Shown piece by piece: positions 1 to 64,000 of a DNA stretch of 64,000 bases (the stretch's first letter is position 1; every line of letters starts with the position of its first letter). The translations under genes and the position numbers were made by a program. Source of the DNA: Arthrobacter sp. B1805. Its GTDB lineage: Bacteria > Actinomycetota > Actinomycetes > Actinomycetales > Micrococcaceae. The stretch covers positions 1 through 64,000 of the forward strand of contig NZ_PJIQ01000008.1 in the NCBI RefSeq assembly GCF_002929745.1, read 5' to 3'. Under the pieces are notes generated by a model, which saw nothing but the letters and a program-made list of their open reading frames with translations, was not told the origin of the DNA and made no database searches.

Positions 1-597
1 ATCATCCTGGCCTCGCCGCCGCTGGACTTCCACGTCTCCGACACCTACTTCGTCGTTGCCCACTTCCACTACGTGGTGTTCGGCACCGTGGTGTTCGCGA
101 TGTTCGCCGGGTTCTACTTCTGGTGGCCCAAGTTCACCGGCACCATGCTCAACGAGCGGTGGGGCAAGATCCACTTCTGGATGCTGTTCCTCGGTTTCCA
201 CGCCACCTTCCTGGTCCAGCACTGGCTCGGCGTCGAGGGTATGCCGCGACGCTATGCCGACTACCTGCCGGAGGACGGCTTCACGGAGATGCACCAGTTC
301 TCCACCATCGGCTCGTTCCTCCTCGGGGCGTCCATCATCCCGTTCTGGTGGAACGTCTACATCACCTGGCGGCACGGCAAGAAGGTCGAGGTCGACGATC
401 CATGGGGCTTCGGAGCCTCGCTCGAGTGGGCGACGTCGTGCCCGCCGCCACGCCACAACTTCACGTCCATCCCCCGGATCCGCTCGGAGCGTCCTGCCCT
501 CGACCTGCACCACCCCGAACTGCAGCAGACACACACTCCCGATGACAGCGCCGCGAGCTTCATGGGCGCGGCAGACCGGAAGGACGCGAAGGAGTGA
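1..597 (+). CDS. ctaD: Cytochrome c oxidase subunit I, 3' part (aa3 type)
   Basis: This is the last 198 codons of the haem-copper oxidase subunit I; the 5' end lies outside the window. Subunit I carries haem a, haem a3 and CuB and reduces oxygen to water in the cytoplasmic membrane. Near the left edge is the AHFHYV motif, whose two histidines ligate haem a3 and haem a in this family, preceded by SDTYF, the actinobacterial form of the HDTYY seen elsewhere. A membrane helix, the motif HFW..FLGFH and the conserved [15 protein letters not shown] near the C-terminus follow. The final 40 residues are a polar tail. The stop overlaps the GTG of the next small gene by 4 bases (GTGA), suggesting coupled translation. 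Identification is secure. Confidence 0.95.
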
Positions 598-818
598 GGG
601 AAGCACCTGCGCCGTCGCCCGCCGGTCCCACCACCGTCGCCTTCGCGTGCGTGGTCCTGGCCCTCACCACCGCAGGGCTCGGGCTGCTGGTCGCCTTCCG
701 CGAAGTCGCACCGTGGAACGGGATAGCGCTGTGCCTGATCGTGACGTCCCTTCTGGTCGGCCTGGTGGGCGGCGCCCACCTCCGTCGCCACCGCGATCCT
801 GCGCAGCCGACACGGTGA
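594..818 (+). CDS. Small two-helix membrane protein of unknown function
   Basis: This 74-residue protein starts with GTG inside the ctaD stop codon (GTGA overlap). It has two hydrophobic stretches (about residues 13-34 and 42-62), a short polar N-terminus rich in Ala and Pro, and a basic tail (HLRRHRD). I do not recognise a named family. Its coupling to ctaD suggests an accessory or assembly peptide of the oxidase, but that is inference. It is shorter than the four-helix actinobacterial subunit IV (CtaF) and should not be called that. The 176 bases downstream, before the next start, hold no gene that I can support. Confidence 0.55.
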
Positions 819-994
819 CCGCCCCGACGGGAGATACCCGACCGGCGCTCCACCTGTTCGTGGCCGGCGCCCATCCGCGGAGGCCTGCCGAGCGAAGTAG
901 GTGTACGCTCGCGCGTCGTCCGGCAGTTGTACCCTGAGAAGGGCGCACCCCGTCAGGAGCGCCACATGACAGGATGAACGGGGAGGAGGGAACG

Positions 995-1594
995 ATGGCT
1001 GCCTCGGGGCTTCCCTATGCACGATCCGTCGTTCTCGTCTCACTGATCCTCTCGGTCTCCTCCGCATCGCACGTCGTGGCCGCCGGGCACCTTCCCGCTG
1101 CCGGAGTCATGGTCCTGTTCGGCGTGCTGCTGCTCGTACCGACCCTCCTGATGGCCCGGCGGACGCTCACGCTGCGCTCATCCCTGGTGGCCATGGGATC
1201 AGGGCAGATGCTGCTGCACCATCTCTTCGGCATGACCGCCGTTCCGGCCGTGTGCCAGAGCTCGTCGGCCACGCCCGGACACCATGCAGCCTTCGAACTC
1301 GCGTGCTCGCCGGTTGCGTCGGAACAGCTCGGAGCAGGCACGGCGCCTGCCATGATCGTCCTGCACGCGATCGCCACCCTCATCCTCGCTTTCGCCGTCG
1401 CTCGCAGTGACACAGCGGTCGAGCTCCTGCACGCATGGCTCCGGCCCCTCCTCGCGCCGCCGGTCGTGCCTCCCCTCGCGGCCCCGGCACATCGTCCGGC
1501 CCCCGACGCCACCGCGCCCCTCGCGCCGTTGTCGGTTCATGCCGCCGTGCCGACCCTCCGGGGACCGCCGGCGTTGGTCCTGTCCCCAGCCTGA
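995..1594 (+). CDS. Histidine-containing integral membrane protein, possibly copper related
   Basis: The 199-residue product has about four membrane helices (near residues 8-30, 37-55, 63-85 and 118-140) and a long Ala/Pro-rich C-terminal tail. Clusters of His, Met and Cys lie in or next to the helices (MLLHHLFGM, then a Cys, GHH and a second Cys), which could bind metal. The ATG at 995 was preferred to the one at 974 because GGGAGGAGGG lies 5 bases before it. The YcnI copper protein follows on the same strand 148 bases later, so a role in copper handling is plausible but not demonstrated. No named family recognised. Confidence 0.6.
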   Translation: MAASGLPYARSVVLVSLILSVSSASHVVAAGHLPAAGVMVLFGVLLLVPTLLMARRTLTLRSSLVAMGSGQMLLHHLFGMTAVPAVCQSSSATPGHHAAFELACSPVASEQLGAGTAPAMIVLHAIATLILAFAVARSDTAVELLHAWLRPLLAPPVVPPLAAPAHRPAPDATAPLAPLSVHAAVPTLRGPPALVLSPA

Positions 1595-1742
1595 CCCAGC
1601 CTCGCCGATAGGAGGAGGTCCACCATGGACCTCGCCGGCGGCAGCTGGGCGCGCGGCGGGCACCGCCAGCACCCTCCATCAGCTTCCGCTGCTCCATCGC
1701 CCGCGTTCCCGCGGATGGAGCGCATCCCCGAAAGGCAGTTCA

Positions 1743-2498
1743 ATGACTACGTCCTCCCCCAAGCGCGCCCTCACGACCGGCGCCATCGCCCTGACGACGG
1801 CAGGGTTGATGGCCATCGGCCTCGGCGCAGCCAGCGCGCACGTCACCGTCGCACCGGCGTCGACGACCGAGAACGGCTACTCCCAGCTCACCTTCAGCGT
1901 GCCGAATGAGTCCGAGAGCGCCGCCACGAACAAGCTCGAGGTGCAGCTCCCCATGGAGCAGCCCTTCACGTCGGTCCGCGTCAAGCCGGTCGAGGGCTGG
2001 ACGGCGGAGGTGGTGACGGGCACCCTTCCGGAACCTGTCACGACCGCCGACGGCGCCACCCTGACCGAGGGCCCGCTGTCGGTCGTATGGACGGCCGAGG
2101 CCGGCGCCGAGATCTCACAGCAGGAGTACCAGACGTTCTCGATCTCGGTCGGCCGCCTTCCTGAGGCGGGTTCCACGGTGATTCTCCCGGCTACGCAGTC
2201 CTACACCGATGGCGACGTCGTGGAATGGAACCAGGAAACCGTCGAGGGAGCGGAGGAACCCGACAAGCCCGCGCCCTCCTTCGTCACCACCGCCGCGGGC
2301 GAGGGAGAGGACTCCCATGGCTCTCACGGAGGCGCTGCCGGAGGCACCGAGACCGCTGAAGCAATCGACGCCGAGCAAGCGGTAGCGAGCACGGAGGCCG
2401 GTTCCTCGTCGGCCCTCGGCTGGGTCGGTCTCGTCGCCGGCCTGCTGGGACTCGCCGCCGGCGTGACCGCCCTGGCGAGGACGCGACGCACGGCGTAG
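1743..2498 (+). CDS. ycnI: YcnI-like (DUF1775) exported copper-binding protein
   Basis: A 251-residue extracytoplasmic protein of the YcnI family, linked to copper homeostasis in other bacteria. Residues 1-32 form a signal peptide ending ASA, so His33 (sequence HVTV) becomes the first residue of the mature protein. In this family that N-terminal His is a copper ligand, together with a Glu and a Trp. The DUF1775 domain runs to about residue 175 and includes the DGDVVEW segment. A low-complexity Glu/Ala/Gly linker with GSHGG follows, then a single C-terminal membrane helix with a basic end that anchors it outside the membrane. ATG at 1743 follows GAAAGG. The upstream membrane protein may act with it. 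Confidence 0.88.
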   Translation: MTTSSPKRALTTGAIALTTAGLMAIGLGAASAHVTVAPASTTENGYSQLTFSVPNESESAATNKLEVQLPMEQPFTSVRVKPVEGWTAEVVTGTLPEPVTTADGATLTEGPLSVVWTAEAGAEISQQEYQTFSISVGRLPEAGSTVILPATQSYTDGDVVEWNQETVEGAEEPDKPAPSFVTTAAGEGEDSHGSHGGAAGGTETAEAIDAEQAVASTEAGSSSALGWVGLVAGLLGLAAGVTALARTRRTA

Positions 2499-2509
2499 CC
2501 CGCGGAACC

Positions 2510-2543
2510 GGCGCGGCACCGGAGTGCGAACCGGTGCCGCGCC
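2510..2543. terminator. Hairpin between convergent ycnI and rsmD
   Basis: A perfect 13-base-pair inverted repeat (arms 2510-2522 and 2531-2543, 8-base loop), very GC rich, lies 11 bases after the ycnI stop. There is no long T-run, as is common for actinobacterial terminators. It could serve both convergent transcripts. Confidence 0.6.
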
Positions 2544-2597
2544 CCAGGGGCCCCGGAATGGTTTGCTGGGTCGGACCGGGAGAGGGTCAGGGGCCGC

Positions 2598-3188
2598 TCA
2601 GGGGATCGGTGGATTCGCCTCAACGGCAGGCTCGAGGAACCACAGGCGGGTCTCCCCGTATTTCTTGTCCGAGAAACGCTCGAGCCAGGCCGGCCAGGCG
2701 GGCTCGGGCGACCGCGCGGATCGCTCCACGACCACGACGGCGCCTTCAGCGAGCCTCGACTCGAGGGCCACGAGAACGGCGATTACGCCGTCGGCCCCGA
2801 CCGTATAGGGCGGGTCCATGAGGACCAGATCCCACTGCAGTTCAGGGGCCACCCGCTCCAGGTAGGTCTCGACCTTCGCCCGGTGGACCCGGACGGCCGT
2901 CCAGCCGAGCACACGATTCACCAGGTCGGCGTTCCGCTGCGCCACTGCTGCAGCCCTGTCGGCGGACTCGACGAGGTCTACGGTCGCGGCTCCCCGGCTC
3001 GCGCTCTCCACGCCGAGCGATCCTGATCCCGCGTAGAGGTCGAGCACATGGGCTCCGTGCAGGACGTTGTAGGACTCGAGGCGCGAGAACAGTGCTTCCT
3101 TCACACGGTCGGTCGTGGGTCGGGTCCCATTGCCCTCGACGCTGGCCAGGGTGGAGCCGCCCGCGGCTCCGGCGATGATGCGGGTCAT
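2598..3188 (-). CDS. rsmD: 16S rRNA (guanine966-N2)-methyltransferase
   Basis: A 196-residue RsmD family enzyme that methylates G966 of 16S rRNA in the 30S subunit using S-adenosylmethionine. It opens with MTRIIAG and has the early motif RPTTDRVKEALFSRLE. The SAM-binding loop LDLYAGSGSLGVE is near residues 49-61 and the catalytic (D/N)PPY motif (MDPPY) near residue 125. Length matches the family. It is the last gene of a minus-strand run that starts at thiL. In many actinobacteria recG and rsmD are adjacent; here the molybdate operon lies between them. Confidence 0.93.
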   Translation of the reverse strand: MTRIIAGAAGGSTLASVEGNGTRPTTDRVKEALFSRLESYNVLHGAHVLDLYAGSGSLGVESASRGAATVDLVESADRAAAVAQRNADLVNRVLGWTAVRVHRAKVETYLERVAPELQWDLVLMDPPYTVGADGVIAVLVALESRLAEGAVVVVERSARSPEPAWPAWLERFSDKKYGETRLWFLEPAVEANPPIP

Positions 3189-3232
3189 GTCCAGACTCTA
3201 TCGCCCGGCCGTAGCGCAGCGCGGATCGGCCC

Positions 3233-4276
3233 CTAGACGGGGTAGACGACGGCGTCGTGGTGCCGCAAGCCCAGGAACACCTCGGCTCCGGGCTCGATAC
3301 CGAGCTCGACGACGTCCGCGGGAGTGACGTCCGCCGAAAGCCCCGCTGCATGCACGCGGACGGTATCGCCGCGGTGTTCGGCGTCGTCCACGACGGCCCT
3401 GATCCAGCTCCAGCCGGGCTCTTCGCCCGGCGCGCGGGCCACGGCGACTCGCGCCGGGCGCACGGCAAGGGCGAGCCGCGGTCCTTCGGGCGTTCCCTCG
3501 CCCACCGGCACCTCCAGCCCGTTGCCGGCCCGGAATCCGGTCGCCGTCCGTTGGCCCGCCACGAGGTTGAGGCCGGCGAGGCGCGCTCCGAAGGCCGTGA
3601 CGGGGCGCGTGAGGACGTCCCTGGTGCGGCCGGCCTCCACGACCCTGCCGGAATCGAGGATGAGGACCCTGTCCGCAAGCAGAAAAGCGTCGAGCGGATC
3701 GTGCGTGACGATGATGGCGGAGCGATGCGCCAGGACGTTGCGCAGAAGGACGCGGAGGGCCGGGGCGACGGTGACGTCGAGGGCTGCGAGTGGTTCATCC
3801 AGCAGCAGCAGGAACGGATCGGCAGCCAGCGCCCGCGCGACGGCGACCCGCTGCGCCTGACCGCCTGAGAGCTCGGCCGGCCTGCGGGCAGCGAGGTCGG
3901 TGACCCCCACCCGTTCCAGCCAGCGTCGGGCCGTCGAACGGGATGCGCGCCGGCGCTCTCCCCGGCTCCGGGGTCCGAAGGCGACGTTGTCGAGGGCCGT
4001 GAGGTGGGGGAACAGCAGAGCCTCCTGCGCCAGCAGCGCGACACCGCGGTGCCGCGGCTCCATGAGGACGCGGCGGCCCTCGGTGACGTCGAACAGGAGC
4101 CTTCCGTCCAGCTCCGCGCGGCCCGCCGTGGGTGCCAGCAGGCCTGCGAGGAGCCCGAGCAGCGTGGACTTGCCTGCACCGTTCGGACCGAGGACGGCGA
4201 GGGTCTCCCCCGCCTCCAGCTCGAACGCGACGTCGAATCCGCGGTCGGCGACGGTAGCGGCGAAAGTGAGGCTCAC
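3233..4276 (-). CDS. modC: Molybdate ABC transporter ATP-binding protein
   Basis: A 347-residue ATPase that energises molybdate import. Walker A (GPNGAGKST) is near residues 33-41, the signature LSGGQAQR near 135 and Walker [13 protein letters not shown] near 155. The C-terminal 65 residues form a TOBE/mop-like domain, as expected for ModC, which senses oxyanion. The GTG start at 4276 overlaps the modB stop by 4 bases (GTGA), so it is probably translated by coupling. The assignment to molybdate rather than another oxyanion rests on the modAB neighbours and the TOBE-type regulator at the head of the operon. Confidence 0.9.
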
Positions 4277-5154
4277 GGGAGACGCCCGTGCCCGCCCGGG
4301 GGCCGCGCGGATCCGCCCGGAGCGGCCCGGAGGGCCCCGAGCGGCCTCACCCGGTGCGCTATGCCGACGACCACGACGGCGACCACGACGAGGATGAGCG
4401 ACAGAGCGACGGCAGCGTCGGGATCGGTCTCCCGCTGCAGGTAGACCTCGAGCGGCAGCGTCCTGGTCGTACCCTCGAGGCTCCCGGCGAACGTGAGGGT
4501 GGCCCCGAACTCCCCCAGCGCGCGGGCGAACGAGAGGACCGCCCCCGACACGAGGGCGGGCAGGACGAGGGGCAGGGTGATGCGCCGGAGCACCGTCCAG
4601 CGGTCCGCCCCGAGCGTGGCACCGACGGCTTCATAGCGGGTTCCGACGGTGCGGAGGGCTCCCTCGAGACTGAGGACGAGGAACGGCAGTGCGACGAATG
4701 TCTGGGCCATCACGACCGCCGTCGTCGAGAAGGCGATGTCGATGCCGAGCGTGCCGAGGGTGCTGCCGAGCAATCCCCGACGGCCGAAGGTGTACAGGAG
4801 GGCAATGCCGCCGACCACGGGCGGAAGGACCAGGGGCAGGAGCACGAGGGATCGGACGAGCTGCTGTCCGCGGAACGACGTGCGGGCGAGAACGAGGGCC
4901 ATGGGTACGCCCACGACGACGCAGAGTGCGGTCGCGGTGAGCGATGTCCGCAGACTGAGCAGGAGCGCTGCCTGCGCGCTGTCCGAGCTGACGAGGGGAA
5001 GGAAGCGCGGCCAGTCGACCCGGAGTGCCATGGCTGCGATGGGCAGCAGGACGAAGAGTCCACCGACGACGGCGACGGCCACCACCCAGCGTGGAACGCG
5101 TGCCGTCTCCGCACCCGCCGCCGCAGACCGGGGACGTGCGGGCCTAGGGTGCAC
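4273..5154 (-). CDS. modB: Molybdate ABC transporter permease
   Basis: A 293-residue permease with about six membrane helices, the first near residues 23-46. The C-terminal part carries the permease-ATPase contact motif around [10 protein letters not shown], typical of ModB. The open frame extends upstream to 5331, but that extension would overlap modA by nearly 190 bases and is low-complexity Ser/Arg-rich sequence. The GTG at 5154, overlapping the modA stop by 11 bases, is the sensible start. It ends in a GTGA overlap with modC. It forms the channel for molybdate delivered by ModA. Confidence 0.9.
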
Positions 5155-5965
5155 CGAAGCCAGCCGCCCCGAGCACTGCCCGCCCGACCGGACCAGACGC
5201 GAACTCGACGAACTCCTGAGCCGTCGCCGGAGAGGCGCTATCGGCGAGAGCCGCGATCGGGTAGGTGTTGACGGCACTGCCGGCCTCCCGGATCCCGATG
5301 CCTCGGACAGCAGCTCCCGCAGTCCGGACATCCGTCACGTAGACCAGCCCGGCGTCCGCCTGACCCGACGTAACCTTTCCCAGTACGTCCGTCACCGAGG
5401 ACTCCTCGCTGACGGGAACCAGGTCGACGTCGGCTGCCGCCTGGAGCCTCGCCGCTAGGGCACCGCACGGTACTCGCTCCGCACAGACGACCACCTTCAC
5501 TCCCGGCCTGGCCGCGTCCTCGAGCGAGGTGATCCCGGCAGGATTATCGGACGGGACCGCCAGCTGGAGGGTATTGGTCGCGAACGCGACCGGTTCGTCG
5601 GCGAGCAGGTCCGCTTCGGCCACCTTTGCCATGCTCTCCTCGTCCGCCGAGGCGAAGACGTCCGCCGGCGCGCCCTCGCTCAGCTGACCGACGAGATCCG
5701 ACGACCCTGCGAAATTCAGGGTCACCTGCGAACCCGGATACGCCGCCTCGAACTGCCCGGCCAACTCCGTGAAGGGTGCCGTGAGGGAGGCCGCAGCGAA
5801 GACCGTGATGCTGCCGTCCGAAGCATCATTGGGCACGGGGCGTGCAGCGTCCGGGCCGTCGGTTCCACAGGCAGCTACGCCCAGCACGACGGCGGCCAGG
5901 GCGGCGGGCACCGTCAGGCGCCTCGCTCCAGCCCTGGAGGCCCGCCTGGCCGACACCGGGTTCAC
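5144..5965 (-). CDS. modA: Molybdate-binding lipoprotein
   Basis: A 273-residue periplasmic-type binding protein tethered as a lipoprotein. It has an Arg-rich N-terminus, a hydrophobic segment and a lipobox ending in AAC (Cys near residue 32). The mature domain has the family start [17 protein letters not shown], then [12 protein letters not shown] and ADVFASAD, characteristic of molybdate-binding proteins. The start is the GTG at 5965, which overlaps the upstream regulator stop as GTGA. The longer open frame to 6097 would run through the regulator and lacks a signal peptide at its start. It captures molybdate (or tungstate) for ModBC. Confidence 0.92.
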
Positions 5966-6366
5966 GCCCGACCGGAGGGGGTCTCGATGATGACGGTGGT
6001 CGCCTTGACGACCGCTATCGCAACGGATCCCTGCTCGAGCCCGAGTTCCCGGACCGCCTCGCTGCTCATCAGGGACACCACGCGATGCGGACCGCATTGC
6101 AGCTCGACCTGCGCCATGACGGTGTCGAGGACGATCCCGGTGACGATGCCGACGAACCGGTTGCGTGCCGAGCGTCCGATGTCCGACGGGTCTCCCGGCA
6201 GGACCGCGTTGCGGTGTGCCAGCTGCGCGAGCTCCAGTGCGTCGACGACAGCCCTGCCCGAGGCATCCTTGGAGCTGCCGAGTATGCCGGTCTCGATCCA
6301 GCGCCGCACGGTGTCGTCGCTCACGCCCAGGAAGCGGGCGGCGTCGGCTATCCGTATCTGCGTCAC
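5962..6366 (-). CDS. HTH-TOBE molybdate-responsive regulator
   Basis: A 134-residue protein with two parts. Residues 3-45 form a MerR/excisionase-like helix-turn-helix (IADAARFLGVSDDTVRRWIE). Residues 65-132 form one mop/TOBE domain of the type that binds molybdate. It is the first gene of the modABC operon and overlaps modA by 4 bases. It is thus a compact analogue of ModE, which normally has a different HTH and two TOBE repeats; binding probably requires oligomers. It may repress or activate mod transcription in response to molybdate, but no operator is evident in the 39 bases between it and recG. Alternatively it is a molybdate store with a DNA-binding tag. Confidence 0.82.
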   Translation of the reverse strand: MTQIRIADAARFLGVSDDTVRRWIETGILGSSKDASGRAVVDALELAQLAHRNAVLPGDPSDIGRSARNRFVGIVTGIVLDTVMAQVELQCGPHRVVSLMSSEAVRELGLEQGSVAIAVVKATTVIIETPSGRA

Positions 6367-6405
6367 GGAAACGATGCTACGCCCTCATCTGCGGCGTTCC
6401 TAGCG

Positions 6406-8640
6406 CTAGCCCTTCTCGAGGAAGGCTTCCTTCTCCGGGTTCAGATAGAGGTCGATGGCGAGGAGGAGGCCGGGGTGGGCCCGCAGATCCGGATCCTCGG
6501 CGACGATGTGCTGGGCATCCTCCCGCGCCTTCTCGATGACCTTGCCGTGCTGCGTGATCTTCAGGAACCGCAGCGCCGACCGGCCGCCTGACTGCGACGC
6601 ACCGAGGATGTTGCCCTCCCGTCGGAGCTCCAGGTCCTTCTGGGACAACTCGAACCCGTCCGTCGTCGAGGCGACGGCGGACAACCGCTCACGGCTCGGA
6701 TGGTCGGGCTCGAGCTTCGTGACGAGGAGGCAGGTTCCGGCGTGCCCGCCGCGACCGATGCGACCGCGCAACTGGTGGAGCTGGGAGATGCCGAAGCGGT
6801 CCGCGTCCATGATGACCATCAGCGTCGCGTTGGGTACGTCCACCCCGACCTCGATCACGGTCGTCGCGACGAGCAACTGCACGCTCCCCTCGGCGAAGCG
6901 TGACATGACGTCCGCCTTGTCCTGTGGGTCCATCCGCCCATGCAGCATCCCGCTCGTCACTCCCTGCAGCTGCGGGACCCCGCCCAGGGACTCGAAGAGG
7001 GCGACGACGCTGGTCAGCTCCTGCTGGCCGCCGGACTTCCGGTCGACCTGCGGTTCCCCGTACAGCACCTCGGGAGCATCCTCGTCGGCTTTGCCGTCGT
7101 CGCCGATCTTCGGGCACACGACGTACACCTGACGCCCCGCGTCGATCTCCTCGCGGGCCCTCGACCAGATCCGGTCGATCCAGGCCGGGTGCTCCGTGAG
7201 CCCTACCTCGTGCGTGGCGATCGGGGACCGCCCCGCCGGCAGCTCGGACAGCGTCGACGTCTCGAGGTCCCCGAACACCGTCATCGCGACCGTCCGGGGA
7301 ATCGGCGTCGCGGTCATCACGAGGACATGCGGGGACGTGCGTGCCTTCGTCCGCAGCGAGTCACGCTGCTCCACCCCGAAACGATGCTGCTCGTCGACGA
7401 CGATGAGCCCGAGGTCGAAGAACTCCACGTTGTCCGACAGCAGGGCGTGCGTGCCGATGACTATTCCTGCGTCACCGGAGGCAGCATCGAGCAGCGATCT
7501 CCTGCGCTGCGCGGTCGACATCGATCCCGTGAGAAGGACCACGCGCGTGCCGTCGGCCGCACCTCCCAGCATGCCGCCCTCGGCGAGGGGACCGAGGGTC
7601 CTGGTGATCGATTGGAGGTGCTGGGCGGCGAGGACCTCCGTGGGCGCGAAGAGGGCTGCCTGCCCGCCGGCATCGACGACCTGCAGCATCGCGCGCAACG
7701 CCACCAGGGTCTTGCCGGAGCCGACCTCGCCCTGCAGGAGCCGGTTCATCGGATGATCCAGGGCGAGGTCCTCGGCGATCGTCCTTCCGACATCGAGCTG
7801 CCCCTGCGTCAGGGTGAACGGCAAGCTCGCGTCGAACTGGTCGAGCAGTCCGCCGTCGCGGGGCTGTCGTGCCGTCGCCTGCTCGCGAGCAGCCAGTGCC
7901 CGTCGCCTGGCGAGGGCGGCCTGGAGGACGAATGCCTCCTGGTACCTGAACCGGTGCTGCGCACGGTACGCGTCCTCGATCTGGAGGGGACGGTGCACGA
8001 GCTCATAGGCGGTAGCGAGGCTCATGAGCTTGTCCCGGCGGGCGATCGCCTGGGGCACGGGATCGTCCAGCTCCGAGAGCCGGAGCGTATCCAGCAGCGT
8101 GCCCACGGCGATCGCGATCCGTTCGCTGCCGAGTTTCTCGACGGCCGGGTAGACCGGGATGGGGCGATTGACGTACTCGGGGTCGCCGTCGCTCTCGTCG
8201 AGGAGGACGTAGCGGGGATTGGTCAGCGAGAGCTTGCCGCGGTACACGGTGACCTTGCCCGAGAACATCGCACGCACGCCGGGGCGGAGTTCGCGTTCGG
8301 CGCCGTACCCGTTGAAGAACGTCAGGTTCATCTGACCGATCCCGCCGTCGGCGTCATCCGTGATCACGACTTCGAGGAGCATTCCTTTTCGGGTGTGCAT
8401 CCTGCGGGAGTTGGCGGACTGCACGCGGGCGATCAGCGTGACCTCCTCGTCCACCGGCACGTCGGCGATCGGGGTCAGCTCGCCGCGCTTGAGATAGGTA
8501 CGCGGGAAGTGGTTGAGCAGTTCGCCCACCGTAGTGATGCCGAAGTGCTTGGCCAGTAGCTTCGCGACCGGGCCCAGATGCCGGTCGAGCGGTGCGTCGA
8601 GGTCCGAGGCGGTCACCGACCGCGCCGTGTCAGGAGTCAC
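6406..8640 (-). CDS. recG: ATP-dependent DNA helicase RecG
   Basis: A 744-residue helicase that reverses stalled replication forks and migrates branched DNA. The N-terminal wedge/OB region (about 1-250) is followed by the helicase core with Walker A GEVGSGKT near residue 305, the DEQH box (DEQHRFG), TATPIPRT and the C-terminal motif QLRGRIGRGG. Length and order fit RecG. It starts with GTG and overlaps the preceding DAK2 gene by 11 bases, so thiL, the DAK2 gene and recG look like one operon that continues into the mod genes with only 39 bases between. Confidence 0.96.
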   Translation of the reverse strand: MTPDTARSVTASDLDAPLDRHLGPVAKLLAKHFGITTVGELLNHFPRTYLKRGELTPIADVPVDEEVTLIARVQSANSRRMHTRKGMLLEVVITDDADGGIGQMNLTFFNGYGAERELRPGVRAMFSGKVTVYRGKLSLTNPRYVLLDESDGDPEYVNRPIPVYPAVEKLGSERIAIAVGTLLDTLRLSELDDPVPQAIARRDKLMSLATAYELVHRPLQIEDAYRAQHRFRYQEAFVLQAALARRRALAAREQATARQPRDGGLLDQFDASLPFTLTQGQLDVGRTIAEDLALDHPMNRLLQGEVGSGKTLVALRAMLQVVDAGGQAALFAPTEVLAAQHLQSITRTLGPLAEGGMLGGAADGTRVVLLTGSMSTAQRRRSLLDAASGDAGIVIGTHALLSDNVEFFDLGLIVVDEQHRFGVEQRDSLRTKARTSPHVLVMTATPIPRTVAMTVFGDLETSTLSELPAGRSPIATHEVGLTEHPAWIDRIWSRAREEIDAGRQVYVVCPKIGDDGKADEDAPEVLYGEPQVDRKSGGQQELTSVVALFESLGGVPQLQGVTSGMLHGRMDPQDKADVMSRFAEGSVQLLVATTVIEVGVDVPNATLMVIMDADRFGISQLHQLRGRIGRGGHAGTCLLVTKLEPDHPSRERLSAVASTTDGFELSQKDLELRREGNILGASQSGGRSALRFLKITQHGKVIEKAREDAQHIVAEDPDLRAHPGLLLAIDLYLNPEKEAFLEKG

Positions 8641-9574
8641 CGGCCTCGGCTCCGATCGCGGGGGCGGCGAGCTGGGTCACCGTGATGTTGACCGGCTCGC
8701 CCGCCTGGTGGATCAGGGCCAGGGCGGGAGCGGCGTCCGGCACGTGGACATGGACGCGCCAGCGGTAGCCCTCGGGAACCTCGGTGACGGCACTCATGAT
8801 GACCGAATCACCCAGTTCGTCGAGGTGGAGGCGCAGGGTCGCGGCATCGAGCGGACTGAGGTTGATGGTGCACATGACCTCGACGCCGTCGGCATCACCG
8901 CCGTTGTGGATGTGCGGCGCCTGGATGTCGTAGCCGTGGAGGCCGTCGAGCAGTTCGTCCTGCAACTCCTCGCCGAGCGCCGCGGCACGCAGCGCATCGA
9001 GGATCAGCAGGAACCCGACCCCACCGGCGTCCACGACCTTCGCGGCGGTCAGGGCGCCGAGCTGCGATTCCGTCTGCACGACTGCGCGCAGGGCCTCCTG
9101 CACGGAGGACCTCAGGGTCAGCGCGAGCGCGAGATTGCTGTCGTCGGCGGTGTGCGCGGCCGCGGTCTCGGCAGCTCCACGCGCGCTGGCTTCCAGTACC
9201 GACAGCATGGTGCCAGGGACAGGATCGCTCAGGGCGGACCAGCTGCGGATCTGCGCGCGGTGCAGCGACGACGCCAGGAGAGTACAGGTGAGTCGCGTGG
9301 TTCCGTGCAGGGGCTCGGCGAGGGCTGCCAGGAACACCGCGAACAGGGTTCCCGAGTTTCCCCGCGCGTCCTCCATTGCTGCCATCCCAGCGATGGCGAG
9401 CAGGTCACCGAGGTCCGAGGTGTCGGCGTCATGGGCGGCTCGGGCCGCGGCACGGACAGTCTGGTACAGGTTCGTCCCGGTATCGCCGTCCGCCACCGGG
9501 AAGATGTTGATGGCGTTCAGGCGGTCGCTGTGGTTGCCGAGCGACTCTTCGGCCTTGCTCAACCATCGCTTCAT
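8630..9574 (-). CDS. DAK2 (DhaL-like) domain protein
   Basis: A 314-residue protein with the DhaL/FakA-type nucleotide-binding fold. It has NIFPVADGDTGTNLY near residues 26-40, where Asp residues hold the Mg-ATP, and later ARGNSGTLFAVF. It resembles the N-terminal kinase half of FakA/YloV (fatty acid kinase) plus a shortened middle domain; FakA itself is about 550 residues. The fatty acid kinase role is therefore uncertain. The ATG at 9574 gives the usual MKRWL start, 22 bases after the thiL stop; a TTG at 9607 would overlap thiL by 11 bases. The location between thiL and recG is widespread in actinobacteria. Confidence 0.82.
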   Translation of the reverse strand: MKRWLSKAEESLGNHSDRLNAINIFPVADGDTGTNLYQTVRAAARAAHDADTSDLGDLLAIAGMAAMEDARGNSGTLFAVFLAALAEPLHGTTRLTCTLLASSLHRAQIRSWSALSDPVPGTMLSVLEASARGAAETAAAHTADDSNLALALTLRSSVQEALRAVVQTESQLGALTAAKVVDAGGVGFLLILDALRAAALGEELQDELLDGLHGYDIQAPHIHNGGDADGVEVMCTINLSPLDAATLRLHLDELGDSVIMSAVTEVPEGYRWRVHVHVPDAAPALALIHQAGEPVNITVTQLAAPAIGAEAGDS

Positions 9575-9596
9575 CGCCACAGCATTAGCGGTGACT

Positions 9597-10670
9597 TTAG
9601 TGTGCAAAATGATCCCATCCCCTGAGGGCCGTCGCCCGTGACGCCAGTGTCACCAGTGGCTTGCCCGGCACTACCGAGCCTACCGCAGTGAACCCGGGTG
9701 GCAGGGAGCGATCTGCCGGGAAGGTCGCCAGCAGACCATGGTCCTCCCCACCACCGAGCACCCAGTGCATCGGATCCTCTCCCAGCAGATCTGCGGTCGA
9801 GCGGAGTTCCTCGGCGAAAGGAAGGAGGGCTGCCGGCCGGAAGTCGAGCTGCACTCCGCTGGCCGTCGCTATCCGTGCGGCGTCGCGGACCAGCCCGTCC
9901 GAGATGTCGAGCATGGCGCTCGCCCCGGCGGCGGCGGCTGCCGGGCCCGACGCGAGGGGTGGGACCGGACGCAGCTGTGCCGCCGCCAGTTCCTTTCCTG
10001 CAGGACCGAAATCGGCGATGGGGCGGCCGTCCTCCAGGAGGGCAAGACCGGCGGCCGCACGGCCCAATGTTCCCGCGATGGCGATCGTGTGACCTGGTTC
10101 GGCGCCCGAGCGGAGCACGGGAGCACCCCGGAGCACCCCTGTCACGGCTGCCGTGATCACGAGCTGCGCTCCCCCACCGAGGTCTCCGCCGACCACCGAG
10201 CAGTTGTCGGCGCCGAGCTCGCTGATCGCTGCCGCAAGTCCACGGGCGCAGTCCTCGACCCACGCGACGGACGTGGCCGGAGGAAGCGTCAGGCTCACGA
10301 CGAGCGACGTCGCCGTGCCACCCATGGCGTTGATGTCGCTCAGGTTCTGGGCGGCCGACTTCCAGCCCACGTCATACCCCGTCGTCGTGAAGCCGTTCGG
10401 CCGCACCAGTCGGAAGTCGTGGTCCTCCACGAGTGTGTCCATCGAGATGACCACGGGCCCCGATCCCGGCACCAGCACCGCGGCGTCGTCGCCCGGCCCG
10501 ACCAGCGCGCCCTTCGACGGACCGAGCAGCGGGATGATCCTCGCAAGCAGCTCCCGCTCGCCCATACCACCGACCGTGGGACCGCCACCGACCGTGGGAC
10601 CGCCATCGGTGGGGGCGGTCCGGGCGCCGGAGGCGGGACGCGGGTCCGGTCCCTGCGATGCATCAGGCAT
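9597..10670 (-). CDS. thiL: Thiamine-monophosphate kinase
   Basis: A 357-residue ThiL that phosphorylates thiamine monophosphate to the active cofactor thiamine diphosphate. Family motifs are visible: GPGDDAAVL near residue 58, SMDTLVEDHDF near 75, the DINAMGG segment, VVGGDL, MLDISDGL and the C-terminal GGGEDHGLL. The first 35 residues are an extra low-complexity stretch containing an exact in-frame duplication (see the repeat at 10568-10603). A second possible start, the ATG at 10565, would remove that stretch and give a protein closer to the usual length; neither start has a strong ribosome-binding site. Confidence 0.93.
   Translation of the reverse strand: MPDASQGPDPRPASGARTAPTDGGPTVGGGPTVGGMGERELLARIIPLLGPSKGALVGPGDDAAVLVPGSGPVVISMDTLVEDHDFRLVRPNGFTTTGYDVGWKSAAQNLSDINAMGGTATSLVVSLTLPPATSVAWVEDCARGLAAAISELGADNCSVVGGDLGGGAQLVITAAVTGVLRGAPVLRSGAEPGHTIAIAGTLGRAAAGLALLEDGRPIADFGPAGKELAAAQLRPVPPLASGPAAAAAGASAMLDISDGLVRDAARIATASGVQLDFRPAALLPFAEELRSTADLLGEDPMHWVLGGGEDHGLLATFPADRSLPPGFTAVGSVVPGKPLVTLASRATALRGWDHFAH
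10568..10603. repeat. Two exact 18-base tandem copies in the thiL 5' end
   Basis: The unit CACCGACCGTGGGACCGC occurs twice in tandem (10568-10585 and 10586-10603). Read on the minus strand it encodes a repeated GGPTVG in the disordered N-terminal extension of ThiL. It keeps the frame, so unit gain or loss would be silent for the fold, and it lies outside the protein if the 10565 start is used. Confidence 0.85.
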
Positions 10671-10725
10671 GGCGCCTACCGTACGGTGCGCGACCGACGG
10701 ATCCGGTCGGCTCTCGACGACCGGC

Positions 10726-12141
10726 TCACGAAGTCAGCGCAGTGACGTAGGCGGCCAGGCGGTCCGCCGCGGCCGCCGGCAGGAATCCGGTCGCCTTGAG
10801 CTTCGTCAGATCGAGAGTGCTCCGCAGCGGTCTCGGCGCTGCGGCCTTGCCGGCGAAATATTCGGAGGTGGTGACGCCCGTGACGTCGGAGCGGTCCCTG
10901 CCGCAGAGCGCGTACACGTCCGCCGCTATGTCCGCCCAGCTCTGCGGGTCGCCGTCATTCGTGACGTTGTAGGTACCGAACGGAGCGCGTGTCGCCAGGA
11001 GATGCAGGATGGCGGCGGCGAGGTCCTCCGTGAAGGTGAGACGGCCGACCTGGTCGTCGACGACGCTCGGCGAGACACCGCGACCTGCGAGGCCAGCCAT
11101 GGTGCGCACGAAGTTGTTTCCCTCACCGATCACCCAGCTCGTCCGCAGGATGTAGTGGCGGGGGGAGGTTGCGACGATCGCGTCCCCTGCCGCCTTCGTC
11201 TGGCCGTACACGCCGAGCGGGCTGAAGGGCTCGGCCTCGTCGTGGACATGGCGGGAGCCGTCGAAGACGTAGTCGCTCGAGATGTGGACGAGCGTCAGGC
11301 GATGCGCCGTGGCCACCCTCGCGAGGGCCGCGACGCCCGCCACGTTGACGGCCCAGGCGGCGGCGCGTCCGTCAGGTGTCTCCGCTGCATCGACCGCTGT
11401 ATAGGCTGCGGCGTTGATGATGGTGTCGTAGGCGGCCCACTGCCGTGCGCCGTCGAGGTCTCCGAGCAGGTCCAGGTCGTCGCGGGAGGCGAACTCGACG
11501 GACGCGTGGTCGGCGAGGGCGCTCCGCAGTGCCTTGCCGAGCTGGCCGTCCGCGCCGACGACGAGCGTCTTCCGCGGAGCCAGCGGTGTCACGTCCGCCA
11601 GGCGGGGGTGATTCCGGTCCTTCTCTGACAGCTCCGCCTCCGACAGCGGGACCGGCCACGCGATGGCGGCCGTCTCGTCGGCGAGGTTGAGGAAGACATA
11701 CTGATCCTGCGCGTCGGCGGACCAGTGGTCGTTGACGAGGTAGGTGTACGCCGTCCCGTCCTCGAGGGTCTGGAACGCGTTGCCGACGCCCCGGGGGATG
11801 AAGATCGCCGTCGACGGATCGAGTTCCGCGGTGAACACCGCGCCGAAGGACGGCCCCTCCCGCAGGTCCACCCACGCGCCGAACACGCGGCCGGTGGCCA
11901 CGGAGATGAATTTGTCCCACGGTTCGGCATGGATGCCGCGCGTGGTGCCCGCGGTCTCGTTGAACGAGATGTTGTTCTGTACCGGACCGAAGTCGGCGAG
12001 GCCCTCCGCCGTCATCTTGGCCCGCTGCCAGTTCTCCTTGAACCAGCCGCGGTTGTCGCCGTGCACCGGGAGGTCGAACAGCAGGACGCCGGGGATGGGC
12101 GTCTCGCGGGCTGCGAGCGGCTTCGAGAAAGTGGGACCCAC
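10726..12141 (-). CDS. Fused dTDP-4-keto-rhamnose 3,5-epimerase / dTDP-4-keto-rhamnose reductase
   Basis: A 471-residue fusion of the last two steps of dTDP-L-rhamnose synthesis. Residues 1-185 are an RmlC-like cupin with the catalytic His in RGIHAEPWDKF (His71), a later Tyr in GTAYTYLVND and the IPRGVGNAF segment. Residues 190-471 are an RmlD-like NAD(P)-dependent reductase with VGADGQLG (about 195-202), INAAAYTAVD, HISSDYVFDG and YGQTKAAGD, where Tyr and Lys are catalytic. The GTG start at 12141 lies 2 bases after the rmlB stop; the open frame to 12471 is rmlB shadow. The AEPW after the catalytic His departs from the common HYQ of RmlC. No glucose-1-phosphate thymidylyltransferase is in the window. 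Confidence 0.9.
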   Translation of the reverse strand: MGPTFSKPLAARETPIPGVLLFDLPVHGDNRGWFKENWQRAKMTAEGLADFGPVQNNISFNETAGTTRGIHAEPWDKFISVATGRVFGAWVDLREGPSFGAVFTAELDPSTAIFIPRGVGNAFQTLEDGTAYTYLVNDHWSADAQDQYVFLNLADETAAIAWPVPLSEAELSEKDRNHPRLADVTPLAPRKTLVVGADGQLGKALRSALADHASVEFASRDDLDLLGDLDGARQWAAYDTIINAAAYTAVDAAETPDGRAAAWAVNVAGVAALARVATAHRLTLVHISSDYVFDGSRHVHDEAEPFSPLGVYGQTKAAGDAIVATSPRHYILRTSWVIGEGNNFVRTMAGLAGRGVSPSVVDDQVGRLTFTEDLAAAILHLLATRAPFGTYNVTNDGDPQSWADIAADVYALCGRDRSDVTGVTTSEYFAGKAAAPRPLRSTLDLTKLKATGFLPAAAADRLAAYVTALTS

Positions 12142-12143
12142 GG

Positions 12144-13277
<1,134 letters not shown>

Positions 13278-14060
13278 TCAGGACTGGTGGCGTCCGCGAC
13301 GGCGTATGGCCAGGACGACGACGACGGCGAGCGCAACGGCGAGGATTCCCGCGCCGATCACCGCGACCGGGGCCAGGGAGGCAGCGCGTTCCTCCTCCGC
13401 TGCGACCCCCGCGGTGCTGGACCGGGCTGAGGCCGTCGTCGTGCGGCTGCTCGGCGTGGAAGGGGCGGACGTGGGGGGAAGGGCCGCCGTCGCGGTGACG
13501 ACGGGAGCCGACGGTTGCGTCGGGGACGGCGCGACCGGTACCGGCACGGGCGCGGGCGCGGGCGGTGACGCGTCCGGCGTCGTCCCGCCGGCGCTGGGGC
13601 GTGGCACCAGCACCTCGCCGGCGATTGCGACGACCTCACCTGTCGTGGAGTCGTAGCGCAGATTCGTGTAGATGAGCGTGTCGGCGAACAGGAGGTACCC
13701 GGTCCCCGGTTCGATCAGGTGCCCGGAAGCCGGGTGGACCAGGAAGCCGGTGCGCTCGTTGATCGCGAACCCCGTCTCCGGGTCGGTGCCCGAGGTCGCC
13801 GTCGGATCAGGGACGGGCGGAGCCGGTTCGACGAACGTGGTCTGGGGCTGTGGCTGCTCGACGACGGCGGGCTCCTGCTGGCCCACGACGGCAGGACGGG
13901 GCCCGGGCGGCGTGCCGGGTCCGGTAGCGGCGGCCGGCGCCGCGAGGACGGCAACCGCGACCAGTGCTGCCAACGGCCCGGAAATGGCTGTGGCGACGAC
14001 ACCGGGAACGGTTCGTCGGAAGACTGGGATCACCGGGGTCCGGCGGTGGGGCGTTGTCAT
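13278..14060 (-). CDS. Secreted, membrane-anchored Pro-rich protein with short TG repeats
   Basis: This 260-residue protein has a basic N-terminus, a signal peptide to about residue 46, and a single C-terminal membrane helix (about 232-254) ending in RRRGRH, so it should be displayed outside and anchored at its C-terminus. Between them, residues 94-125 hold four near repeats of about 8 residues with the pattern [T/S]G[F/H/Y]-hydrophobic (units PETGFAIN, ERTGFLVH, PASGHLIE, PGTGYLLF), and a weaker fifth unit follows near 139. The flanks are long Pro/Ala/Thr/Ser linkers likely to span the wall. No sortase LPxTG motif is seen. Function unknown; a wall-associated adhesion or structural role is a guess. 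It lies upstream of rmlB on the same strand. Confidence 0.7.
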   Translation of the reverse strand: MTTPHRRTPVIPVFRRTVPGVVATAISGPLAALVAVAVLAAPAAATGPGTPPGPRPAVVGQQEPAVVEQPQPQTTFVEPAPPVPDPTATSGTDPETGFAINERTGFLVHPASGHLIEPGTGYLLFADTLIYTNLRYDSTTGEVVAIAGEVLVPRPSAGGTTPDASPPAPAPVPVPVAPSPTQPSAPVVTATAALPPTSAPSTPSSRTTTASARSSTAGVAAEEERAASLAPVAVIGAGILAVALAVVVVLAIRRRGRHQS

Positions 14061-14250
14061 GCGTCCTCGGCTCGCGCTCTCGCACCAGGGCTGCGGTGGG
14101 TCGCGGCGCCGGATGCGGGTGGAAGGGGGCAGCCTGCGGTCGACTGCGGCCCCTGCAGCATACTGTCACCGTCCGTCGCTGCCGCGCTTCTCGCGAGCAG
14201 AACCCGTTCCGTGTCGGTTCCGGCCTCCTGCCACCTACTAGGGTGGTGCC

Positions 14251-14739
14251 ATGCCTGCCTATCCCCGCGCCATGACCGCACTGGCGTTTCTCGCGGCACT
14301 CGTGGTCGGGCTCCCCGGCTGCGCATCGGTCGTCGACGTCGACGCGGCAGGGGACGCGGCGAACGCGCGCTGCGCCGATGTCATGATCGCGTTGCCTCCC
14401 ACGGTTGCGGAGAACCAACAGCGCGCCACCAACAGCCAGGCGACATCCGCCTGGGGCGATCCCTCGAAGGTCGTCCTGCGCTGTGGCGTGGACGTCCCCG
14501 GGCCGACCACCGATCCGTGCGTGACCGTGAACGACGTCGACTGGGTGCTGCGGGAGGGTGATCCCGCCTGGACCGCGACCACCTACGGGCGCGATCCCGC
14601 CGTCGAGGTCCTCTTCGACCCGGACGAAGTGGCGTCGAGCACCGTCCTCGTCGAGCTGGGGAATGCCGTGTCGCGCGTCGAGCAGGCCCGTGCCTGCGTC
14701 GGCCTGGCCGACGCGACCCCCGCGCCCACGGGCGGTTGA
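14251..14739 (+). CDS. DUF3515 family lipoprotein
   Basis: A 162-residue exported protein with a signal peptide and lipobox ending GCA (Cys near residue 24). The mature part matches DUF3515 by eye: CADVMIALPPTV, then LRCGVDVPGPTTDPCVTVNDVDW and a C-terminal acidic segment. Its function is not known. In many actinobacteria a DUF3515 gene lies between ddl and thiL on the same strand; here it lies in that interval but on the opposite strand and separated from both. There is no convincing ribosome-binding site before the ATG. TAGGGT lies a few bases upstream, so the mRNA may be leaderless. Confidence 0.8.
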   Translation: MPAYPRAMTALAFLAALVVGLPGCASVVDVDAAGDAANARCADVMIALPPTVAENQQRATNSQATSAWGDPSKVVLRCGVDVPGPTTDPCVTVNDVDWVLREGDPAWTATTYGRDPAVEVLFDPDEVASSTVLVELGNAVSRVEQARACVGLADATPAPTGG

Positions 14740-14795
14740 CGCGGGTTCGAGCCCCACGCACGACGCACCCCACCCGACGACTGCCAGGAGGCACC

Positions 14796-15653
14796 GTGAA
14801 AGCCGAGCAAATCTCCGACGTCTGCACCTTCCACGGCGAGGGACCCTACTGGGATCCGCGCCGCGGCGAGCTCCTGCTGGTCGACATGATGCAGGGTGAC
14901 GTCCTCGTACGTCACGACGACGGAAGCTTCGATCGGCACGACGTCCACCCCCGCCTCGCGGGAGTCATCCGCGGCCGCGCGTCGGGCGGATACGTCGTCG
15001 GCGTCGAGCGGGGATTCGTGTTCGCCGACGACGCGTTCTCGACCCTGGAACAGGGCCCGGAGGCGTTCGGCGACTCCACCGTCCGCATGAACGACGGCGG
15101 ATGCGACCCCGCAGGCCGGTTCCTCTGCGGGTCGATGGGCTGGGAGGGCGGCTTCGGAGCGGGCAGCCTGTATTCGCTCGGCCACGACCACGCCGTGTCC
15201 ACCGTCCTGACCGGCATCACCGTGTCCAACGGCCTGCACTTCTCCCCGTCGGGCGATACCGCTTTCTTCAGCGACACGCCCACCGGACGCATCGACGCCC
15301 TCGGGTACGACGTGGGTAGCGGACGATTCACCGACCGCCGGACGTTCGCCGTCGTCGAGCCGGCGCTCGGCATGCCGGACGGCATGGCGATCGACGCCGA
15401 AGGCGGTATCTGGACGGCGCTGTACGCGGGCGGGGCGATCGCGCGCTACGACGCCGCGGGCAGGCTCAGTGAGCACATACCGCTGCCGGTGACGAACGTG
15501 ACCGCGTGCGCGTTCGGCGGCGAGGACCTGAGAACCCTCTTCATCACGACGACCCAGGAGAACATCCCGGAGGGCTCCGAGCCCACGGCGGGCGCGCTCT
15601 TCGCCGTCGAGACGGGAATCGCCGGTGCTCCCCTGCCGATGTTCGAGGGCTAG
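14796..15653 (+). CDS. SMP-30/gluconolactonase/LRE family protein
   Basis: A 285-residue six-bladed beta-propeller hydrolase of the SMP-30 family, which opens sugar lactones such as gluconolactone with a divalent metal. Metal-ligand segments typical of the family are visible: FHGEGPYWD (Glu near residue 16), RMNDGGCDPAGRFLCG, ITVSNGLHFSP with a conserved Asn, and GMPDGMAIDAEGGIW with the Asp ligand. The GTG at 14796 is preceded by AGGAGG and gives the right N-terminus; the longer frame to 14736 overlaps the previous gene. The substrate is unknown. It stands alone, so its sugar pathway cannot be told from the neighbours. Confidence 0.87.
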   Translation: MKAEQISDVCTFHGEGPYWDPRRGELLLVDMMQGDVLVRHDDGSFDRHDVHPRLAGVIRGRASGGYVVGVERGFVFADDAFSTLEQGPEAFGDSTVRMNDGGCDPAGRFLCGSMGWEGGFGAGSLYSLGHDHAVSTVLTGITVSNGLHFSPSGDTAFFSDTPTGRIDALGYDVGSGRFTDRRTFAVVEPALGMPDGMAIDAEGGIWTALYAGGAIARYDAAGRLSEHIPLPVTNVTACAFGGEDLRTLFITTTQENIPEGSEPTAGALFAVETGIAGAPLPMFEG

Positions 15654-15657
15654 GGCG

Positions 15658-15690
15658 GTACCCCTCCCGCGCGGCGCCCGGGAGGGGTAC
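15658..15690. terminator. Hairpin after the SMP-30 gene
   Basis: A perfect 12-base-pair inverted repeat (GTACCCCTCCCG at 15658-15669 and its complement at 15679-15690, 9-base loop) lies 5 bases after the stop codon. It lacks a T-run but is the best terminator candidate for the plus-strand gene. Confidence 0.6.
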
Positions 15691-15767
15691 TGCCCATGGG
15701 GCGACGTGACACGACACCGGACGGCTGGGTGCCACGCCCCACGCCCCGCGCGACGTGTCATGTCGCG

Positions 15768-15802
15768 TCGAGTCGAGTCGAGTCGAGTCGAGTCGAGTCG
15801 AG
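15768..15802. repeat. Seven tandem copies of TCGAG
   Basis: A 35-base array of seven exact TCGAG pentamers lies in the 177-base gap between the convergent SMP-30 and SDR genes. Just before it is a small inverted repeat, CGCGAC and GTCGCG (15749-15754 and 15762-15767). Each pair of pentamers is nearly self-complementary (TCGA), so the array can fold on itself. It is outside both coding regions, so copy-number change would not shift a frame. Confidence 0.9.
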
Positions 15803-15830
15803 CTCCCGGAGTAGCCATCCGGGACGCGTA

Positions 15831-16670
15831 TCAGAGGATCGGCTGCCCTCCGGTCACCGCGATGCGTGCACCTGACACATAGCTCGCCTCGTCCGAGGCG
15901 AGCAGCACGTACACCGGGGCGAGCTCTGCCGGCTGGCCCGCGCGCTGCATCGGCACCTGCTGGCCGAAGCTCTCGACCTGCTCCTCGGGCATCGTGGCCG
16001 GGATCAGCGGGGTCCAGATGGGCCCGGGGGCCACGGAATTCGCCCGGATGCCGCGCTCGGCCAGCAGCTGCGCCATCGAGGCGGTCATGTTCGCGATGCC
16101 GGCCTTCGTCGCGGAGTAGGGCAGCAGCGTGGGCACCGGGTTGTCCGAGTTGACCGAGCTCGAGCCGATGATGGAGGAACCCGGCCCCATGTGCGGCAGG
16201 GCAGCCTTCGTCAGGTGGAAGAAAGCGCTGAGGTTGATGGCCAGAGTGCGGTCCCACTCCTCGTCCGGGATCTCCTCGATCGACTCGTGGGTCATCTGGA
16301 ACGCGGCGTTGCTGACGAGGATGTCCACCCTGCCGAACACCTCGACCGCCTTGTCGATGACGGCGCGGCAGGTCGCGGCGTCGGCCAGATCGCCCGGGAA
16401 CAGCACGGCCTGCTGCCCTGCTTCCTCGACCCAGCGGGCCGTCTCCTGTGCGTCCTCGTCCTCGTTGAGGTAACTGATGAGGACGTCCGCGCCCTCCCTG
16501 GCGTAGGCGATTGCGACGGCACGGCCGATTCCGCTGTCACCGCCCGTGATGACGGCCTTCTTGCCGCTGAGTCGGCCGCTCCCGCGGTAGGACTGCTCAC
16601 CGTGGTCAGGCGTCGGCTCCATGGCCTCGGTGGTTCCGGGCGGTTCCTGCTGCTGTGCGGGCTGGCTCAC
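15831..16670 (-). CDS. Short-chain dehydrogenase, general stress protein 39 type
   Basis: A 279-residue SDR oxidoreductase with an extra polar N-terminal tail of about 40 residues, as in the general stress protein 39/YdaD group. The cofactor motif is TGGDSGIG (near residue 43), followed by NAA, the catalytic Ser in SSSVNS, and YSATK with the active Tyr and Lys. The C-terminal part ends VTGGQPIL. The GTG at 16670 was chosen because AGGAGG precedes it by about 6 bases and the product then begins SQPAQQQ; the frame upstream to 16781 is not protein-like. Substrate unknown; stress protection is inferred from the family. Confidence 0.87.
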   Translation of the reverse strand: MSQPAQQQEPPGTTEAMEPTPDHGEQSYRGSGRLSGKKAVITGGDSGIGRAVAIAYAREGADVLISYLNEDEDAQETARWVEEAGQQAVLFPGDLADAATCRAVIDKAVEVFGRVDILVSNAAFQMTHESIEEIPDEEWDRTLAINLSAFFHLTKAALPHMGPGSSIIGSSSVNSDNPVPTLLPYSATKAGIANMTASMAQLLAERGIRANSVAPGPIWTPLIPATMPEEQVESFGQQVPMQRAGQPAELAPVYVLLASDEASYVSGARIAVTGGQPIL

Positions 16671-16801
16671 TGTTCCTCCTGTGTCTACGGGTGATCGACC
16701 TCGTGGGTCCCTTGCACACCCACCGTAAGCAGCCTTAGTAATTGAAGGGAAGCGGACGAGCGTCCGGTGAACCCGTTGCACAAGGAGGACACAGGCTCCC
16801 C

Positions 16802-17839
16802 ATGCGGTATTCAGCCGAGTACATCCTGCCGTTGAAGTGGACCGGCGAGGGCCCGCTGGCGGAATTGGCCCGTTACCTGGCGGACCTCGTGCAGTGGATC
16901 GACGTCACCGTGGTGGACGGTTCTCCGGGACCGATCTTCGAGGGGCACGCTCGCGCTCTCCCGCCAGGGGTCCGCCATCTCCCGCCCGACCCCGGACTGG
17001 TGGGCGGCGGCGGCAACGGCAAGGTCCACGGCGTCCTGACCGGCCTTTCCGCGGCGCGGCATGACCTCGTCGTCGTCGCCGACGACGACGTCCGGTACCG
17101 GCGCCCCGAACTCGAGCGCCTGCTGGAGCTCCTCGAGCAGGCCGACATCGTCCGCCCTCAGAACTACTTCGCGCAGCTGCCCTGGCACGCCCGGTGGGAC
17201 ACCGGTCGGTCCCTGCTCAACCGGGCAGCGGGCTCCGACTACCCCGGCACGCTCGGTGTCCGGCGCAGCACCGTCCTCTCCACGGGCGGCTACTGCGCCG
17301 ATGCCCTGTTCGAGAACCTCGAACTCATCCGGACCGTACGGGCCGCCGGGGGCCGGGAGATCCGGGCGGACGAACTCTTCGTCGCGCGGCTCCCCTGTTC
17401 CTCGCGGCACTTCCTCAAGCAACGCGTCCGCCAGGCGTACGACAGCTTCGCCCAGCCCGGGCGGCTCGCGATCGAGCTCAGCCTCTTTCCCGCCGTCGTC
17501 CTTGCACGACCGGAACCCCGCCACCTCGCGCTGGCCGGACTCGCCGTCGTGGCACTGGCGGAGACAGGCCGCCGGCGCCGCGGAGGGCGGACCGTCTTCC
17601 GTCCGACGGCAGCGCTGTGGGCGCCGGCCTGGGTGCTCGAGCGCGCCGTCTGCAGTTGGCTCGCCGTCGCCAGCCGGGCGCGAGGGGGCGTGCGGTACGC
17701 CGGTGGCCGGATGCTTCTCGCCGCGCACTCGGAGCGACACCTGCGGTCCCACCTCGCGCAACGCGTCGGTCCGATGCCGCACGCGCACCCGATTCCTGCC
17801 ACTGCCACCGCTGGTGCGCAGGTGCCCGGCGAATCCTGA
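16802..17839 (+). CDS. Family 2-type glycosyltransferase
   Basis: A 345-residue protein with a GT-A nucleotide-sugar fold. It opens with a beta strand (YSAEYILPLKW), a DVTVVDGSPG segment and the metal/nucleotide motif VVADDDVRYR (near residue 95-104). A Trp/Arg acceptor-site region WHARWDTGRSLLNRAAG follows. The C-terminal third contains one or two weakly hydrophobic helices, suggesting membrane association. ATG at 16802 follows AAGGAGG at a rather long spacing of about 13 bases; a TTG at 16742 is less likely. It may act on a lipid or wall glycan. It is separated from the rml genes by 3.6 kb, so a link to rhamnose is not shown. Confidence 0.78.
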   Translation: MRYSAEYILPLKWTGEGPLAELARYLADLVQWIDVTVVDGSPGPIFEGHARALPPGVRHLPPDPGLVGGGGNGKVHGVLTGLSAARHDLVVVADDDVRYRRPELERLLELLEQADIVRPQNYFAQLPWHARWDTGRSLLNRAAGSDYPGTLGVRRSTVLSTGGYCADALFENLELIRTVRAAGGREIRADELFVARLPCSSRHFLKQRVRQAYDSFAQPGRLAIELSLFPAVVLARPEPRHLALAGLAVVALAETGRRRRGGRTVFRPTAALWAPAWVLERAVCSWLAVASRARGGVRYAGGRMLLAAHSERHLRSHLAQRVGPMPHAHPIPATATAGAQVPGES

Positions 17840-17990
17840 GCCGCGACGTCGCCGGTCGACGACGCCTGCTTTCCTCGGCTTGCAGTCGCATCCACCGCTC
17901 CGAGCAGGTCGGGCTGTCAACCCTCCCGGAACGAAACGGGAAAGTAAGTAGACTGATGACTCACGCAGGACACGACGACAAGGAACAGAC

Positions 17991-18221
17991 ATGGCAGACA
18001 CACTGGGAAGTCCGAAGTCCGAGCCCGAGGGCGGTTTCGAGCGGGACCCCTCGGACTGGGTGACGGGCGACGAGCCCATGACCGCCGCCCAGCGCAGCTA
18101 CCTCGACACGCTTGCACGCGAAGCCGGCGAGGAGATCCCGGCGGACATCACCAAGGCCGAGGCATCCGAGCACATCGACCGGCTGCAGGGCAAGAGCAAG
18201 AGGCTCGGCGACGACTCCTGA
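17991..18221 (+). CDS. DUF3072 small protein
   Basis: A 76-residue soluble acidic protein. The central part (DWVTGDEPMTAAQRSYLDTLAREAG followed by KAEASEHIDRLQ) matches DUF3072 by eye. That is a short actinobacterial domain predicted to form two or three helices, with no known function. No signal peptide or membrane segment. AAGGAACAG precedes the ATG. The upstream 151 bases contain a small CCCG...CGGG hairpin and no other gene. Confidence 0.8.
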   Translation: MADTLGSPKSEPEGGFERDPSDWVTGDEPMTAAQRSYLDTLAREAGEEIPADITKAEASEHIDRLQGKSKRLGDDS

Positions 18222-18279
18222 TCGTTCCGGCATGACCTGACGGCCCGGCCGACCGCACCTCAGGGCCCGGATCCTCGCC

Positions 18280-19677
18280 CTACCGCGTCGCCGCGAAATT
18301 GAATTCGGTGCAGATGTCCTGTCCGAACACGAAGCGACGGACGGGCGCGGTCCGGGCCTCGGCGAGTGCATCCGAGCCGGAGAATCTGATGCCGGGCACG
18401 CCGTCGCCTACGAGGACGGGCGCGGTCGTGAGGTAGAGCCTGTCGAGCAGGCCGGCCTCGAGGAAGCGTGAGACGGTGTTCCCGCCGCCTTCCACGAGGA
18501 CCTTCTCCATCCCCCTCGCCTGCAGTACGTCCAGGACTCGCGCAGGTGCGAAGTCGTCCATGGGCAGCCGCACCACCTCCACCGAGGCCGGCACGCCCTC
18601 GGGGACGACCGCGTCGCGCGCGACGATCCAGAGCGTGGGCACGCCGTCGTCGGCCAGGACCCGCGCGTCGACATCCACTTTCGCGCCTGCATCGAGCACC
18701 ACGCGGACCGGGCTGGTACCGGGCACGTCCTCGACCGAGAGCGAGCAGTCCTCCGCGAGGACGGTGGACGCGCCGACGACGACGGCGTCGACGAGGGCGC
18801 GCAGCCGCTGGAGGTGCGCGCGGTCCCCCCGGTCGTCGTGGAACCCGGGGTCACCCGACCGCGAAGCGATGAAGCCGTCGAGGCTCTGCCTCAGCTGCCC
18901 GACGACGATCCGTCCGGTGGCACCGGCGAGATACCCGTAGCGGTGGGTGAGTTCCTCCGCCTCGCCGCGCGCGGGTGCCGCTGGCAAGACGCCGTCGAGG
19001 AGGGAGCTCCAGGCATCCGCGGACGGGGCGACGTCGTGCCTCATGCGCGCACGCTTGGTCGCGAGGTATCCCGCGTTCTCCCTGCGTTCGGACACGGCGA
19101 GTCCGTGGCGCTCGACGACGGCGATGCCCAGCTCCTCGAGTGCTTCCTCCTTCGCCGGGTTCCCGGACAGCAGGCGGACGGACGTGATCCCGAGGTCCTG
19201 GAGGATCTCCGCGGCCTGGTCGTACCGCCTCGCGTCGACGGGAAGCCCCAGCTCGGTGTTCGCATCGACCGTGTCGATGCCCTGATCCTGCAGCGCATAG
19301 GCCTTGAGCTTGGCGAGCAGACCGATGCCGCGCCCTTCATGCCCCCGGACATACACCACGACGCCGCGACCCTCCCCGGCGATGGCAGCGAGCGCCGCCT
19401 CGAGCTGGTCGCCGCAGTCGCAGCGCCAGGACCCGAAGGCGTCCCCCGTCAGGCACTCGCTGTGGACCCGGACGAGCGGAGCCGAACTCGTCATGCTGCG
19501 CGCTCCACCGTCGGCGTCGTCGATCCCCTGCGTGAGGGCAACGTGCTCAATTCCCCCGCTGTCGCGGTAGCCGATCATGCGGAAGAGGCCGTGCCTGGTG
19601 GGCAGGACGGTCTCCGCGACCCTCTCGACGGTGGCCGGCACGGCTGCCGGTTCGAGCTGCGGGGACGTGGTGGACAT
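18280..19677 (-). CDS. GTP cyclohydrolase II fused to a RibD-type reductase domain
   Basis: A 465-residue fusion from the riboflavin pathway. Residues 15-225 are GTP cyclohydrolase II with the zinc Cys set at 75, 86 and 88 ([20 protein letters not shown]), then [10 protein letters not shown], and a phosphate loop that reads LLSGNPAK where the usual form is LLTNNPxK. Residues about 245-465 are a RibD_C/dihydrofolate-reductase-like domain with [26 protein letters not shown] and [19 protein letters not shown]. Together these could open GTP and reduce the resulting pyrimidine, skipping the separate deaminase domain. It stands apart from any ribE/ribH genes in this window. It may be a second copy for a flavin-like or other pteridine product. 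Confidence 0.85.
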
Positions 19678-19751
19678 GAGACAACCTTAGGAGCGGGGCG
19701 GCATGACGGGAAACTGCGTGTCGCAGGGAACAACCGTGGCAGAGGGGCGTC

Positions 19752-20669
19752 CTATTGCGGTGACGGAGTGTGGGGCACCCCTGCCGCAGCCCGTCCGAGG
19801 ACCTCCCGGAAAGCGAGCACCGCCGGCCGGCGTGCACCCGCACGTCGCACCGAGGTGAAGATCGAACGACGCGGGCCCTCGTCGAGATCGAAGAGCTGCA
19901 CCGGCACGTTACGCCCCGTCCAGACGAGATCGGGCATGAGGGCGACGGCGTTGCCGGACTCGATGAGCCGGATCTGCGCCTGGAGGTCCGCCGTCTCGTA
20001 GCGGACGTCCGGCTCGAACCCGGCGCGGCGGCACGCCTGCTCCGCCCAGTGACGGGAGGCCGCTCCCCTCGGCTCCATGACCCACGCGGCATCGGCGGCC
20101 TCCGCGACAGCGGAGACCCCGCCGTGGTGAAGCCCGGCCCGCGGAACAGCGAGGCGGATTGCGTCCTCCGTCAGCGGCACGTGGTCCAGTTCAGGGTGGC
20201 GGGGAGCCGCGTGTCCAGGGTACTGCTCAGCGATCACGAGATCGAAGTCGCGGGCGAACGTCTCGTACAGGGCTGTTTCAGGTTCGCGCTGGACCATCTC
20301 CACGCGCACGTCCGGATAGTCCCGGCTCATGGCCGTCAGGGCATCCGGCATCAGCGCGAGCGCAGCAGACTGGAAGACTGCCACCCGGACCGTCCCGGAC
20401 ACCGTCGTCAGGGAGGCCGCGAGATCGGCTTCTGCCCGTTCCAGTGTCTCCAGCAACTCCGCCGTATGCGCGACCAGCACCTCGGCCTGCGGTGTCAGGA
20501 CGACCCGGCGGCCCGTCTTCCGCAGCAGCTCGACACCCACCTCCTTCTCGAGCAGGGCGAGCTGCTGCGACACGGACGACGGGCTGTAGCTCAGGGCGGC
20601 CGCGACGTCGGCGAGCGTGCCGCGGAGCTTGAGCTCGCGCAACAGGCGCAGTCTGCGCAGATCGAGCAC
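19752..20669 (-). CDS. LysR family regulator, probably of putA
   Basis: A 305-residue LysR-type regulator. The N-terminal winged helix-turn-helix includes LADVAAALSYSPSSVSQQLALLEKEVG (near residues 18-44), followed by a linker helix and a periplasmic-binding-like effector domain. The frame is open to 20717, but the GTG at 20669 is preceded at 5 bases by GGGAGG, while the far ATG lies inside a palindrome that looks like the operator, so the shorter start is preferred. It is divergent from putA, 143 bases away, which is the usual LysR target layout. PutA here lacks its own DNA-binding domain, which fits separate control. Effector (proline?) is inferred. Confidence 0.87.
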   Translation of the reverse strand: MLDLRRLRLLRELKLRGTLADVAAALSYSPSSVSQQLALLEKEVGVELLRKTGRRVVLTPQAEVLVAHTAELLETLERAEADLAASLTTVSGTVRVAVFQSAALALMPDALTAMSRDYPDVRVEMVQREPETALYETFARDFDLVIAEQYPGHAAPRHPELDHVPLTEDAIRLAVPRAGLHHGGVSAVAEAADAAWVMEPRGAASRHWAEQACRRAGFEPDVRYETADLQAQIRLIESGNAVALMPDLVWTGRNVPVQLFDLDEGPRRSIFTSVRRAGARRPAVLAFREVLGRAAAGVPHTPSPQ

Positions 20670-20694
20670 GGAACCTCCCACGTTCGGTTTCTGT

Positions 20695-20718
20695 GATGAA
20701 TATCCTTCGGAATTCATC
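20695..20718. promoter_or_regulatory. Palindrome in the lysR-putA divergent region
   Basis: GATGAAT (20695-20701) and ATTCATC (20712-20718) form a perfect 7-base inverted repeat with a 10-base spacer. The outer size and AT-rich arms suit a LysR site (T-N11-A type). It lies upstream of both genes and is the best candidate operator for the regulator. Confidence 0.5.
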
Positions 20719-20812
20719 GCTTTTCCTAATCCTACTGGGAGCCCGATACTGAACCTGAAGTAGCTGCTTCATCCTGTGCCCGGCGTGAGCCGTCGAACCG
20801 AAAGCCGTTGCC

Positions 20813-23800
20813 ATGACAACCCAGATCCCGCCCCGCGAGGGTTTCGCCGCTACCCCGGCACCCCAGGACGCGCCCAGCACCCCCTACCCCGGGTCCGACG
20901 ACACATCCGCGCACTTCTCGGCCGGTCCCGGCGGCACCACGGACATCCCGGCGGCGCTGCCGGAGGAATCGATCGCCCTCGTGCGGCGATGGCTCGTCGA
21001 GGCGTCGAAGGTCCCGGTCGACGCATCCGCCAAGCAACTCGCGGGCGTCCTCAAGGACCCGAACGGGCTCGCCTTCACCGTCGGCTTCGTCGACGGCGTG
21101 ATCCGCCCCGAGGACCTCTCCGTCGCGGCGCGCAACCTCGGCGCCATCGCACCCATGGTGCCCGGCTTCCTCCCCTGGTACATGCGTTCTGCCGTGAAGG
21201 TCGGCGCCGCCGTCGCCCCCGTCTTGCCGCAGGTCGTCATCCCGATCGCCCGGCGCGTCCTGCGCGAAATGGTCGGGCACCTCATCATCGACGCCTCGGA
21301 CGCCAGACTCGGCCGGTCGATCAGCAGGATCAGGCGCGAAGGCATCCGCCTGAATGTCAACCTGCTCGGCGAGGCGGTCCTCGGGGATCATGAGGCGGAA
21401 CGCCGACTGGAGGGCACCGTCCGGCTCCTCGAGCGCCCGGACGTCGAGTACGTCTCCATCAAGGTGTCCTCCACCGTCGCCCCGCACCCCGCATGGGCAT
21501 TCGAGGAGGCCGTGGAGCACGTGGTAGAGAAGCTCACTCCGCTGTACAGGCTCGCGGCGACTTCCGAGAAACCCAAGTTCATCAACCTCGACATGGAGGA
21601 GTACAAGGACCTCGACCTCACGATCGCGGTCTTCATGGCGATCCTCGACCGGCCCGAGTTCACGAACCTCGAGGCCGGCATCGTGCTGCAGGCGTACCTC
21701 CCCGACTCCCTGGCAGCCATGATCCGGCTGCAGGAATGGGCGGCTGCCCGTCGCGCCCGCGGCGGTGCCGGCATCAAGGTCCGCGTGGTGAAGGGAGCCA
21801 ACCTCCCCATGGAGCAGGTCGAGGCGTCGCTCCACGACTGGCCGCTGGCGACCTGGGGCTCGAAGCAGGACTCGGACACGCACTACAAGCGCGTACTCAA
21901 CTATGCTTTGCAGCCCGGCCGCATCGACAACGTCCGCATCGGCGTCGCGGGCCACAACCTGTTCGACCTGGCCTTCGCGTGGCTGCTCGCGGGCGAGCGC
22001 GGGGTACGCCACGGCATCGAGTTCGAGATGCTCCTCGGCATGGCGCAGGGGCAGGCGGAGGCCGTCAAGCGCGACGTGGGGTCCCTGCTGCTCTACACAC
22101 CGGTCGTCCACCCGAGCGAGTTCGACGTCGCCATCGCGTACCTGATCAGGCGCCTCGAGGAGGGTGCGAGCCAGGACAACTTCATGTCCGCAGTGTTCGA
22201 ACTCTCCGAGAACGAGGCGCTCTTCGAGCGTGAGAAGAACCGCTTCCTCGCCTCGCTCCAGCATCTCGATACCTCCATCCCGGCTCCCAGCCGCCGTCAG
22301 GACCGCACGCTGCCCGCCCCGGCGCACCCCGGGACCGGGTTCGTGAACACTCCTGACACCGATCCTTCCCTGCCTGCCAATCGGGCGTGGGGGCGGGCGA
22401 TCCTCGAACGCGTGGCCACCTCCGAGCTGGGCAACGACCTCGTCGCCGCCACCAGCCTCGCCCGTGCCGAGGACCTCGAGGACACGATCGCCGGCGCAGT
22501 CTCCGCGGCCGCGTCCTGGGGAGACCTCACAGGGGCGGAGCGCGCCGAGATCCTGCACCGGGCGGGAGACTCGCTCGAGGCGCACCGCGCGGAGCTGATG
22601 GAGGTCATGGCTGCCGAGACCGGCAAGACGCTGGACCAGGCGGACCCGGAGATCTCCGAGGCCGTCGACTTCGCCCACTACTACGCCGAGCGCGCCCGCG
22701 AGCTCGACGACGTCGACGGCGCCCTGTTCTCTCCCGTCCGGCTGACCGTCGTCACGCCCCCGTGGAACTTCCCGGTGGCGATCCCGGCGGGCTCGACCCT
22801 CGCGGCGCTGGCCGCCGGGTCCTCCGTGATCATCAAGCCCGCCTCGCAGGCGCGCCGGTCCGGTTCCGTCATGGTCCAGGCCCTTTGGGCAGCAGGAGTG
22901 CCGAGGGGGGTCCTCCGCTTGGTGCAGGTCGACGAGGGCGACCTCGGGCGACAGCTCATCTCGGACCCACGGGTCGACCGCGTGATCCTGACCGGCGGGT
23001 ACGAGACCGCCAAGTTGTTCCGGTCCTTCCGGACGGACCTGCCGCTCCTGGCCGAGACGTCCGGCAAGAACGCCATCATCGTCACCCCGAGCGCCGACCT
23101 CGATCTCGCGGCGAAGGACGTGGCGCAGTCGGCCTTCGGCCACGCGGGCCAGAAGTGCTCGGCGGCGTCCCTGGTGATCCTCGTCGGCAGCGTGGCTTCG
23201 TCGCCGCGGTTCCGCAACCAGCTCCTCGACGCGGTCACGTCGCTCTCTGTCGGCTACCCCGACGATCCCACCACGCAGATGGGACCGGTCATCGAACCGG
23301 CGGAGGGAAAACTGCTCGACGGGCTGACGGCGCTTGGCGAGGGAGAGTCGTGGCTCGTGGAGCCGCAGCGACTCGACGACTCGGGCCGCCTATGGAGCCC
23401 GGGCGTGCGCGACGGTGTCAGGCGCGGGTCCACCTACCACCTGACGGAGTACTTCGGCCCGATCCTCGGCATCATGACCGCGGCGACCCTCGACGAGGCC
23501 ATAGCACTGCAGAACGACATCGATTACGGCCTCACGTCCGGCATCCATTCACTGGACAGCCGGGAGATCGCGACCTGGATCGACGGCGTGCAGGCAGGCA
23601 ACCTCTACGTCAACCGCGGCATCACGGGCGCGATCGTCCAGCGCCAGCCATTCGGTGGCTGGAAGAAATCGGCGGTCGGCGCGGGAACCAAGGCGGGGGG
23701 ACCGAACTACCTCGTGGGCCTCGGGGCGTGGACGTCCAGGGAATCGAAGGCACAGGATGCCCCCCTTCCCGTCGTCGCCCCCCTGCTGTCGGCGGCGCAC

Positions 23801-24349
23801 AGCGCCGGTCTGTCCGCACCAGACCTCGCCCGCCTCGACCGCGCTGCCGCTTCGGACGCTGCTGCGTGGGCCGCCGAGTTCGGTCGGGTCAAGGACGTCT
23901 CGGGGCTGCCCGTCGAGCGCAACCTCTTCCGCTACCTTCCCCATCCCGTGACGGTACGGTTGGCGGAGGGAGCTCCCCTGGTGGATCTGGTGCGTGTCCT
24001 CCTCGCCGCGGTGGCCGCCGACTCCGTGGTCACGGTATCCAGTGCGGTCGATCTCCCGGCGTCGCTGCGGGCCATCGTCGCGCCGCGGTCCGACAGCATC
24101 ATCATCGAAGACGACGAGGCATGGCTCGCACGCAGCGCGTCGCTCGCCACCCGGCGCGTCCGGCTCATCGGCGGGAGCGCACCAGCTCTGGCGAGGGTGA
24201 CCGGTGGACGGCCCGACCTGGCGATCTACGCGCAGCCTGTCACCGAGTCGGGCCGGGTGGAGATGCTGCCGTTCCTGCAGGAACAGGCCATCAGCGTCAC
24301 GGCCCACCGGTTCGGCACGCCCAACGGCCTCACCGAGGGCATCATCTGA
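20813..24349 (+). CDS. putA: Bifunctional proline dehydrogenase / L-glutamate gamma-semialdehyde dehydrogenase
   Basis: A 1178-residue enzyme that oxidises proline to glutamate in two steps. The FAD-binding proline dehydrogenase barrel (about 60-490) shows NLLGEAVLG, YVSIKVS and GVAGHNLFDLAFAWLL. The aldehyde dehydrogenase domain (about 530-990) has TPPWNFPVAIPAG, the ETSGKNAIIV segment with its Glu, and the catalytic Cys782 in FGHAGQKCSAAS. A further 180 C-terminal residues resemble an extra ALDH-superfamily oligomer flap, as in long PutA proteins. There is no N-terminal ribbon-helix-helix, so it is not a self-repressor. The flanking LysR gene fits regulation by proline. ATG at 20813. Confidence 0.96.
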   Translation: MTTQIPPREGFAATPAPQDAPSTPYPGSDDTSAHFSAGPGGTTDIPAALPEESIALVRRWLVEASKVPVDASAKQLAGVLKDPNGLAFTVGFVDGVIRPEDLSVAARNLGAIAPMVPGFLPWYMRSAVKVGAAVAPVLPQVVIPIARRVLREMVGHLIIDASDARLGRSISRIRREGIRLNVNLLGEAVLGDHEAERRLEGTVRLLERPDVEYVSIKVSSTVAPHPAWAFEEAVEHVVEKLTPLYRLAATSEKPKFINLDMEEYKDLDLTIAVFMAILDRPEFTNLEAGIVLQAYLPDSLAAMIRLQEWAAARRARGGAGIKVRVVKGANLPMEQVEASLHDWPLATWGSKQDSDTHYKRVLNYALQPGRIDNVRIGVAGHNLFDLAFAWLLAGERGVRHGIEFEMLLGMAQGQAEAVKRDVGSLLLYTPVVHPSEFDVAIAYLIRRLEEGASQDNFMSAVFELSENEALFEREKNRFLASLQHLDTSIPAPSRRQDRTLPAPAHPGTGFVNTPDTDPSLPANRAWGRAILERVATSELGNDLVAATSLARAEDLEDTIAGAVSAAASWGDLTGAERAEILHRAGDSLEAHRAELMEVMAAETGKTLDQADPEISEAVDFAHYYAERARELDDVDGALFSPVRLTVVTPPWNFPVAIPAGSTLAALAAGSSVIIKPASQARRSGSVMVQALWAAGVPRGVLRLVQVDEGDLGRQLISDPRVDRVILTGGYETAKLFRSFRTDLPLLAETSGKNAIIVTPSADLDLAAKDVAQSAFGHAGQKCSAASLVILVGSVASSPRFRNQLLDAVTSLSVGYPDDPTTQMGPVIEPAEGKLLDGLTALGEGESWLVEPQRLDDSGRLWSPGVRDGVRRGSTYHLTEYFGPILGIMTAATLDEAIALQNDIDYGLTSGIHSLDSREIATWIDGVQAGNLYVNRGITGAIVQRQPFGGWKKSAVGAGTKAGGPNYLVGLGAWTSRESKAQDAPLPVVAPLLSAAHSAGLSAPDLARLDRAAASDAAAWAAEFGRVKDVSGLPVERNLFRYLPHPVTVRLAEGAPLVDLVRVLLAAVAADSVVTVSSAVDLPASLRAIVAPRSDSIIIEDDEAWLARSASLATRRVRLIGGSAPALARVTGGRPDLAIYAQPVTESGRVEMLPFLQEQAISVTAHRFGTPNGLTEGII

Positions 24350-24471
24350 AGCGTGTCACCAGCAGTGCATCGGTCCGCCCGGCGGGCTGTCCGGCCTGAA
24401 GGTCGTGCGGCCTCTGACACAATCGATCGGACAGCACGTCGCCGTTGCTGCCGAAAGGACCGACGCCGCAG

Positions 24472-25515
24472 ATGAACACCAGTACCACCCGGGAGACCCG
24501 GTACCGACAGCTCCGAGCGTGGGTCCCGGGTCTTCTCGTCATGGCTGCCGGCGTCGGGCTGTCCATGGCCCTGGCCGGCGTGCAGACGGTCCTCGGAGCC
24601 CTCGTCATCGCCCTGGTCCTCGGCATCCTGCTCGGCAACTCGGGCGTCTACTCGGCAAGGCTTCGCACGGGGATCAGTGGCGGCACCATGCGCCTGCTCC
24701 GTGCCGGGGTCGTACTGCTCGGGCTCCAACTCGCTGTTCCGGACATCCTCGCCCTGGGGCCGCAGGTCGTCCTGCTGATCGTCGCATGCGTGTCCTTGAG
24801 CTACTTCGCCACTCTCTGGCTGGGCAGACGCCTCGGCCTGACCCGCTCCGGAGCGGCCCTCATGGCGGCAGGCTTCTCGATCTGCGGGGCGTCCGCCGTC
24901 GCCGGGATGCAGGGCGTCGTCGACGCCGACGATGACGAGGTCGCCTCCGCCGTCGCGATGGTCACGCTCTACGGATCCCTGATGATCGTGGTGCTGCCAC
25001 TGCTCAATGCCGTCGCCGGGCTCGACGCGGCACGATTCGGCGTATGGTCCGGGCTGGCCGTCCATGAGGTGGCCCAGGTGGTGGCTGTGGCCAGCACGGC
25101 CGGGACGACGGCGCTGGCCGTGGCCACGGTGGTCAAGCTCGGTCGCGTCGTCCTGCTGGCGCCGGTCACTGCCCTCGCGAGCGTCGGGGTACGACGCCGC
25201 GCGGCCGCTATGGATCGTGGAACAGGGGAAGACGCAGGGCGGCCCGGCCGCAGGAAGACTCCCCTGGTGCCCCTCTTCGTGCTGGGCTTCCTGGCCATGG
25301 TCGTGCTGCGGTCGCTGGACATCCTGCCCCCGTCGCTCCTGGACGCCGGCCGCACCCTCACCACCGTCCTGCTGGCCGCGGGGATGTTCGGACTCGGCGC
25401 CGGCATCGACCTCCGCCGCCTGCTCCGCACGGGTGGACGGTTCGCGATCGTCGGGGCGGGCTCGACGCTGTTCCTCGTCGGGCTCTCGCTCCTCGGAGTC
25501 CTCGTCGTGGCCTAG
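24472..25515 (+). CDS. YeiH-family putative sulfate/anion exporter
   Basis: A 347-residue membrane protein with about ten helices. It carries YeiH/UPF0324 motifs: the LGILLGNSG segment, GGTMRLLRAGVVLLGLQL, AAGFSICGASAV and SGLAVHEVAQVVAVAS. E. coli YeiH relatives are annotated as putative sulfate exporters; the true substrate is not established here. ATG at 24472 follows GAAAGGAC by about 12 bases. It follows putA on the same strand after 122 bases and ends 10 bases before the ddl stop on the other strand, so no separate terminator is visible. Confidence 0.88.
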   Translation: MNTSTTRETRYRQLRAWVPGLLVMAAGVGLSMALAGVQTVLGALVIALVLGILLGNSGVYSARLRTGISGGTMRLLRAGVVLLGLQLAVPDILALGPQVVLLIVACVSLSYFATLWLGRRLGLTRSGAALMAAGFSICGASAVAGMQGVVDADDDEVASAVAMVTLYGSLMIVVLPLLNAVAGLDAARFGVWSGLAVHEVAQVVAVASTAGTTALAVATVVKLGRVVLLAPVTALASVGVRRRAAAMDRGTGEDAGRPGRRKTPLVPLFVLGFLAMVVLRSLDILPPSLLDAGRTLTTVLLAAGMFGLGAGIDLRRLLRTGGRFAIVGAGSTLFLVGLSLLGVLVVA

Positions 25516-25525
25516 CCGCCCATGC

Positions 25526-26686
25526 TCAGCGCAGGCCGGTACCCCGCTCCAGCGCGAGTCCGATGAGCTCGTCGATGAGTTCCGTGTAGCCCAGCCCCGA
25601 CTTCGCCCACATCTGGGGGTACATGCTGATGGGGGTGAATCCGGGCATGGTATTGATCTCGTTGATGACGAGGCGGCCGTCGGGCGTGTAGAAGAAGTCG
25701 ACCCGCGACAGGCCCTCGCCTCCGATCGCGTCGAACGCCCTGCCCGCGAGATCCCGCACGCGGTCGATTACGTCCTGCGGGAGGTCCGCGGGGCAGGAGA
25801 GCTCCGCAGCGGCGCCGTCGACGTACTTCGCCTCGAAGTCGTACCAGGCGTGGTCGCCCGGCTGGATCGCGATCTCGCCCGGAAGCGACGTGCGCGGCGC
25901 GTCGAGTCCGCGTCCCTGCAGGACGGCCACCTCGATCTCGCGCCCCACGATGCCGGCCTCGATCACCACCTTCGGGTCGTGTGCTCGCGCCGCCTCCACC
26001 GCGGCCAGGATCCCCTCCGCGTCCTCGACGCGGCTGATGCCCATCGAGGACCCTGCGCGTGCCGGCTTGACGAACAGCGGGAACCCGAGGGCCGCGGCAC
26101 GAAGCATGCTGCCTTCCGCGTCAGTCCGCCACTGGCGGTCCGTCACCACCTCGTAGGGGCCCACCTCGAGTCCCGCCGCCGCGAAGACCACCTTCATGTA
26201 GTGCTTGTCCATCCCGACGGCTGAGGCCAGGACACCGGCGCCGACGTAGCGCATGTCGGCGAGCTCCAGCATGCCCTGCAGCGTGCCGTCCTCCCCGAAC
26301 GGACCGTGCAGGAGTGGCAGGACGACGTCCACCCCGCCAAGGCTCCTGGGGACGGAGCCGGGCGCTGCGACGAGGAGTTCCTGTCCCTCCCCGCCATCCG
26401 CCGCGGTACCCATGACCACTGCCTGCTCCGTCGCGGTCACCTCGGGAAGCACATCGGAGCGGAGAGACCACGCCGACGGATCACCCGAGACGAGGGACCA
26501 TTGCCCTGACTTCGTGATGCCGACCGGCACGACGTCGTACCGTGTGCGGTCGATCGCCTCCAGGACCCCGGCGGCTGTCACGCAGCTGACGGCGTGCTCG
26601 CTGGATCGGCCGCCGAACAGGACGAGCACGCGTGGCTTGCGGGACAGGGCTGAAGTCTCGGTGGTCTCGGTGGTCACGGTGGTCAC
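25526..26686 (-). CDS. ddl: D-alanine-D-alanine ligase
   Basis: A 386-residue ATP-grasp ligase making D-Ala-D-Ala for peptidoglycan. N-terminal motif VLFGGRSSEHAVSCVTA (near 20-36), LLHGPFGEDGTLQG, the ATP-grasp loop KPARAGSSMGISRV and the C-terminal metal site INEINTMPGFTPISMYPQMW are all present. The start is taken as the GTG at 26686, which overlaps the gpsA stop (GTGA); a second GTG at 26677 is close by, and the codons between them form a Thr-rich repeat (TTVTTETTET). The open frame extending to 27994 is gpsA shadow. It is the last gene of the murA-plsC-gpsA-ddl run. Confidence 0.95.
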   Translation of the reverse strand: MTTVTTETTETSALSRKPRVLVLFGGRSSEHAVSCVTAAGVLEAIDRTRYDVVPVGITKSGQWSLVSGDPSAWSLRSDVLPEVTATEQAVVMGTAADGGEGQELLVAAPGSVPRSLGGVDVVLPLLHGPFGEDGTLQGMLELADMRYVGAGVLASAVGMDKHYMKVVFAAAGLEVGPYEVVTDRQWRTDAEGSMLRAAALGFPLFVKPARAGSSMGISRVEDAEGILAAVEAARAHDPKVVIEAGIVGREIEVAVLQGRGLDAPRTSLPGEIAIQPGDHAWYDFEAKYVDGAAAELSCPADLPQDVIDRVRDLAGRAFDAIGGEGLSRVDFFYTPDGRLVINEINTMPGFTPISMYPQMWAKSGLGYTELIDELIGLALERGTGLR

Positions 26687-27750
26687 GGTGCGCGATCGCC
26701 TTCCGGCTTGAGGTGGCGGGCCAGCAGGCGCGGCCCGAGGTCGTTGACGGACAAGCGCCCCTGCAGGACGGCCACCACGCTCGCGGTGATGGGCATGTCG
26801 ACGCCCAGCTTGGTCGCGGAGTCCAGGACGGCCTGCGCGGACTTGATCCCCTCCGCCGTCTGGTTCATCCTCACCGTCACCTGGTCGAGGGTGAGACCCT
26901 GACCCAGGAGGTGCCCGGCGGTGTGGTTGCGCGAGAGCGCGGACGAGCAGGTGGCGATCAGGTCTCCCATGCCGGCGAGCCCGGCCATCGTCTCCGGCCG
27001 CCCACCCAGAGCGACGGCCAGACGCGTGGTCTCTGCGAGCCCGCGTGTGATGACGGACGCCTTGGTGTTGTCGCCCATCCGTCGCCCTTCGCAGATCCCG
27101 ACGGCGAGTGCGATGACATTCTTCACGATGCCCCCGATCTCGACACCGATCACGTCGGTGGACGTGTAGGGCCGGAAGTAGGACGCCGTGCAGGCCGCCG
27201 CGATCCAGGTCGCCGTGTCGTGGTCGGGACACGCGACGACGGACGCCGTCGGCTCCTCCCGCGCGATCTCCATGGCGAGGTTGGGTCCGGAGACGACAGC
27301 GATCCGCTCCGCCGGCAGTGCGAGTTCCTCCGCGATCACCTCGCTCATCCGCGCGTCCGTGCCGACCTCGAGCCCCTTCATCAGCGAGACGACGACGGCG
27401 TGTGCGGGGATGAGCGGGCGCCATTCCGGAAGTTGCGCACGCAGTGTCTGCGCCGGGACAGCCAGCACCACGAGGTCGCTCCCCGCGAGGACCGCGTCGA
27501 CGTCGACCGACGCACTGACGTTCGACGGGAGCCTGATGTCGCCGAGATACCGCGAATTGCGGTGCTCCGACGTGATCTCGTCCGCCACTTCGGAACGCCG
27601 GGACCAGAGCATGATGTCCGTGCTCGCTGACGCGTCCGCGAGCACCTTCGCGAACGTCGTTCCCCAGCTCCCGGAACCGAGCACCGCGATCTTCGCCGGC
27701 TGCCGCCTCCGGTCCACGCCGTTCGGCACCCCGGGTGATGCTTCGCTCAT
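26683..27750 (-). CDS. gpsA: NAD(P)-dependent glycerol-3-phosphate dehydrogenase
   Basis: A 355-residue enzyme that reduces dihydroxyacetone phosphate to sn-glycerol 3-phosphate for phospholipid synthesis. The Rossmann motif is VLGSGSWGTTFAKVLAD (near residues 23-39); MKGLE, VSGPNLAMEIA and the catalytic Lys segment EIGGIVKNVIALAVG follow, then GLAGMGDLIATC and the GQ.L....M.QTAEGIKS region. The first 18 residues are a polar extension. It overlaps plsC by one base (TGATG) and ddl by four, so the three are translationally coupled. Confidence 0.96.
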   Translation of the reverse strand: MSEASPGVPNGVDRRRQPAKIAVLGSGSWGTTFAKVLADASASTDIMLWSRRSEVADEITSEHRNSRYLGDIRLPSNVSASVDVDAVLAGSDLVVLAVPAQTLRAQLPEWRPLIPAHAVVVSLMKGLEVGTDARMSEVIAEELALPAERIAVVSGPNLAMEIAREEPTASVVACPDHDTATWIAAACTASYFRPYTSTDVIGVEIGGIVKNVIALAVGICEGRRMGDNTKASVITRGLAETTRLAVALGGRPETMAGLAGMGDLIATCSSALSRNHTAGHLLGQGLTLDQVTVRMNQTAEGIKSAQAVLDSATKLGVDMPITASVVAVLQGRLSVNDLGPRLLARHLKPEGDRAP

Positions 27751-28625
27751 CAGGCTGCTCCTCCGGCCGGGGGCGCACCGGGGACATCGGGCACGCCGTT
27801 CCGACGGGCAGCACCGTCTTCAGGGGCGGCGCCGTCCTCAGGGGCGGAGCCGTGCGGAACGGCAGGCCCGGTCGCGTCGCCGTTCGGAGTTTCGGGACCG
27901 CGGCCCATCCGCTCCTGCTGCTTCTGTGCCGGATCCCAGCGCTCGCTGGGCGGTGTCTCGCCGCGCAGCTCGGCCAGGAGCTCGGTGATCGCATCGATGA
28001 TGCGGTCCGTTGCGGCCTCGAGGGTGGTACGGGTCAGCGGCGCGCCCTGGAACTCACTGAGATCCACGGGGTCGCCGACGAGCACGCGCGCGCGCTTCCG
28101 CGGCACGAGGTAGAAACGCTTGGCATACCGGGGGAAGACCTCGTGCGCTCCCCACTGTGCGATCGGGACAACGGGTGCACCGGTCTGCAGCGCGAGGCGC
28201 GCGGCGCCCGTCCTGCCCTTCATGGGCCACATGTCGGGGTCGCGGGTGAGCGTACCCTCCGGGTAGATGATGATGCCGCCCCCGTCGGCCAGGACGTCCC
28301 GGGCTGCCTCCAGCGACCGGTTCGCTCCCGCCGAGACGCGCTCTACCGGGATCTGCCGGATGGTCCTCAGGATCCAGCCGATGACGGGCACCTTGAACAG
28401 CGACGCCTTCGCGAGGAAGTGCGGCATGATGCCCTGGTTGTACAGGAAGTGCCCCACCACCACCGGATCGATCTCGGTGACGTGGTTGGGGCAGACAATC
28501 ACTCCTGCGCCGCGCGGCAGCCTCTCCTGGCCGTGCCACTCCTTGCCCATCAGCGCGTTCATCACGGGCCGCACCCAGGAGGCGAGGAATGTGAACATGG
28601 CGCGCGAGCCCTTGGGCTCCCCCAT
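27750..28625 (-). CDS. plsC: 1-acylglycerol-3-phosphate acyltransferase
   Basis: A 291-residue PlsC/lyso-PA acyltransferase that forms phosphatidic acid. The catalytic NHxxxxD-type motif reads NHVTEID (near residue 47) and the substrate loop YPEGTLTRDP is near 120, with LALQTGAPVVPIAQWG after it. One N-terminal hydrophobic segment suggests membrane contact. The last 60 residues are a Pro/Gly/Ala-rich disordered tail with the duplicated APEDGA. It is coupled to gpsA downstream and lies 12 bases after the murA stop. Confidence 0.92.
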   Translation of the reverse strand: MGEPKGSRAMFTFLASWVRPVMNALMGKEWHGQERLPRGAGVIVCPNHVTEIDPVVVGHFLYNQGIMPHFLAKASLFKVPVIGWILRTIRQIPVERVSAGANRSLEAARDVLADGGGIIIYPEGTLTRDPDMWPMKGRTGAARLALQTGAPVVPIAQWGAHEVFPRYAKRFYLVPRKRARVLVGDPVDLSEFQGAPLTRTTLEAATDRIIDAITELLAELRGETPPSERWDPAQKQQERMGRGPETPNGDATGPAVPHGSAPEDGAAPEDGAARRNGVPDVPGAPPAGGAA

Positions 28626-28637
28626 CGCCGGGACCGC

Positions 28638-29987
28638 CTAGGAGATTGTCACGGCGGCAGCCGGGGCGTCCTCCGTGATGTCGAAGTCGGCGCCCAGTCC
28701 CTCGAGCTTGTCCTGGAACCGCTCGTAGCCGCGATTGATCAGCTCGATGCCGGTCACGCGAGAGACTCCCTCGGCCGCGAGTGCGGCGATGAGGTGGCTG
28801 AATCCGCCCCGCAGGTCGGGGATGTCGATGTCGGCTCCGTGGAGCTGCGTCGGTCCGGAGATCACCGCGGAGTGGAGGAAGTTGCGCTGCCCGAATCGGC
28901 AGGGCACGCTCCCGAGGCACTCACGGTGCACCTGGATGTTCGCCCCCATGCGGATGAGGGCCTCGGTGAAGCCGAACCTGTTCTCGTACACCGTCTCGTG
29001 GACGATCGACACGCCGGAGGCCTGCGTGAGGGCGACGACGAGCGGCTGCTGCCAGTCCGTCATGAACCCGGGGTGCACGTCCGTCTCGAGCACCAGCGGG
29101 GTCAGCGGGCCGCCCGGGTGGTAGAAGCGGATGCCGTCGTCGTCGACGTCGAAGGCGCCGCCGATCTTGCGGTAGGTGTTGAGGAAGGCGGTGAGGTCGA
29201 GCTGGCGTGCGCCCTCGACGTAGATGTCACCCTTGGTGACGAGCGCGGCCGAAGCCCACGACGCCGTCTCATTGCGGTCCGAGATCGCCTTGTGGTTGTA
29301 GCCCGTCAGCTCCTTGACACCCTCGATGCGGATCACCCGGTCCGTCTGCACCGTGATGATCGCCCCCATCTTCTGCAGCACCGCGATGAGATCCATGATC
29401 TCGGGCTCGACGGCGGCACCGGAGAGCTCGGTGATACCTTCAGCGCGGATGGCGGTCAGCAGCACCTGCTCGGTGGCTCCGACGCTGGGGTAGGGAAGCG
29501 TGAGCTTCGCGCCGTGCAGGCCCTTAGGCGCGGAGATCGAGATGCCGCCGGGGCGCTTGTCGACGACGGCACCGAAGTTGCGGAGCACCTCGAGGTGGTA
29601 GTCGATGGGCCGATCGCCGATCTTGCATCCGCCGAGGTCGGGGATGAAGGCCTCGCCGATGCTGTGCATCAGGGGCCCGCAGAAGAGGATGGGGATACGC
29701 GAGTCGCCGGCGTGTGCGTCGATGTCCTTCGAGCGGGCCATCTTCGCGTCGCTCGGATCCATCGTGAGGTCGCCCGTGACGGGGTCCTTCGTCACCTTGA
29801 CGCCATGCAGCTGCAGGAGGCTCGTGACGACGTCGACGTCCTTGATCTCAGGAACATTGCGCAGTACCGAGGGCGTGTTGCCCAGGAGCGATGCCACCAT
29901 CGCCTTCGGTACGAGGTTCTTCGCACCGCGGACGAAAACCTTGCCCGTCAACGGAATGCCGCCGCGAATGGTCAGAACGCTACCCAT
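28638..29987 (-). CDS. murA: UDP-N-acetylglucosamine 1-carboxyvinyltransferase
   Basis: A 449-residue MurA that transfers enolpyruvate from PEP to UDP-GlcNAc, the first committed step of peptidoglycan synthesis. The fosfomycin-target Cys is kept: Cys121 in GGCKIGDRPIDYH. The N-terminal Lys-Asn pair lies in RGAKNLVPK (the usual form is GAKNAALP). EPEIMDLIAVLQKMGA and the C-terminal RGGFSHLIAALAAEG are further family segments. It starts with ATG after GAGGAAA and is the head of murA-plsC-gpsA-ddl. The 232 bases upstream hold no gene and no terminator that I could define. Confidence 0.95.
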   Translation of the reverse strand: MGSVLTIRGGIPLTGKVFVRGAKNLVPKAMVASLLGNTPSVLRNVPEIKDVDVVTSLLQLHGVKVTKDPVTGDLTMDPSDAKMARSKDIDAHAGDSRIPILFCGPLMHSIGEAFIPDLGGCKIGDRPIDYHLEVLRNFGAVVDKRPGGISISAPKGLHGAKLTLPYPSVGATEQVLLTAIRAEGITELSGAAVEPEIMDLIAVLQKMGAIITVQTDRVIRIEGVKELTGYNHKAISDRNETASWASAALVTKGDIYVEGARQLDLTAFLNTYRKIGGAFDVDDDGIRFYHPGGPLTPLVLETDVHPGFMTDWQQPLVVALTQASGVSIVHETVYENRFGFTEALIRMGANIQVHRECLGSVPCRFGQRNFLHSAVISGPTQLHGADIDIPDLRGGFSHLIAALAAEGVSRVTGIELINRGYERFQDKLEGLGADFDITEDAPAAAVTIS

Positions 29988-30219
29988 GAATACCTATTTT
30001 CCTCATACGTTGAACCCCAGCGGACTCTGAAAATGCTCGTTCCAAGCATAGGAGCACCCCGAAGCAGACAGAAATACAAGGGTACTTCGCGCACTCCCTG
30101 TTCACTGGTAGGAACCCGTGCAGGTGCGTCGTCATTCCGCACACGTGCGCCCGGCCGCTGTGAGGTGCGCGACACCACGGCTCTCGAACCCCCGGAGCGA
30201 GCCCGCAGGGTGCCGGATC

Positions 30220-30819
30220 TCAGGTGCGGGCGGGAAGCGTGGTCGGCTTGTAGGACGGGCGACGGGACTCGAAGGCCGTGATGTGCTCTTCCTGGCGAAG
30301 CGTCAGACCGATGTCGTCCAGCCCCTCGAGCAGGCGCCACCGCGTGTAGTCGTCCAGCTGGAAGGGCGCGCTGACGGAGCCGCACTGGACGCTGCGCGAC
30401 TCCAGGTCCACCGTCACAGTGGCGCCGGGCTCGTTCTCGAGGATCTTCCAGATCAGTTCGATGTCGTCCTGGGCGACCTGCGCGGCGACGAGCCCCTGCT
30501 TGCCCGAGTTGCCGCGGAAGATGTCGGCGAACCGCGAGGACAGGACGGCCTTGAAACCGTAGTCCTTCAGTGCCCAGACAGCATGTTCCCGGGAGGACCC
30601 GGTGCCGAAGTCCGGCCCGGCGACGAGCACGGAGCCACGGGAGTAGGGCTCACGATTGAGGATGAAGCCCTCCTCCTTGCGCCAGGCCGCGAAAAGGGCA
30701 TCCTCGAAGCCCGTCCGTGTGATCCGCTTCAGGTACACCGCGGGGATGATCTGGTCCGTGTCGATGTTGCTCTGGCGCAGCGGGACGCCGATGCCGGTGT
30801 GGGTGGTGATCTTTTCCAT
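30220..30819 (-). CDS. leuD: 3-isopropylmalate dehydratase small subunit
   Basis: A 199-residue swivel-domain subunit that pairs with LeuC to isomerise 2- and 3-isopropylmalate in leucine synthesis. Motifs: [16 protein letters not shown], the substrate loop [15 protein letters not shown] and [17 protein letters not shown]. The ATG at 30819 (MEKITTHTG) is the family start; the frame upstream to 30861 overlaps nothing useful and lies in the leuC-leuD junction. It is 10 bases downstream of leuC. Confidence 0.96.
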
Positions 30820-30829
30820 GGCGGGCTTC

Positions 30830-32299
30830 CTAAGCAGCGGGAACGGTGGATGCGGCGGCATGGGCCCCGGTGCCGCGCGGCAGGGGTTCCAGGTCCGACG
30901 GTGAACTGAGGGTGCCGCGGACAGCGGTCGCGGCGGCGACGACGGGCGAGACCAGGTGCGTCCTTCCGCCCTTGCCCTGGCGTCCTTCGAAGTTGCGGTT
31001 CGAGGTCGAGGCGCAGCGCTCCCCCGGCGCCAGCTGGTCCGGGTTCATCCCGAGGCACATGGAGCAGCCGGCGAACCTCCACTCGGCACCGAAGTCCTTG
31101 AACACGCGGTCCAGTCCCTCGGCCTCGGCCTGAAGCCGCACGCGGGCCGAGCCGGGTACCACCATCATGCGGATCGCGGGGTCCTTCTCCCTGCCGCGGA
31201 TGATGTCCGCCGCGATCCGGAGGTCCTCGATCCGGCTGTTGGTGCAGGAGCCCAGGAACACCGTGTCGACGCGGATGTCCTTCATCGGGGTGCCGGGTTC
31301 GAGTGCCATGTAGTCGAGGGCCCGGGTGCAGGCGGCCTTGTCGTTCTCGTCGGCGAAGTCGTCGGGTGAGGGGACGGCCTGCGAGAGGGAGACACCCTGA
31401 CCGGGATTGGTGCCCCAGGTGACGAAGGGCTCGAGGTCGTCAGCGTCGAGGAAGACCTCGGCATCGAAGACGGCGTCGTCGTCGGTGCGCAGTTCGCGCC
31501 AGTCCGCGACGGCGGCGTCCCAGTCCTCGCCCTGGGGCGCGTGGGGACGGTCGCGCAGGTACTCGAAGGTCGTGTCGTCGGGCGCCACCATGCCCGCGCG
31601 CGCCCCGGCCTCGATCGACATGTTGCAGATCGTCATGCGGGCTTCCATCGACAGGGACCGGATGGCCGACCCACGGTACTCGAGGACGTACCCCTGACCG
31701 CCTCCGGTACCGATCTTCGCGATGATGGCCAGGATGATGTCCTTCGAGGTGACGCCCGGCTTGAGGGTCCCCTCGACCGTGATGCCCATGGTCTTGAACG
31801 GCTTGAGCGAGAGCGTCTGCGTCGCCATCACGTGCTCCACCTCGGAGGTGCCGATGCCCATCGCCAGCGCTCCGAAAGCGCCGTGGGTGGAGGTGTGCGA
31901 ATCGCCGCACACGACGGTCAGTCCCGGCTGCGTCAGCCCGAGCTGAGGTCCGACGACGTGCACGATTCCCTGCTCCGCGTCACCCAGGGAGTGCAGGCGG
32001 ACGCCGAACTCCCGGCAGTTCGCCCGCAGTGTCTCGATCTGCGTCCGGCTGGTGAGGTCGGCGATCGGCTTGTCGATGTCCACCGTGGGCGTGTTGTGGT
32101 CTTCCGTGGCGATCGTCAGGTCGGGGCGGCGGAGGGGACGGTTGGCAAGCCGGAGTCCCTCGAAGGCCTGCGGCGACGTCACCTCGTGCACGAGGTGCAG
32201 GTCGATGTACAGGAGGTCGGGCTGCGCTTCGTCCCCGACGACCTCGCCCTTGCGGACGACATGTGCGTCCCAGACCTTCTCTGCCAGTGTCTTGCCCAT
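30830..32299 (-). CDS. leuC: 3-isopropylmalate dehydratase large subunit
   Basis: A 489-residue aconitase-family subunit holding the [4Fe-4S] cluster. One cluster Cys lies in [14 protein letters not shown] and two in the [12 protein letters not shown] segment. [15 protein letters not shown] and [13 protein letters not shown] are other family motifs. The ATG at 32299 ([13 protein letters not shown]) is the conserved start. It is transcribed divergently from an IclR-type gene 144 bases away, with a palindrome between them, in the arrangement known for leuCD regulators of actinobacteria. Leucine biosynthesis, cytoplasmic. Confidence 0.97.
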
Positions 32300-32408
32300 G
32301 ACGATCGTCCTTTTCTGTTCCGGCGAAGCCGCGACCCCGGGGTGTGCCCCGGCCGCGATCCGTGGTTCCACTCAACCAGCGCTCCCGGAGGAGTGCCAGC
32401 CGGGCGGC

Positions 32409-32437
32409 TTGCGTCTCAGATAATGAGACGGCAATAT
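32409..32437 (+). promoter_or_regulatory. iclR promoter with internal palindromic operator
   Basis: TTGCGT (32409-32414) and CAATAT (32432-32437) are spaced by 17 bases and would start transcription near the ATG at 32444, so the iclR mRNA may be leaderless; there is no ribosome-binding site in the gap. The spacer contains a perfect 7-base inverted repeat, CGTCTCA-gataa-TGAGACG (32412-32430). It lies where a repressor would block this promoter and probably the leuC promoter on the other strand. Confidence 0.55.
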
Positions 32438-32443
32438 CATCCT

Positions 32444-33163
32444 ATGGACAATTCTAGCGGCGTCGGAGTCATCGACAAGGCCGCACTCGTGCTCGATGCG
32501 CTCGAAGCCGGACCGACGACACTCGCCCAGCTCGTCGCGTCGACGGGGCTCGCCCGCCCGACAGTTCACCGGCTGGCCCTCGCGCTCGCCCACCACCGCC
32601 TCGTCGGGCGCGACATGCAGGGTCGCTTCGTGCTCGGGAGCAGGCTCGTGGAACTGGCGTCGGCCGCCGGCGAGGATCGCCTGATCGCCGCTGCTGGTCC
32701 CGTCCTCCTCGGTCTCCGCGACGCGACAGGAGAGAGCGCGCAGCTCTTCCGTCGGCAGGGCGACTGGCGCGTATGCGTCGCATCGGCCGAGCGCCCCGTC
32801 GGCCTGCGCGACACCATCCCCGTGGGTACCCAGCTCTCGATGAGGGCAGGTTCTGCGGCGCAGTGCCTCCTCGCCTGGGAGGACCACGACCGACTGCTCA
32901 AGGGACTTCAGAACGCACGCTTCACCCCCACGGTGCTCGCGGGCGTCCGACGTCGCGGCTGGGCCCAGAGCCTCGGCGAACGGGAGGCAGGCGTGGCGTC
33001 CGTCTCGGCACCGGTCCGCGGCCCGTCCGGTCGTGTCATCGCCGCGGTGTCCATCTCCGGCCCGATGGAACGGCTCACCCGCCAGCCTGGACGCATCCAC
33101 GCCGAGGTCGTCTCCGATGCCGCCCGCCAGCTGACGCTCGCCGTCGCGAAGGCGGCGGACTGA
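32444..33163 (+). CDS. IclR family regulator of leucine genes (NdgR/AreB/LtbR type)
   Basis: A 239-residue IclR protein. Residues 8-65 are a winged HTH (AALVLDALEAGPTTLAQLVASTGLARPTVHRL) and the rest a GAF-like effector domain with GTQLSMRAGSAAQCLLAWE and RRRGWAQSLGEREAGVASVSAPV. In Streptomyces and Corynebacterium the IclR gene divergent from leuCD (NdgR, AreB, LtbR) controls leucine and related pathways; the identical gene order here supports the same role. The palindrome in its own promoter suggests autoregulation. DUF1697 follows after 14 bases. Confidence 0.9.
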   Translation: MDNSSGVGVIDKAALVLDALEAGPTTLAQLVASTGLARPTVHRLALALAHHRLVGRDMQGRFVLGSRLVELASAAGEDRLIAAAGPVLLGLRDATGESAQLFRRQGDWRVCVASAERPVGLRDTIPVGTQLSMRAGSAAQCLLAWEDHDRLLKGLQNARFTPTVLAGVRRRGWAQSLGEREAGVASVSAPVRGPSGRVIAAVSISGPMERLTRQPGRIHAEVVSDAARQLTLAVAKAAD

Positions 33164-33177
33164 GGTGGCGGGTTGAG

Positions 33178-33807
33178 ATGACTGAGATGGCGGGAAAAGG
33201 CGTGACGGGAGAGGACAAGCACTACGCGATCTTCCTGCGCGGAGTGAACGTCGGCGGCATCACCGTCCGCATGGCGGAGCTCCGCGACGAACTCACCCGG
33301 CTTCCGGTCCACGACGTCGCCACGGTCCTCGCGAGCGGCAACGTCACGTGTTCCTCACGTCTCGGTGCTGCCGAGCTGAAGAACCTCGTGGAGGATGCGT
33401 TGCGACGCCGTTTCGGCTACGAGGCCTGGGTCATCGTGGTCGACCACGCCGGTCTCGCTGCGATCGCGGCGTCGATGCCCGGGCAACCAGCCGCAGCGGC
33501 GACTGCGGGCTCCGACCCGGGGCCGGGGGTCGATCCCGGTACTGCATCGAGCGCCCCTGCCGACATGCACTCCTACGTGACACTGTTCACGGGCACCGCG
33601 GAACTGGAGGCATTCGTCGACGAGGCACGCGGGCTCGGCGAACGGCCTGCCGTTCTCGAGGGTGGCACCGCCATCGCCTGGTTCTCCCCCAAAGGCCGAT
33701 CGACCGACGTGCCCCTCGCGAAGCTGCTCGGCAGGACGCGGTACGCGTCGACCTCCACCACACGGAACATCAACACGGTGGAGAAAGTCCTGCGCCTTCT
33801 GCCGTAG
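33178..33807 (+). CDS. DUF1697 family protein
   Basis: A 209-residue soluble protein of DUF1697, function unknown. It shows the family opening YAIFLRGVNVGG (near residues 13-24), then VATVLASGNV and the C-terminal LGRTRYASTSTTRNINTVEKV with the typical TTRNWNT-like segment. An Ala/Gly/Pro-rich insert occupies about residues 98-125. Several starts are possible (ATG 33178, ATG 33187, GTG 33202) and the ribosome-binding site is weak. It is probably cotranscribed with iclR. It converges on the GTPase gene, 79 bases away, with no clear hairpin between. Confidence 0.82.
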   Translation: MTEMAGKGVTGEDKHYAIFLRGVNVGGITVRMAELRDELTRLPVHDVATVLASGNVTCSSRLGAAELKNLVEDALRRRFGYEAWVIVVDHAGLAAIAASMPGQPAAAATAGSDPGPGVDPGTASSAPADMHSYVTLFTGTAELEAFVDEARGLGERPAVLEGGTAIAWFSPKGRSTDVPLAKLLGRTRYASTSTTRNINTVEKVLRLLP

Positions 33808-33885
33808 CGACGTGAACCCCACAGTGACGAGCGTCGTGGTCCGGTGCCAGTCGTCCTGTCGGCGTGCAGGCAGTCGGCGGCGCCG

Positions 33886-35802
33886 TCAGCTGCGCTGCAG
33901 TGCGGACAGCACCGCTGCCCGGAAGCCGTTGCAGCGCTCGATCTCGTTCCCGACCGGCTGCACCACGACGCCGTGCACCACCTGGGCGCAGGAGGCGAGC
34001 AACCGCCGGCGCACCCGCGCAGCCCTCCGCGCCGCCCCCCACCGGGCGAGCAACGCAGCCAGGACACTGAGCAGGACGCCGGCCGACAGCCCGCCGAGGA
34101 TCAGGAGCGTGGGCAGCGGAAAACCCTCGATCCGGGGGACGTCGATCGTGGGCAGCTGCAGGAAGCCGAGGACCGCCAGCACCCCGAGCCATGCCAGGCC
34201 GGCAGCGAAGGCGACGAACATGATCCACTGCAGGACGCCGAAGAGGCCCCACCAGCCCCGGCGCCCGGTCTCGAGATCCGTTCCGGTGATTGCGGCATCG
34301 AGCGCGTCCTTGAGATCGGTCGCCGTCCCGCGCGCGGCGTCCCGGATGGAGGAGTGCCACGGCTCCACGGCTCCACTCGCCGATGAGTCCCCGAACACCC
34401 GCAACGCGTGGTCCACCCGGGCTCCCTGCGCCGGCTGGACGAGGGGAAGCGACGAGCTCCGGAGCTCCGGAAGGACATCGTCACGGCGCAGATTGAGCCG
34501 GCGGAGCGGGTCCGGACGGAACCGGGCGAGCCACCGCGTCACCGGCCAGCCCGTGACTGCATGGGCGTCGCGACGATACGCGCGGGTCACGGCGTCGACG
34601 ACGACCGGGACTCCCGCAGCCGCGGCGAGGTCCGTGGACAGCGCCGCACGGGCCTGCTGGGAGGGCGCGTCCACCGGTCGATCGGCAGTGAACGGGAGGA
34701 GTTCCGCGGCCGCCAGGGAGGCGTCCGCGGCCAGCCTGCGAGTAGCGGCGGCCCTGCTCTCGGCAAGGGACCGGATCTCGTCGGCGAGCGCGGGTACGCC
34801 GATCCCGGTTCGCGCGGATACCGGAAGGACGGCGACGCCCGGGAGGCCCTCCCCGGCCAGGATGTCGGCGAGCGAACCCGTGACGGCATCGAGGTCGTGC
34901 GGCTCGAGGCGATCCGCTTGGTTGAGGGCGATCAGGGTCACGGCCTCGTGGGTCGCCAGTCCGCGCAGGAACCCGTGGTGAAGCGCCGCGTCGGCATACT
35001 TCTGCGGATCGACGACCCAGAGCAGGACGTCGACCTGACCTGCCATCCGCTGGACGATCTCGCGATGCGCGGCGGCGGTCGAATCGAAGTCCGGGAGATC
35101 CAGGAGGATCAGCCCGGGAACCTGCGTCGAGTCGGCGCGTCCAGCGGATCCTGCGGCATCAGCGTGGTCGAGGGAGGAAGCGGACGTCGCGGCCGCACCA
35201 GGACGGTGGGCCCCCTTCCCCGCGTTTGCCGTCGACGCCGCCGCAGTGCGGCGCCACCGGAAGAGGCCCCGACGAGCTGGCTCCTGCGGGTCCGTCCTGC
35301 CGCCCGCCTGCGCCTCGCCCATCGTTGCCGTGCGTGCGTTATCGACGGCACGGGCGGAGGCATCGCGGGATTCCTGGTGTCCACGGGTGCCGCCGTCCAC
35401 GGACCAGCCGGTGATGAGTGGTGCGCCGTCGGGCAGTTCCACCCTCTGCGTGACCCCGAGCCAGTCGAGCAACTCCCCACTCCCCTTGGCCCCCCAGACA
35501 AGGGCAAGGGGCTCGGACGTCGTCGGCCGCCTCGCGGCGACACGTGCGGATGCCGTGCCGCTCAACGCGTTGACGAGCGAGGACTTACCGCTCCCCGTCG
35601 GGCCGAAGACCCCGACGACGGTGTGATCAGCTGACAACGACCGCCGGCTGCCCGCCCTGTCGAGCGTCCCGTGCAGCCGTTCGAGCGCGTCCTCGGGCAA
35701 TCGGTTCCGGCCGAGCTCATAGGCGGTCTGCAACCGCTCGAGCGCATCCGTGAGCGACGTGGCCAGTGGAGTCTCGGCGACCGCGCCCCGGTGTCGGCTC
35801 AC
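33886..35802 (-). CDS. Dynamin-like GTPase with two C-terminal membrane helices
   Basis: A 638-residue GTPase. P-loop GPTGSGKS at 67-74; G3 LDLPDFDST; G4 reads NQAD (LNQADRL) in place of NKxD. A basic Ser/Ala-rich insert of about 90 residues lies between G1 and G3. Two hydrophobic segments near residues 520-545 and 560-585 should insert in the membrane, and a basic tail follows. It starts with GTG overlapping the upstream GTPase gene by 4 bases (GTGA), so the two are made together. The pair recalls the actinobacterial dynamin-like pairs such as DynA/DynB of Streptomyces. A membrane fusion, repair or division role is inferred. Confidence 0.75.
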   Translation of the reverse strand: MSRHRGAVAETPLATSLTDALERLQTAYELGRNRLPEDALERLHGTLDRAGSRRSLSADHTVVGVFGPTGSGKSSLVNALSGTASARVAARRPTTSEPLALVWGAKGSGELLDWLGVTQRVELPDGAPLITGWSVDGGTRGHQESRDASARAVDNARTATMGEAQAGGRTDPQEPARRGLFRWRRTAAASTANAGKGAHRPGAAATSASSLDHADAAGSAGRADSTQVPGLILLDLPDFDSTAAAHREIVQRMAGQVDVLLWVVDPQKYADAALHHGFLRGLATHEAVTLIALNQADRLEPHDLDAVTGSLADILAGEGLPGVAVLPVSARTGIGVPALADEIRSLAESRAAATRRLAADASLAAAELLPFTADRPVDAPSQQARAALSTDLAAAAGVPVVVDAVTRAYRRDAHAVTGWPVTRWLARFRPDPLRRLNLRRDDVLPELRSSSLPLVQPAQGARVDHALRVFGDSSASGAVEPWHSSIRDAARGTATDLKDALDAAITGTDLETGRRGWWGLFGVLQWIMFVAFAAGLAWLGVLAVLGFLQLPTIDVPRIEGFPLPTLLILGGLSAGVLLSVLAALLARWGAARRAARVRRRLLASCAQVVHGVVVQPVGNEIERCNGFRAAVLSALQRS

Positions 35803-37628
35803 GCGTCCTCCCCCGCTGCAGTATGCTGCCCGCTCGGCAGGGCCGTCCGGAGCTGATGGGCCAGCACGTGCAATGCCTCCGCCGACGTCTGACGCGCCAG
35901 TGGCTCCAGGCACCGGTCGAAGGACGCCCGCTCCTTGTCCATCAAGCCTTCCACCCGCCGGGACAGGTTCTTCCGCGCTGTCGCCGTGAGGCGCCGGACG
36001 GCGTCGTCCCCGAAGACCGCCTCGAGGAGCTTCTGGCCTGCGATCGCCGACGCTCCGGCGATTCCTATCTCGCCACCGGTGAGTCCTCCGGTGGAGGCGA
36101 ACACGACGACCATGAGGGCCACCGCGATGCCGTTGACGCCGAAGGACAGCATGCGCGCGGTGAAGCGCTTGTCCGCGCCCTCGGCCTGCACGAGGTGCAG
36201 GAGGTCCTGCTGCCAGTCGCGGATCTCCCGGGCCACCTCGGACGAGAAGTCGTCGGCTCGCCACGGAGGCAGGCTCTCGAGCAGCACGGCGCCTGCGTGC
36301 TCGGACCTCCAGCGCCGCCGGGTGGCCTCGTCCGCCCGTGCCGCCTGCTCCACGATGACCGTCTGCAGACCGCTGCCGATGGCGTCGGCGACGGTGGCCG
36401 CCGGAGCCGGGCGACCTGTGAAGAAGGCGCTCACCCGGTCACGGGCCCATCCGATCCTCGTCTCGAGCCCGCGCATGAACTCGCCGGTGCCGACGAAATC
36501 CTGCCAGCGGGCGAGGACCTCGCCGCGCAGCAGCCTGCCATCCTCGGTCGACGCCAGGACGTCGGCGAGCGCGTCCCGGTAGGCATCGTCGGTCGAGGCC
36601 CGGAGGGCGTTGCCGACCGACTGCTCCTGCTCCGCAGCCTCCGCGATGGAATCGATCCGTCCTGCCAGCGCGCGCATGGCTCCCCTCACCGTGCGCCGCG
36701 CGATGTCGCGTCGGCCCTCCGCGTCCGCGGCGAGCGCCTGCAACCAGCGGGCGATGGGCTCGACGGCCTCCGGGGGAAGCATGCGCGACGGACCGAGGGA
36801 CATTTCCGGGACGACGAAGATGGGGGCGTGTCCGAGGTTCTCCGCGGAGAGCAGCGTGAGCAGGTCGCCCCGGATCTCCTCCTCGACACCGCGGGGAACG
36901 CGATCGAGCACGACCGCCACGAGGACGTCGCGTCGCCCCGCTTCAGCCAGCAGCTTCCACGGCACCGCATCTGCGTAGCGGTTCGCCGTCGTGACGAAGA
37001 TCCAGAGGTCCGCGGCCGCAAGCAACTGCCCCGCGAGCCGCCGGTTCTCGTCCGCGATGGAGTCGACATCGGGAGCATCGAGCAGTGCGAGTCCGATCGG
37101 CAGGGTGCGCGTGGGCCGCAGCAGCAGGGTGTCCGGTCCCGGCCCGGCATGCGGGCGTGGCAGCTGCGCGGGATCCCTCGGCTGCGCGTCGGTCGGCCGC
37201 ACGTCGATCGGCTGCACGTCGGTCGGCTGCACGGCGTCATCACTCAGGCGCACGCGGCTGAGTGACGGCAGGATGCGTTCGTCGTCGAACCATGCGCCGT
37301 CCTCCGGATGGTGCAGCAGGAGGGGCTGGCGGGTCGTGGGACGCACCGCGCCCGTCACGGAGACCGGGCGACCGACGAGCGCATTCACCAGCGTCGACTT
37401 TCCGGCGCCCGTCGAGCCGCCGACGACGGCGACGAGCGGGGCGTCGAGGTTCGCCAGCCGGGGAAGGATGTAGTCGTCGAGCTGGGCACGGGCCGCCACG
37501 GCGGATCCACGCGCCTGGACCGAACTGGCGAGGGCCAGGGGGAATGCGAGGTTCTCGAGTGCGGCCTGCACCTCGCGCAACAGCGGGGAGAGCCCGCGGG
37601 CTTCGCCGGCCAGGGAGGGTGCGCTCAT
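35799..37628 (-). CDS. Dynamin-like GTPase, partner of the downstream gene
   Basis: A 609-residue GTPase. P-loop GGSTGAGKST at 70-79, switch region VRPTTRQP, G3 LLDAPDVDSI and a G4-like VVLDRVP without a clear NKxD. Residues about 130-160 hold a short degenerate repeat (TDVQP/IDVRP/TDAQP) encoded by 15-base tandem units. The C-terminal half is long and helical with a hydrophobic stretch near 480-515 rich in Gly and Ala, able to dip into or cross a membrane. The order GTPase, helical bundle, membrane segment and helical tail is that of bacterial dynamin-like proteins. It ends in a 4-base overlap with the second GTPase. Confidence 0.75.
   Translation of the reverse strand: MSAPSLAGEARGLSPLLREVQAALENLAFPLALASSVQARGSAVAARAQLDDYILPRLANLDAPLVAVVGGSTGAGKSTLVNALVGRPVSVTGAVRPTTRQPLLLHHPEDGAWFDDERILPSLSRVRLSDDAVQPTDVQPIDVRPTDAQPRDPAQLPRPHAGPGPDTLLLRPTRTLPIGLALLDAPDVDSIADENRRLAGQLLAAADLWIFVTTANRYADAVPWKLLAEAGRRDVLVAVVLDRVPRGVEEEIRGDLLTLLSAENLGHAPIFVVPEMSLGPSRMLPPEAVEPIARWLQALAADAEGRRDIARRTVRGAMRALAGRIDSIAEAAEQEQSVGNALRASTDDAYRDALADVLASTEDGRLLRGEVLARWQDFVGTGEFMRGLETRIGWARDRVSAFFTGRPAPAATVADAIGSGLQTVIVEQAARADEATRRRWRSEHAGAVLLESLPPWRADDFSSEVAREIRDWQQDLLHLVQAEGADKRFTARMLSFGVNGIAVALMVVVFASTGGLTGGEIGIAGASAIAGQKLLEAVFGDDAVRRLTATARKNLSRRVEGLMDKERASFDRCLEPLARQTSAEALHVLAHQLRTALPSGQHTAAGEDA
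37180..37239. repeat. About four 15-base tandem units inside the GTPase gene
   Basis: Near-identical 15-base units, consensus CGGCTGCACGTCGGT, occur about four times. They encode five-residue repeats (TDVQP-like) between the P-loop and G3 of the GTPase. The unit length keeps frame, so unit-number change would lengthen or shorten a linker. Confidence 0.8.
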
Positions 37629-37719
37629 GGCTCCATCATGCCAGCCCTGGCGTGCCGCATCGGCGGTTCCCGCTGGTGAGCAGCCCCCGACGACAACTGG
37701 CGGGCAACCCCATACGACA

Positions 37720-37756
37720 GAAAGTCCCGGACATCGTGATGATGTCCGGGACTTTC
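37720..37756 (-). terminator. Terminator of the tRNA pair
   Basis: A perfect 16-base-pair inverted repeat (arms 37720-37735 and 37741-37756, 5-base loop) lies just downstream of tRNA-Glu on the minus strand, with a pyrimidine-rich stretch following. It should end the tRNA transcript before the GTPase gene. Confidence 0.8.
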
Positions 37757-37777
37757 CTTATGTCCTTGCGGACGCTG

Positions 37778-37850
37778 TGACCCCAGCGGGATTCGAACCC
37801 GCGTTACCGCCGTGAGAGGGCAGCGTACTAGGCCGCTATACGATGGGGCC
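37778..37850 (-). tRNA. tRNA-Glu (anticodon CTC)
   Basis: A 73-base tRNA on the minus strand, CCA not encoded. The acceptor stem GGCCCCA pairs with TGGGGTC (one G-T pair); the T arm carries GTTCGAATCCC. The anticodon loop is CTCTCAC, flanked by stem bases, giving CTC for GAG codons. It lies about 1 kb downstream of gltX, which encodes the enzyme that charges it. Confidence 0.93.
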
Positions 37851-37916
37851 AGTACTTGTACATCTTACTACTGCTTTTGTACTGCTTTTGCCACCCTGTC
37901 CATGAACAGGATTGCG

Positions 37917-37988
37917 CTGGGGTACCAGGACTCGAACCTAGAATGTTGGTACCAGAAACCAGTGTGTTGCCAATTACACCATACCCCA
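37917..37988 (-). tRNA. tRNA-Gln (anticodon CTG)
   Basis: A 72-base tRNA on the minus strand, CCA not encoded. The acceptor stem TGGGGTA pairs with TACCCCA, the discriminator is G, and the T arm contains GGTTCGAGTCC. The anticodon loop TTCTGGT gives CTG, reading CAG. It is upstream of tRNA-Glu with 66 bases between, so both are probably cut from one transcript. In bacteria without a glutaminyl-tRNA synthetase, GltX also charges this tRNA with glutamate before amidation. Confidence 0.93.
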
Positions 37989-38054
37989 ATGGCACTTTTC
38001 GAAGACCCGATCCTGCTGGGTTTCGCTCGCGTAACCGCTCCGCGCCGAGAAATA

Positions 38055-38084
38055 ACTTTACCGGACAGAGGCCATGAACTGCAA
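38055..38084 (-). promoter_or_regulatory. Possible promoter for the tRNA pair
   Basis: On the minus strand TTGCAG (38079-38084) and TAAAGT (38055-38060) are spaced by 18 bases, about 65 bases upstream of tRNA-Gln. They overlap the end of the HAD gene. This is pattern matching only. Confidence 0.35.
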
Positions 38085-38861
38085 AACGGCGTCCAGCCCC
38101 GTGATGCGTGGCACCTCCGCCGCCCTGTCCGCGGCCCGGCGATCCGGCACCCCGCCAGGTGCCCCCGCCTCCGACCCGGTCCCCGCGCGGTCGAGCCAGA
38201 CCCCCACCAGCCCGGCCGCCCGCGCCCCCTTCGCGTCGATCAACCGATTGTCTCCGACGTAGAGCGTGCGTGAGGGATCGGCTCCGATCAGGCGTGCTCC
38301 CTCCAGGTAGATCCGCGGGTCGGGCTTCGCCACCCCGACCGTGTCGATGCCCACTAGTACCCTGATGCGCGTCAGTCCCGCACGGTCCAGTTTGGCCCGC
38401 TGGTAGTCGTGCACGTTGTTGCTGACAGCGCCGTAGGGCACTCCCCGCGCATCGAGCTCATCCAGCAGCGGCACCACGTCGTCGTACGCCCTGAAGTGCA
38501 GCGGAAGCGTCCTCTCGTAGGCCCGCACCCATGCATCGGCCGCCTGACCCAGGAACGGCTCGCGGGTGAAGCCAGATCGGGCATGGCGGATGCGGTGCAC
38601 CCGCTGCTCCTCGAAGGTGAGCTCCCCCGCGAGGAACCGGTCGTAGTGCCTCTGCGGGTCCGTCGTGTACAGGGTCTTGTAGCGCACCCAGTCATCGTCG
38701 CTGAGGTGGCTGAGGGCAGGATCGGGGATGGACTGCAGCGTCCGGCCCATGGCGTGCTCGAGGTCCACCAGGGTGTCGTCAATGTCGAACAGCACGCCGT
38801 CGACGCCGCGCTGCGCCCCTCCGACCGTCGGCTCCTGCATCTGCCGGTCCGGATCGATCAT
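38058..38861 (-). CDS. HAD family hydrolase
   Basis: A 267-residue haloacid-dehalogenase-type phosphatase. Motif I is FDIDDTLVD (near 25-33) with the nucleophile and acid Asp pair, motif II is VSNNVHDYQ, the motif III Lys lies in VGVAKPDPRIYLEGA, and motif IV is YVGDNRLIDAKGARAAG. A helical cap of about 100 residues follows motif I, as in the phosphoglycolate phosphatase-like group. Substrate unknown. It starts 3 bases after the gltX stop, so it is cotranscribed with it. The last residues before the stop sit on the putative tRNA promoter. Confidence 0.88.
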   Translation of the reverse strand: MIDPDRQMQEPTVGGAQRGVDGVLFDIDDTLVDLEHAMGRTLQSIPDPALSHLSDDDWVRYKTLYTTDPQRHYDRFLAGELTFEEQRVHRIRHARSGFTREPFLGQAADAWVRAYERTLPLHFRAYDDVVPLLDELDARGVPYGAVSNNVHDYQRAKLDRAGLTRIRVLVGIDTVGVAKPDPRIYLEGARLIGADPSRTLYVGDNRLIDAKGARAAGLVGVWLDRAGTGSEAGAPGGVPDRRAADRAAEVPRITGLDAVLQFMASVR

Positions 38862-38864
38862 CGG

Positions 38865-40373
38865 TCAGCCCACCGTCGCCCTGAGTGCCCGGACCCGGGC
38901 GAGCGAGGAATCCCGGCCGAGGATGACCATCGACTCGAACAGGGGCGGTGAGATCCGGCGGCCAGAGATAGCGGTCCGCAGCGGTCCGAAAGCGAGCCGC
39001 GGCTTGAGCCCGAGGGTGTCGACGAGGGCGCTGCGTAGAGCAGACTGCAGGGCCTCGGAGTCCCAGGTCGGGCAGGCTTCGAGCGCAGCGAGGGTCACGT
39101 CGAGGACCTCGCCGAGATTCTCCGGCAATCCCTTGCGGGCGTCGTCCGCGATGTCGATGGAGTCATCCGCCTTGAAGAGGAAAGCGAGCATCTCCGGAGC
39201 CTCGCCCAGAAGGGTGATGCGTTCCTGGATGAGCGGAGCCGCCTCGGCCACTATGCGGAGCTCGTCCTCCGTCGGATCGGCGCCGATGACCCCGGCAGCA
39301 GCGAGGTACGGCAGGAGCCGCGATCGGAACTCGGCCGGGTCCAGGAGCCGCACGTGCGTGCCGTTGATCGCTTCGGCCTTCTTGAGGTCGAAGCGTGCCG
39401 GGTTCGCGAGGACATCGCGCACGTCGAACTTTTCGACCAGCTGTTCCACGAAGAAGATGTCCTCATCGGCGGACAGGCTCCAGCCGAGGAGCGACAAATA
39501 GTTGAGGAGGCCCTCCCGGATGAACCCACGCTCGCGGTGCAGGAAGAGGTTGGACTCGGGATCACGCTTGGACAGCTTCTTGTTGCCCTGGCCCATGACG
39601 TACGGCAGGTGCCCGAACAGCGGCATGTAGCGGGCTACTCCGATGTCGATCAGCGCACGGTACAGGGCTACCTGTCGCGGTGTGGAGGACAAAAGGTCCT
39701 CCCCCCGCAGCACGTGCGTGATGCCCATGAGGGCGTCGTCGACCGGGTTCACGAGCGTATAGAGCGGCGCGCCGTTCGCGCGCACGACGGCGAAGTCCGG
39801 AACGCTGCCGGCGCGGAACGTGATGTCGCCGCGCACGAGATCCGTGAAGGTGATGTCCTCGTCCGGCATACGCAGGCGCAGGACCGCGGGACGGCCGGCG
39901 GATCGGAAGGCGTCCTTCTGCTCCTCCGTAAGGTCACGGTCGAAATTGTCGTAGCCGAGCTTGACGTCGCGCCCCGCCGCCCTGTGCCGTTCCTCCACCT
40001 CGTCCGGAGTGGAGAAGGACTCGTAGAGGTGGCCTGCTGCAACGAGGCGATCGATGACGTCCCTGTACAGGTCGCTGCGCTGCGACTGCCGGTACGGTGC
40101 GTGCGGGCCTCCTACCTCGACTCCCTCGTCCCAGTCGATGCCGAGCCACCTCATCGCTTCGAGGAGCTGTTCGTAGCTCTCCTCGCTGTCACGGGCGGCA
40201 TCGGTGTCCTCGATGCGGAAGATCAGCTTCCCGCCGGTATGGCGTGCGTAGGCCCAGTTGAACAGGGCGGTCCTGATCAGGCCGACATGGGGCGTACCGG
40301 TCGGCGATGGGCAGAACCGGACCCGAACGGGTGTGGCATCGGTGACAGTGGGGAGGTCTGCGGCAATAGTCAT
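38865..40373 (-). CDS. gltX: Glutamyl-tRNA synthetase
   Basis: A 502-residue class I synthetase. The HIGH-type motif is in [12 protein letters not shown] (near residues 22-33) and the KMSKS-type loop is KKLSKRD (near 258). [19 protein letters not shown] and [14 protein letters not shown] are further GluRS signatures. Length is normal for the bacterial enzyme. It is the second gene after the FAH-family gene on the minus strand (89 bases apart) and is followed by HAD and by tRNA-Glu and tRNA-Gln. Confidence 0.97.
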
Positions 40374-40462
40374 GATGATCCCAGTCTAGGTGGGAGCGTC
40401 AGGGCCGTCGGTGCCCCGGCACGCCGCGGGGCCTCCCTGATCGGGCCCCACGGCGGTGACGG

Positions 40463-41236
40463 CTATCGGCGCGCCGGGTTGGAGAGCCGTCCGATTCCTT
40501 CGATGTCGACGTCGAACCGCTGGCCGTCGGTGATCATGCCCACGCCGGCGGGCGTTCCCGTGAGGATGATGTCGCCGGGCAGCAGGGTAAATGCCTGGGA
40601 GACGTAGGCCACCAGCTCCCGGGCACCCCAGATCATGTCGCTGGTCGAGCCGTCCTGGCGGAGTTCGCCGTCGAGCGTTCCACGGATGCTCAGGTTCTCG
40701 GGGTCCAGGTCGGTCTCGATCCAGGGCCCGATCGGGCAGGACGTGTCGAATCCCTTGGCCCGCGCCCACTGGTTGTCCGTCTTCTGGACGTCCCGCGCCG
40801 TCAGGTCGTTCGCGCAGGTGTAGCCGAAGACGACGTCGTCGACGCGCTCGATGGGAACGTCCTTGCAGATGCGGCCGATGACGACGGCCAGTTCGGCCTC
40901 GTAGGAGATCTGGTCGGAGAAGGACGGCAGCATGACCGGGTCACCCGGGCCGATGACCGAGGTATTCGGCTTGAGGAACATCAACGGCGCGGCCGGCGTC
41001 TCGTTGCCCATTTCCTGGATGTGATCGGCGTAGTTGCGCCCGATCCCAATCACCTTGCTGCGGGGGATGACGGGCGCGAGGAGCCTAACGTCGTCCAGGG
41101 CGTGGCGCGCTCCGGTCAGTTGGACACCGGCGTAGAAAGGATCGCCCTGGATGACAGCGACTTCCTCGCTGCCGGGCGCTCCTTCCACGACACCGAACAA
41201 TGGATCATCATTTACGACAAAGCGTGCAATTCGCAT
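40463..41236 (-). CDS. Fumarylacetoacetate hydrolase family protein
   Basis: A 257-residue FAH-fold enzyme. A short N-terminal domain is followed by the catalytic fold with IGIGRNYADHIQEMG, the metal-binding EAELAVVIGR (Glu ligands), a DLTARDVQ segment and ILTGTPAGVG near the end. Members hydrolyse or decarboxylate acylpyruvates and related beta-diketo acids (oxaloacetate decarboxylase, acylpyruvase). Placement before gltX is common in actinobacteria and does not reveal the substrate. It is insulated from the upstream peptide gene by a strong terminator at 41365-41414. Confidence 0.9.
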   Translation of the reverse strand: MRIARFVVNDDPLFGVVEGAPGSEEVAVIQGDPFYAGVQLTGARHALDDVRLLAPVIPRSKVIGIGRNYADHIQEMGNETPAAPLMFLKPNTSVIGPGDPVMLPSFSDQISYEAELAVVIGRICKDVPIERVDDVVFGYTCANDLTARDVQKTDNQWARAKGFDTSCPIGPWIETDLDPENLSIRGTLDGELRQDGSTSDMIWGARELVAYVSQAFTLLPGDIILTGTPAGVGMITDGQRFDVDIEGIGRLSNPARR

Positions 41237-41364
41237 GGAGCCAAGCCTAGCGCTGGAGCAGCACAGCGGCAGTCGCCCGTCGTCGCGCCGTTGTCACGCC
41301 GTCGTCAGGTATGCGTCCCGCCGGCGCCGGAAAGGCGTCACGCTCGCGTCGGGCAGGAAGCGCG

Positions 41365-41414
41365 AAAAAATACCGCGGGCACTCCCTCCCCAGAAACGAG
41401 GGTGCCCGCGGTAT
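41365..41414 (-). terminator. Strong intrinsic terminator of the secreted-peptide gene
   Basis: ATACCGCGGGCAC (41370-41382) and its exact complement (41402-41414) form a 13-base-pair stem extended by a partly paired apex. On the minus strand it is followed at once by six T residues (41365-41370). It sits between the peptide gene and the FAH-family gene and is the most classical terminator in the window apart from the ilv attenuator. Confidence 0.88.
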
Positions 41415-41482
41415 CAGAACCGGCTCTGCAACCGGTGCAGCGGTCCTGCGCCCTACTGACGGGATGACCCGCCGACGGTTGG

Positions 41483-41623
41483 CTAGAAGGGCCAGGATCC
41501 GACACGGTCGGGAGAGGAGACGGGAGCAACGGTGCCCGACTTGGCCGGAGCCGCGTTGGCTGCTGCGGCGCCGCCGGTGATGATGAGGGTTGCGAGGAGG
41601 AATGCGGAGGTGATGCGCTTCAT
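41483..41623 (-). CDS. Secreted mini-peptide precursor (46 residues)
   Basis: A 46-codon gene. The N-terminus MKRITSAFLLATLIITGG is a clear Sec signal peptide, with an Ala-rich cleavage region ending ANA near residue 24. The remaining 22 residues begin APAKSGTVAPV and end DRVGSWPF. There are no Cys residues and no sign of a bacteriocin leader. AAAGGA lies 8 bases before the ATG. It has its own promoter-like sequence (41696-41723) and a strong terminator, so it is a single-gene transcript. It is divergent from a TPR protein. A signalling peptide, a processed wall peptide, or a small secreted protein of unknown use are all possible. Confidence 0.75.
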   Translation of the reverse strand: MKRITSAFLLATLIITGGAAAANAAPAKSGTVAPVSSPDRVGSWPF

Positions 41624-41695
41624 GGCAGGAGTCCTTTGGGTGGAATTGGCAGTGGAGGTGAGATACCGCCCAATACCACGAGCGGCTCGTCAATC

Positions 41696-41723
41696 ATCGT
41701 AAGCCACTCCAGCCACTTCTAAA
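41696..41723 (-). promoter_or_regulatory. Probable promoter of the mini-peptide gene
   Basis: On the minus strand TTTAGA (41718-41723) and TACGAT (41696-41701) are spaced by 16 bases, which leaves an untranslated leader of about 65 bases before the AAAGGA site. The divergent region has visibly lower GC than its surroundings. Confidence 0.45.
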
Positions 41724-41747
41724 CATTCTTGAGGCCTTTTTCTGAAG

Positions 41748-41773
41748 TATTGTCCGACCGAATCGCGGTCGGA
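41748..41773 (+). promoter_or_regulatory. -10-like element and palindromic operator before the TPR gene
   Basis: TATTGT (41748-41753) resembles a -10 box. It runs into a perfect 8-base inverted repeat, TCCGACCG (41753-41760) and CGGTCGGA (41766-41773) with a 5-base spacer, covering the expected transcription start. A dimeric repressor bound there would silence the TPR gene. The palindrome could alternatively form an RNA hairpin in the 5' leader. Confidence 0.5.
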
Positions 41774-41836
41774 TGACGAAAACCCGAATAATGGGATCGA
41801 GTTGCCCGATCAACGCGGAAGCCGAAGGTGCGCAGA

Positions 41837-42874
41837 ATGTACGGAGAAGCGGCGGGCCAGCGGTTGCTGCTCGAGCTACGAGCCCGCGACGCGTGGAACC
41901 AGCGGGACTACACGGGAGCCCAGAAACTGGCCGAGGAATTGGCGGCGGCGGCTCTCGAGGGCGGGGACGACCTCGGCTGGTGGAACGCTACGTTCCTGAT
42001 CGGGGAATGCCTGAGGAAACAAGGGCTCATGGAGGAGTCCCGATTCGTTGCAGATGAACTTGCCGGGCACCCTCTCACCAGGCGGTCGAGGGCACTGAGC
42101 GCACGGGTGTTCACCCTGCGGGCTTTCGCCCTGCAGGGCACCGGCGATCTCGCCACAGCAGTGGAGGCAGCGCGTCGTGCCGTTGCGGAAGCTCGGCTCG
42201 AGCCGGACCACAACGCCATCGTCATCGAGGCCCAGAATGCCCTCATCGCCGCACTGGCGGAAAGTGGCCAGCTCGAGGACGCCTGGACGGAGTGCCGCAA
42301 CCTCGCGGGACTTCTCGATGAGAACCCGGACAACAAGTACGCGGGCCAGTCCTACTGGGCTATCGGCAACGTGGCCTTCCTCCTCAAACACATCACCGAG
42401 GGAGTGTCCTACCACGAGCTCGCAGCGAAGACCCTGTCACCGACGAACGACCTCGATCTGTGGGCGCGATTCAATCGGGGATCGGCGGATTTCCGACTCG
42501 CAGCGGGTGTTATCGAGCCCGAGACGCTCGAGTGCATCGAGCGGGCCGAACTCGCCAGCTCCATCGTCGGAGGAACCGAGCGTGACCGTCTCGAGCTGAA
42601 GCTGATCCGGGCGCAATGGCTCGTCCTCACCGGGCAGTTCGAGGCCTCGATCGACCAACTGTCCGAGGTCATCGCCCACCAGGACCTCCTGGCGACCCAC
42701 GTCGCCGCGCAGGCCCACTTCCTCCAAGGGCAGGCACTCTCGGCGCGTACCAGCAACGCGGAGGCCGCGGTACACCTCGAGGAGAGCGAACAGCTCTTCC
42801 TGCGGTCGGGTGCCCGCGAACGGGCAGCAACAGCCCGAGCCCTGCTGGACACCCTGCGGGAGCAGCAGTCATGA
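41837..42874 (+). CDS. TPR-repeat protein without a DNA-binding domain
   Basis: A 345-residue soluble protein made almost wholly of antiparallel helix pairs (tetratricopeptide-like), for example RDAWNQRDYTGAQKLAEELAA, ALQGTGDLATAVEAARRAV, ALIAALAESGQLEDAWTECR and WLVLTGQFEASIDQLSEVI. No HTH, enzyme motif, signal peptide or membrane segment is seen. The ATG at 41837 has GAAGG about 9 bases before it; a GTG at 41828 is less likely. Size and all-TPR build resemble Rap-type peptide receptors, and a secreted peptide gene lies head-to-head with it. A general scaffold role is equally possible. A GGDEF-EAL gene follows on the same strand after 241 bases. Confidence 0.8.
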   Translation: MYGEAAGQRLLLELRARDAWNQRDYTGAQKLAEELAAAALEGGDDLGWWNATFLIGECLRKQGLMEESRFVADELAGHPLTRRSRALSARVFTLRAFALQGTGDLATAVEAARRAVAEARLEPDHNAIVIEAQNALIAALAESGQLEDAWTECRNLAGLLDENPDNKYAGQSYWAIGNVAFLLKHITEGVSYHELAAKTLSPTNDLDLWARFNRGSADFRLAAGVIEPETLECIERAELASSIVGGTERDRLELKLIRAQWLVLTGQFEASIDQLSEVIAHQDLLATHVAAQAHFLQGQALSARTSNAEAAVHLEESEQLFLRSGARERAATARALLDTLREQQS

Positions 42875-43115
42875 TGCAGCACCACCTCACGGCACCGGTC
42901 AGGCGCGATGTCAAGGAGGAGTAGGCGACCGGCCGGGCGCCAGCGCGTGGCGCCGATGGCATAGAGTCATCTTCAGGCCCTGGTCGGGCCGGGCGTTTTC
43001 CCCCATTACTCCCACCCCGGCCGGGGCTCACCCATGCCGGGCGTGGACGTCGGCGGGAACACGCGCTCCACCCGTGCTCCCCTACCCACGCTCGACGGAC
43101 TGTACGCTGGAGCCG

Positions 43116-44690
43116 ATGAGCGCTGACCACAAGGACCCCCGACTCGCACTGCTGGTCGAGAGCATCGTGCGGCTCTCCCGGGGGGAACTCAGCAGCCGGA
43201 TCGAGCCCTCGAACGCGAGGGACGAAGTCGACGCCGTCATCACCGGCGTGAACCTCCTCGCCGAAGAACTCGAACAGGTCTACGAGCAGTTCGAGAAGCG
43301 CGTCGAGAGCCGGACGGCCATGCTCCGCCAGGCGCACCTCGACATGATGAAGATGGCGATGTCGGACGCTCTCACCGGGCTCGCGAACCGAGTGGCGCTG
43401 ATGGACGGCATCGAGGAGGCGCTGAGCCAGGCTGCGAACGGAGCGCCCCCTCCGGCCCTCCTGCTCCTCGACCTCGACAGCTTCAAGAATGTCAATGACC
43501 GCTTCGGCCACGACGCCGGTGACCGGGTCCTGCAGGAGGTCGCCGTACGCCTCACCAGCGTGGTCCGGGAGAGTGACCTGGTGGCGCGGTTGGGCGGCGA
43601 CGAGTTCGCCATCCTCCTCCCCGGTGCCACCATGGATGTCGCGATGCAGGTGGCCGGCCGGGCCCTGGAGGTCCTCGGTGAACAGATCAGGCTGGACTCG
43701 CTCTACGTCCACTCCCGGGCGAGCATCGGCGTACGGCTCGGAACCCCGGACCAATCGCCCGAGGAACTGCTCCTGGACGCCGACACTGCGATGTATGCGG
43801 CAAAACGCGAGGGCCGCAGCATCATCAAGGTCTTCGAGCCCGTCATGCTGTACTCGCGGCAGCTCCGGAGCCAGATGGCCACGGAATTGCGCGGAGCCAT
43901 CGGCGCCAACGAGCTGGTGCTCCACTACCAGCCCGTGGTGGAACTCGCCACGAACCGGATCCTCGGGGTCGAGGTACTGGTGCGGTGGCAGCACCCCGTG
44001 CGCGGGCTGATCCCGCCCGACACCTTCATCCCGCTCGCCGAGGAGATCGGGGTCATCCACGACCTCGACCGGTGGGTCATGTCCGCGTCCCTGCGCCAGC
44101 TGGCGCAGTGGCGCAAGGACTTCCCGCTCGACGACGACTTCCAGCTGCGGGTCAATCTCTCGGCCGTCGAACTCAAGCAACTGGACCTGGTGGACCATAT
44201 CCGCACCCTGCTGCGTGAGCTCGACCTGCCGGCCCGAAACCTGGTCGTCGAAATCACCGAGACCGCGATCGTGACGCGCGGGGAGGTCGAGATGTATTCG
44301 CTGCTCAGCCTCCAGCAGCTCGGCGTCGGCATAGAGATCGACGATTTCGGGACAGGCTATTCCTCCATCAGCTACCTGCGGGAACTCCCCGTCAGCATGG
44401 TGAAGGTGGACCGCTCCCTGCTCGTCGAGCTCAACACGAGGGCTGGCCAGCTCGAGTTCGTGGCCGCGATCCTGCAACTCATCCGCGCGGCGGGGCTCGA
44501 GGCGGTCTTCGAGGGCATCGAGACCCGCGAGCAGGCGAACCAGTTGCGGGCCCTGGGGTGCGCGAGCGGTCAGGGGTACTACTTCAGCCGCCCGCTGCCG
44601 GCCGGGGAAGCCGCCGCACTGCTCGCATCCACACGCCACCTCCGCATGGGCGAGGGAATCGACGGTCCGGAGACGATCTCCTCCCACTGA
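43116..44690 (+). CDS. Soluble GGDEF-EAL cyclic-di-GMP enzyme
   Basis: A 524-residue protein. Residues 1-80 are a HAMP-like/coiled-coil signalling segment without a membrane helix. The diguanylate cyclase domain has an intact GGDEF at 160-164 and an inhibitory RxxD site (RESD, 151-154) five residues before it. The phosphodiesterase domain reads EVL (286-288) in place of EAL, yet keeps the metal and catalytic residues: Glu286, Asn347, Glu379, Asp409-Asp410 in DDFGTG, Lys430 and Glu466 in EGIET. Both activities could be live. ATG at 43116 follows GGAG. The 241 bases upstream contain no gene. Input signal unknown. Confidence 0.92.
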   Translation: MSADHKDPRLALLVESIVRLSRGELSSRIEPSNARDEVDAVITGVNLLAEELEQVYEQFEKRVESRTAMLRQAHLDMMKMAMSDALTGLANRVALMDGIEEALSQAANGAPPPALLLLDLDSFKNVNDRFGHDAGDRVLQEVAVRLTSVVRESDLVARLGGDEFAILLPGATMDVAMQVAGRALEVLGEQIRLDSLYVHSRASIGVRLGTPDQSPEELLLDADTAMYAAKREGRSIIKVFEPVMLYSRQLRSQMATELRGAIGANELVLHYQPVVELATNRILGVEVLVRWQHPVRGLIPPDTFIPLAEEIGVIHDLDRWVMSASLRQLAQWRKDFPLDDDFQLRVNLSAVELKQLDLVDHIRTLLRELDLPARNLVVEITETAIVTRGEVEMYSLLSLQQLGVGIEIDDFGTGYSSISYLRELPVSMVKVDRSLLVELNTRAGQLEFVAAILQLIRAAGLEAVFEGIETREQANQLRALGCASGQGYYFSRPLPAGEAAALLASTRHLRMGEGIDGPETISSH

Positions 44691-44758
44691 CGACGGTTCC
44701 GGCCACGAGCGGACGCGGAGCGAATGCGCGTGCGCCGACGGACGTGCTGCCGCCCTTC

Positions 44759-44796
44759 GCCGACGCCGTGACCCATCAGGACCGGACGGCGTCGGC
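44759..44796. terminator. Hairpin between convergent GGDEF-EAL gene and ilvE
   Basis: A perfect 11-base-pair inverted repeat (44759-44769 and 44786-44796, 16-base loop) lies in the 123-base convergent gap, 18 bases past the ilvE stop. No T-run. It is the best bidirectional terminator candidate here. Confidence 0.55.
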
Positions 44797-44813
44797 TCGG
44801 AGCGGCGGCGTGC

Positions 44814-45920
44814 TCAGACCAGGCGCGTGAGCCAGCCGTGGGCGTCCTCGACCGCTCCGGTCTGGATCCCCAGCAGCTGACTCCGGATGGACATCGTGAC
44901 CTCACCTGCCTGCGCATCGGGCGCTCCGATGAACTCGTCGCCGTCGCGCAACTGTCCGATGGGGGTGATGACGGCCGCGGTGCCGCACGCGAAGACCTCG
45001 GTGATGTCCCCGCTGGCGACGCCGTCGCGCCACTCGTCCAGCGTGATCTTGCGCTCGCTCACCTTCAGTCCGCGGTCCCTTCCCAGCTGGATGATCGAGG
45101 AACGCGTGACGCCCTCGAGGATGGTCCCGGACAGGGCGGGGGTCACGAGGGATCCGTCGCGGAAGACGAAGAAGACATTCATGCCGCCGAGTTCCTCGAC
45201 GGCATTGTCATTGAACTGGTCCAGGAACAGGACCTGCTTGCAGCCGTGCGCCTCGGCTTCGAGCTGCGCGGCCAGGGACGAGGCGTAGTTGCCGCCGGCC
45301 TTCGCCGCACCGGTACCGCCGCGTCCGGCACGAGCGTAGGTGCGTGAGACCCAGATGTTGACCGGCTTGACCTCGCCGCCGAAGTAATTGCCCGCCGGCG
45401 AGGCGATCACGCGGTAGGAGACCTCGCGTGCGGGCCGGACCCCGAGGAACGCCTCGGTGGCGATCATGAAGGGGCGCAGGTACAGGCTCTCCCCATCGCC
45501 GGAGGGGATCCACTCCTGGTCCGCGGCCACCAGCTGACGCAGCGACTCGAGAAACAGCTCCTCGGGCAGCTGCGGCAGGGCGAGGCGCACGGCCGAGCGG
45601 TTCAGTCGGGCGGCATTCGCGTCGGCGCGGAAGGTCCAGACCGATCCGTCCTCGTGCCGGTAGGCCTTCATGCCCTCGAAGATCTCCTGCCCGTAGTGCA
45701 GCACCGCGGCCGCCGGGTCCAGGGCGATCGGACCGTAGGGCTCGAGCCGGGCGCCGTGCCAGACTCCTACACCGGACGCGTCGACACTGAAGTCGACGAT
45801 CGCCGTGTGGTCGGTGAAGTAGTTACCGAAGCCCGGGTTCGCCAGCACCGCCTCGCGCTGCTCGGCCGAGGCGCGCTGCGTCGACAGGTGCTGGGCAAAA
45901 TGGGTATCGGTGGCTGTCAT
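44814..45920 (-). CDS. ilvE: Branched-chain amino acid aminotransferase
   Basis: A 368-residue class IV PLP aminotransferase performing the last step of Leu, Ile and Val synthesis with glutamate. The Schiff-base Lys is Lys207 in AAKAGGNYASSL; HYGQEIFEGMKAYR near 75-88, YLRPFMIATEAFLG and FACGTAAVITPIG are family motifs. GGAGG lies just before the ATG. It follows leuB on the same strand after 97 bases; that gap contains two palindromes, so it likely has its own promoter or internal control. Confidence 0.96.
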   Translation of the reverse strand: MTATDTHFAQHLSTQRASAEQREAVLANPGFGNYFTDHTAIVDFSVDASGVGVWHGARLEPYGPIALDPAAAVLHYGQEIFEGMKAYRHEDGSVWTFRADANAARLNRSAVRLALPQLPEELFLESLRQLVAADQEWIPSGDGESLYLRPFMIATEAFLGVRPAREVSYRVIASPAGNYFGGEVKPVNIWVSRTYARAGRGGTGAAKAGGNYASSLAAQLEAEAHGCKQVLFLDQFNDNAVEELGGMNVFFVFRDGSLVTPALSGTILEGVTRSSIIQLGRDRGLKVSERKITLDEWRDGVASGDITEVFACGTAAVITPIGQLRDGDEFIGAPDAQAGEVTMSIRSQLLGIQTGAVEDAHGWLTRLV

Positions 45921-45980
45921 GGTTCCTCCGCGCTGGAACGGATGTCGCCGGCAGCACGGCCGCCGTCGTCCATCGGTGGT

Positions 45981-46014
45981 CAGTGCCGTGGCACTGGGTT
46001 AATGATGTGTAACC
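45981..46014 (-). promoter_or_regulatory. Two palindromes upstream of ilvE
   Basis: CAGTGCC-gt-GGCACTG (45981-45996) is a perfect 7-base inverted repeat. Directly beside it GGTTA and TAACC (45997-46001 and 46010-46014) form a second, 8-base-spaced repeat. They fill the gap just after the leuB stop and could be a regulator site for ilvE or a short terminator/processing hairpin for leuB. Confidence 0.45.
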
Positions 46015-46017
46015 ACC

Positions 46018-47070
46018 TTAGGACACGGCAGCGGCAATAGCATCGCCGATCGCGGAGGTGCTCCGCGCACCCGTGTGTGCGGCGATGTCGGCCTCGACAG
46101 CGGCTTCGATGCGTCCGGCGTGGGCGTCGTGCCCGAGGTGACGGAGCAGCAGGGCTGCGGACAGGATCGCTGCCGTGGGGTCGGCGACCTGCCGGCCCGC
46201 GATGTCCGGTGCAGACCCATGGACGGGCTCGAACATGGACGGCGCGGTGCGATCCATGTTGAGGTTCGCCGAGGCCGCCAGGCCGATGCCCCCCGATACC
46301 GCCGCAGCGAGGTCCGTCACAATGTCCCCGAAGAGGTTGTCCGTCACGATGACGTCGAAGCGCGAAGGGTCCGTGACGAGGAAGATCATGGCCGCATCGA
46401 CGTGCAGGTAGTCGTGACTGACGTCGGGGAACTCCTCGGCGACTGCCTCCACGGTGCGCTTCCACAGGTGGCCCGCGTACACGAGGACGTTGTGCTTGTG
46501 CACGAGCGTCAGTTTCTTCCGTCGAGCGGCAGCGCGCGCGAAGGCGTCCCGCACGACACGCTCGACGCCATGCGCGGTGTTGAGCGACACCTCGGTGGCG
46601 ACCTCGTGCGGCGTACCGCCACGGAGCGTACCGCCGTTGCCCGTGTACGGGCCCTCCGTGCCCTCGCGCACGACCACGAAATCGATGACACCGGGATCAG
46701 CCAGGGGGCTCGCCACACCGGGGTACAGCTTCGACGGGCGCAGGTTCACGAAGTGGTCCAGGGAGAAACGGAGCTTCAGCAGGAACTCCCGCTCGATGAG
46801 TCCCGACGGGATGCGGGTGTCCCCCGGGGCCGCGCCCACCGCACCGAACAGGATGGCGTCGTGGCTGCGGAGCCTGTCCAGCGTGGCATCGGGCAGTGTC
46901 TCCCCCGTGGCGAGCCAGTGTTCGGCTCCGAGCACGTACTCGGTGAGCGCGAGCTCGACGTCCCCATCGACGACGGCGCTCAGCACCTTCACCGCTTCGG
47001 CGGTCACTTCGGGGCCGATGCCGTCTCCGGGGATGACGGCGAGGTCGATACGGTGCGGGGCGTCAGTCAT
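46018..47070 (-). CDS. leuB: 3-isopropylmalate dehydrogenase
   Basis: A 350-residue NAD-dependent enzyme that oxidises and decarboxylates 3-isopropylmalate in leucine synthesis. Motifs: [10 protein letters not shown] near 14-23, [29 protein letters not shown], the Glu-rich [15 protein letters not shown] loop, LVHKHNVL with the catalytic Lys, and the Mg ligands in [36 protein letters not shown] is the NAD site. It is divergent from a sensor kinase gene 111 bases away. A TGAGACG-containing element lies in that gap. Confidence 0.97.
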
Positions 47071-47116
47071 GCTCCCAGCCTAGGAAAGGGCCTTGACCGG
47101 CAACAATCGGTCCGCA

Positions 47117-47128
47117 GGATGAGACGGC
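47117..47128. promoter_or_regulatory. Shared element GGATGAGACGGC between leuB and the kinase gene
   Basis: The 12-base sequence GGATGAGACGGC is found again exactly at 49323-49334, upstream of the ABC exporter controlled in this cluster. A 10-base core (ATGAGACGGC) also occurs in the leuC/iclR operator at 32423-32432. It may be a site for the NarL-type response regulator or for the leucine regulator. Confidence 0.45.
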
Positions 47129-47181
47129 TCCACCCATGGTCGGATGTGGTGGCGCGGCCGGCCGACCTAGAGTTGGTACCC

Positions 47182-48387
47182 ATGGACATCCACCTGAGGC
47201 TCGCACGCTGGATACGTGCGCATCCCAGGACCGTCGATGCCTGCCTCGCACTGGCGATCTTCGTCTTCCTGGTCCTGCCGTTCGCCGCGGGCGGCGTGCA
47301 GGGCGTGGGCATGATCGTCATGGTCTCCGCGGCGCTTGTGATAGCCCTGGTATGGCGCCGTTCGCGCGTGATCCTCTCGGCCGGCATCATCGCGGGAATC
47401 TCGTTGCTGCAGCTCATCACGGGGATCGAACCCGTCCCGGCGCAGTTCGTGATCCTGGTGACGCTGTACACGCTTGCAGCCTACGGGCCCCGCTGGGCAA
47501 GCCTCGGCGGCCTCGGTCTCGCTATCGCCGGGGTGGCTGTCGGCCTCGTGCGGTACGGCGAACTGACGGGCGTGAGTGCGAGTGATTCGATCCTCACCAC
47601 GGTGCCACTGTTCCTGATCCTGCTCTTCTTCGTGGAATCGCTCGTGCTGCTCGCCTGGACCATGGGCGATCTGGCGCGGTCGCGTCGCCTGACGTACCAG
47701 GCGCTCGAGGACAGGACCCGTCGACTGGAGGTCGAGCGGCAGCAGGAGCGCGACCTCGCCGCCGCCGATGAGCGGAGCCACATAGCCCGCGAGATGCACG
47801 ACATCGTGGCGCATTCCCTGTCCGTCATCATCACGCAGGCCGATGGAGCACGGTACGCGAGCGCGCAGGCACCCGAGCTGGCTGTCCAGACGCTCGGAAC
47901 GATCGCCGACACCGGCCGGGGGTCGCTGCGCGAGATGCGGCGCCTGCTGGGCGTGCTCCGCGGGGACGAAAGCGCCTCGACGCGTCCGTTGCCGACGCTC
48001 GACGACATCGATGCGCTGATCCAGTCGGTACGGCGCTCCGGCGTCCGGGTGGCGTGCCGTCGGGTCGGCACGCCGCGCAGGGAGCTGCCCCTGGGCGCCG
48101 AGCTCACGGCGTACCGCGTCATCCAGGAGTCGCTCACCAACGTGCTCAAGCACGCGGGTGCGGACACGACGACCGAGGTGGCTCTCGACTACGGCCCCCG
48201 CGGGCTCACCATCACGGTCGACGACGACGGCCGTGGAGCCGCTCCTGATCCGACCACCGCGGGCGCCGGCCAGGGGATCACCGGCATGACGGAGCGCGTG
48301 CGGCTCTACGACGGGACAGTCGTTGCCGGCCCACGCACCGGGGGCGGATACCGCGTGGAAGCGTTCATCCCGTACACGCAGGCCTAG
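47182..48387 (+). CDS. NarL/DesK-type sensor histidine kinase
   Basis: A 401-residue membrane kinase. Residues 18-160 contain about five helices. A coiled coil leads to the HisKA_3 dimerisation helix with the phosphorylated His206 in SHIAREMHDIVAHSLSVI. The C-terminal HATPase domain has YRVIQESLTNVLKHAGA (N box), VDDDGRG and GQGITGMTERV. No large extracellular sensor is present, as in kinases that sense membrane or cell-wall stress. The ATG at 47182 lies 9 bases after TAGAGT, so the message may be leaderless. Its partner regulator follows. Confidence 0.92.
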   Translation: MDIHLRLARWIRAHPRTVDACLALAIFVFLVLPFAAGGVQGVGMIVMVSAALVIALVWRRSRVILSAGIIAGISLLQLITGIEPVPAQFVILVTLYTLAAYGPRWASLGGLGLAIAGVAVGLVRYGELTGVSASDSILTTVPLFLILLFFVESLVLLAWTMGDLARSRRLTYQALEDRTRRLEVERQQERDLAAADERSHIAREMHDIVAHSLSVIITQADGARYASAQAPELAVQTLGTIADTGRGSLREMRRLLGVLRGDESASTRPLPTLDDIDALIQSVRRSGVRVACRRVGTPRRELPLGAELTAYRVIQESLTNVLKHAGADTTTEVALDYGPRGLTITVDDDGRGAAPDPTTAGAGQGITGMTERVRLYDGTVVAGPRTGGGYRVEAFIPYTQA

Positions 48388-48493
48388 GGTTCACACGGCG
48401 GGACGACGGTGGATGCACAGGTAGAGGTACAGGTAGGCGCAGTTGGACACGCAGGCGGACACGCAGGCAGAGAAACAGGAGAACGAGAGCATC

Positions 48494-49249
48494 GTGGTGA
48501 GTACAGCAGGTACAGCGGAAACACAGGCTACTGCCGACCCGACCGGCGACGGCGGCACCATCCGCATCGCCATCGTCGACGACCAGCACCTGGTGCGCAG
48601 CGGCTTCGCCATGCTCATCAACTCCCAACCCGATCTCCGGGTCGTCTGCGAGGCCGCCAACGGAGAGGAAGCGGTCCGCGCGCTCTCGGTGACGCGCGCC
48701 GATGTGGTCATGATGGATGTGCGCATGCCGGGCATGGACGGCATCGAGGCAACGCGGCGCATCCTCGCGGGGAACGGGCAGGCACGTGGGGGAAGCAGCG
48801 AGCCCCAGGGACCGCGGATCGTCGTGCTGACGACCTTCGACCTCGATGAGTACGCGCTGTCGGCGATCCACGCGGGTGCCAGCGGCTTCCTGCTCAAGGA
48901 CGCGCCACCGGAGGAACTGCTCGAGGCGATCCGCACCGTGCACCGCGGCGACGCCGTCATCGCGCCCTCGACGACGCGCCGGCTGCTGGACCATGTGGCG
49001 CCCCTGCTGCGGCAGCCTTCACCTGCACAGGACGCGCATGCCGCAGCGGTGGCGCGCCTGACCGCCCGCGAGCGCGAAGTGTTCGAGCTTATCGCGCAGG
49101 GACTGTCCAATCCGGAGATCGCGGCGAAGCTGTTCCTCTCGGAAGCGACCGTCAAGACGCACGTAGGGCACATCCTCGCGAAGCTCGAGGCACGGGACCG
49201 CGTCCAGGCTGTCGTCATGGCCTACGAGACGGGTATCGTCCGCCCCTGA
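48494..49249 (+). CDS. LuxR/NarL-type response regulator
   Basis: A 251-residue regulator paired with the preceding kinase. The receiver (about 23-150) has the acidic pair VDDQ, the phosphorylated Asp75 in MMDVRMPGMDG and the Lys in FLLKDAPPEELL. The C-terminal LuxR HTH has LTAREREVFELIAQGLSNPEIAAKLFLSEATVKTHVGHIL. The frame is open upstream to a TTG at 48443, but that stretch is repetitive (tandem GACACGCAGGCG); the GTG at 48494 has AGGAGA about 11 bases before it. Likely target: the ABC exporter downstream, through the palindrome at 49312-49329. Confidence 0.92.
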   Translation: MVSTAGTAETQATADPTGDGGTIRIAIVDDQHLVRSGFAMLINSQPDLRVVCEAANGEEAVRALSVTRADVVMMDVRMPGMDGIEATRRILAGNGQARGGSSEPQGPRIVVLTTFDLDEYALSAIHAGASGFLLKDAPPEELLEAIRTVHRGDAVIAPSTTRRLLDHVAPLLRQPSPAQDAHAAAVARLTAREREVFELIAQGLSNPEIAAKLFLSEATVKTHVGHILAKLEARDRVQAVVMAYETGIVRP

Positions 49250-49311
49250 CCGCAGCCGCGCTGCCGACGGCCGTCGGTGGGCACCTGCGGTCGCAGTGGG
49301 CGCGCTCCCCG

Positions 49312-49334
49312 CTCATCCCCCGGGATGAGACGGC
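49312..49334. promoter_or_regulatory. Palindromic site before the ABC exporter operon
   Basis: CTCATCCCCCGGGATGAG (49312-49329) is an 8-base inverted repeat with 2 central bases. Its right half extends into GGATGAGACGGC (49323-49334), which is repeated exactly upstream of the sensor kinase gene. The site is 62 bases before the exporter ATG and suits binding by a dimeric NarL-type regulator. Confidence 0.6.
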
Positions 49335-49395
49335 ACCGCGGAACGAGGGACCTGGCGGCGATCCGTCCGGAGGCCGTGATCCATAGCGTGGGAGC

Positions 49396-50175
49396 ATGAC
49401 AACTTCCACGAATCTTCCCGGGAGCCTGACGGGCTCCCCCTCCCCCGCTCCATCCGCTGCCGTCGCTGCCCGCGGCGTCTCCAAGAGCTACGGCCGCGGT
49501 GAGACCGCCGTCCACGCACTCCGGGACATCTCACTCGACTTCGACCGGGAACGCTTCACCGCGATCATGGGACCCTCCGGGTCGGGCAAGTCGACCCTGA
49601 TGCACTGCCTCGCCGGGCTGGACAGCATCGACTCAGGGCACCTCTGGATCGGTGGGACCGACATCACCGGTCTTCCGGATGCGGCACTCACCCGGCTCCG
49701 CCGCGAGCGCGTCGGGTTCGTCTTCCAGTCTTTCAACCTCGTGCCGACCCTGACCGCCGAGCAGAACATCACGCTGCCGGTCGCGCTCGCCGGCGGTACG
49801 GTGGACACCACCTGGCTGCAGCAGATCTCGGCCTCGCTCGGACTCGAGGACCGCCTGTCCCACCGCCCCCACGAGCTCTCGGGTGGGCAGCAGCAGCGGG
49901 TCGCCGTCGCACGCGCCCTCCTCACGCGGCCCGACGTGATCTTCGGCGACGAGCCGACGGGCAATCTCGACTCGGCGACGGGCGCCGAGGTGCTGTCGCT
50001 GCTGCGCCGGAGCTGCCGCGAGATGGGCCAGAGCATCATCATGGTCACGCACGACCCGGTGGCAGCCTCGTATGCCGACCGTGTCGTGCTGATGAGGGAC
50101 GGTGCACTCGTCGGAGAACTCGAGCAGTCCACGCCCGACGCCATCCTCAGCGCCCTCGCGACACTGGGGGCCTGA
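49396..50175 (+). CDS. ABC exporter ATP-binding protein (MacB/LolD type)
   Basis: A 259-residue ATPase. After a 23-residue Ser/Pro-rich lead, Walker A is GPSGSGKST (59-67), then the Q loop [18 protein letters not shown], signature [16 protein letters not shown] and Walker [14 protein letters not shown]. The EPTGNLDS form and Q-loop sequence are typical of exporters that act with FtsX-like permeases. The permease gene starts one base after its stop. Together with the two-component pair this is a common detection-and-resistance cassette for antimicrobial peptides or envelope stress, but the substrate cannot be told. Confidence 0.92.
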
Positions 50176-50176
50176 C

Positions 50177-52747
50177 ATGCTGCAGGTAGCCCTCGCACAG
50201 ATCCGCGTCCACTCCCGGCGCTTCATCGCCGTCGGCCTCGCCGTGATGCTCGGTGTCGCCTTCCTCTCGGCGACACTCATGGTCAACGCGACCACCCGAG
50301 CGAGCCTCAGCGAGAGCATCGGAGCGTCGTACGCCAAGGCCGACCTCATCGTGTCGGTCGACGACGGCAGCGCCGTGCCCGCCGACCTGGCCGACGAGCT
50401 CGCCGCCGTGCCCGGCGTGGAGGTCGTCCACGGCCTCGAGCGCGCCCACACCCAGCTCCTGACCGGTGATACGACATCGCTCGCGGTCCTCACCGCCTCC
50501 GCGCCGGAACAGCTGGAGACCGCGCAGCTCATGACGGGCACCTACCCGTCGGAGCCCGGCCAGGTGGCACTGGACGAGGCCTCTGCCGCGCGGCTGGACG
50601 TCACACCCGGTGATACGGTCGCCGTCGATGCCGGCGCTTCCCCCTCCTCCCTGGGCGACGCCCTGACCGTCACGGGCCTGACCCTGCCGAGCGACGATCC
50701 GACGCAGTCAGGAGTGGTGCAGGTCCTGGCCTCCACGGCCCTGGTCCGCGAACTCAACGGTGGTGAGACCGCCTTCCGCAACGTGCAGCTCGCCCTGGTG
50801 CCCGAAGCAGAACCGACGCCGGTTGCGGAGGCCGTCACTGCTGTCCTGGCCGCGTCGCCGACCGCCGGGGACGCCGTCGTACGTTCCGCCGCCGAGCAGA
50901 CGACGGTCGACGTGGCACGGCTCTCGGGTGGCACGGATGTGCTGACGGGGATCCTCCTCGCGTTCGCGGCCGTCGCGGTGATCGTCGCCGGGCTCGTGAT
51001 CTCCAATACCTTCTCGGTCCTCGTGGCACAACGGACCCGTGAGCTCGCCCTGCTGCGCTGTATCGGTGCCGAGCGACGCCAGGTCCGGATGTCCGTGCTC
51101 GTCGAAGCCGCCGTGGTCGGGATCGTGTCCTCGGTGCTCGGCGTGCTCCTCGCGATCGGTGTGATGGCCGGTCTCGTGGGCCTCGCACGGCGAACGGACT
51201 TCGGCTCCTTCGCCGTGCTGGCTGTGCCACCCTCGGCCGTGGCCATCGGAATCGCCGTGGGCGTACTGATGACACTCCTCGCCGCGCTCGTCCCCGCACG
51301 GGCCGCCACCCGGGTCGCCCCTCTGGCCGCACTCCGTCCCATCGAACCCACTGCCGTCGGGACAAGGAGTGGGCGGGTCCGGCTGGCCGCCGGACTCGCT
51401 GCCCTCGTCGGTGGCGGGATGCTCCTGCTGCTCGGAGCCGTCTCGGCCGCGATCGTCCCGGCCGTCGCAGGCGGTGCCGTGTCCTTCCTCGGCGTCGTCC
51501 TGCTCGCGCCGTTCTTCGTTCCTCGGAGCGTCGCCGCGATCGGCAGAATGGCCCGTCCCCTCGGTGTGCCGGGGAGCCTTGCATCGGTCAATGCAGTGCG
51601 GAACCCCTCCCGCACCACGTCGTCCTCGGCTGCGCTGATGGTCGGCGTCACGCTCGTGACCATGATGATGGTCGGTGCGCAGACCGCCCGCGTATCGCTC
51701 GAGCGCGAACTCGACGAGAACTACGCCGTCGACCTCGCTGTCTCGGGTTCTGGTTCCGCGTCCGCGCAGGACGGAACGGGAGAGCCGATGACCCAGCGGG
51801 TGGATGTGCCGACCCTCCTGGACGTCGACGGCGTCCGGACGGTCGTCGAGCTCACACCCGTCCTGCTCACCTCCCCGGACGACGGCGGGGCGCTGGTCTA
51901 CGCCGCGGATCCGGGGCAGATCGCCGACGTCCTACGCTCCCAGGGAGTACAGCTCACGGACGGGATGGTCCTGGCACCGCAGGACTGGACGCAGCCGGAG
52001 GTGACCCTGGAGACAGCTGATGGGGCAAGGACCCTGCCGGTCACGTCGACCGGGGCGGCGTTCTTCCTGCCGTTGATCACCACCGGAACGGCACAGCAGC
52101 TCGGGGGTGCGCCGACCGACGCCTTGGCGACGTATCTCGGGGATACCGGCGGAACTGAACCGGTAGCCGAGGACGAACAGCTCGCCGGATACTTCGGCTC
52201 CACCTTCTGGATCAAACTGGACGATGCACGGGATGCGCAAGCCGTCGTCGATGTCCAGTCCAGCATCGTGGACGCGACCGGAGTCTCCGAGTACCAGGTC
52301 ACAGGTGCGGCGATCGAACGCGCGGCCTACAACCAGGTCATCGACGTCATGCTCCTGATCGTGACGGCCCTGCTCGCCGTTGCCGTGCTGATCGCACTCA
52401 TCGGCGTCGCGAACACCCTCTCATTGTCGGTGCTGGAAAGGCGCCGGGAGAACTCCCTGCTCCGTGCCCTCGGTCTCACCCGGGGACAGCTGCGCGGGAT
52501 GCTCGCGGTCGAGGCCGTACTCATCGCGGGTGTGGCGTCGCTGCTCGGATCAGGGCTCGGGGTCCTCTACGGCTGGCTCGGCGCTCAGTCGGCACTGGGC
52601 GGGACCCTCCCCGTCACCCCCTCCGTGCCGGTCGCCCAGATCGGGCTGGTCCTGGCGGTAGCCGTCGCGGCCGGGCTCATGGCATCCGTGCTGCCCGCTC
52701 GCCGGGCGGCCCGCCTGTCTCCCGTCGCGGGCCTTGCCGCCGACTGA
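50177..52747 (+). CDS. FtsX-like ABC exporter permease
   Basis: An 856-residue permease with two FtsX domains. Helix 1 (residues about 15-36) is followed by a large extracellular domain (about 40-250), three helices with the FtsX core ([18 protein letters not shown] near 290-305), two more helices near 410-460, a second extracellular domain (about 500-710) and a final three-helix FtsX core with [22 protein letters not shown]. Such permeases use mechanotransmission to export or dislodge substrates from the membrane rather than pump them through a channel. ATG at 50177, one base after the ATPase gene. Confidence 0.92.
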
Positions 52748-52825
52748 CCGACGACACACGGCGCCTCCCGACCTCGGCCGACGGCCTATATTAGGAGCAT
52801 TGCAGGAGAGGTCGGAGAGGACGCC

Positions 52826-54517
52826 GTGGGGCAGCACGAGGTAGGAGGGACTCGCGGTGAAGCGCTCGCTGTCGTCGCGTCCCCGTCGGCGCAGGAGCGG
52901 TCCGAGATGCAGCGCGTCCTCGGCAGCCACGGTCACCGCTCGACCACCGTGGCCACGGCACCGGACGTGCTGAACGAGGTCCTCGTCACGCGACCCGACA
53001 TCCTGCTGGTGGACCTGGACCTCGCGCTCGCCTACGCCGGTTCCCTGGCCGAGGTGGTCGGCGAACATCCGGAGCTCTCCGGCCTCCCGGTCATCGTCCT
53101 CCTTCCGGAGGGCGGCGTCGACGCGCTGCCGGCGACGCTGGCGCCCTACGTCTCGGACGTCGTCTTCCGCCCGGTGGACCCCGTGGAACTGCTGCACCGG
53201 ACGCGTGCCATGATCTCGCGACGCCGCCGGCACGAGGAGCAGCGGGCACTCTCGTCGCAGCTGCGCGAGGACATGAGGTCCATCTCAGCCAGGATCAGGG
53301 CCACGAACGACCCGGCCGTGATGATCGACCAGTTCCTTCCGGGGATCGGGCGGGCGCTGGGCGCCCGCCACCTCGCGCTGCAGATCTTCGACGACGAACG
53401 CGTCGGCGTCGGGAGCAGCAGCTGGACCAGCGGACCGGGCGCAACCCGCTCGAGCCCTGCCACCCCCGAGCCGGAGCACCAGGATGCCGCCCTCACCCTG
53501 GCGCTGCGGCTGTGGGAGGATGCCACCACCGTGCCCTTCCACACCGGACCTGCCGGGGCCGGTGGCGTCGCGGTGCCGCCCTGGCTCCGGGACGGCCTCG
53601 GTGATGATCGGACCGCCAGCGGATTCGTGGCCGCGCTCGGCGAGGGCGACACTCCCTTCGGGCTGCTCTGGGTCGTCAATGACACGGCACCCTCGGCCCG
53701 GTCGGGACTCGAGGGTGCGCTCACCCAGCACGTCCTCGGCAACCTCGCCCACGGACTGATCCAGGCCCAGCTCATCTCGCGGCAGCAGCAGGCGGTGCGC
53801 AAGCTGCGTGCGCTCAACCAGGCGAAGACCGATTTCGTCGGCACCGTGAACCACGAACTCCGGACCCCGCTGGCGTCGATCTCCGGGTACCTCGAGATGC
53901 TCATCGACGGCGCCGGCGGCGAGCTGCCGCCCGAAGCGAGCACCATGCTGCAGGCCGTCGAGCGCAACGCGGTGAAGCTGAGTCAGCTCATCGAGGACAT
54001 CTCGGCCCTCTCGGCGCAGCAGACCGACGCGTCCGAGCACGGGCCCGTGGACATCGTGCACCTGGTGTCGCACCTGACCGACCGCCTGGCGCTGCAGGCT
54101 TCGACCGGTGGGATACACCTGGCATGCTCGCTCCCGGACCACCCTGTCACCGTCTCCGGAGATCGTGACGAGCTCTCCGCCGCCATCGTCATCCTGCTGT
54201 CGAACGCACTCAAGTTCACCCACGCGGACGGCAGTGTGTTCGTCGACCTGATGGTCGAGCCCGACAACGGCCAGATGGTCCTGGTGATCAGGGACACCGG
54301 AATCGGAATCCCCGCGGAGGATCTGCCGCGCCTCTTCGACTCCTTCCACCGGGCCTCGAATGCGCAGCAGTCGCTGCCGGGGGCCGGAGTAGGACTGTCC
54401 ATCGCCAAGAAGACCTTCGAAGCGCACCACGGGACCATCTCGATCGATTCGACGCTGGGCGTGGGGACGTCGGTCGGCGTCACGCTTCCGCTCCTGGATC
54501 ATGCTGCCGTAGGGTGA
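52826..54517 (+). CDS. Soluble sensor kinase with degenerate N-terminal receiver
   Basis: A 563-residue protein without membrane helices. Residues 13-130 have a receiver fold with an Asp at the phosphorylation position (Asp63, LLVDLDLA), but the acidic pocket near the N-terminus is ASPS and the usual Lys-Pro is FRPVDP, so normal phosphorylation is doubtful. Residues about 165-325 are GAF-like. The kinase core has His343 in GTVNHELRTPLASISGY, an N box LLSNALKFTHADG, VIRDTGIGIP and GAGVGLSIAKK. The GTG start follows GGAGAGG. No dedicated response regulator adjoins it. It may feed an orphan regulator. Confidence 0.87.
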   Translation: MGQHEVGGTRGEALAVVASPSAQERSEMQRVLGSHGHRSTTVATAPDVLNEVLVTRPDILLVDLDLALAYAGSLAEVVGEHPELSGLPVIVLLPEGGVDALPATLAPYVSDVVFRPVDPVELLHRTRAMISRRRRHEEQRALSSQLREDMRSISARIRATNDPAVMIDQFLPGIGRALGARHLALQIFDDERVGVGSSSWTSGPGATRSSPATPEPEHQDAALTLALRLWEDATTVPFHTGPAGAGGVAVPPWLRDGLGDDRTASGFVAALGEGDTPFGLLWVVNDTAPSARSGLEGALTQHVLGNLAHGLIQAQLISRQQQAVRKLRALNQAKTDFVGTVNHELRTPLASISGYLEMLIDGAGGELPPEASTMLQAVERNAVKLSQLIEDISALSAQQTDASEHGPVDIVHLVSHLTDRLALQASTGGIHLACSLPDHPVTVSGDRDELSAAIVILLSNALKFTHADGSVFVDLMVEPDNGQMVLVIRDTGIGIPAEDLPRLFDSFHRASNAQQSLPGAGVGLSIAKKTFEAHHGTISIDSTLGVGTSVGVTLPLLDHAAVG

Positions 54518-54547
54518 TGTGCTGAAGATTCCACGGAAGGAACGCTC

Positions 54548-55087
54548 ATGACGCGCGCCACGGACGGCATTCCGGTACGACAGCTGGACCTGGGCACGCT
54601 CCTGCCCTACCTCGACCTGCATCTCGTCGGCGCCACGAACGGCGTGCGGCTCTTCGGGGCGGCCCGGGTGTCGTGGGCGGGGACGCCGTACGAGGAGGAC
54701 TTCTCACGGCTTCGGCAGGAGATCGGTGAGGAGCGGGCGTTCCTGAAGCGCTTGATCAAGGCCCTCGGCCACCGGCCGAGCCTCCTCAAGATGGCTTTCG
54801 CCCGCGTGATGTCCGTCGTCGCCGAACTGGATCCGCTGAATCCGACGCGCCGGAAGAAGACCGCCGGAGCGCAGCTCGAGCTCGAGGCACTTCAGTCGCT
54901 TCTGCGCGGCAAGGAAGCCCTGTGGGCCACGCTGCTCGCCCTCTCCCCCGACACCGGGGCCACTCCCGGCGAGGATGTCCTCGACCGGACGGTCCTCGCG
55001 CGATTGCTCGAGGCGTCCAAGCGGCAGCAGGACACCGTGGCGCGGGTCATGACGGAGACGGCGTCAGCACGCTTCCTGATGGGCTGA
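54548..55087 (+). CDS. Conserved-looking soluble protein of unknown function
   Basis: A 179-residue mainly helical protein with no signal peptide or membrane segment. The N-terminal 40 residues (LDLGTLLPYLDLHLVGATNGVRLFGA) look like a beta/alpha start, and the remainder is rich in charged helices (FSRLRQEIGEERAFLKRLIKAL and later ASKRQQDTVARVMTETASA), suggesting a helical bundle. I do not recognise a family. It starts with ATG after GGAAGGAA, 30 bases downstream of the sensor kinase, so it is probably in that operon and could be an accessory of it. Confidence 0.7.
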   Translation: MTRATDGIPVRQLDLGTLLPYLDLHLVGATNGVRLFGAARVSWAGTPYEEDFSRLRQEIGEERAFLKRLIKALGHRPSLLKMAFARVMSVVAELDPLNPTRRKKTAGAQLELEALQSLLRGKEALWATLLALSPDTGATPGEDVLDRTVLARLLEASKRQQDTVARVMTETASARFLMG

Positions 55088-55098
55088 CGCCGTCTCCG
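55053..55098. terminator. 16-bp perfect hairpin overlapping a coding 3' end
   Basis: CGGAGACGGCGTCAGC (55053-55068) and its exact complement (55083-55098) form a 16-base-pair stem with a 14-base loop. The left arm and loop are the last codons of the unknown protein gene; the right arm precedes the metG stop by 11 bases. It can terminate both convergent transcripts. Confidence 0.7.
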
Positions 55099-55108
55099 CT
55101 CCTGCCCG

Positions 55109-56680
55109 TCAGGATTCCGCAGGTTCTTCGTACTTGGGGAACACCGGCGAGGGCGCGGGCAACGCGGTTCCGGGCTCGATCCTGCGGGCGATCGCGCTGA
55201 AGAGGCGGCTGGCGTCGTCGCTCCCCGTTCCCTGACCGAGTGCGGTGAGGATCTGCCCGGCGCTGGTCGGCATGACCGGCTGGGCAAGGATCGCCACCAC
55301 CCGGAGCACCTCCAGCGTCACGTACAGGACGGTGTTCATGCGCTCGGGATCGGTCTTGCGGAGCACCCAGGGCTGCTGGTCCGCGAAGTAGGCGTTCGTG
55401 TCCCCGAGAACCGCCCACACGCTCTCGAGCGCGCGGGAGAACTCCTGCTTGTCGTACGCCACCCGGCTCGCCTCGAGCAGTGCGTGCGCCTGCTCCAGGA
55501 TCTCGGTGTCCGCGGGCGCGAGGTCGCCCGGCCGGGGCACCGCTCCGCCGCAGTTCTTCGCGACCATCGAGAGCGATCGCTGCGCCAGGTTCCCGAAGTT
55601 GTTCGCGAGATCGGAGTTCATGCGTCCGACGACCGCCTCGTGGCTGTAGGAGCCATCTGCACCGAACGGGACCTCGCGCAGCAGGAAGAAGCGCACCTGA
55701 TCCAGGCCGTACTGGGCCACCCAGTCAGCAGGGGCAACGGTGTTGCCGAGCGACTTGGACATCTTCACGCCACGGTTGTGCAGGAAACCGTGGATCATCA
55801 CGCGCTTGGGAATCCCCAGCCCGGCGGACATGAGGAATGCCGGCCAGTAGATGGCGTGGAAGCGGGAGATGTCCTTGCCGATCACGTGGACGTCGGCAGG
55901 CCAGAACTTCCGGAAGCGCTCCGAGTCGATGTCCGGAAAGCCCACGCCGGTGAGGTAATTGGTCAGCGCATCCACCCACACGTACATGACGTGGCGGTCA
56001 TTGCCCGGAACCGGCACACCCCAGTCGAAGGTCGTGCGGCTGATGGAGAGGTCCTCGAGTCCGCGCTTGACGAACGAGATGACCTCGTTGAACCGGGGCT
56101 GGGGTGCGCCGAACTCCGGCTGCGCCTCGTAGAGGTCCAGCAGCTTCTGCTGATATGCCGAGAGACGGAAGAAGTAGCTCTCCTCCTCCGTCCAGGTGAC
56201 CTCTGTGTCCGTCTCCTTCGCGTACCGCACGCCGTCCTCGCGGACCTCCGTCTCGTCCTCGCCCCAGAACGCCTCGTCCCGCACGGAGTACCAGCCGGCG
56301 TACTTGTCGAGGTAGATATCCCCGTTCGCCTCCATGCGCTTCCAAATCTCGGTCGCTGCGGCGTAGTGGTCCTCATCGGTGGTGCGGATGAAGCGGTCGT
56401 AGGAGGTGCCGACGGCATCGTTCATGTCCCGGAACGCCGACGCGTTCCGTGTGGCGAGGTCGCGGACCGGGATGCCCTCGCGATCAGCCGCCTGCTGCAT
56501 CTTGAGCCCGTGCTCGTCCGTCCCCGTCAGGTACATGACGTCGAAGCCGTCGAGCCGCTTGAACCGCGCCATGGCGTCGACGGCGATCGTCTCGTAGGCA
56601 TGCCCGATGTGAGGCACCCCGTTCGGGTAGGAGATGGCCGTGGTGATATAGAACGAGGGCTTTGCGTCTGCGGAGGTCAC
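55109..56680 (-). CDS. metG: Methionyl-tRNA synthetase
   Basis: A 523-residue class I synthetase. The HIGH-type motif is [12 protein letters not shown] (near 18-29) and the KMSKS loop is [12 protein letters not shown] (near 308). The [14 protein letters not shown] segment binds methionine/AMP. The connective region around residues 115-170 has no Cys pairs, so the zinc knuckle of the E. coli type is absent. There is no C-terminal tRNA-binding EMAP domain, as in short bacterial MetRS. ATG start; the next gene upstream is on the same strand. Confidence 0.96.
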
Positions 56681-56737
56681 CCTATGAAATTACCCCGGTC
56701 GGTGCGTATTTACCCAAGTGCGAAGGTCCGTCCCCGG

Positions 56738-57667
56738 TCAGCCCTGCCCGACGGCGTCGATCGCCAGCACGGCGTGGACGCCCCACGTCTGGTTCGCGAT
56801 CTGGGTGACCCGGAGGTCGACGACGGAGCTGGCGAGGGCGAGCGCCACCTTCCGCTCCACCCCGTGGAGATGCTGGAGCCAGGTGAGCATGGCACCGAGC
56901 GCCTCAGCCGTCGCCCGGTTGAGGTCCGCGTCGAACCCGAACGTGATGCGCGACGTCGGAGTGACCGCGTGGATGCTGCCGAGCGGCGCATCCCGGGCCA
57001 CGTCGACCGTGAGCGTGGTCGTCATGCCGCACTCGATGGCGGTGCCACCCACTTCGCCGTCGCCCTGTGCCGCGTGACCGTCACCGAGGTGCAGCAACGC
57101 GCCGGGCACCGTGACCGGCAGGAACAGCGTCGAGCCGGCCGTGAGCTCACGGCAGTCGATGTTGCCGCCGCCCTGCGTGCGCGGCGGCGTCGTCGAGTGC
57201 TCGCCCGGCTCGATCGGCGGGAGCCCCACCACGCCGAGGAACGGGGCGAGCCGGACGACGTGCCCGTACTGGTTCGTGCCCGTTCCGGCCCCGCTGTCCA
57301 GTTCCCACAGGAGCCAGGCCGGATCGGTGCCCTCCAGTCCCATACTGCGCATGAAGGCGTCATCGCGGCGTCCGGCCGCCGTCCAGCCCCACTCGGCGGT
57401 CTCGAGCGTCTTGAAGCGGACCGACAGCACGTCCCCCGGCATGGCACCGGCCACCTCGATCGGTCCGGTCAGCGCATGGCCCCGACGGTGCTCGAACCGG
57501 TAGGGCGTGACCGCTCCCGGCGATCCCTGGCGTTCGAGGTGCCCCCACGCGTCGAGGGATTCGACGACGACACGGTCGCCGGGCTCGATACGCAGGACGG
57601 GTGGGGTGTCCCGCGACAGGACCTGCGTGGCCGTTCCCGGCGCCGCGGGCACATGGTGGGTCGCCAT
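56738..57667 (-). CDS. Acetamidase/formamidase family protein
   Basis: A 309-residue enzyme of the FmdA_AmdA family that hydrolyses short amides to ammonia and the acid. Visible family segments: the IEPGDRVVVES strand, GHALTGPIEVAGAMPGDVLSV, PPRTQGGGNIDCRELTAGSTLFLPV, and GALLHLGDGHAAQGDGEV with conserved Asp/His residues likely to bind zinc. The ATG at 57667 (MATHHVPAAP) was chosen over the longer frame to 57748, which overlaps serA. It lies 13 bases downstream of the serA stop and may be cotranscribed. Substrate unknown. Confidence 0.9.
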   Translation of the reverse strand: MATHHVPAAPGTATQVLSRDTPPVLRIEPGDRVVVESLDAWGHLERQGSPGAVTPYRFEHRRGHALTGPIEVAGAMPGDVLSVRFKTLETAEWGWTAAGRRDDAFMRSMGLEGTDPAWLLWELDSGAGTGTNQYGHVVRLAPFLGVVGLPPIEPGEHSTTPPRTQGGGNIDCRELTAGSTLFLPVTVPGALLHLGDGHAAQGDGEVGGTAIECGMTTTLTVDVARDAPLGSIHAVTPTSRITFGFDADLNRATAEALGAMLTWLQHLHGVERKVALALASSVVDLRVTQIANQTWGVHAVLAIDAVGQG

Positions 57668-57680
57668 CGTCGCCCTTCCG

Positions 57681-59273
57681 TCAGTCCTGAAGATCCACTT
57701 CCCGAGCAACCGTTGCGCCGATCTCGGCGCGGATCGCGTCGAGGACATCCTGTGGCACGGAGCTGTCGACGGTCAGGAGCGACAGCGCCTGGCCGCCTTC
57801 CTTGTTGCGGGCTACCTGCATGCCGGCGATGTTGATGCCGCGCTCCCCGAGGAGGCGTCCGAGGGCGCCGATGACGCCGGGCCGGTCGGTGTACAGCAGC
57901 ACCAGGAGGTGATCGCTGATCGGGATCTCGAGGTCGTAGCCGTTCACGCCGACGAGCTTCTCGACCTGCTTCGGCCCGGTCAGGGTCCCGGCGACCGAGA
58001 TCTGCGACCCGTCGGACAGAGCGCCGCGCAGGCGCAGTACGTTCCGGTATTCCTCCGACTCGGGGGTGGTGACGAGCCGGGAGGTGACGCCGCGCTGCTC
58101 CGCGAGGACAGGGGCGTTGACGTACGAGACCTGTTCGGACACGACATCGGTGAACACACCCTTGAGCGCGGCGAGCTCCAGGGCCTTGACGTCCAGGGAG
58201 GCGATCTCGCCGGCCACTTCGATGTCGATCTGTGTCAGGGAGGCGTGCGTCAGTGCCGTGAAGATGCGACCCAGCTTCTCCATGAGCGGGATGCCGGGGC
58301 GCACCGCCGGGTCGATGACGCCACCCGCGACGTTCACGGCGTCGGGTACGAGTTCACCCGCGAGTGCGAGGCGCACGGACTTCGCGACGGAGATGCCCGC
58401 TTTCTCCTGGGCTTCCTCCGTGGATGCCCCGAGGTGCGGCGTGACGACGACGCTGTCGTGAGCGAAGAACGGAAGATCGGTGCTGGGCTCCTTCACGAAG
58501 ACGTCGACGCCTGCGCCTGCGATCTGGCCCTGCTCGAGCGCGGTGTGCAGCGCCTCCTCGTCGACGAGCCCTCCGCGCGCCACGTTGACGACGTACGCGC
58601 TGTCCTTCATCAGGGCGAAGGCGTCGGCGCCGAGCATGCCGACGGTCTCGGGCGTCTTCGGCATGTGGATGGTCACGAAGTCCGACTCACGCAGCAGCTC
58701 GTCCAGGGACACGAGGCGCACCCCGAGCTGCGCTGCGCGCGCCGAGGTGACATAGGGGTCGTACGCGAGGATCTGGGTGCCGAACCCCTGCAGCCGCGCC
58801 GCGACCAGTGCACCGATGCGGCCCAGGCCGATGATGCCGATGTTCTTCTCGTACAACTCCGTGCCCGAGTACTTCGAGCGCTTCCACTCCCCGGCCTTCA
58901 GAGCCGCACTGGCCTGCGGGATATTCCTCGCGAGGCTGAGGATGTGACCGACGGTGAGTTCCGCGGCGGAGATGATGTTCGACGTCGGAGCGTTCACGAC
59001 CATGACGCCGGCCTGGGTGGCCGCCTTGATGTCGACGTTGTCCAGGCCCACTCCGGCGCGTGCGATGACCTTCAGTTTCGGTGCAGCCCTGATGGCCTCC
59101 TCGTCCATCTGCGTCGCCGAGCGCACCAGGACGGCATCGACGTCCGCCAGCGCCGCGATGAGCTGCGTGCGATCGGCACCGTCGGTGCTGCGGATCTCGA
59201 AATCGGGTCCCAGCGCTTCGACGGTTGCGGGTGAGAGTTCCTCGGCGAGGAGGACGACGGGCTTGGTGGTCAC
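57681..59273 (-). CDS. serA: D-3-phosphoglycerate dehydrogenase
   Basis: A 530-residue SerA, the entry enzyme of serine synthesis. The NAD motif is IGLGRIGALVA (near 147-157). The catalytic set of the D-2-hydroxyacid family is seen as VNVARGGLVDEEAL (Arg), a Glu segment and the His in VVTPHLGASTEEAQEKA. After about residue 320 come an intervening domain and a C-terminal ACT domain (VLLYTDRPGVIGALGRLLGE), the long form regulated by serine. It is 203 bases downstream of ilvC, behind a hairpin and three 10-base repeats. Confidence 0.96.
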   Translation of the reverse strand: MTTKPVVLLAEELSPATVEALGPDFEIRSTDGADRTQLIAALADVDAVLVRSATQMDEEAIRAAPKLKVIARAGVGLDNVDIKAATQAGVMVVNAPTSNIISAAELTVGHILSLARNIPQASAALKAGEWKRSKYSGTELYEKNIGIIGLGRIGALVAARLQGFGTQILAYDPYVTSARAAQLGVRLVSLDELLRESDFVTIHMPKTPETVGMLGADAFALMKDSAYVVNVARGGLVDEEALHTALEQGQIAGAGVDVFVKEPSTDLPFFAHDSVVVTPHLGASTEEAQEKAGISVAKSVRLALAGELVPDAVNVAGGVIDPAVRPGIPLMEKLGRIFTALTHASLTQIDIEVAGEIASLDVKALELAALKGVFTDVVSEQVSYVNAPVLAEQRGVTSRLVTTPESEEYRNVLRLRGALSDGSQISVAGTLTGPKQVEKLVGVNGYDLEIPISDHLLVLLYTDRPGVIGALGRLLGERGINIAGMQVARNKEGGQALSLLTVDSSVPQDVLDAIRAEIGATVAREVDLQD

Positions 59274-59296
59274 GGGATTTCCTTCTGCGGGGAACT

Positions 59297-59326
59297 GGCG
59301 GGATCAGGCGGGATCAGGCGGGATCG
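59297..59326. repeat. Three tandem 10-base repeats before serA
   Basis: GGCGGGATCA occurs at 59297-59306 and 59307-59316, and GGCGGGATCG at 59317-59326. They lie 24 bases upstream of the serA start, in its likely leader. Function not evident. Confidence 0.85.
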
Positions 59327-59407
59327 AACGGAATCAGCGGTGTCGGACGTCCTCGGACGGTGTCGCGAGCACACCGGCCGGGAGCCGGACGGGAGCGGAC
59401 ACGACTC

Positions 59408-59456
59408 CGGCAGGGCACGTGCTCGTCACTGAGCGTCGATCACGTGTCCTGCCGGA
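59408..59456 (-). terminator. Hairpin downstream of ilvC
   Basis: A 15-base inverted repeat with one G-U type pair (59408-59422 and 59442-59456, 19-base loop) starts about 20 bases after the ilvC stop. It may end the ilvBNC message before serA. No T-run. Confidence 0.5.
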
Positions 59457-59476
59457 AGGACCGAAGGGGGCTGGCG

Positions 59477-60553
<1,077 letters not shown>

Positions 60554-61066
60554 TCAGGCGCTGCGCAGGGCGCGGTCGCTCATCGACTTCGCACCTCGGC
60601 CGATCGCGAGAGTGCCTGACTGGACGATCTCGCGGATGCCGAACGGCTCGAGCACGGACAGGAGCGCCGAGAGCTTCTCGGGGGTGCCCGTGGCCTCGAT
60701 GATCAGCGAGTCGATCGACACGTCGACGACGGAGGCCCGGAACAGGTCCGCGGCCTGGGTAACCTGCAGGCGCGTCGCGGCGTCGGCCCTGACCTTGATC
60801 AGGACGTGGTCGCGCTGCACGGACTGCTCCGAGGTGAGCTCGACGATCTTGATGACGTTGATGAGCTTGTTCAGCTGCTTGGTGACCTGCTCGAGGAGGT
60901 CACCCTCGGCTTCCACCACAACGGTGATGCGGGACATGCCCGCTACCTCGGTCGGTCCGACCGCGAGGGAGTTGATGTTGAACGCCCGCCGCGCGAACAG
61001 GCTGGCGACTCGCGTCAGGACGCCGGGCACGTCCTCGACGAGCACGGAAAGGGTGTGTCGTGCCAC
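60554..61066 (-). CDS. ilvN: Acetolactate synthase small (regulatory) subunit
   Basis: A 170-residue subunit that gives valine feedback control to IlvB. The N-terminal ACT domain (HTLSVLVEDVPGVLTRVASLFARRAFNINSL) is followed by a second ferredoxin-like domain ending at the C-terminus. The GTG at 61066 is 2 bases after the ilvB stop and gives the family start ARHTLSV; the open frame upstream lies inside ilvB. It starts directly after the GGAGG found in the last codons of ilvB. Confidence 0.95.
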   Translation of the reverse strand: MARHTLSVLVEDVPGVLTRVASLFARRAFNINSLAVGPTEVAGMSRITVVVEAEGDLLEQVTKQLNKLINVIKIVELTSEQSVQRDHVLIKVRADAATRLQVTQAADLFRASVVDVSIDSLIIEATGTPEKLSALLSVLEPFGIREIVQSGTLAIGRGAKSMSDRALRSA

Positions 61067-61068
61067 CG

Positions 61069-62949
61069 TCAGTCCTCCTGTTCCCATGTGGGGGTCATGT
61101 TGCGCGCGATCTGGATGAGGTCGTTGCTGACGCCCGAGGGCACCATCGGCCATACCATCGAGTCGCGGCTCACGACGAAGTCGATGACGACCGGGCGGTC
61201 GTTGATGGCCAGTGCCTGCTCGATGGTCGCGTCGATGTCCTCGTCCCGCTCGCATCGCAGGCCGACGCAACCGTATGCGTCGGCGAGCTTCACGAAGTCC
61301 GGGACGCGCACGGTGTCGTGGCCCGTGTTGAGGTCCGTGTTCGAGTAGCGGCCCTCGTAGAAGAGCGTCTGCCACTGCCGCACCATGCCGAGCGACGAAT
61401 TGTTGATCACCGCGACCTTGATCGGGATGTTGTTGATGACGCAGGTCGCGAGTTCCTGGTTGGTCATCTGGAAACAGCCGTCGCCGTCGATCGCCCAGAC
61501 GACGCGGTCCGGGTTGCCCACCTTGGCACCCATCGCGGCGGGGACGGAGTACCCCATGGTGCCCAGGCCGCCCGAGTTGAGCCAGGCATGGGGGCGCTCG
61601 TACTGGATGAACTGGGCAGCCCACATCTGGTGCTGGCCGACGCCCGAGACGAAGACGCCCTCGGGTCCGGTCAACTCGCCGATGCGCTTGATGACCTGCT
61701 GCGGAGCCGACAGGCCGTCGTCGGGCTGGGTGAAACCGACCGGGTACGTCTCGCGCAGGTGGCGGATGGTCTTCCACCATGCCGAGATGTCCGGCCGCTC
61801 CTGTGCGTCGAACGCCTCGCGTACCGCAGCGGTCAGTTCAGGGATGATCTCCTTGACCGAGCCGACGATGGGGACGTCCGCGGTCCGGTTCTTGGAGATC
61901 TCGGCAGGATCGATGTCCGCGTGGATCACCTTCGCATGCGGGGCGAAGCTGGACAGCACGCCTGTCACGCGGTCGTCGAAGCGCGCACCCAGGGTGATCA
62001 GGAGATCCGCCTGCTGCAGCGCCGTCACGGCGGACACCGAGCCGTGCATGCCCGGCATTCCCACATGCTGGTCGTGCGAGTCGGGGAACACACCCCGCGC
62101 CATGAGGGTCGTGACCACCGGGGCGCCGACGAGCTCGGCGAGCTCCTTCAGCTCGACCGAGGCATGCGCCTTGACCACGCCGCCGCCGACGTAGAACACG
62201 GGGCGCTGCGAGGCACCGATGAGGCGTGCGGCCTCGCGCACCTGCTTGGAGTGCCCGCGGACGACGGGCCGGTAACCGGGGATGTCCACCTTGGGCGGCC
62301 AGGAGAACGTCATGGACGACTGCTGGGCGTCCTTGGCGACGTCGACCAGCACGGGTCCGGGACGTCCGGTCGTGGCGATGTGGAACGCCTCGGCCAGGAC
62401 GCGCGGGATGTCCTCGGCCTTGGTGACGAGGTACGAGTGCTTCGTGATCGGCATCGTGATGCCGACGATGTCCGCCTCCTGAAACGCATCCGACCCGATG
62501 AAGGCGCTGGAGACCTGGCCGGTGATGGCGACCATGGGCACCGAGTCCATGTGGGCGTCGGCGATCGCCGTCACGAGGTTGGTGGCGCCGGGACCCGACG
62601 TGGCGATGCAGACACCGGGACGCCCTGTCACCATGGCGTACCCCTGTGCCGCGTGGCCGGCTCCCTGCTCGTGGCGGACGAGGATGTGACGGAGCTTCGT
62701 CGACGCCAGCAGCGGGTCGTAGGTCGGGAGGATGGCTCCGCCGGGGAGGCCGAAGACGTCGTCGACGCCGAGCTCCTCGAGGGATCGGACGATCGCCGCC
62801 GAGCCGAGCATCTCGGTGGGCGGGACGACCCTGTTCGGGCCGCGAACCGCGCTCACAGGGACGACGGAGGCCGTCTCACGCGCGGGTGCTGCGGGAGGTG
62901 CTGGCCTTGCTGCCAGCAGCGCTGGGCTGATGGGCGATCCCTTGGACAT
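61069..62949 (-). CDS. ilvB: Acetolactate synthase large subunit
   Basis: A 626-residue thiamine diphosphate enzyme that condenses pyruvate with pyruvate or 2-ketobutyrate. After an Ala/Pro-rich lead of about 45 residues come [14 protein letters not shown], the ThDP-activating Glu in [37 protein letters not shown], the FAD region, and the ThDP/Mg motif [19 protein letters not shown]...VINN. AAAGGAAG precedes the ATG at 62949. Expression is controlled upstream by a leader peptide and attenuator. Confidence 0.97.
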
Positions 62950-63040
62950 CTGAGACTTCCTTTGGAACGGGTGCTGCACTGCTGCAGCGATGACTGCGGA
63001 CGGACTTCCACGGGCTTCCCTGCCGACAGGTTGTGTCAAC

Positions 63041-63079
63041 AAAAAAACCCCTCAGCCGTATGAGGCTCTGCGAGGGGTT
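63041..63079 (-). terminator. ilv attenuator terminator
   Basis: AACCCCTC (arm at 63072-63079 on this strand) pairs with GAGGGGTT (63046-63053), with a small inner stem (AGCC/GGCT). It is followed on the minus strand by a run of seven T (63041-63047), a classical intrinsic terminator. It lies about 33 bases after the leader peptide stop and about 90 bases before ilvB. This is an attenuator whose read-through depends on leader translation. Confidence 0.9.
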
Positions 63080-63111
63080 GCGCGTGACTGTAGTCGTCTA
63101 CCGGACGGGGT

Positions 63112-63159
63112 TCAGGCCACGCGCTGTATAAGGACGACGACTACGGGTTCGAGCTGCAT
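63112..63159 (-). CDS. ilv leader peptide (15 residues)
   Basis: A 15-codon gene, MQLEPVVVVLIQRVA, with four Val codons in a row then Leu and Ile, so ribosome progress reports the charging of tRNAs for all three branched-chain amino acids. Its Val codons (63136-63144) are exactly complementary over 9 bases to 63090-63098 downstream, and its Arg-Val codons are complementary to another 7-base stretch after the stop. These can form alternative stems relative to the terminator. There is no good ribosome-binding site; the promoter places transcription start at the ATG, implying a leaderless start. Confidence 0.88.
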   Translation of the reverse strand: MQLEPVVVVLIQRVA

Positions 63160-63165
63160 ACCTGT

Positions 63166-63195
63166 AGTTTCCACGCCCCGTCGAAACGGTGTCAA
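63166..63195 (-). promoter_or_regulatory. Promoter of the ilvBNC operon
   Basis: On the minus strand TTGACA (63190-63195), a perfect -35 box, is followed after 18 bases by GAAACT (63166-63171). The expected start is about 7 bases on, at the A of the leader ATG (63159). Confidence 0.65.
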
Positions 63196-63265
63196 CCGCA
63201 CCTGTCCCCGTCTCGCATCGTGGACAGGCTGTCCGACCAGTGGACGTCACCCTCCTGGTCGGCAC

Positions 63266-63299
63266 GATCCGGGCCGGAGTTCCTCCTCCGGCCCGGATC
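63266..63299 (-). terminator. Hairpin after ilvD
   Basis: A perfect 14-base-pair inverted repeat (63266-63279 and 63286-63299, 6-base loop) lies 15 bases past the ilvD stop. It separates ilvD from the ilv promoter. No T-run. Confidence 0.7.
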
Positions 63300-63313
63300 C
63301 CCCTCTGCCACCC

Positions 63314-64000
63314 CTAGCCCGTGTACGCACCCTTGGACGCGGAGTGCACGAGCTTTGCATACTTCGACAGGACGCCTTTCGTATAGCGGGCCGGCAGGGG
63401 CGCCCAGCCCTCCTTGCGCCGCTCGAGCTCCGCTTCGTCGACCAGGAGGTCGAAGCTCTTGGCTGCGATGTCGACGCGGATGCGGTCGCCGTCACGGACG
63501 AAGGCGATGGGACCGCCGTCGACCGCCTCCGGGGCCACATGGCCGATGCAGAGGCCGGTCGTTCCTCCGGAGAAGCGGCCGTCGGTCAGCAGGAGCACGT
63601 CCTTGCCCAGACCGGCACCCTTGATCGCGCCGGTGATCGCGAGCATCTCCCGCATGCCGGGCCCGCCCTTCGGCCCCTCGTAGCGGATCACGACGACGTC
63701 GCCCGCGTGGATCCCGCCGGCGTCGAGTGCGTCGAGCGCCCCCTGCTCGCGCTCGAAGACGCGCGCGGTGCCCTCGAAGACGTCGGCATCGAAACCCGCG
63801 CTCTTGACGACGGCGCCCTCGGGAGCCATCGAACCGTGCAGGATCGTGATGCCACCGGTCTTGTGCATCGGGTTGTCGAGCGCGCGGAGGATCTTGCCAT
63901 CGAGGTCCGGCGGATCGATCTCCGCGAGGTTCTCCGCAAGGGTCTTGCCGGTCACCGTCAGGCAGTCCCCGTGCAGCAAGCCGGCCTCGAGCAGTGCCTT
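63314..64000 (-). CDS. ilvD: Dihydroxy-acid dehydratase, 3' part
   Basis: The last 228 codons of IlvD; the start is beyond the right edge. The enzyme dehydrates dihydroxy acids to 2-keto acids for Val, Ile and Leu synthesis using an Fe-S cluster and Mg. Seen here are [19 protein letters not shown], the PLHKTGG-like [29 protein letters not shown] and the catalytic-site [20 protein letters not shown]. The frame continues unbroken to the last base of the window. It is upstream of the ilvBNC promoter on the same strand. Confidence 0.95.

Follow-up and report, generated by a model that had tools for sequence, protein, structure and literature searches.

The locus at positions 41483 to 42874 of the window (the whole 64,000-nucleotide stretch of DNA analysed here, which belongs to a 3.8-Mb genome) raises the question of whether a small secreted peptide and the TPR protein encoded head-to-head with it form a signalling pair of the RRNPP kind in an actinobacterium. 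We consider, with a probability of roughly 80%, that they are an RRNPP-like pair of peptide pheromone and receptor, of the Rap-like type that has no HTH domain, acting via a c-di-GMP enzyme. The likeness to RRNPP systems would lie in the way of working, and no sequence homology to RRNPP receptors was found among PDB sequences.

The putative pheromone precursor gene (41483 to 41623, minus strand) encodes 46 amino acids, translated as MKRITSAFLLATLIITGGAAAANAAPAKSGTVAPVSSPDRVGSWPF, and is divergent from the receptor gene, with 214 bp from start to start. Its product bears the marks of an exported protein (a basic start, a hydrophobic core and an AxA-like end, judged from the sequence and a hydropathy filter). 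Signal peptidase I cleavage follows the AxA rule, and the likely site lies between ANA and AP; the predicted signal peptide, for which conservation also speaks, covers residues 1-24 (41552 to 41623, minus strand). The ribosome-binding site AAAGGA is present at 41632 to 41637 (minus strand), and homologues have similar sites. An intrinsic terminator follows the gene (41364 to 41415, minus strand): its hairpin folds at -33.3 kcal/mol (z -4.7; 0 of 200 shuffles equal it) and leads into a U run. This terminator was absent from the list given by a consensus scan, which allows loops of 3-8. The earlier note on this DNA had described a 46-residue Sec peptide opposite a 345-residue TPR protein, with a good ribosome-binding site and a strong terminator of its own, and was correct in these points as well as in the ORFs, strands, lengths and SWPF end. 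The promoter-like boxes that it also saw stand in part: a sigma-70 scan gave 0 sites in the intergenic stretch, but one conserved block, AAGTGGCTGGAGTGGCTTACGAT (41696 to 41718, minus strand; a possible promoter or operator), is common to 19 aligned intergenic regions, the window's among them. The block occurs once in its own genome with up to 3 mismatches allowed, and it contains a GTGnCT/GTGGCT direct repeat. Because the window's receptor has no HTH, the block may be an operator for some other regulator.

The receptor gene (41837 to 42874, plus strand, with the GTG at 41828 as an alternative start) was delimited from its ORF, homologues and structural model, and encodes 345 residues. All of its Pfam TPR matches were sub-threshold, and neither Pfam nor an HTH profile made in this study found an HTH domain in it. 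The AlphaFold model (25 sequences) is all helix, with a pLDDT of 93.5 and a pTM of 0.86, and its top structural matches are TPR superhelices, including LGN (Z 27.4), NprR (20.9), Rap with peptide (20.4) and RapI (20.2); eukaryotic TPR proteins outrank NprR and Rap among the top 50 folds. These results agree with the description of an all-TPR protein without a DNA-binding domain. A model lacking a peptide groove would have spoken against a receptor role, and the TPR superhelix obtained gives a loose check on this point. When profile A1 was compared with PDB sequences, no RRNPP protein was found at E <= 1. Among 27 diverse receptors, W174, H193, W209 and N213 were invariant and N178 was conserved in at least 90%. 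The codons for W174 to N178 (42356 to 42370, plus strand; helix 169-182) and for W209 to N213 (42461 to 42475, plus strand; helix 206-222) are picked out by conservation and the model, and we take both helices to be inner TPR helices, where the TPR consensus would place these residues.

The search of related genomes that the earlier note had proposed showed that the pair recurs across the genus and in other Micrococcaceae. In a first search all 35 genus genomes had the receptor, and none of 22 genomes from elsewhere in the order; with HTH-less and HTH forms pooled, it was found in 219 of 395 family genomes and 17 of 32 genera (E <= 1e-30). Named relatives of the receptor include Arthrobacter agilis, A. 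echini, A. ruber, A. bussei, A. cheniae and A. crusticola, together with other Micrococcaceae. The peptide search (E <= 0.06) matched the family peptide in 35 of 38 genus genomes, adjoining the receptor in 34 of these, while in G058 peptide and receptor lie on the ends of different contigs; weaker matches elsewhere were unlike the family. Direct reading revealed the peptide in G015 and G022, outside the 35 search matches, and G026 was not assessable, its receptor lying 95 bp from a contig end. The genus thus gave no case of a peptide without a receptor, which would have counted against pairing: the 35 matches, whether near a receptor or, in G058, on a contig end, fit the pair.

A divergent Sec peptide of the window's family was present at 69 of 70 usable HTH-less receptors from 64 genomes (nine numbered genera and one named strain), and 67 of the 69 peptides have a Trp-Pro core. 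The 70 come from 76 rows, assigned as HTH-less by the profile built in this study. Three of the six dropped rows lie at a contig edge (L083, the first copy of L085, and L087) and one is the second row of L096, a fragment of a frameshifted gene that is retained once; the last two (L143 and L196) are a broken HTH-less gene, apparently one gene twice, with no peptide and no GGDEF-EAL gene within the flank. Among the usable receptors, only copy one in G028 (L089) lacks a peptide. Loci outside the genus were hand-picked from the hit list, many of them from g31, and are not a random sample. Precursors in HTH-less relatives measure 45-71 aa. Two family precursors (L178 and L181) carry the F-P tails LFPVNFL and MFPIIFP in place of WP, possibly a natural shift in specificity. 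In 1.56 Mb of strand-bases there were 65 Sec-like, SD-preceded WP ORFs, and 59 were receptor-linked peptides; one of the other six, L097, belongs to the peptide family and sits at the end of a contig. A WP ORF at L193 was left uncounted, its tail being unlike the family. The reading of the peptide gene as a chance ORF was rejected on the strength of these 59 of 65 and of its dN/dS. We also observed the Arthrobacter gene order over 9 kb in a record titled Vibrio cholerae strain 35D (L123, WNZI01000017.1), which is a mislabelled or contaminated assembly.

The relatives also point to the signal itself. Single-copy precursors mostly end in [IV]GxWPx or [IV]NxWPx, and others repeat the signal, as in IGNWPHIGNWPH, KIGDWPNKIGDWPNIGDWPN and VGNWPNVGNWPN, or as three KVGNWPD, four IGNWPDP, six VGDWPH, or eight VGDWPH/VGNWPH. 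There are 2-4 copies in some HTH-less pairs and up to 8 in HTH-linked precursors, with a repeat unit of 6-7 residues. Abutting units, as in IGNWPHIGNWPH, speak for a mature signal some six residues long, and the equivalent hexamer in the window would be VGSWPF (residues 41-46; 41486 to 41503, minus strand).

Across 18 genomes, of which 17 are window-like and one has IDDWPH, W44 and P45 were invariant and D39, R40 and V41 nearly so, whereas positions 42 (G/N/D), 43 (N/S/Y/G/A/D) and 46 (F/Y/G/H) varied. The pairwise dN/dS of the gene in the same 18 genomes was about 0.26, a rough value, with synonymous sites near saturation (pS 0.53). By part, and equally roughly, it was 0.24 for the signal peptide, 0.295 for the linker, 0.295 for the last eight codons and 0.57 for the final five. 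Over its whole length the tail is therefore no tighter than the linker, and consists of a fixed WP between variable flanks. The idea that the mature part is under constraint thus holds for W44/P45 and nearly so for D39, R40 and V41, but not for positions 42, 43 and 46; measured by dN/dS, the last eight codons equal the linker and the last five are looser.

Duplications follow the same pairing. Two receptors stand in tandem in seven genomes, and an eighth (G022) has both on contig ends. In the five duplicated genomes in which both peptides are readable, copy A is accompanied by IDDWPH or IDNWPN and copy B by VGNWPD, IGNWPD, SGNWPD or VGNWPG. Each duplicated receptor, where readable, retains its own peptide type, so that the comparison of peptide C-termini with receptor types urged in the earlier note gave distinct types for copies A and B in all five genomes. 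The receptor tree groups the HTH-less receptors in a single branch (support 0.89), except for the diverged L185, L186 and L194. An exploratory test of co-change along branches (64 receptor-peptide pairs, 284 columns) gave as the best for the residue before WP three columns of the helix that carries W209 and N213 (219, 215 and 218), and for the residue one place further upstream columns 3 and 142, the best p being 0.0005 in both cases; for the last signal residue no column fell below p 0.008. Inner-helix columns made up 5 of the 7 top columns versus 121 of all 284, an excess that is not significant alone. Given 284 columns, this co-change is weak and suggestive only.

Sister receptors carry an N-terminal HTH (PF13560 over cut-off) together with TPRs. 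With an in-genus paralogue branch excluded, a WP peptide was found at 11 of 22 HTH+TPR receptors (21 genomes, 14 genera); a few of the HTH-linked precursors are long (101-117 aa), and no peptide was found at L204 or L205. The in-genus HTH+TPR paralogue (L099-L118; G000:C49:4331-5317 in the window's own genome) had a WP peptide at 0 of 20 loci and was rejected as a second pair; it may be an orphan receptor, or may respond to the window's peptide. An HTH-TPR model (pLDDT 84.9, pTM 0.53) has NprR and Rap in its top 50 matches, not leading, with eukaryotic TPR proteins again ranked above them.

Homologues extend beyond the family. Profile A2 matched 26 of 396 genomes of the order at 1e-15. Four of these belong not to the window's own family but to family f17, where 3 of the 4 best loci had a WP peptide (L219, L220 and L221), for example as three VGGSWPT copies; that of L221 is a single weak SDTWPA, and no peptide was found at L222 or at L239, a second locus in one of these genomes, with an approximate gene start. 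A search of the class matched 16 of 394 genomes at 1e-12, 10 outside the order, and WP peptides were found at 5 of these 10 loci (L227-L236), repeated in L228, L230 and L235 and single-copy and weaker in L231 and L236. In g144, a Streptomyces-like genus of large genomes, 21 of 101 genomes had a close homologue, and Sec peptides with IDWP, IEWP or IGWP were present at 10 of 24 loci (five divergent, five tandem), the 24 including two with too little upstream sequence (L258 and L271); no other such ORF passed that filter in 189 kb of strand-bases at these loci. The large genomes, and the close homologues that occur on named plasmids (in 37 records, Streptomyces accounting for 35), suggest that g144 is Streptomyces. 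A WP-type peptide was found in 3 of the 8 plasmid regions read, that of L244 lying about 1 kb off, past another gene, and a plasmid search with the window receptor as query gave 0 matches. Loci L254-L276, L241, L242 and L244 are Streptomyces-type HTH-TPR regulators with Sec peptides that end in or repeat IDWP, IEWP or IGWP, some of them on plasmids.

One of the genes flanking the pair in the window encodes a HAMP-GGDEF-EAL protein (43116 to 44690, plus strand), a candidate c-di-GMP output enzyme by its Pfam domains and its linkage. An orthologue is present in 38 of 38 genus genomes, and in 37 of them it lies 3' of a receptor on the same strand, at most about 5 kb away; in one of those 37, G030, it has an in-frame stop. 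In A. agilis UMCV2 (G009:C1; L119 and G009:C1:1430752) the gene is split, its first part alone by the receptor and the rest distant, a rearrangement or an assembly error inside GGDEF-EAL. In other genera a GGDEF-EAL gene was near 28 of 28 usable HTH-less loci, upstream or downstream (upstream in L144, L171, L189 and L194), wider flanks being needed to see it at L170 and L185. It was beside the receptor in 0 of 46 HTH rows, of which 24 had at least about 4 kb of downstream sequence and 22 had 1.4-2.1 kb, four of the rows being named copies of others. The link between the pair and this gene, which the earlier note had offered as a possibility, is firm as genetic linkage. Pfam recognised HAMP, GGDEF and EAL in the protein and no sensor domain over cut-off; an outside input is thus plausible.

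In 12 of 38 genus genomes a GT2 synthase gene separates the receptor gene from GGDEF-EAL; G084 and G081 show the same gene order, and such intervals also occur in two other genera. Pfam, applied to two examples, assigned the interval proteins to GT2 (PF13632; distantly related to CelA and PgaC), to CBM5/12 and to DUF7793; one of the two CBM5/12 proteins also has a GH18 match below threshold. Such interval genes were seen at L068:6307-10996, L065, L087, L249 and L250, with the CBM5/12 gene divergent. The window's own genome has no GT2 synthase at 1e-60. The interval is possibly an exopolysaccharide locus controlled by c-di-GMP, and the output of the pair would probably be exopolysaccharide or surface behaviour.

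Several other explanations have to be weighed against an RRNPP-like pair acting via c-di-GMP. The peptide may be a signal and the TPR protein its receptor, with GGDEF-EAL a mere conserved or co-regulated neighbour and the true partner elsewhere, for instance a response regulator or an HTH-TPR paralogue. The genes that separate receptor from enzyme in 12 of 38 genus genomes, and the four loci with the enzyme upstream, by which a fixed operon is unnecessary, fit this reading, but linkage at 28 of 28 usable HTH-less loci in other genera against 0 of 46 HTH rows, and an enzyme plausibly open to outside input by its lack of a sensor domain above the Pfam cut-off, argue for a functional connection, and we regard a bystander enzyme as rather unlikely. 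Improbable, in our judgement, is an unrelated secreted or toxin-like peptide with the TPR protein as its chaperone, inhibitor or antitoxin, binding the precursor in the cytosol. The two genes are nearly always together and an unexported precursor could also fit a TPR groove, but such a role accords poorly with a short, often repeated hexamer (up to 8 copies) shared by distant members, with variable residues around an invariant WP, and with sister receptors that carry an HTH.

We give very little credence to an antimicrobial or modified peptide (RiPP) regulated by the TPR protein. A short precursor with a conserved core would suit it, and some plasmid-borne HTH-TPR regulators of Streptomyces have P450, NRPS or SARP genes in their vicinity, although one alone has a peptide beside it. 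Against it, the genes flanking the window pair encode an FAA hydrolase and the GGDEF-EAL protein, not modification enzymes, the precursor has a Sec signal, and the WP core is found in differing neighbourhoods. The RiPP and toxin-antitoxin readings were set aside in view of the repeated hexamer, the HTH sisters and the lack of modification enzymes adjoining the pair. Taken together, the pairing, the repeats, the purifying selection and the duplication as pairs favour what the earlier note had proposed, a peptide-receptor pair analogous to RRNPP in an actinobacterium.

For the preferred reading, a pheromone pair coupled to c-di-GMP, we infer the processing, import and binding of the peptide and its effect on the enzyme as follows. 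Sec would export the 46-aa precursor, and cutting would release a short linear signal some six residues long, namely VGSWPF in the window and [IV]GxWPx or variants in relatives. An oligopeptide permease would import it, which is possible because the window's own genome encodes 7 SBP_bac_5 proteins. The signal would then bind the groove of the cytosolic TPR receptor, and the state of the receptor would alter the activity of the neighbouring HAMP-GGDEF-EAL protein, a step to which the genetic linkage points. A density or kin signal would in this way become a change in c-di-GMP, probably for exopolysaccharide or surface behaviour.

It has been reported, in the accessible part of PMC10075063, that an RRNPP detector built on propeptide size (10-100 aa), export, receptor size, TPRs and adjacency was applied to Firmicutes and viruses, that SHP and PrgQ peptides are exported via PptAB, and that actinobacterial signals are typically small molecules. 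By the criteria available from that source, the window pair has every one of these features: a propeptide of 46 aa with predicted export lies adjacent to a receptor of 345 aa, within the 250-500 aa of RRNPP receptors with TPRs, and the superhelix model fits. The known range of RRNPP systems is Firmicutes and their mobile elements, and that of the present pairs is Micrococcaceae and Streptomyces plasmids; it is the range that differs, not the mechanism that we propose.

The nearest likeness is to Rap-Phr, in which an HTH-less all-TPR receptor also stands beside a short Sec-exported propeptide and the fold is similar (Z about 20). Solved Rap chains have 356-364 residues (RapI 359) versus 345 here, and no sequence similarity to the window receptor was found in the PDB set. 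Unlike Rap-Phr, the present system is found in Actinomycetota, has divergent genes and a Trp-Pro core, and repeats the signal in some members. The targets of Rap proteins belong to the phosphorelay, whereas a GGDEF-EAL enzyme is linked here. The HTH-bearing sisters, with TPRs and an exported peptide nearby, resemble PlcR-PapR, NprR-NprX, Rgg-SHP and ComR-ComS, but differ in phylum, in the WP core and in multi-copy precursors. In ComR, according to the accessible part of PMC5131891, Asn208 of a TPR helix holds the peptide backbone, and N213 and N178 here may be comparable. Gamma-butyrolactone signalling is likewise actinobacterial (PMC4748050, as far as accessible), but those signals are enzyme-made small molecules and the present ones are gene-encoded peptides. 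No actinobacterial RRNPP-like system was among the matches listed in our literature search, whose coverage left out preprints and many subscription journals, and none appears in the accessible parts of a 2026 review (PMC13220807), the 2016 RRNPP review (PMC4873490) or a review of quorum sensing in actinobacteria from the same year (PMC4748050).

More broadly, we think it somewhat probable that Actinomycetes as a class use a large, unrecognised family of Trp-Pro pheromones with cytosolic TPR receptors. An HTH-TPR branch would occur in Micrococcaceae, another family of the order and Streptomyces, and a Micrococcaceae HTH-less branch would have exchanged control of transcription for control of a c-di-GMP enzyme, forming a direct circuit from peptide to c-di-GMP. 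The repeats point to the signal sequence ahead of mass spectrometry, short linear signals are readily synthesised, and the natural variants of receptor and peptide (last signal residue F, Y, G, D, H or N) are ready-made tests of specificity. RRNPP-type signalling has so far been regarded, in the sources as far as accessible, as a Firmicutes trait. Gene-encoded pheromones in relatives of Arthrobacter and in Streptomyces would bring peptide signalling to the main antibiotic-producing phylum, and the HTH-less members hint at a pheromone that would act directly on c-di-GMP.
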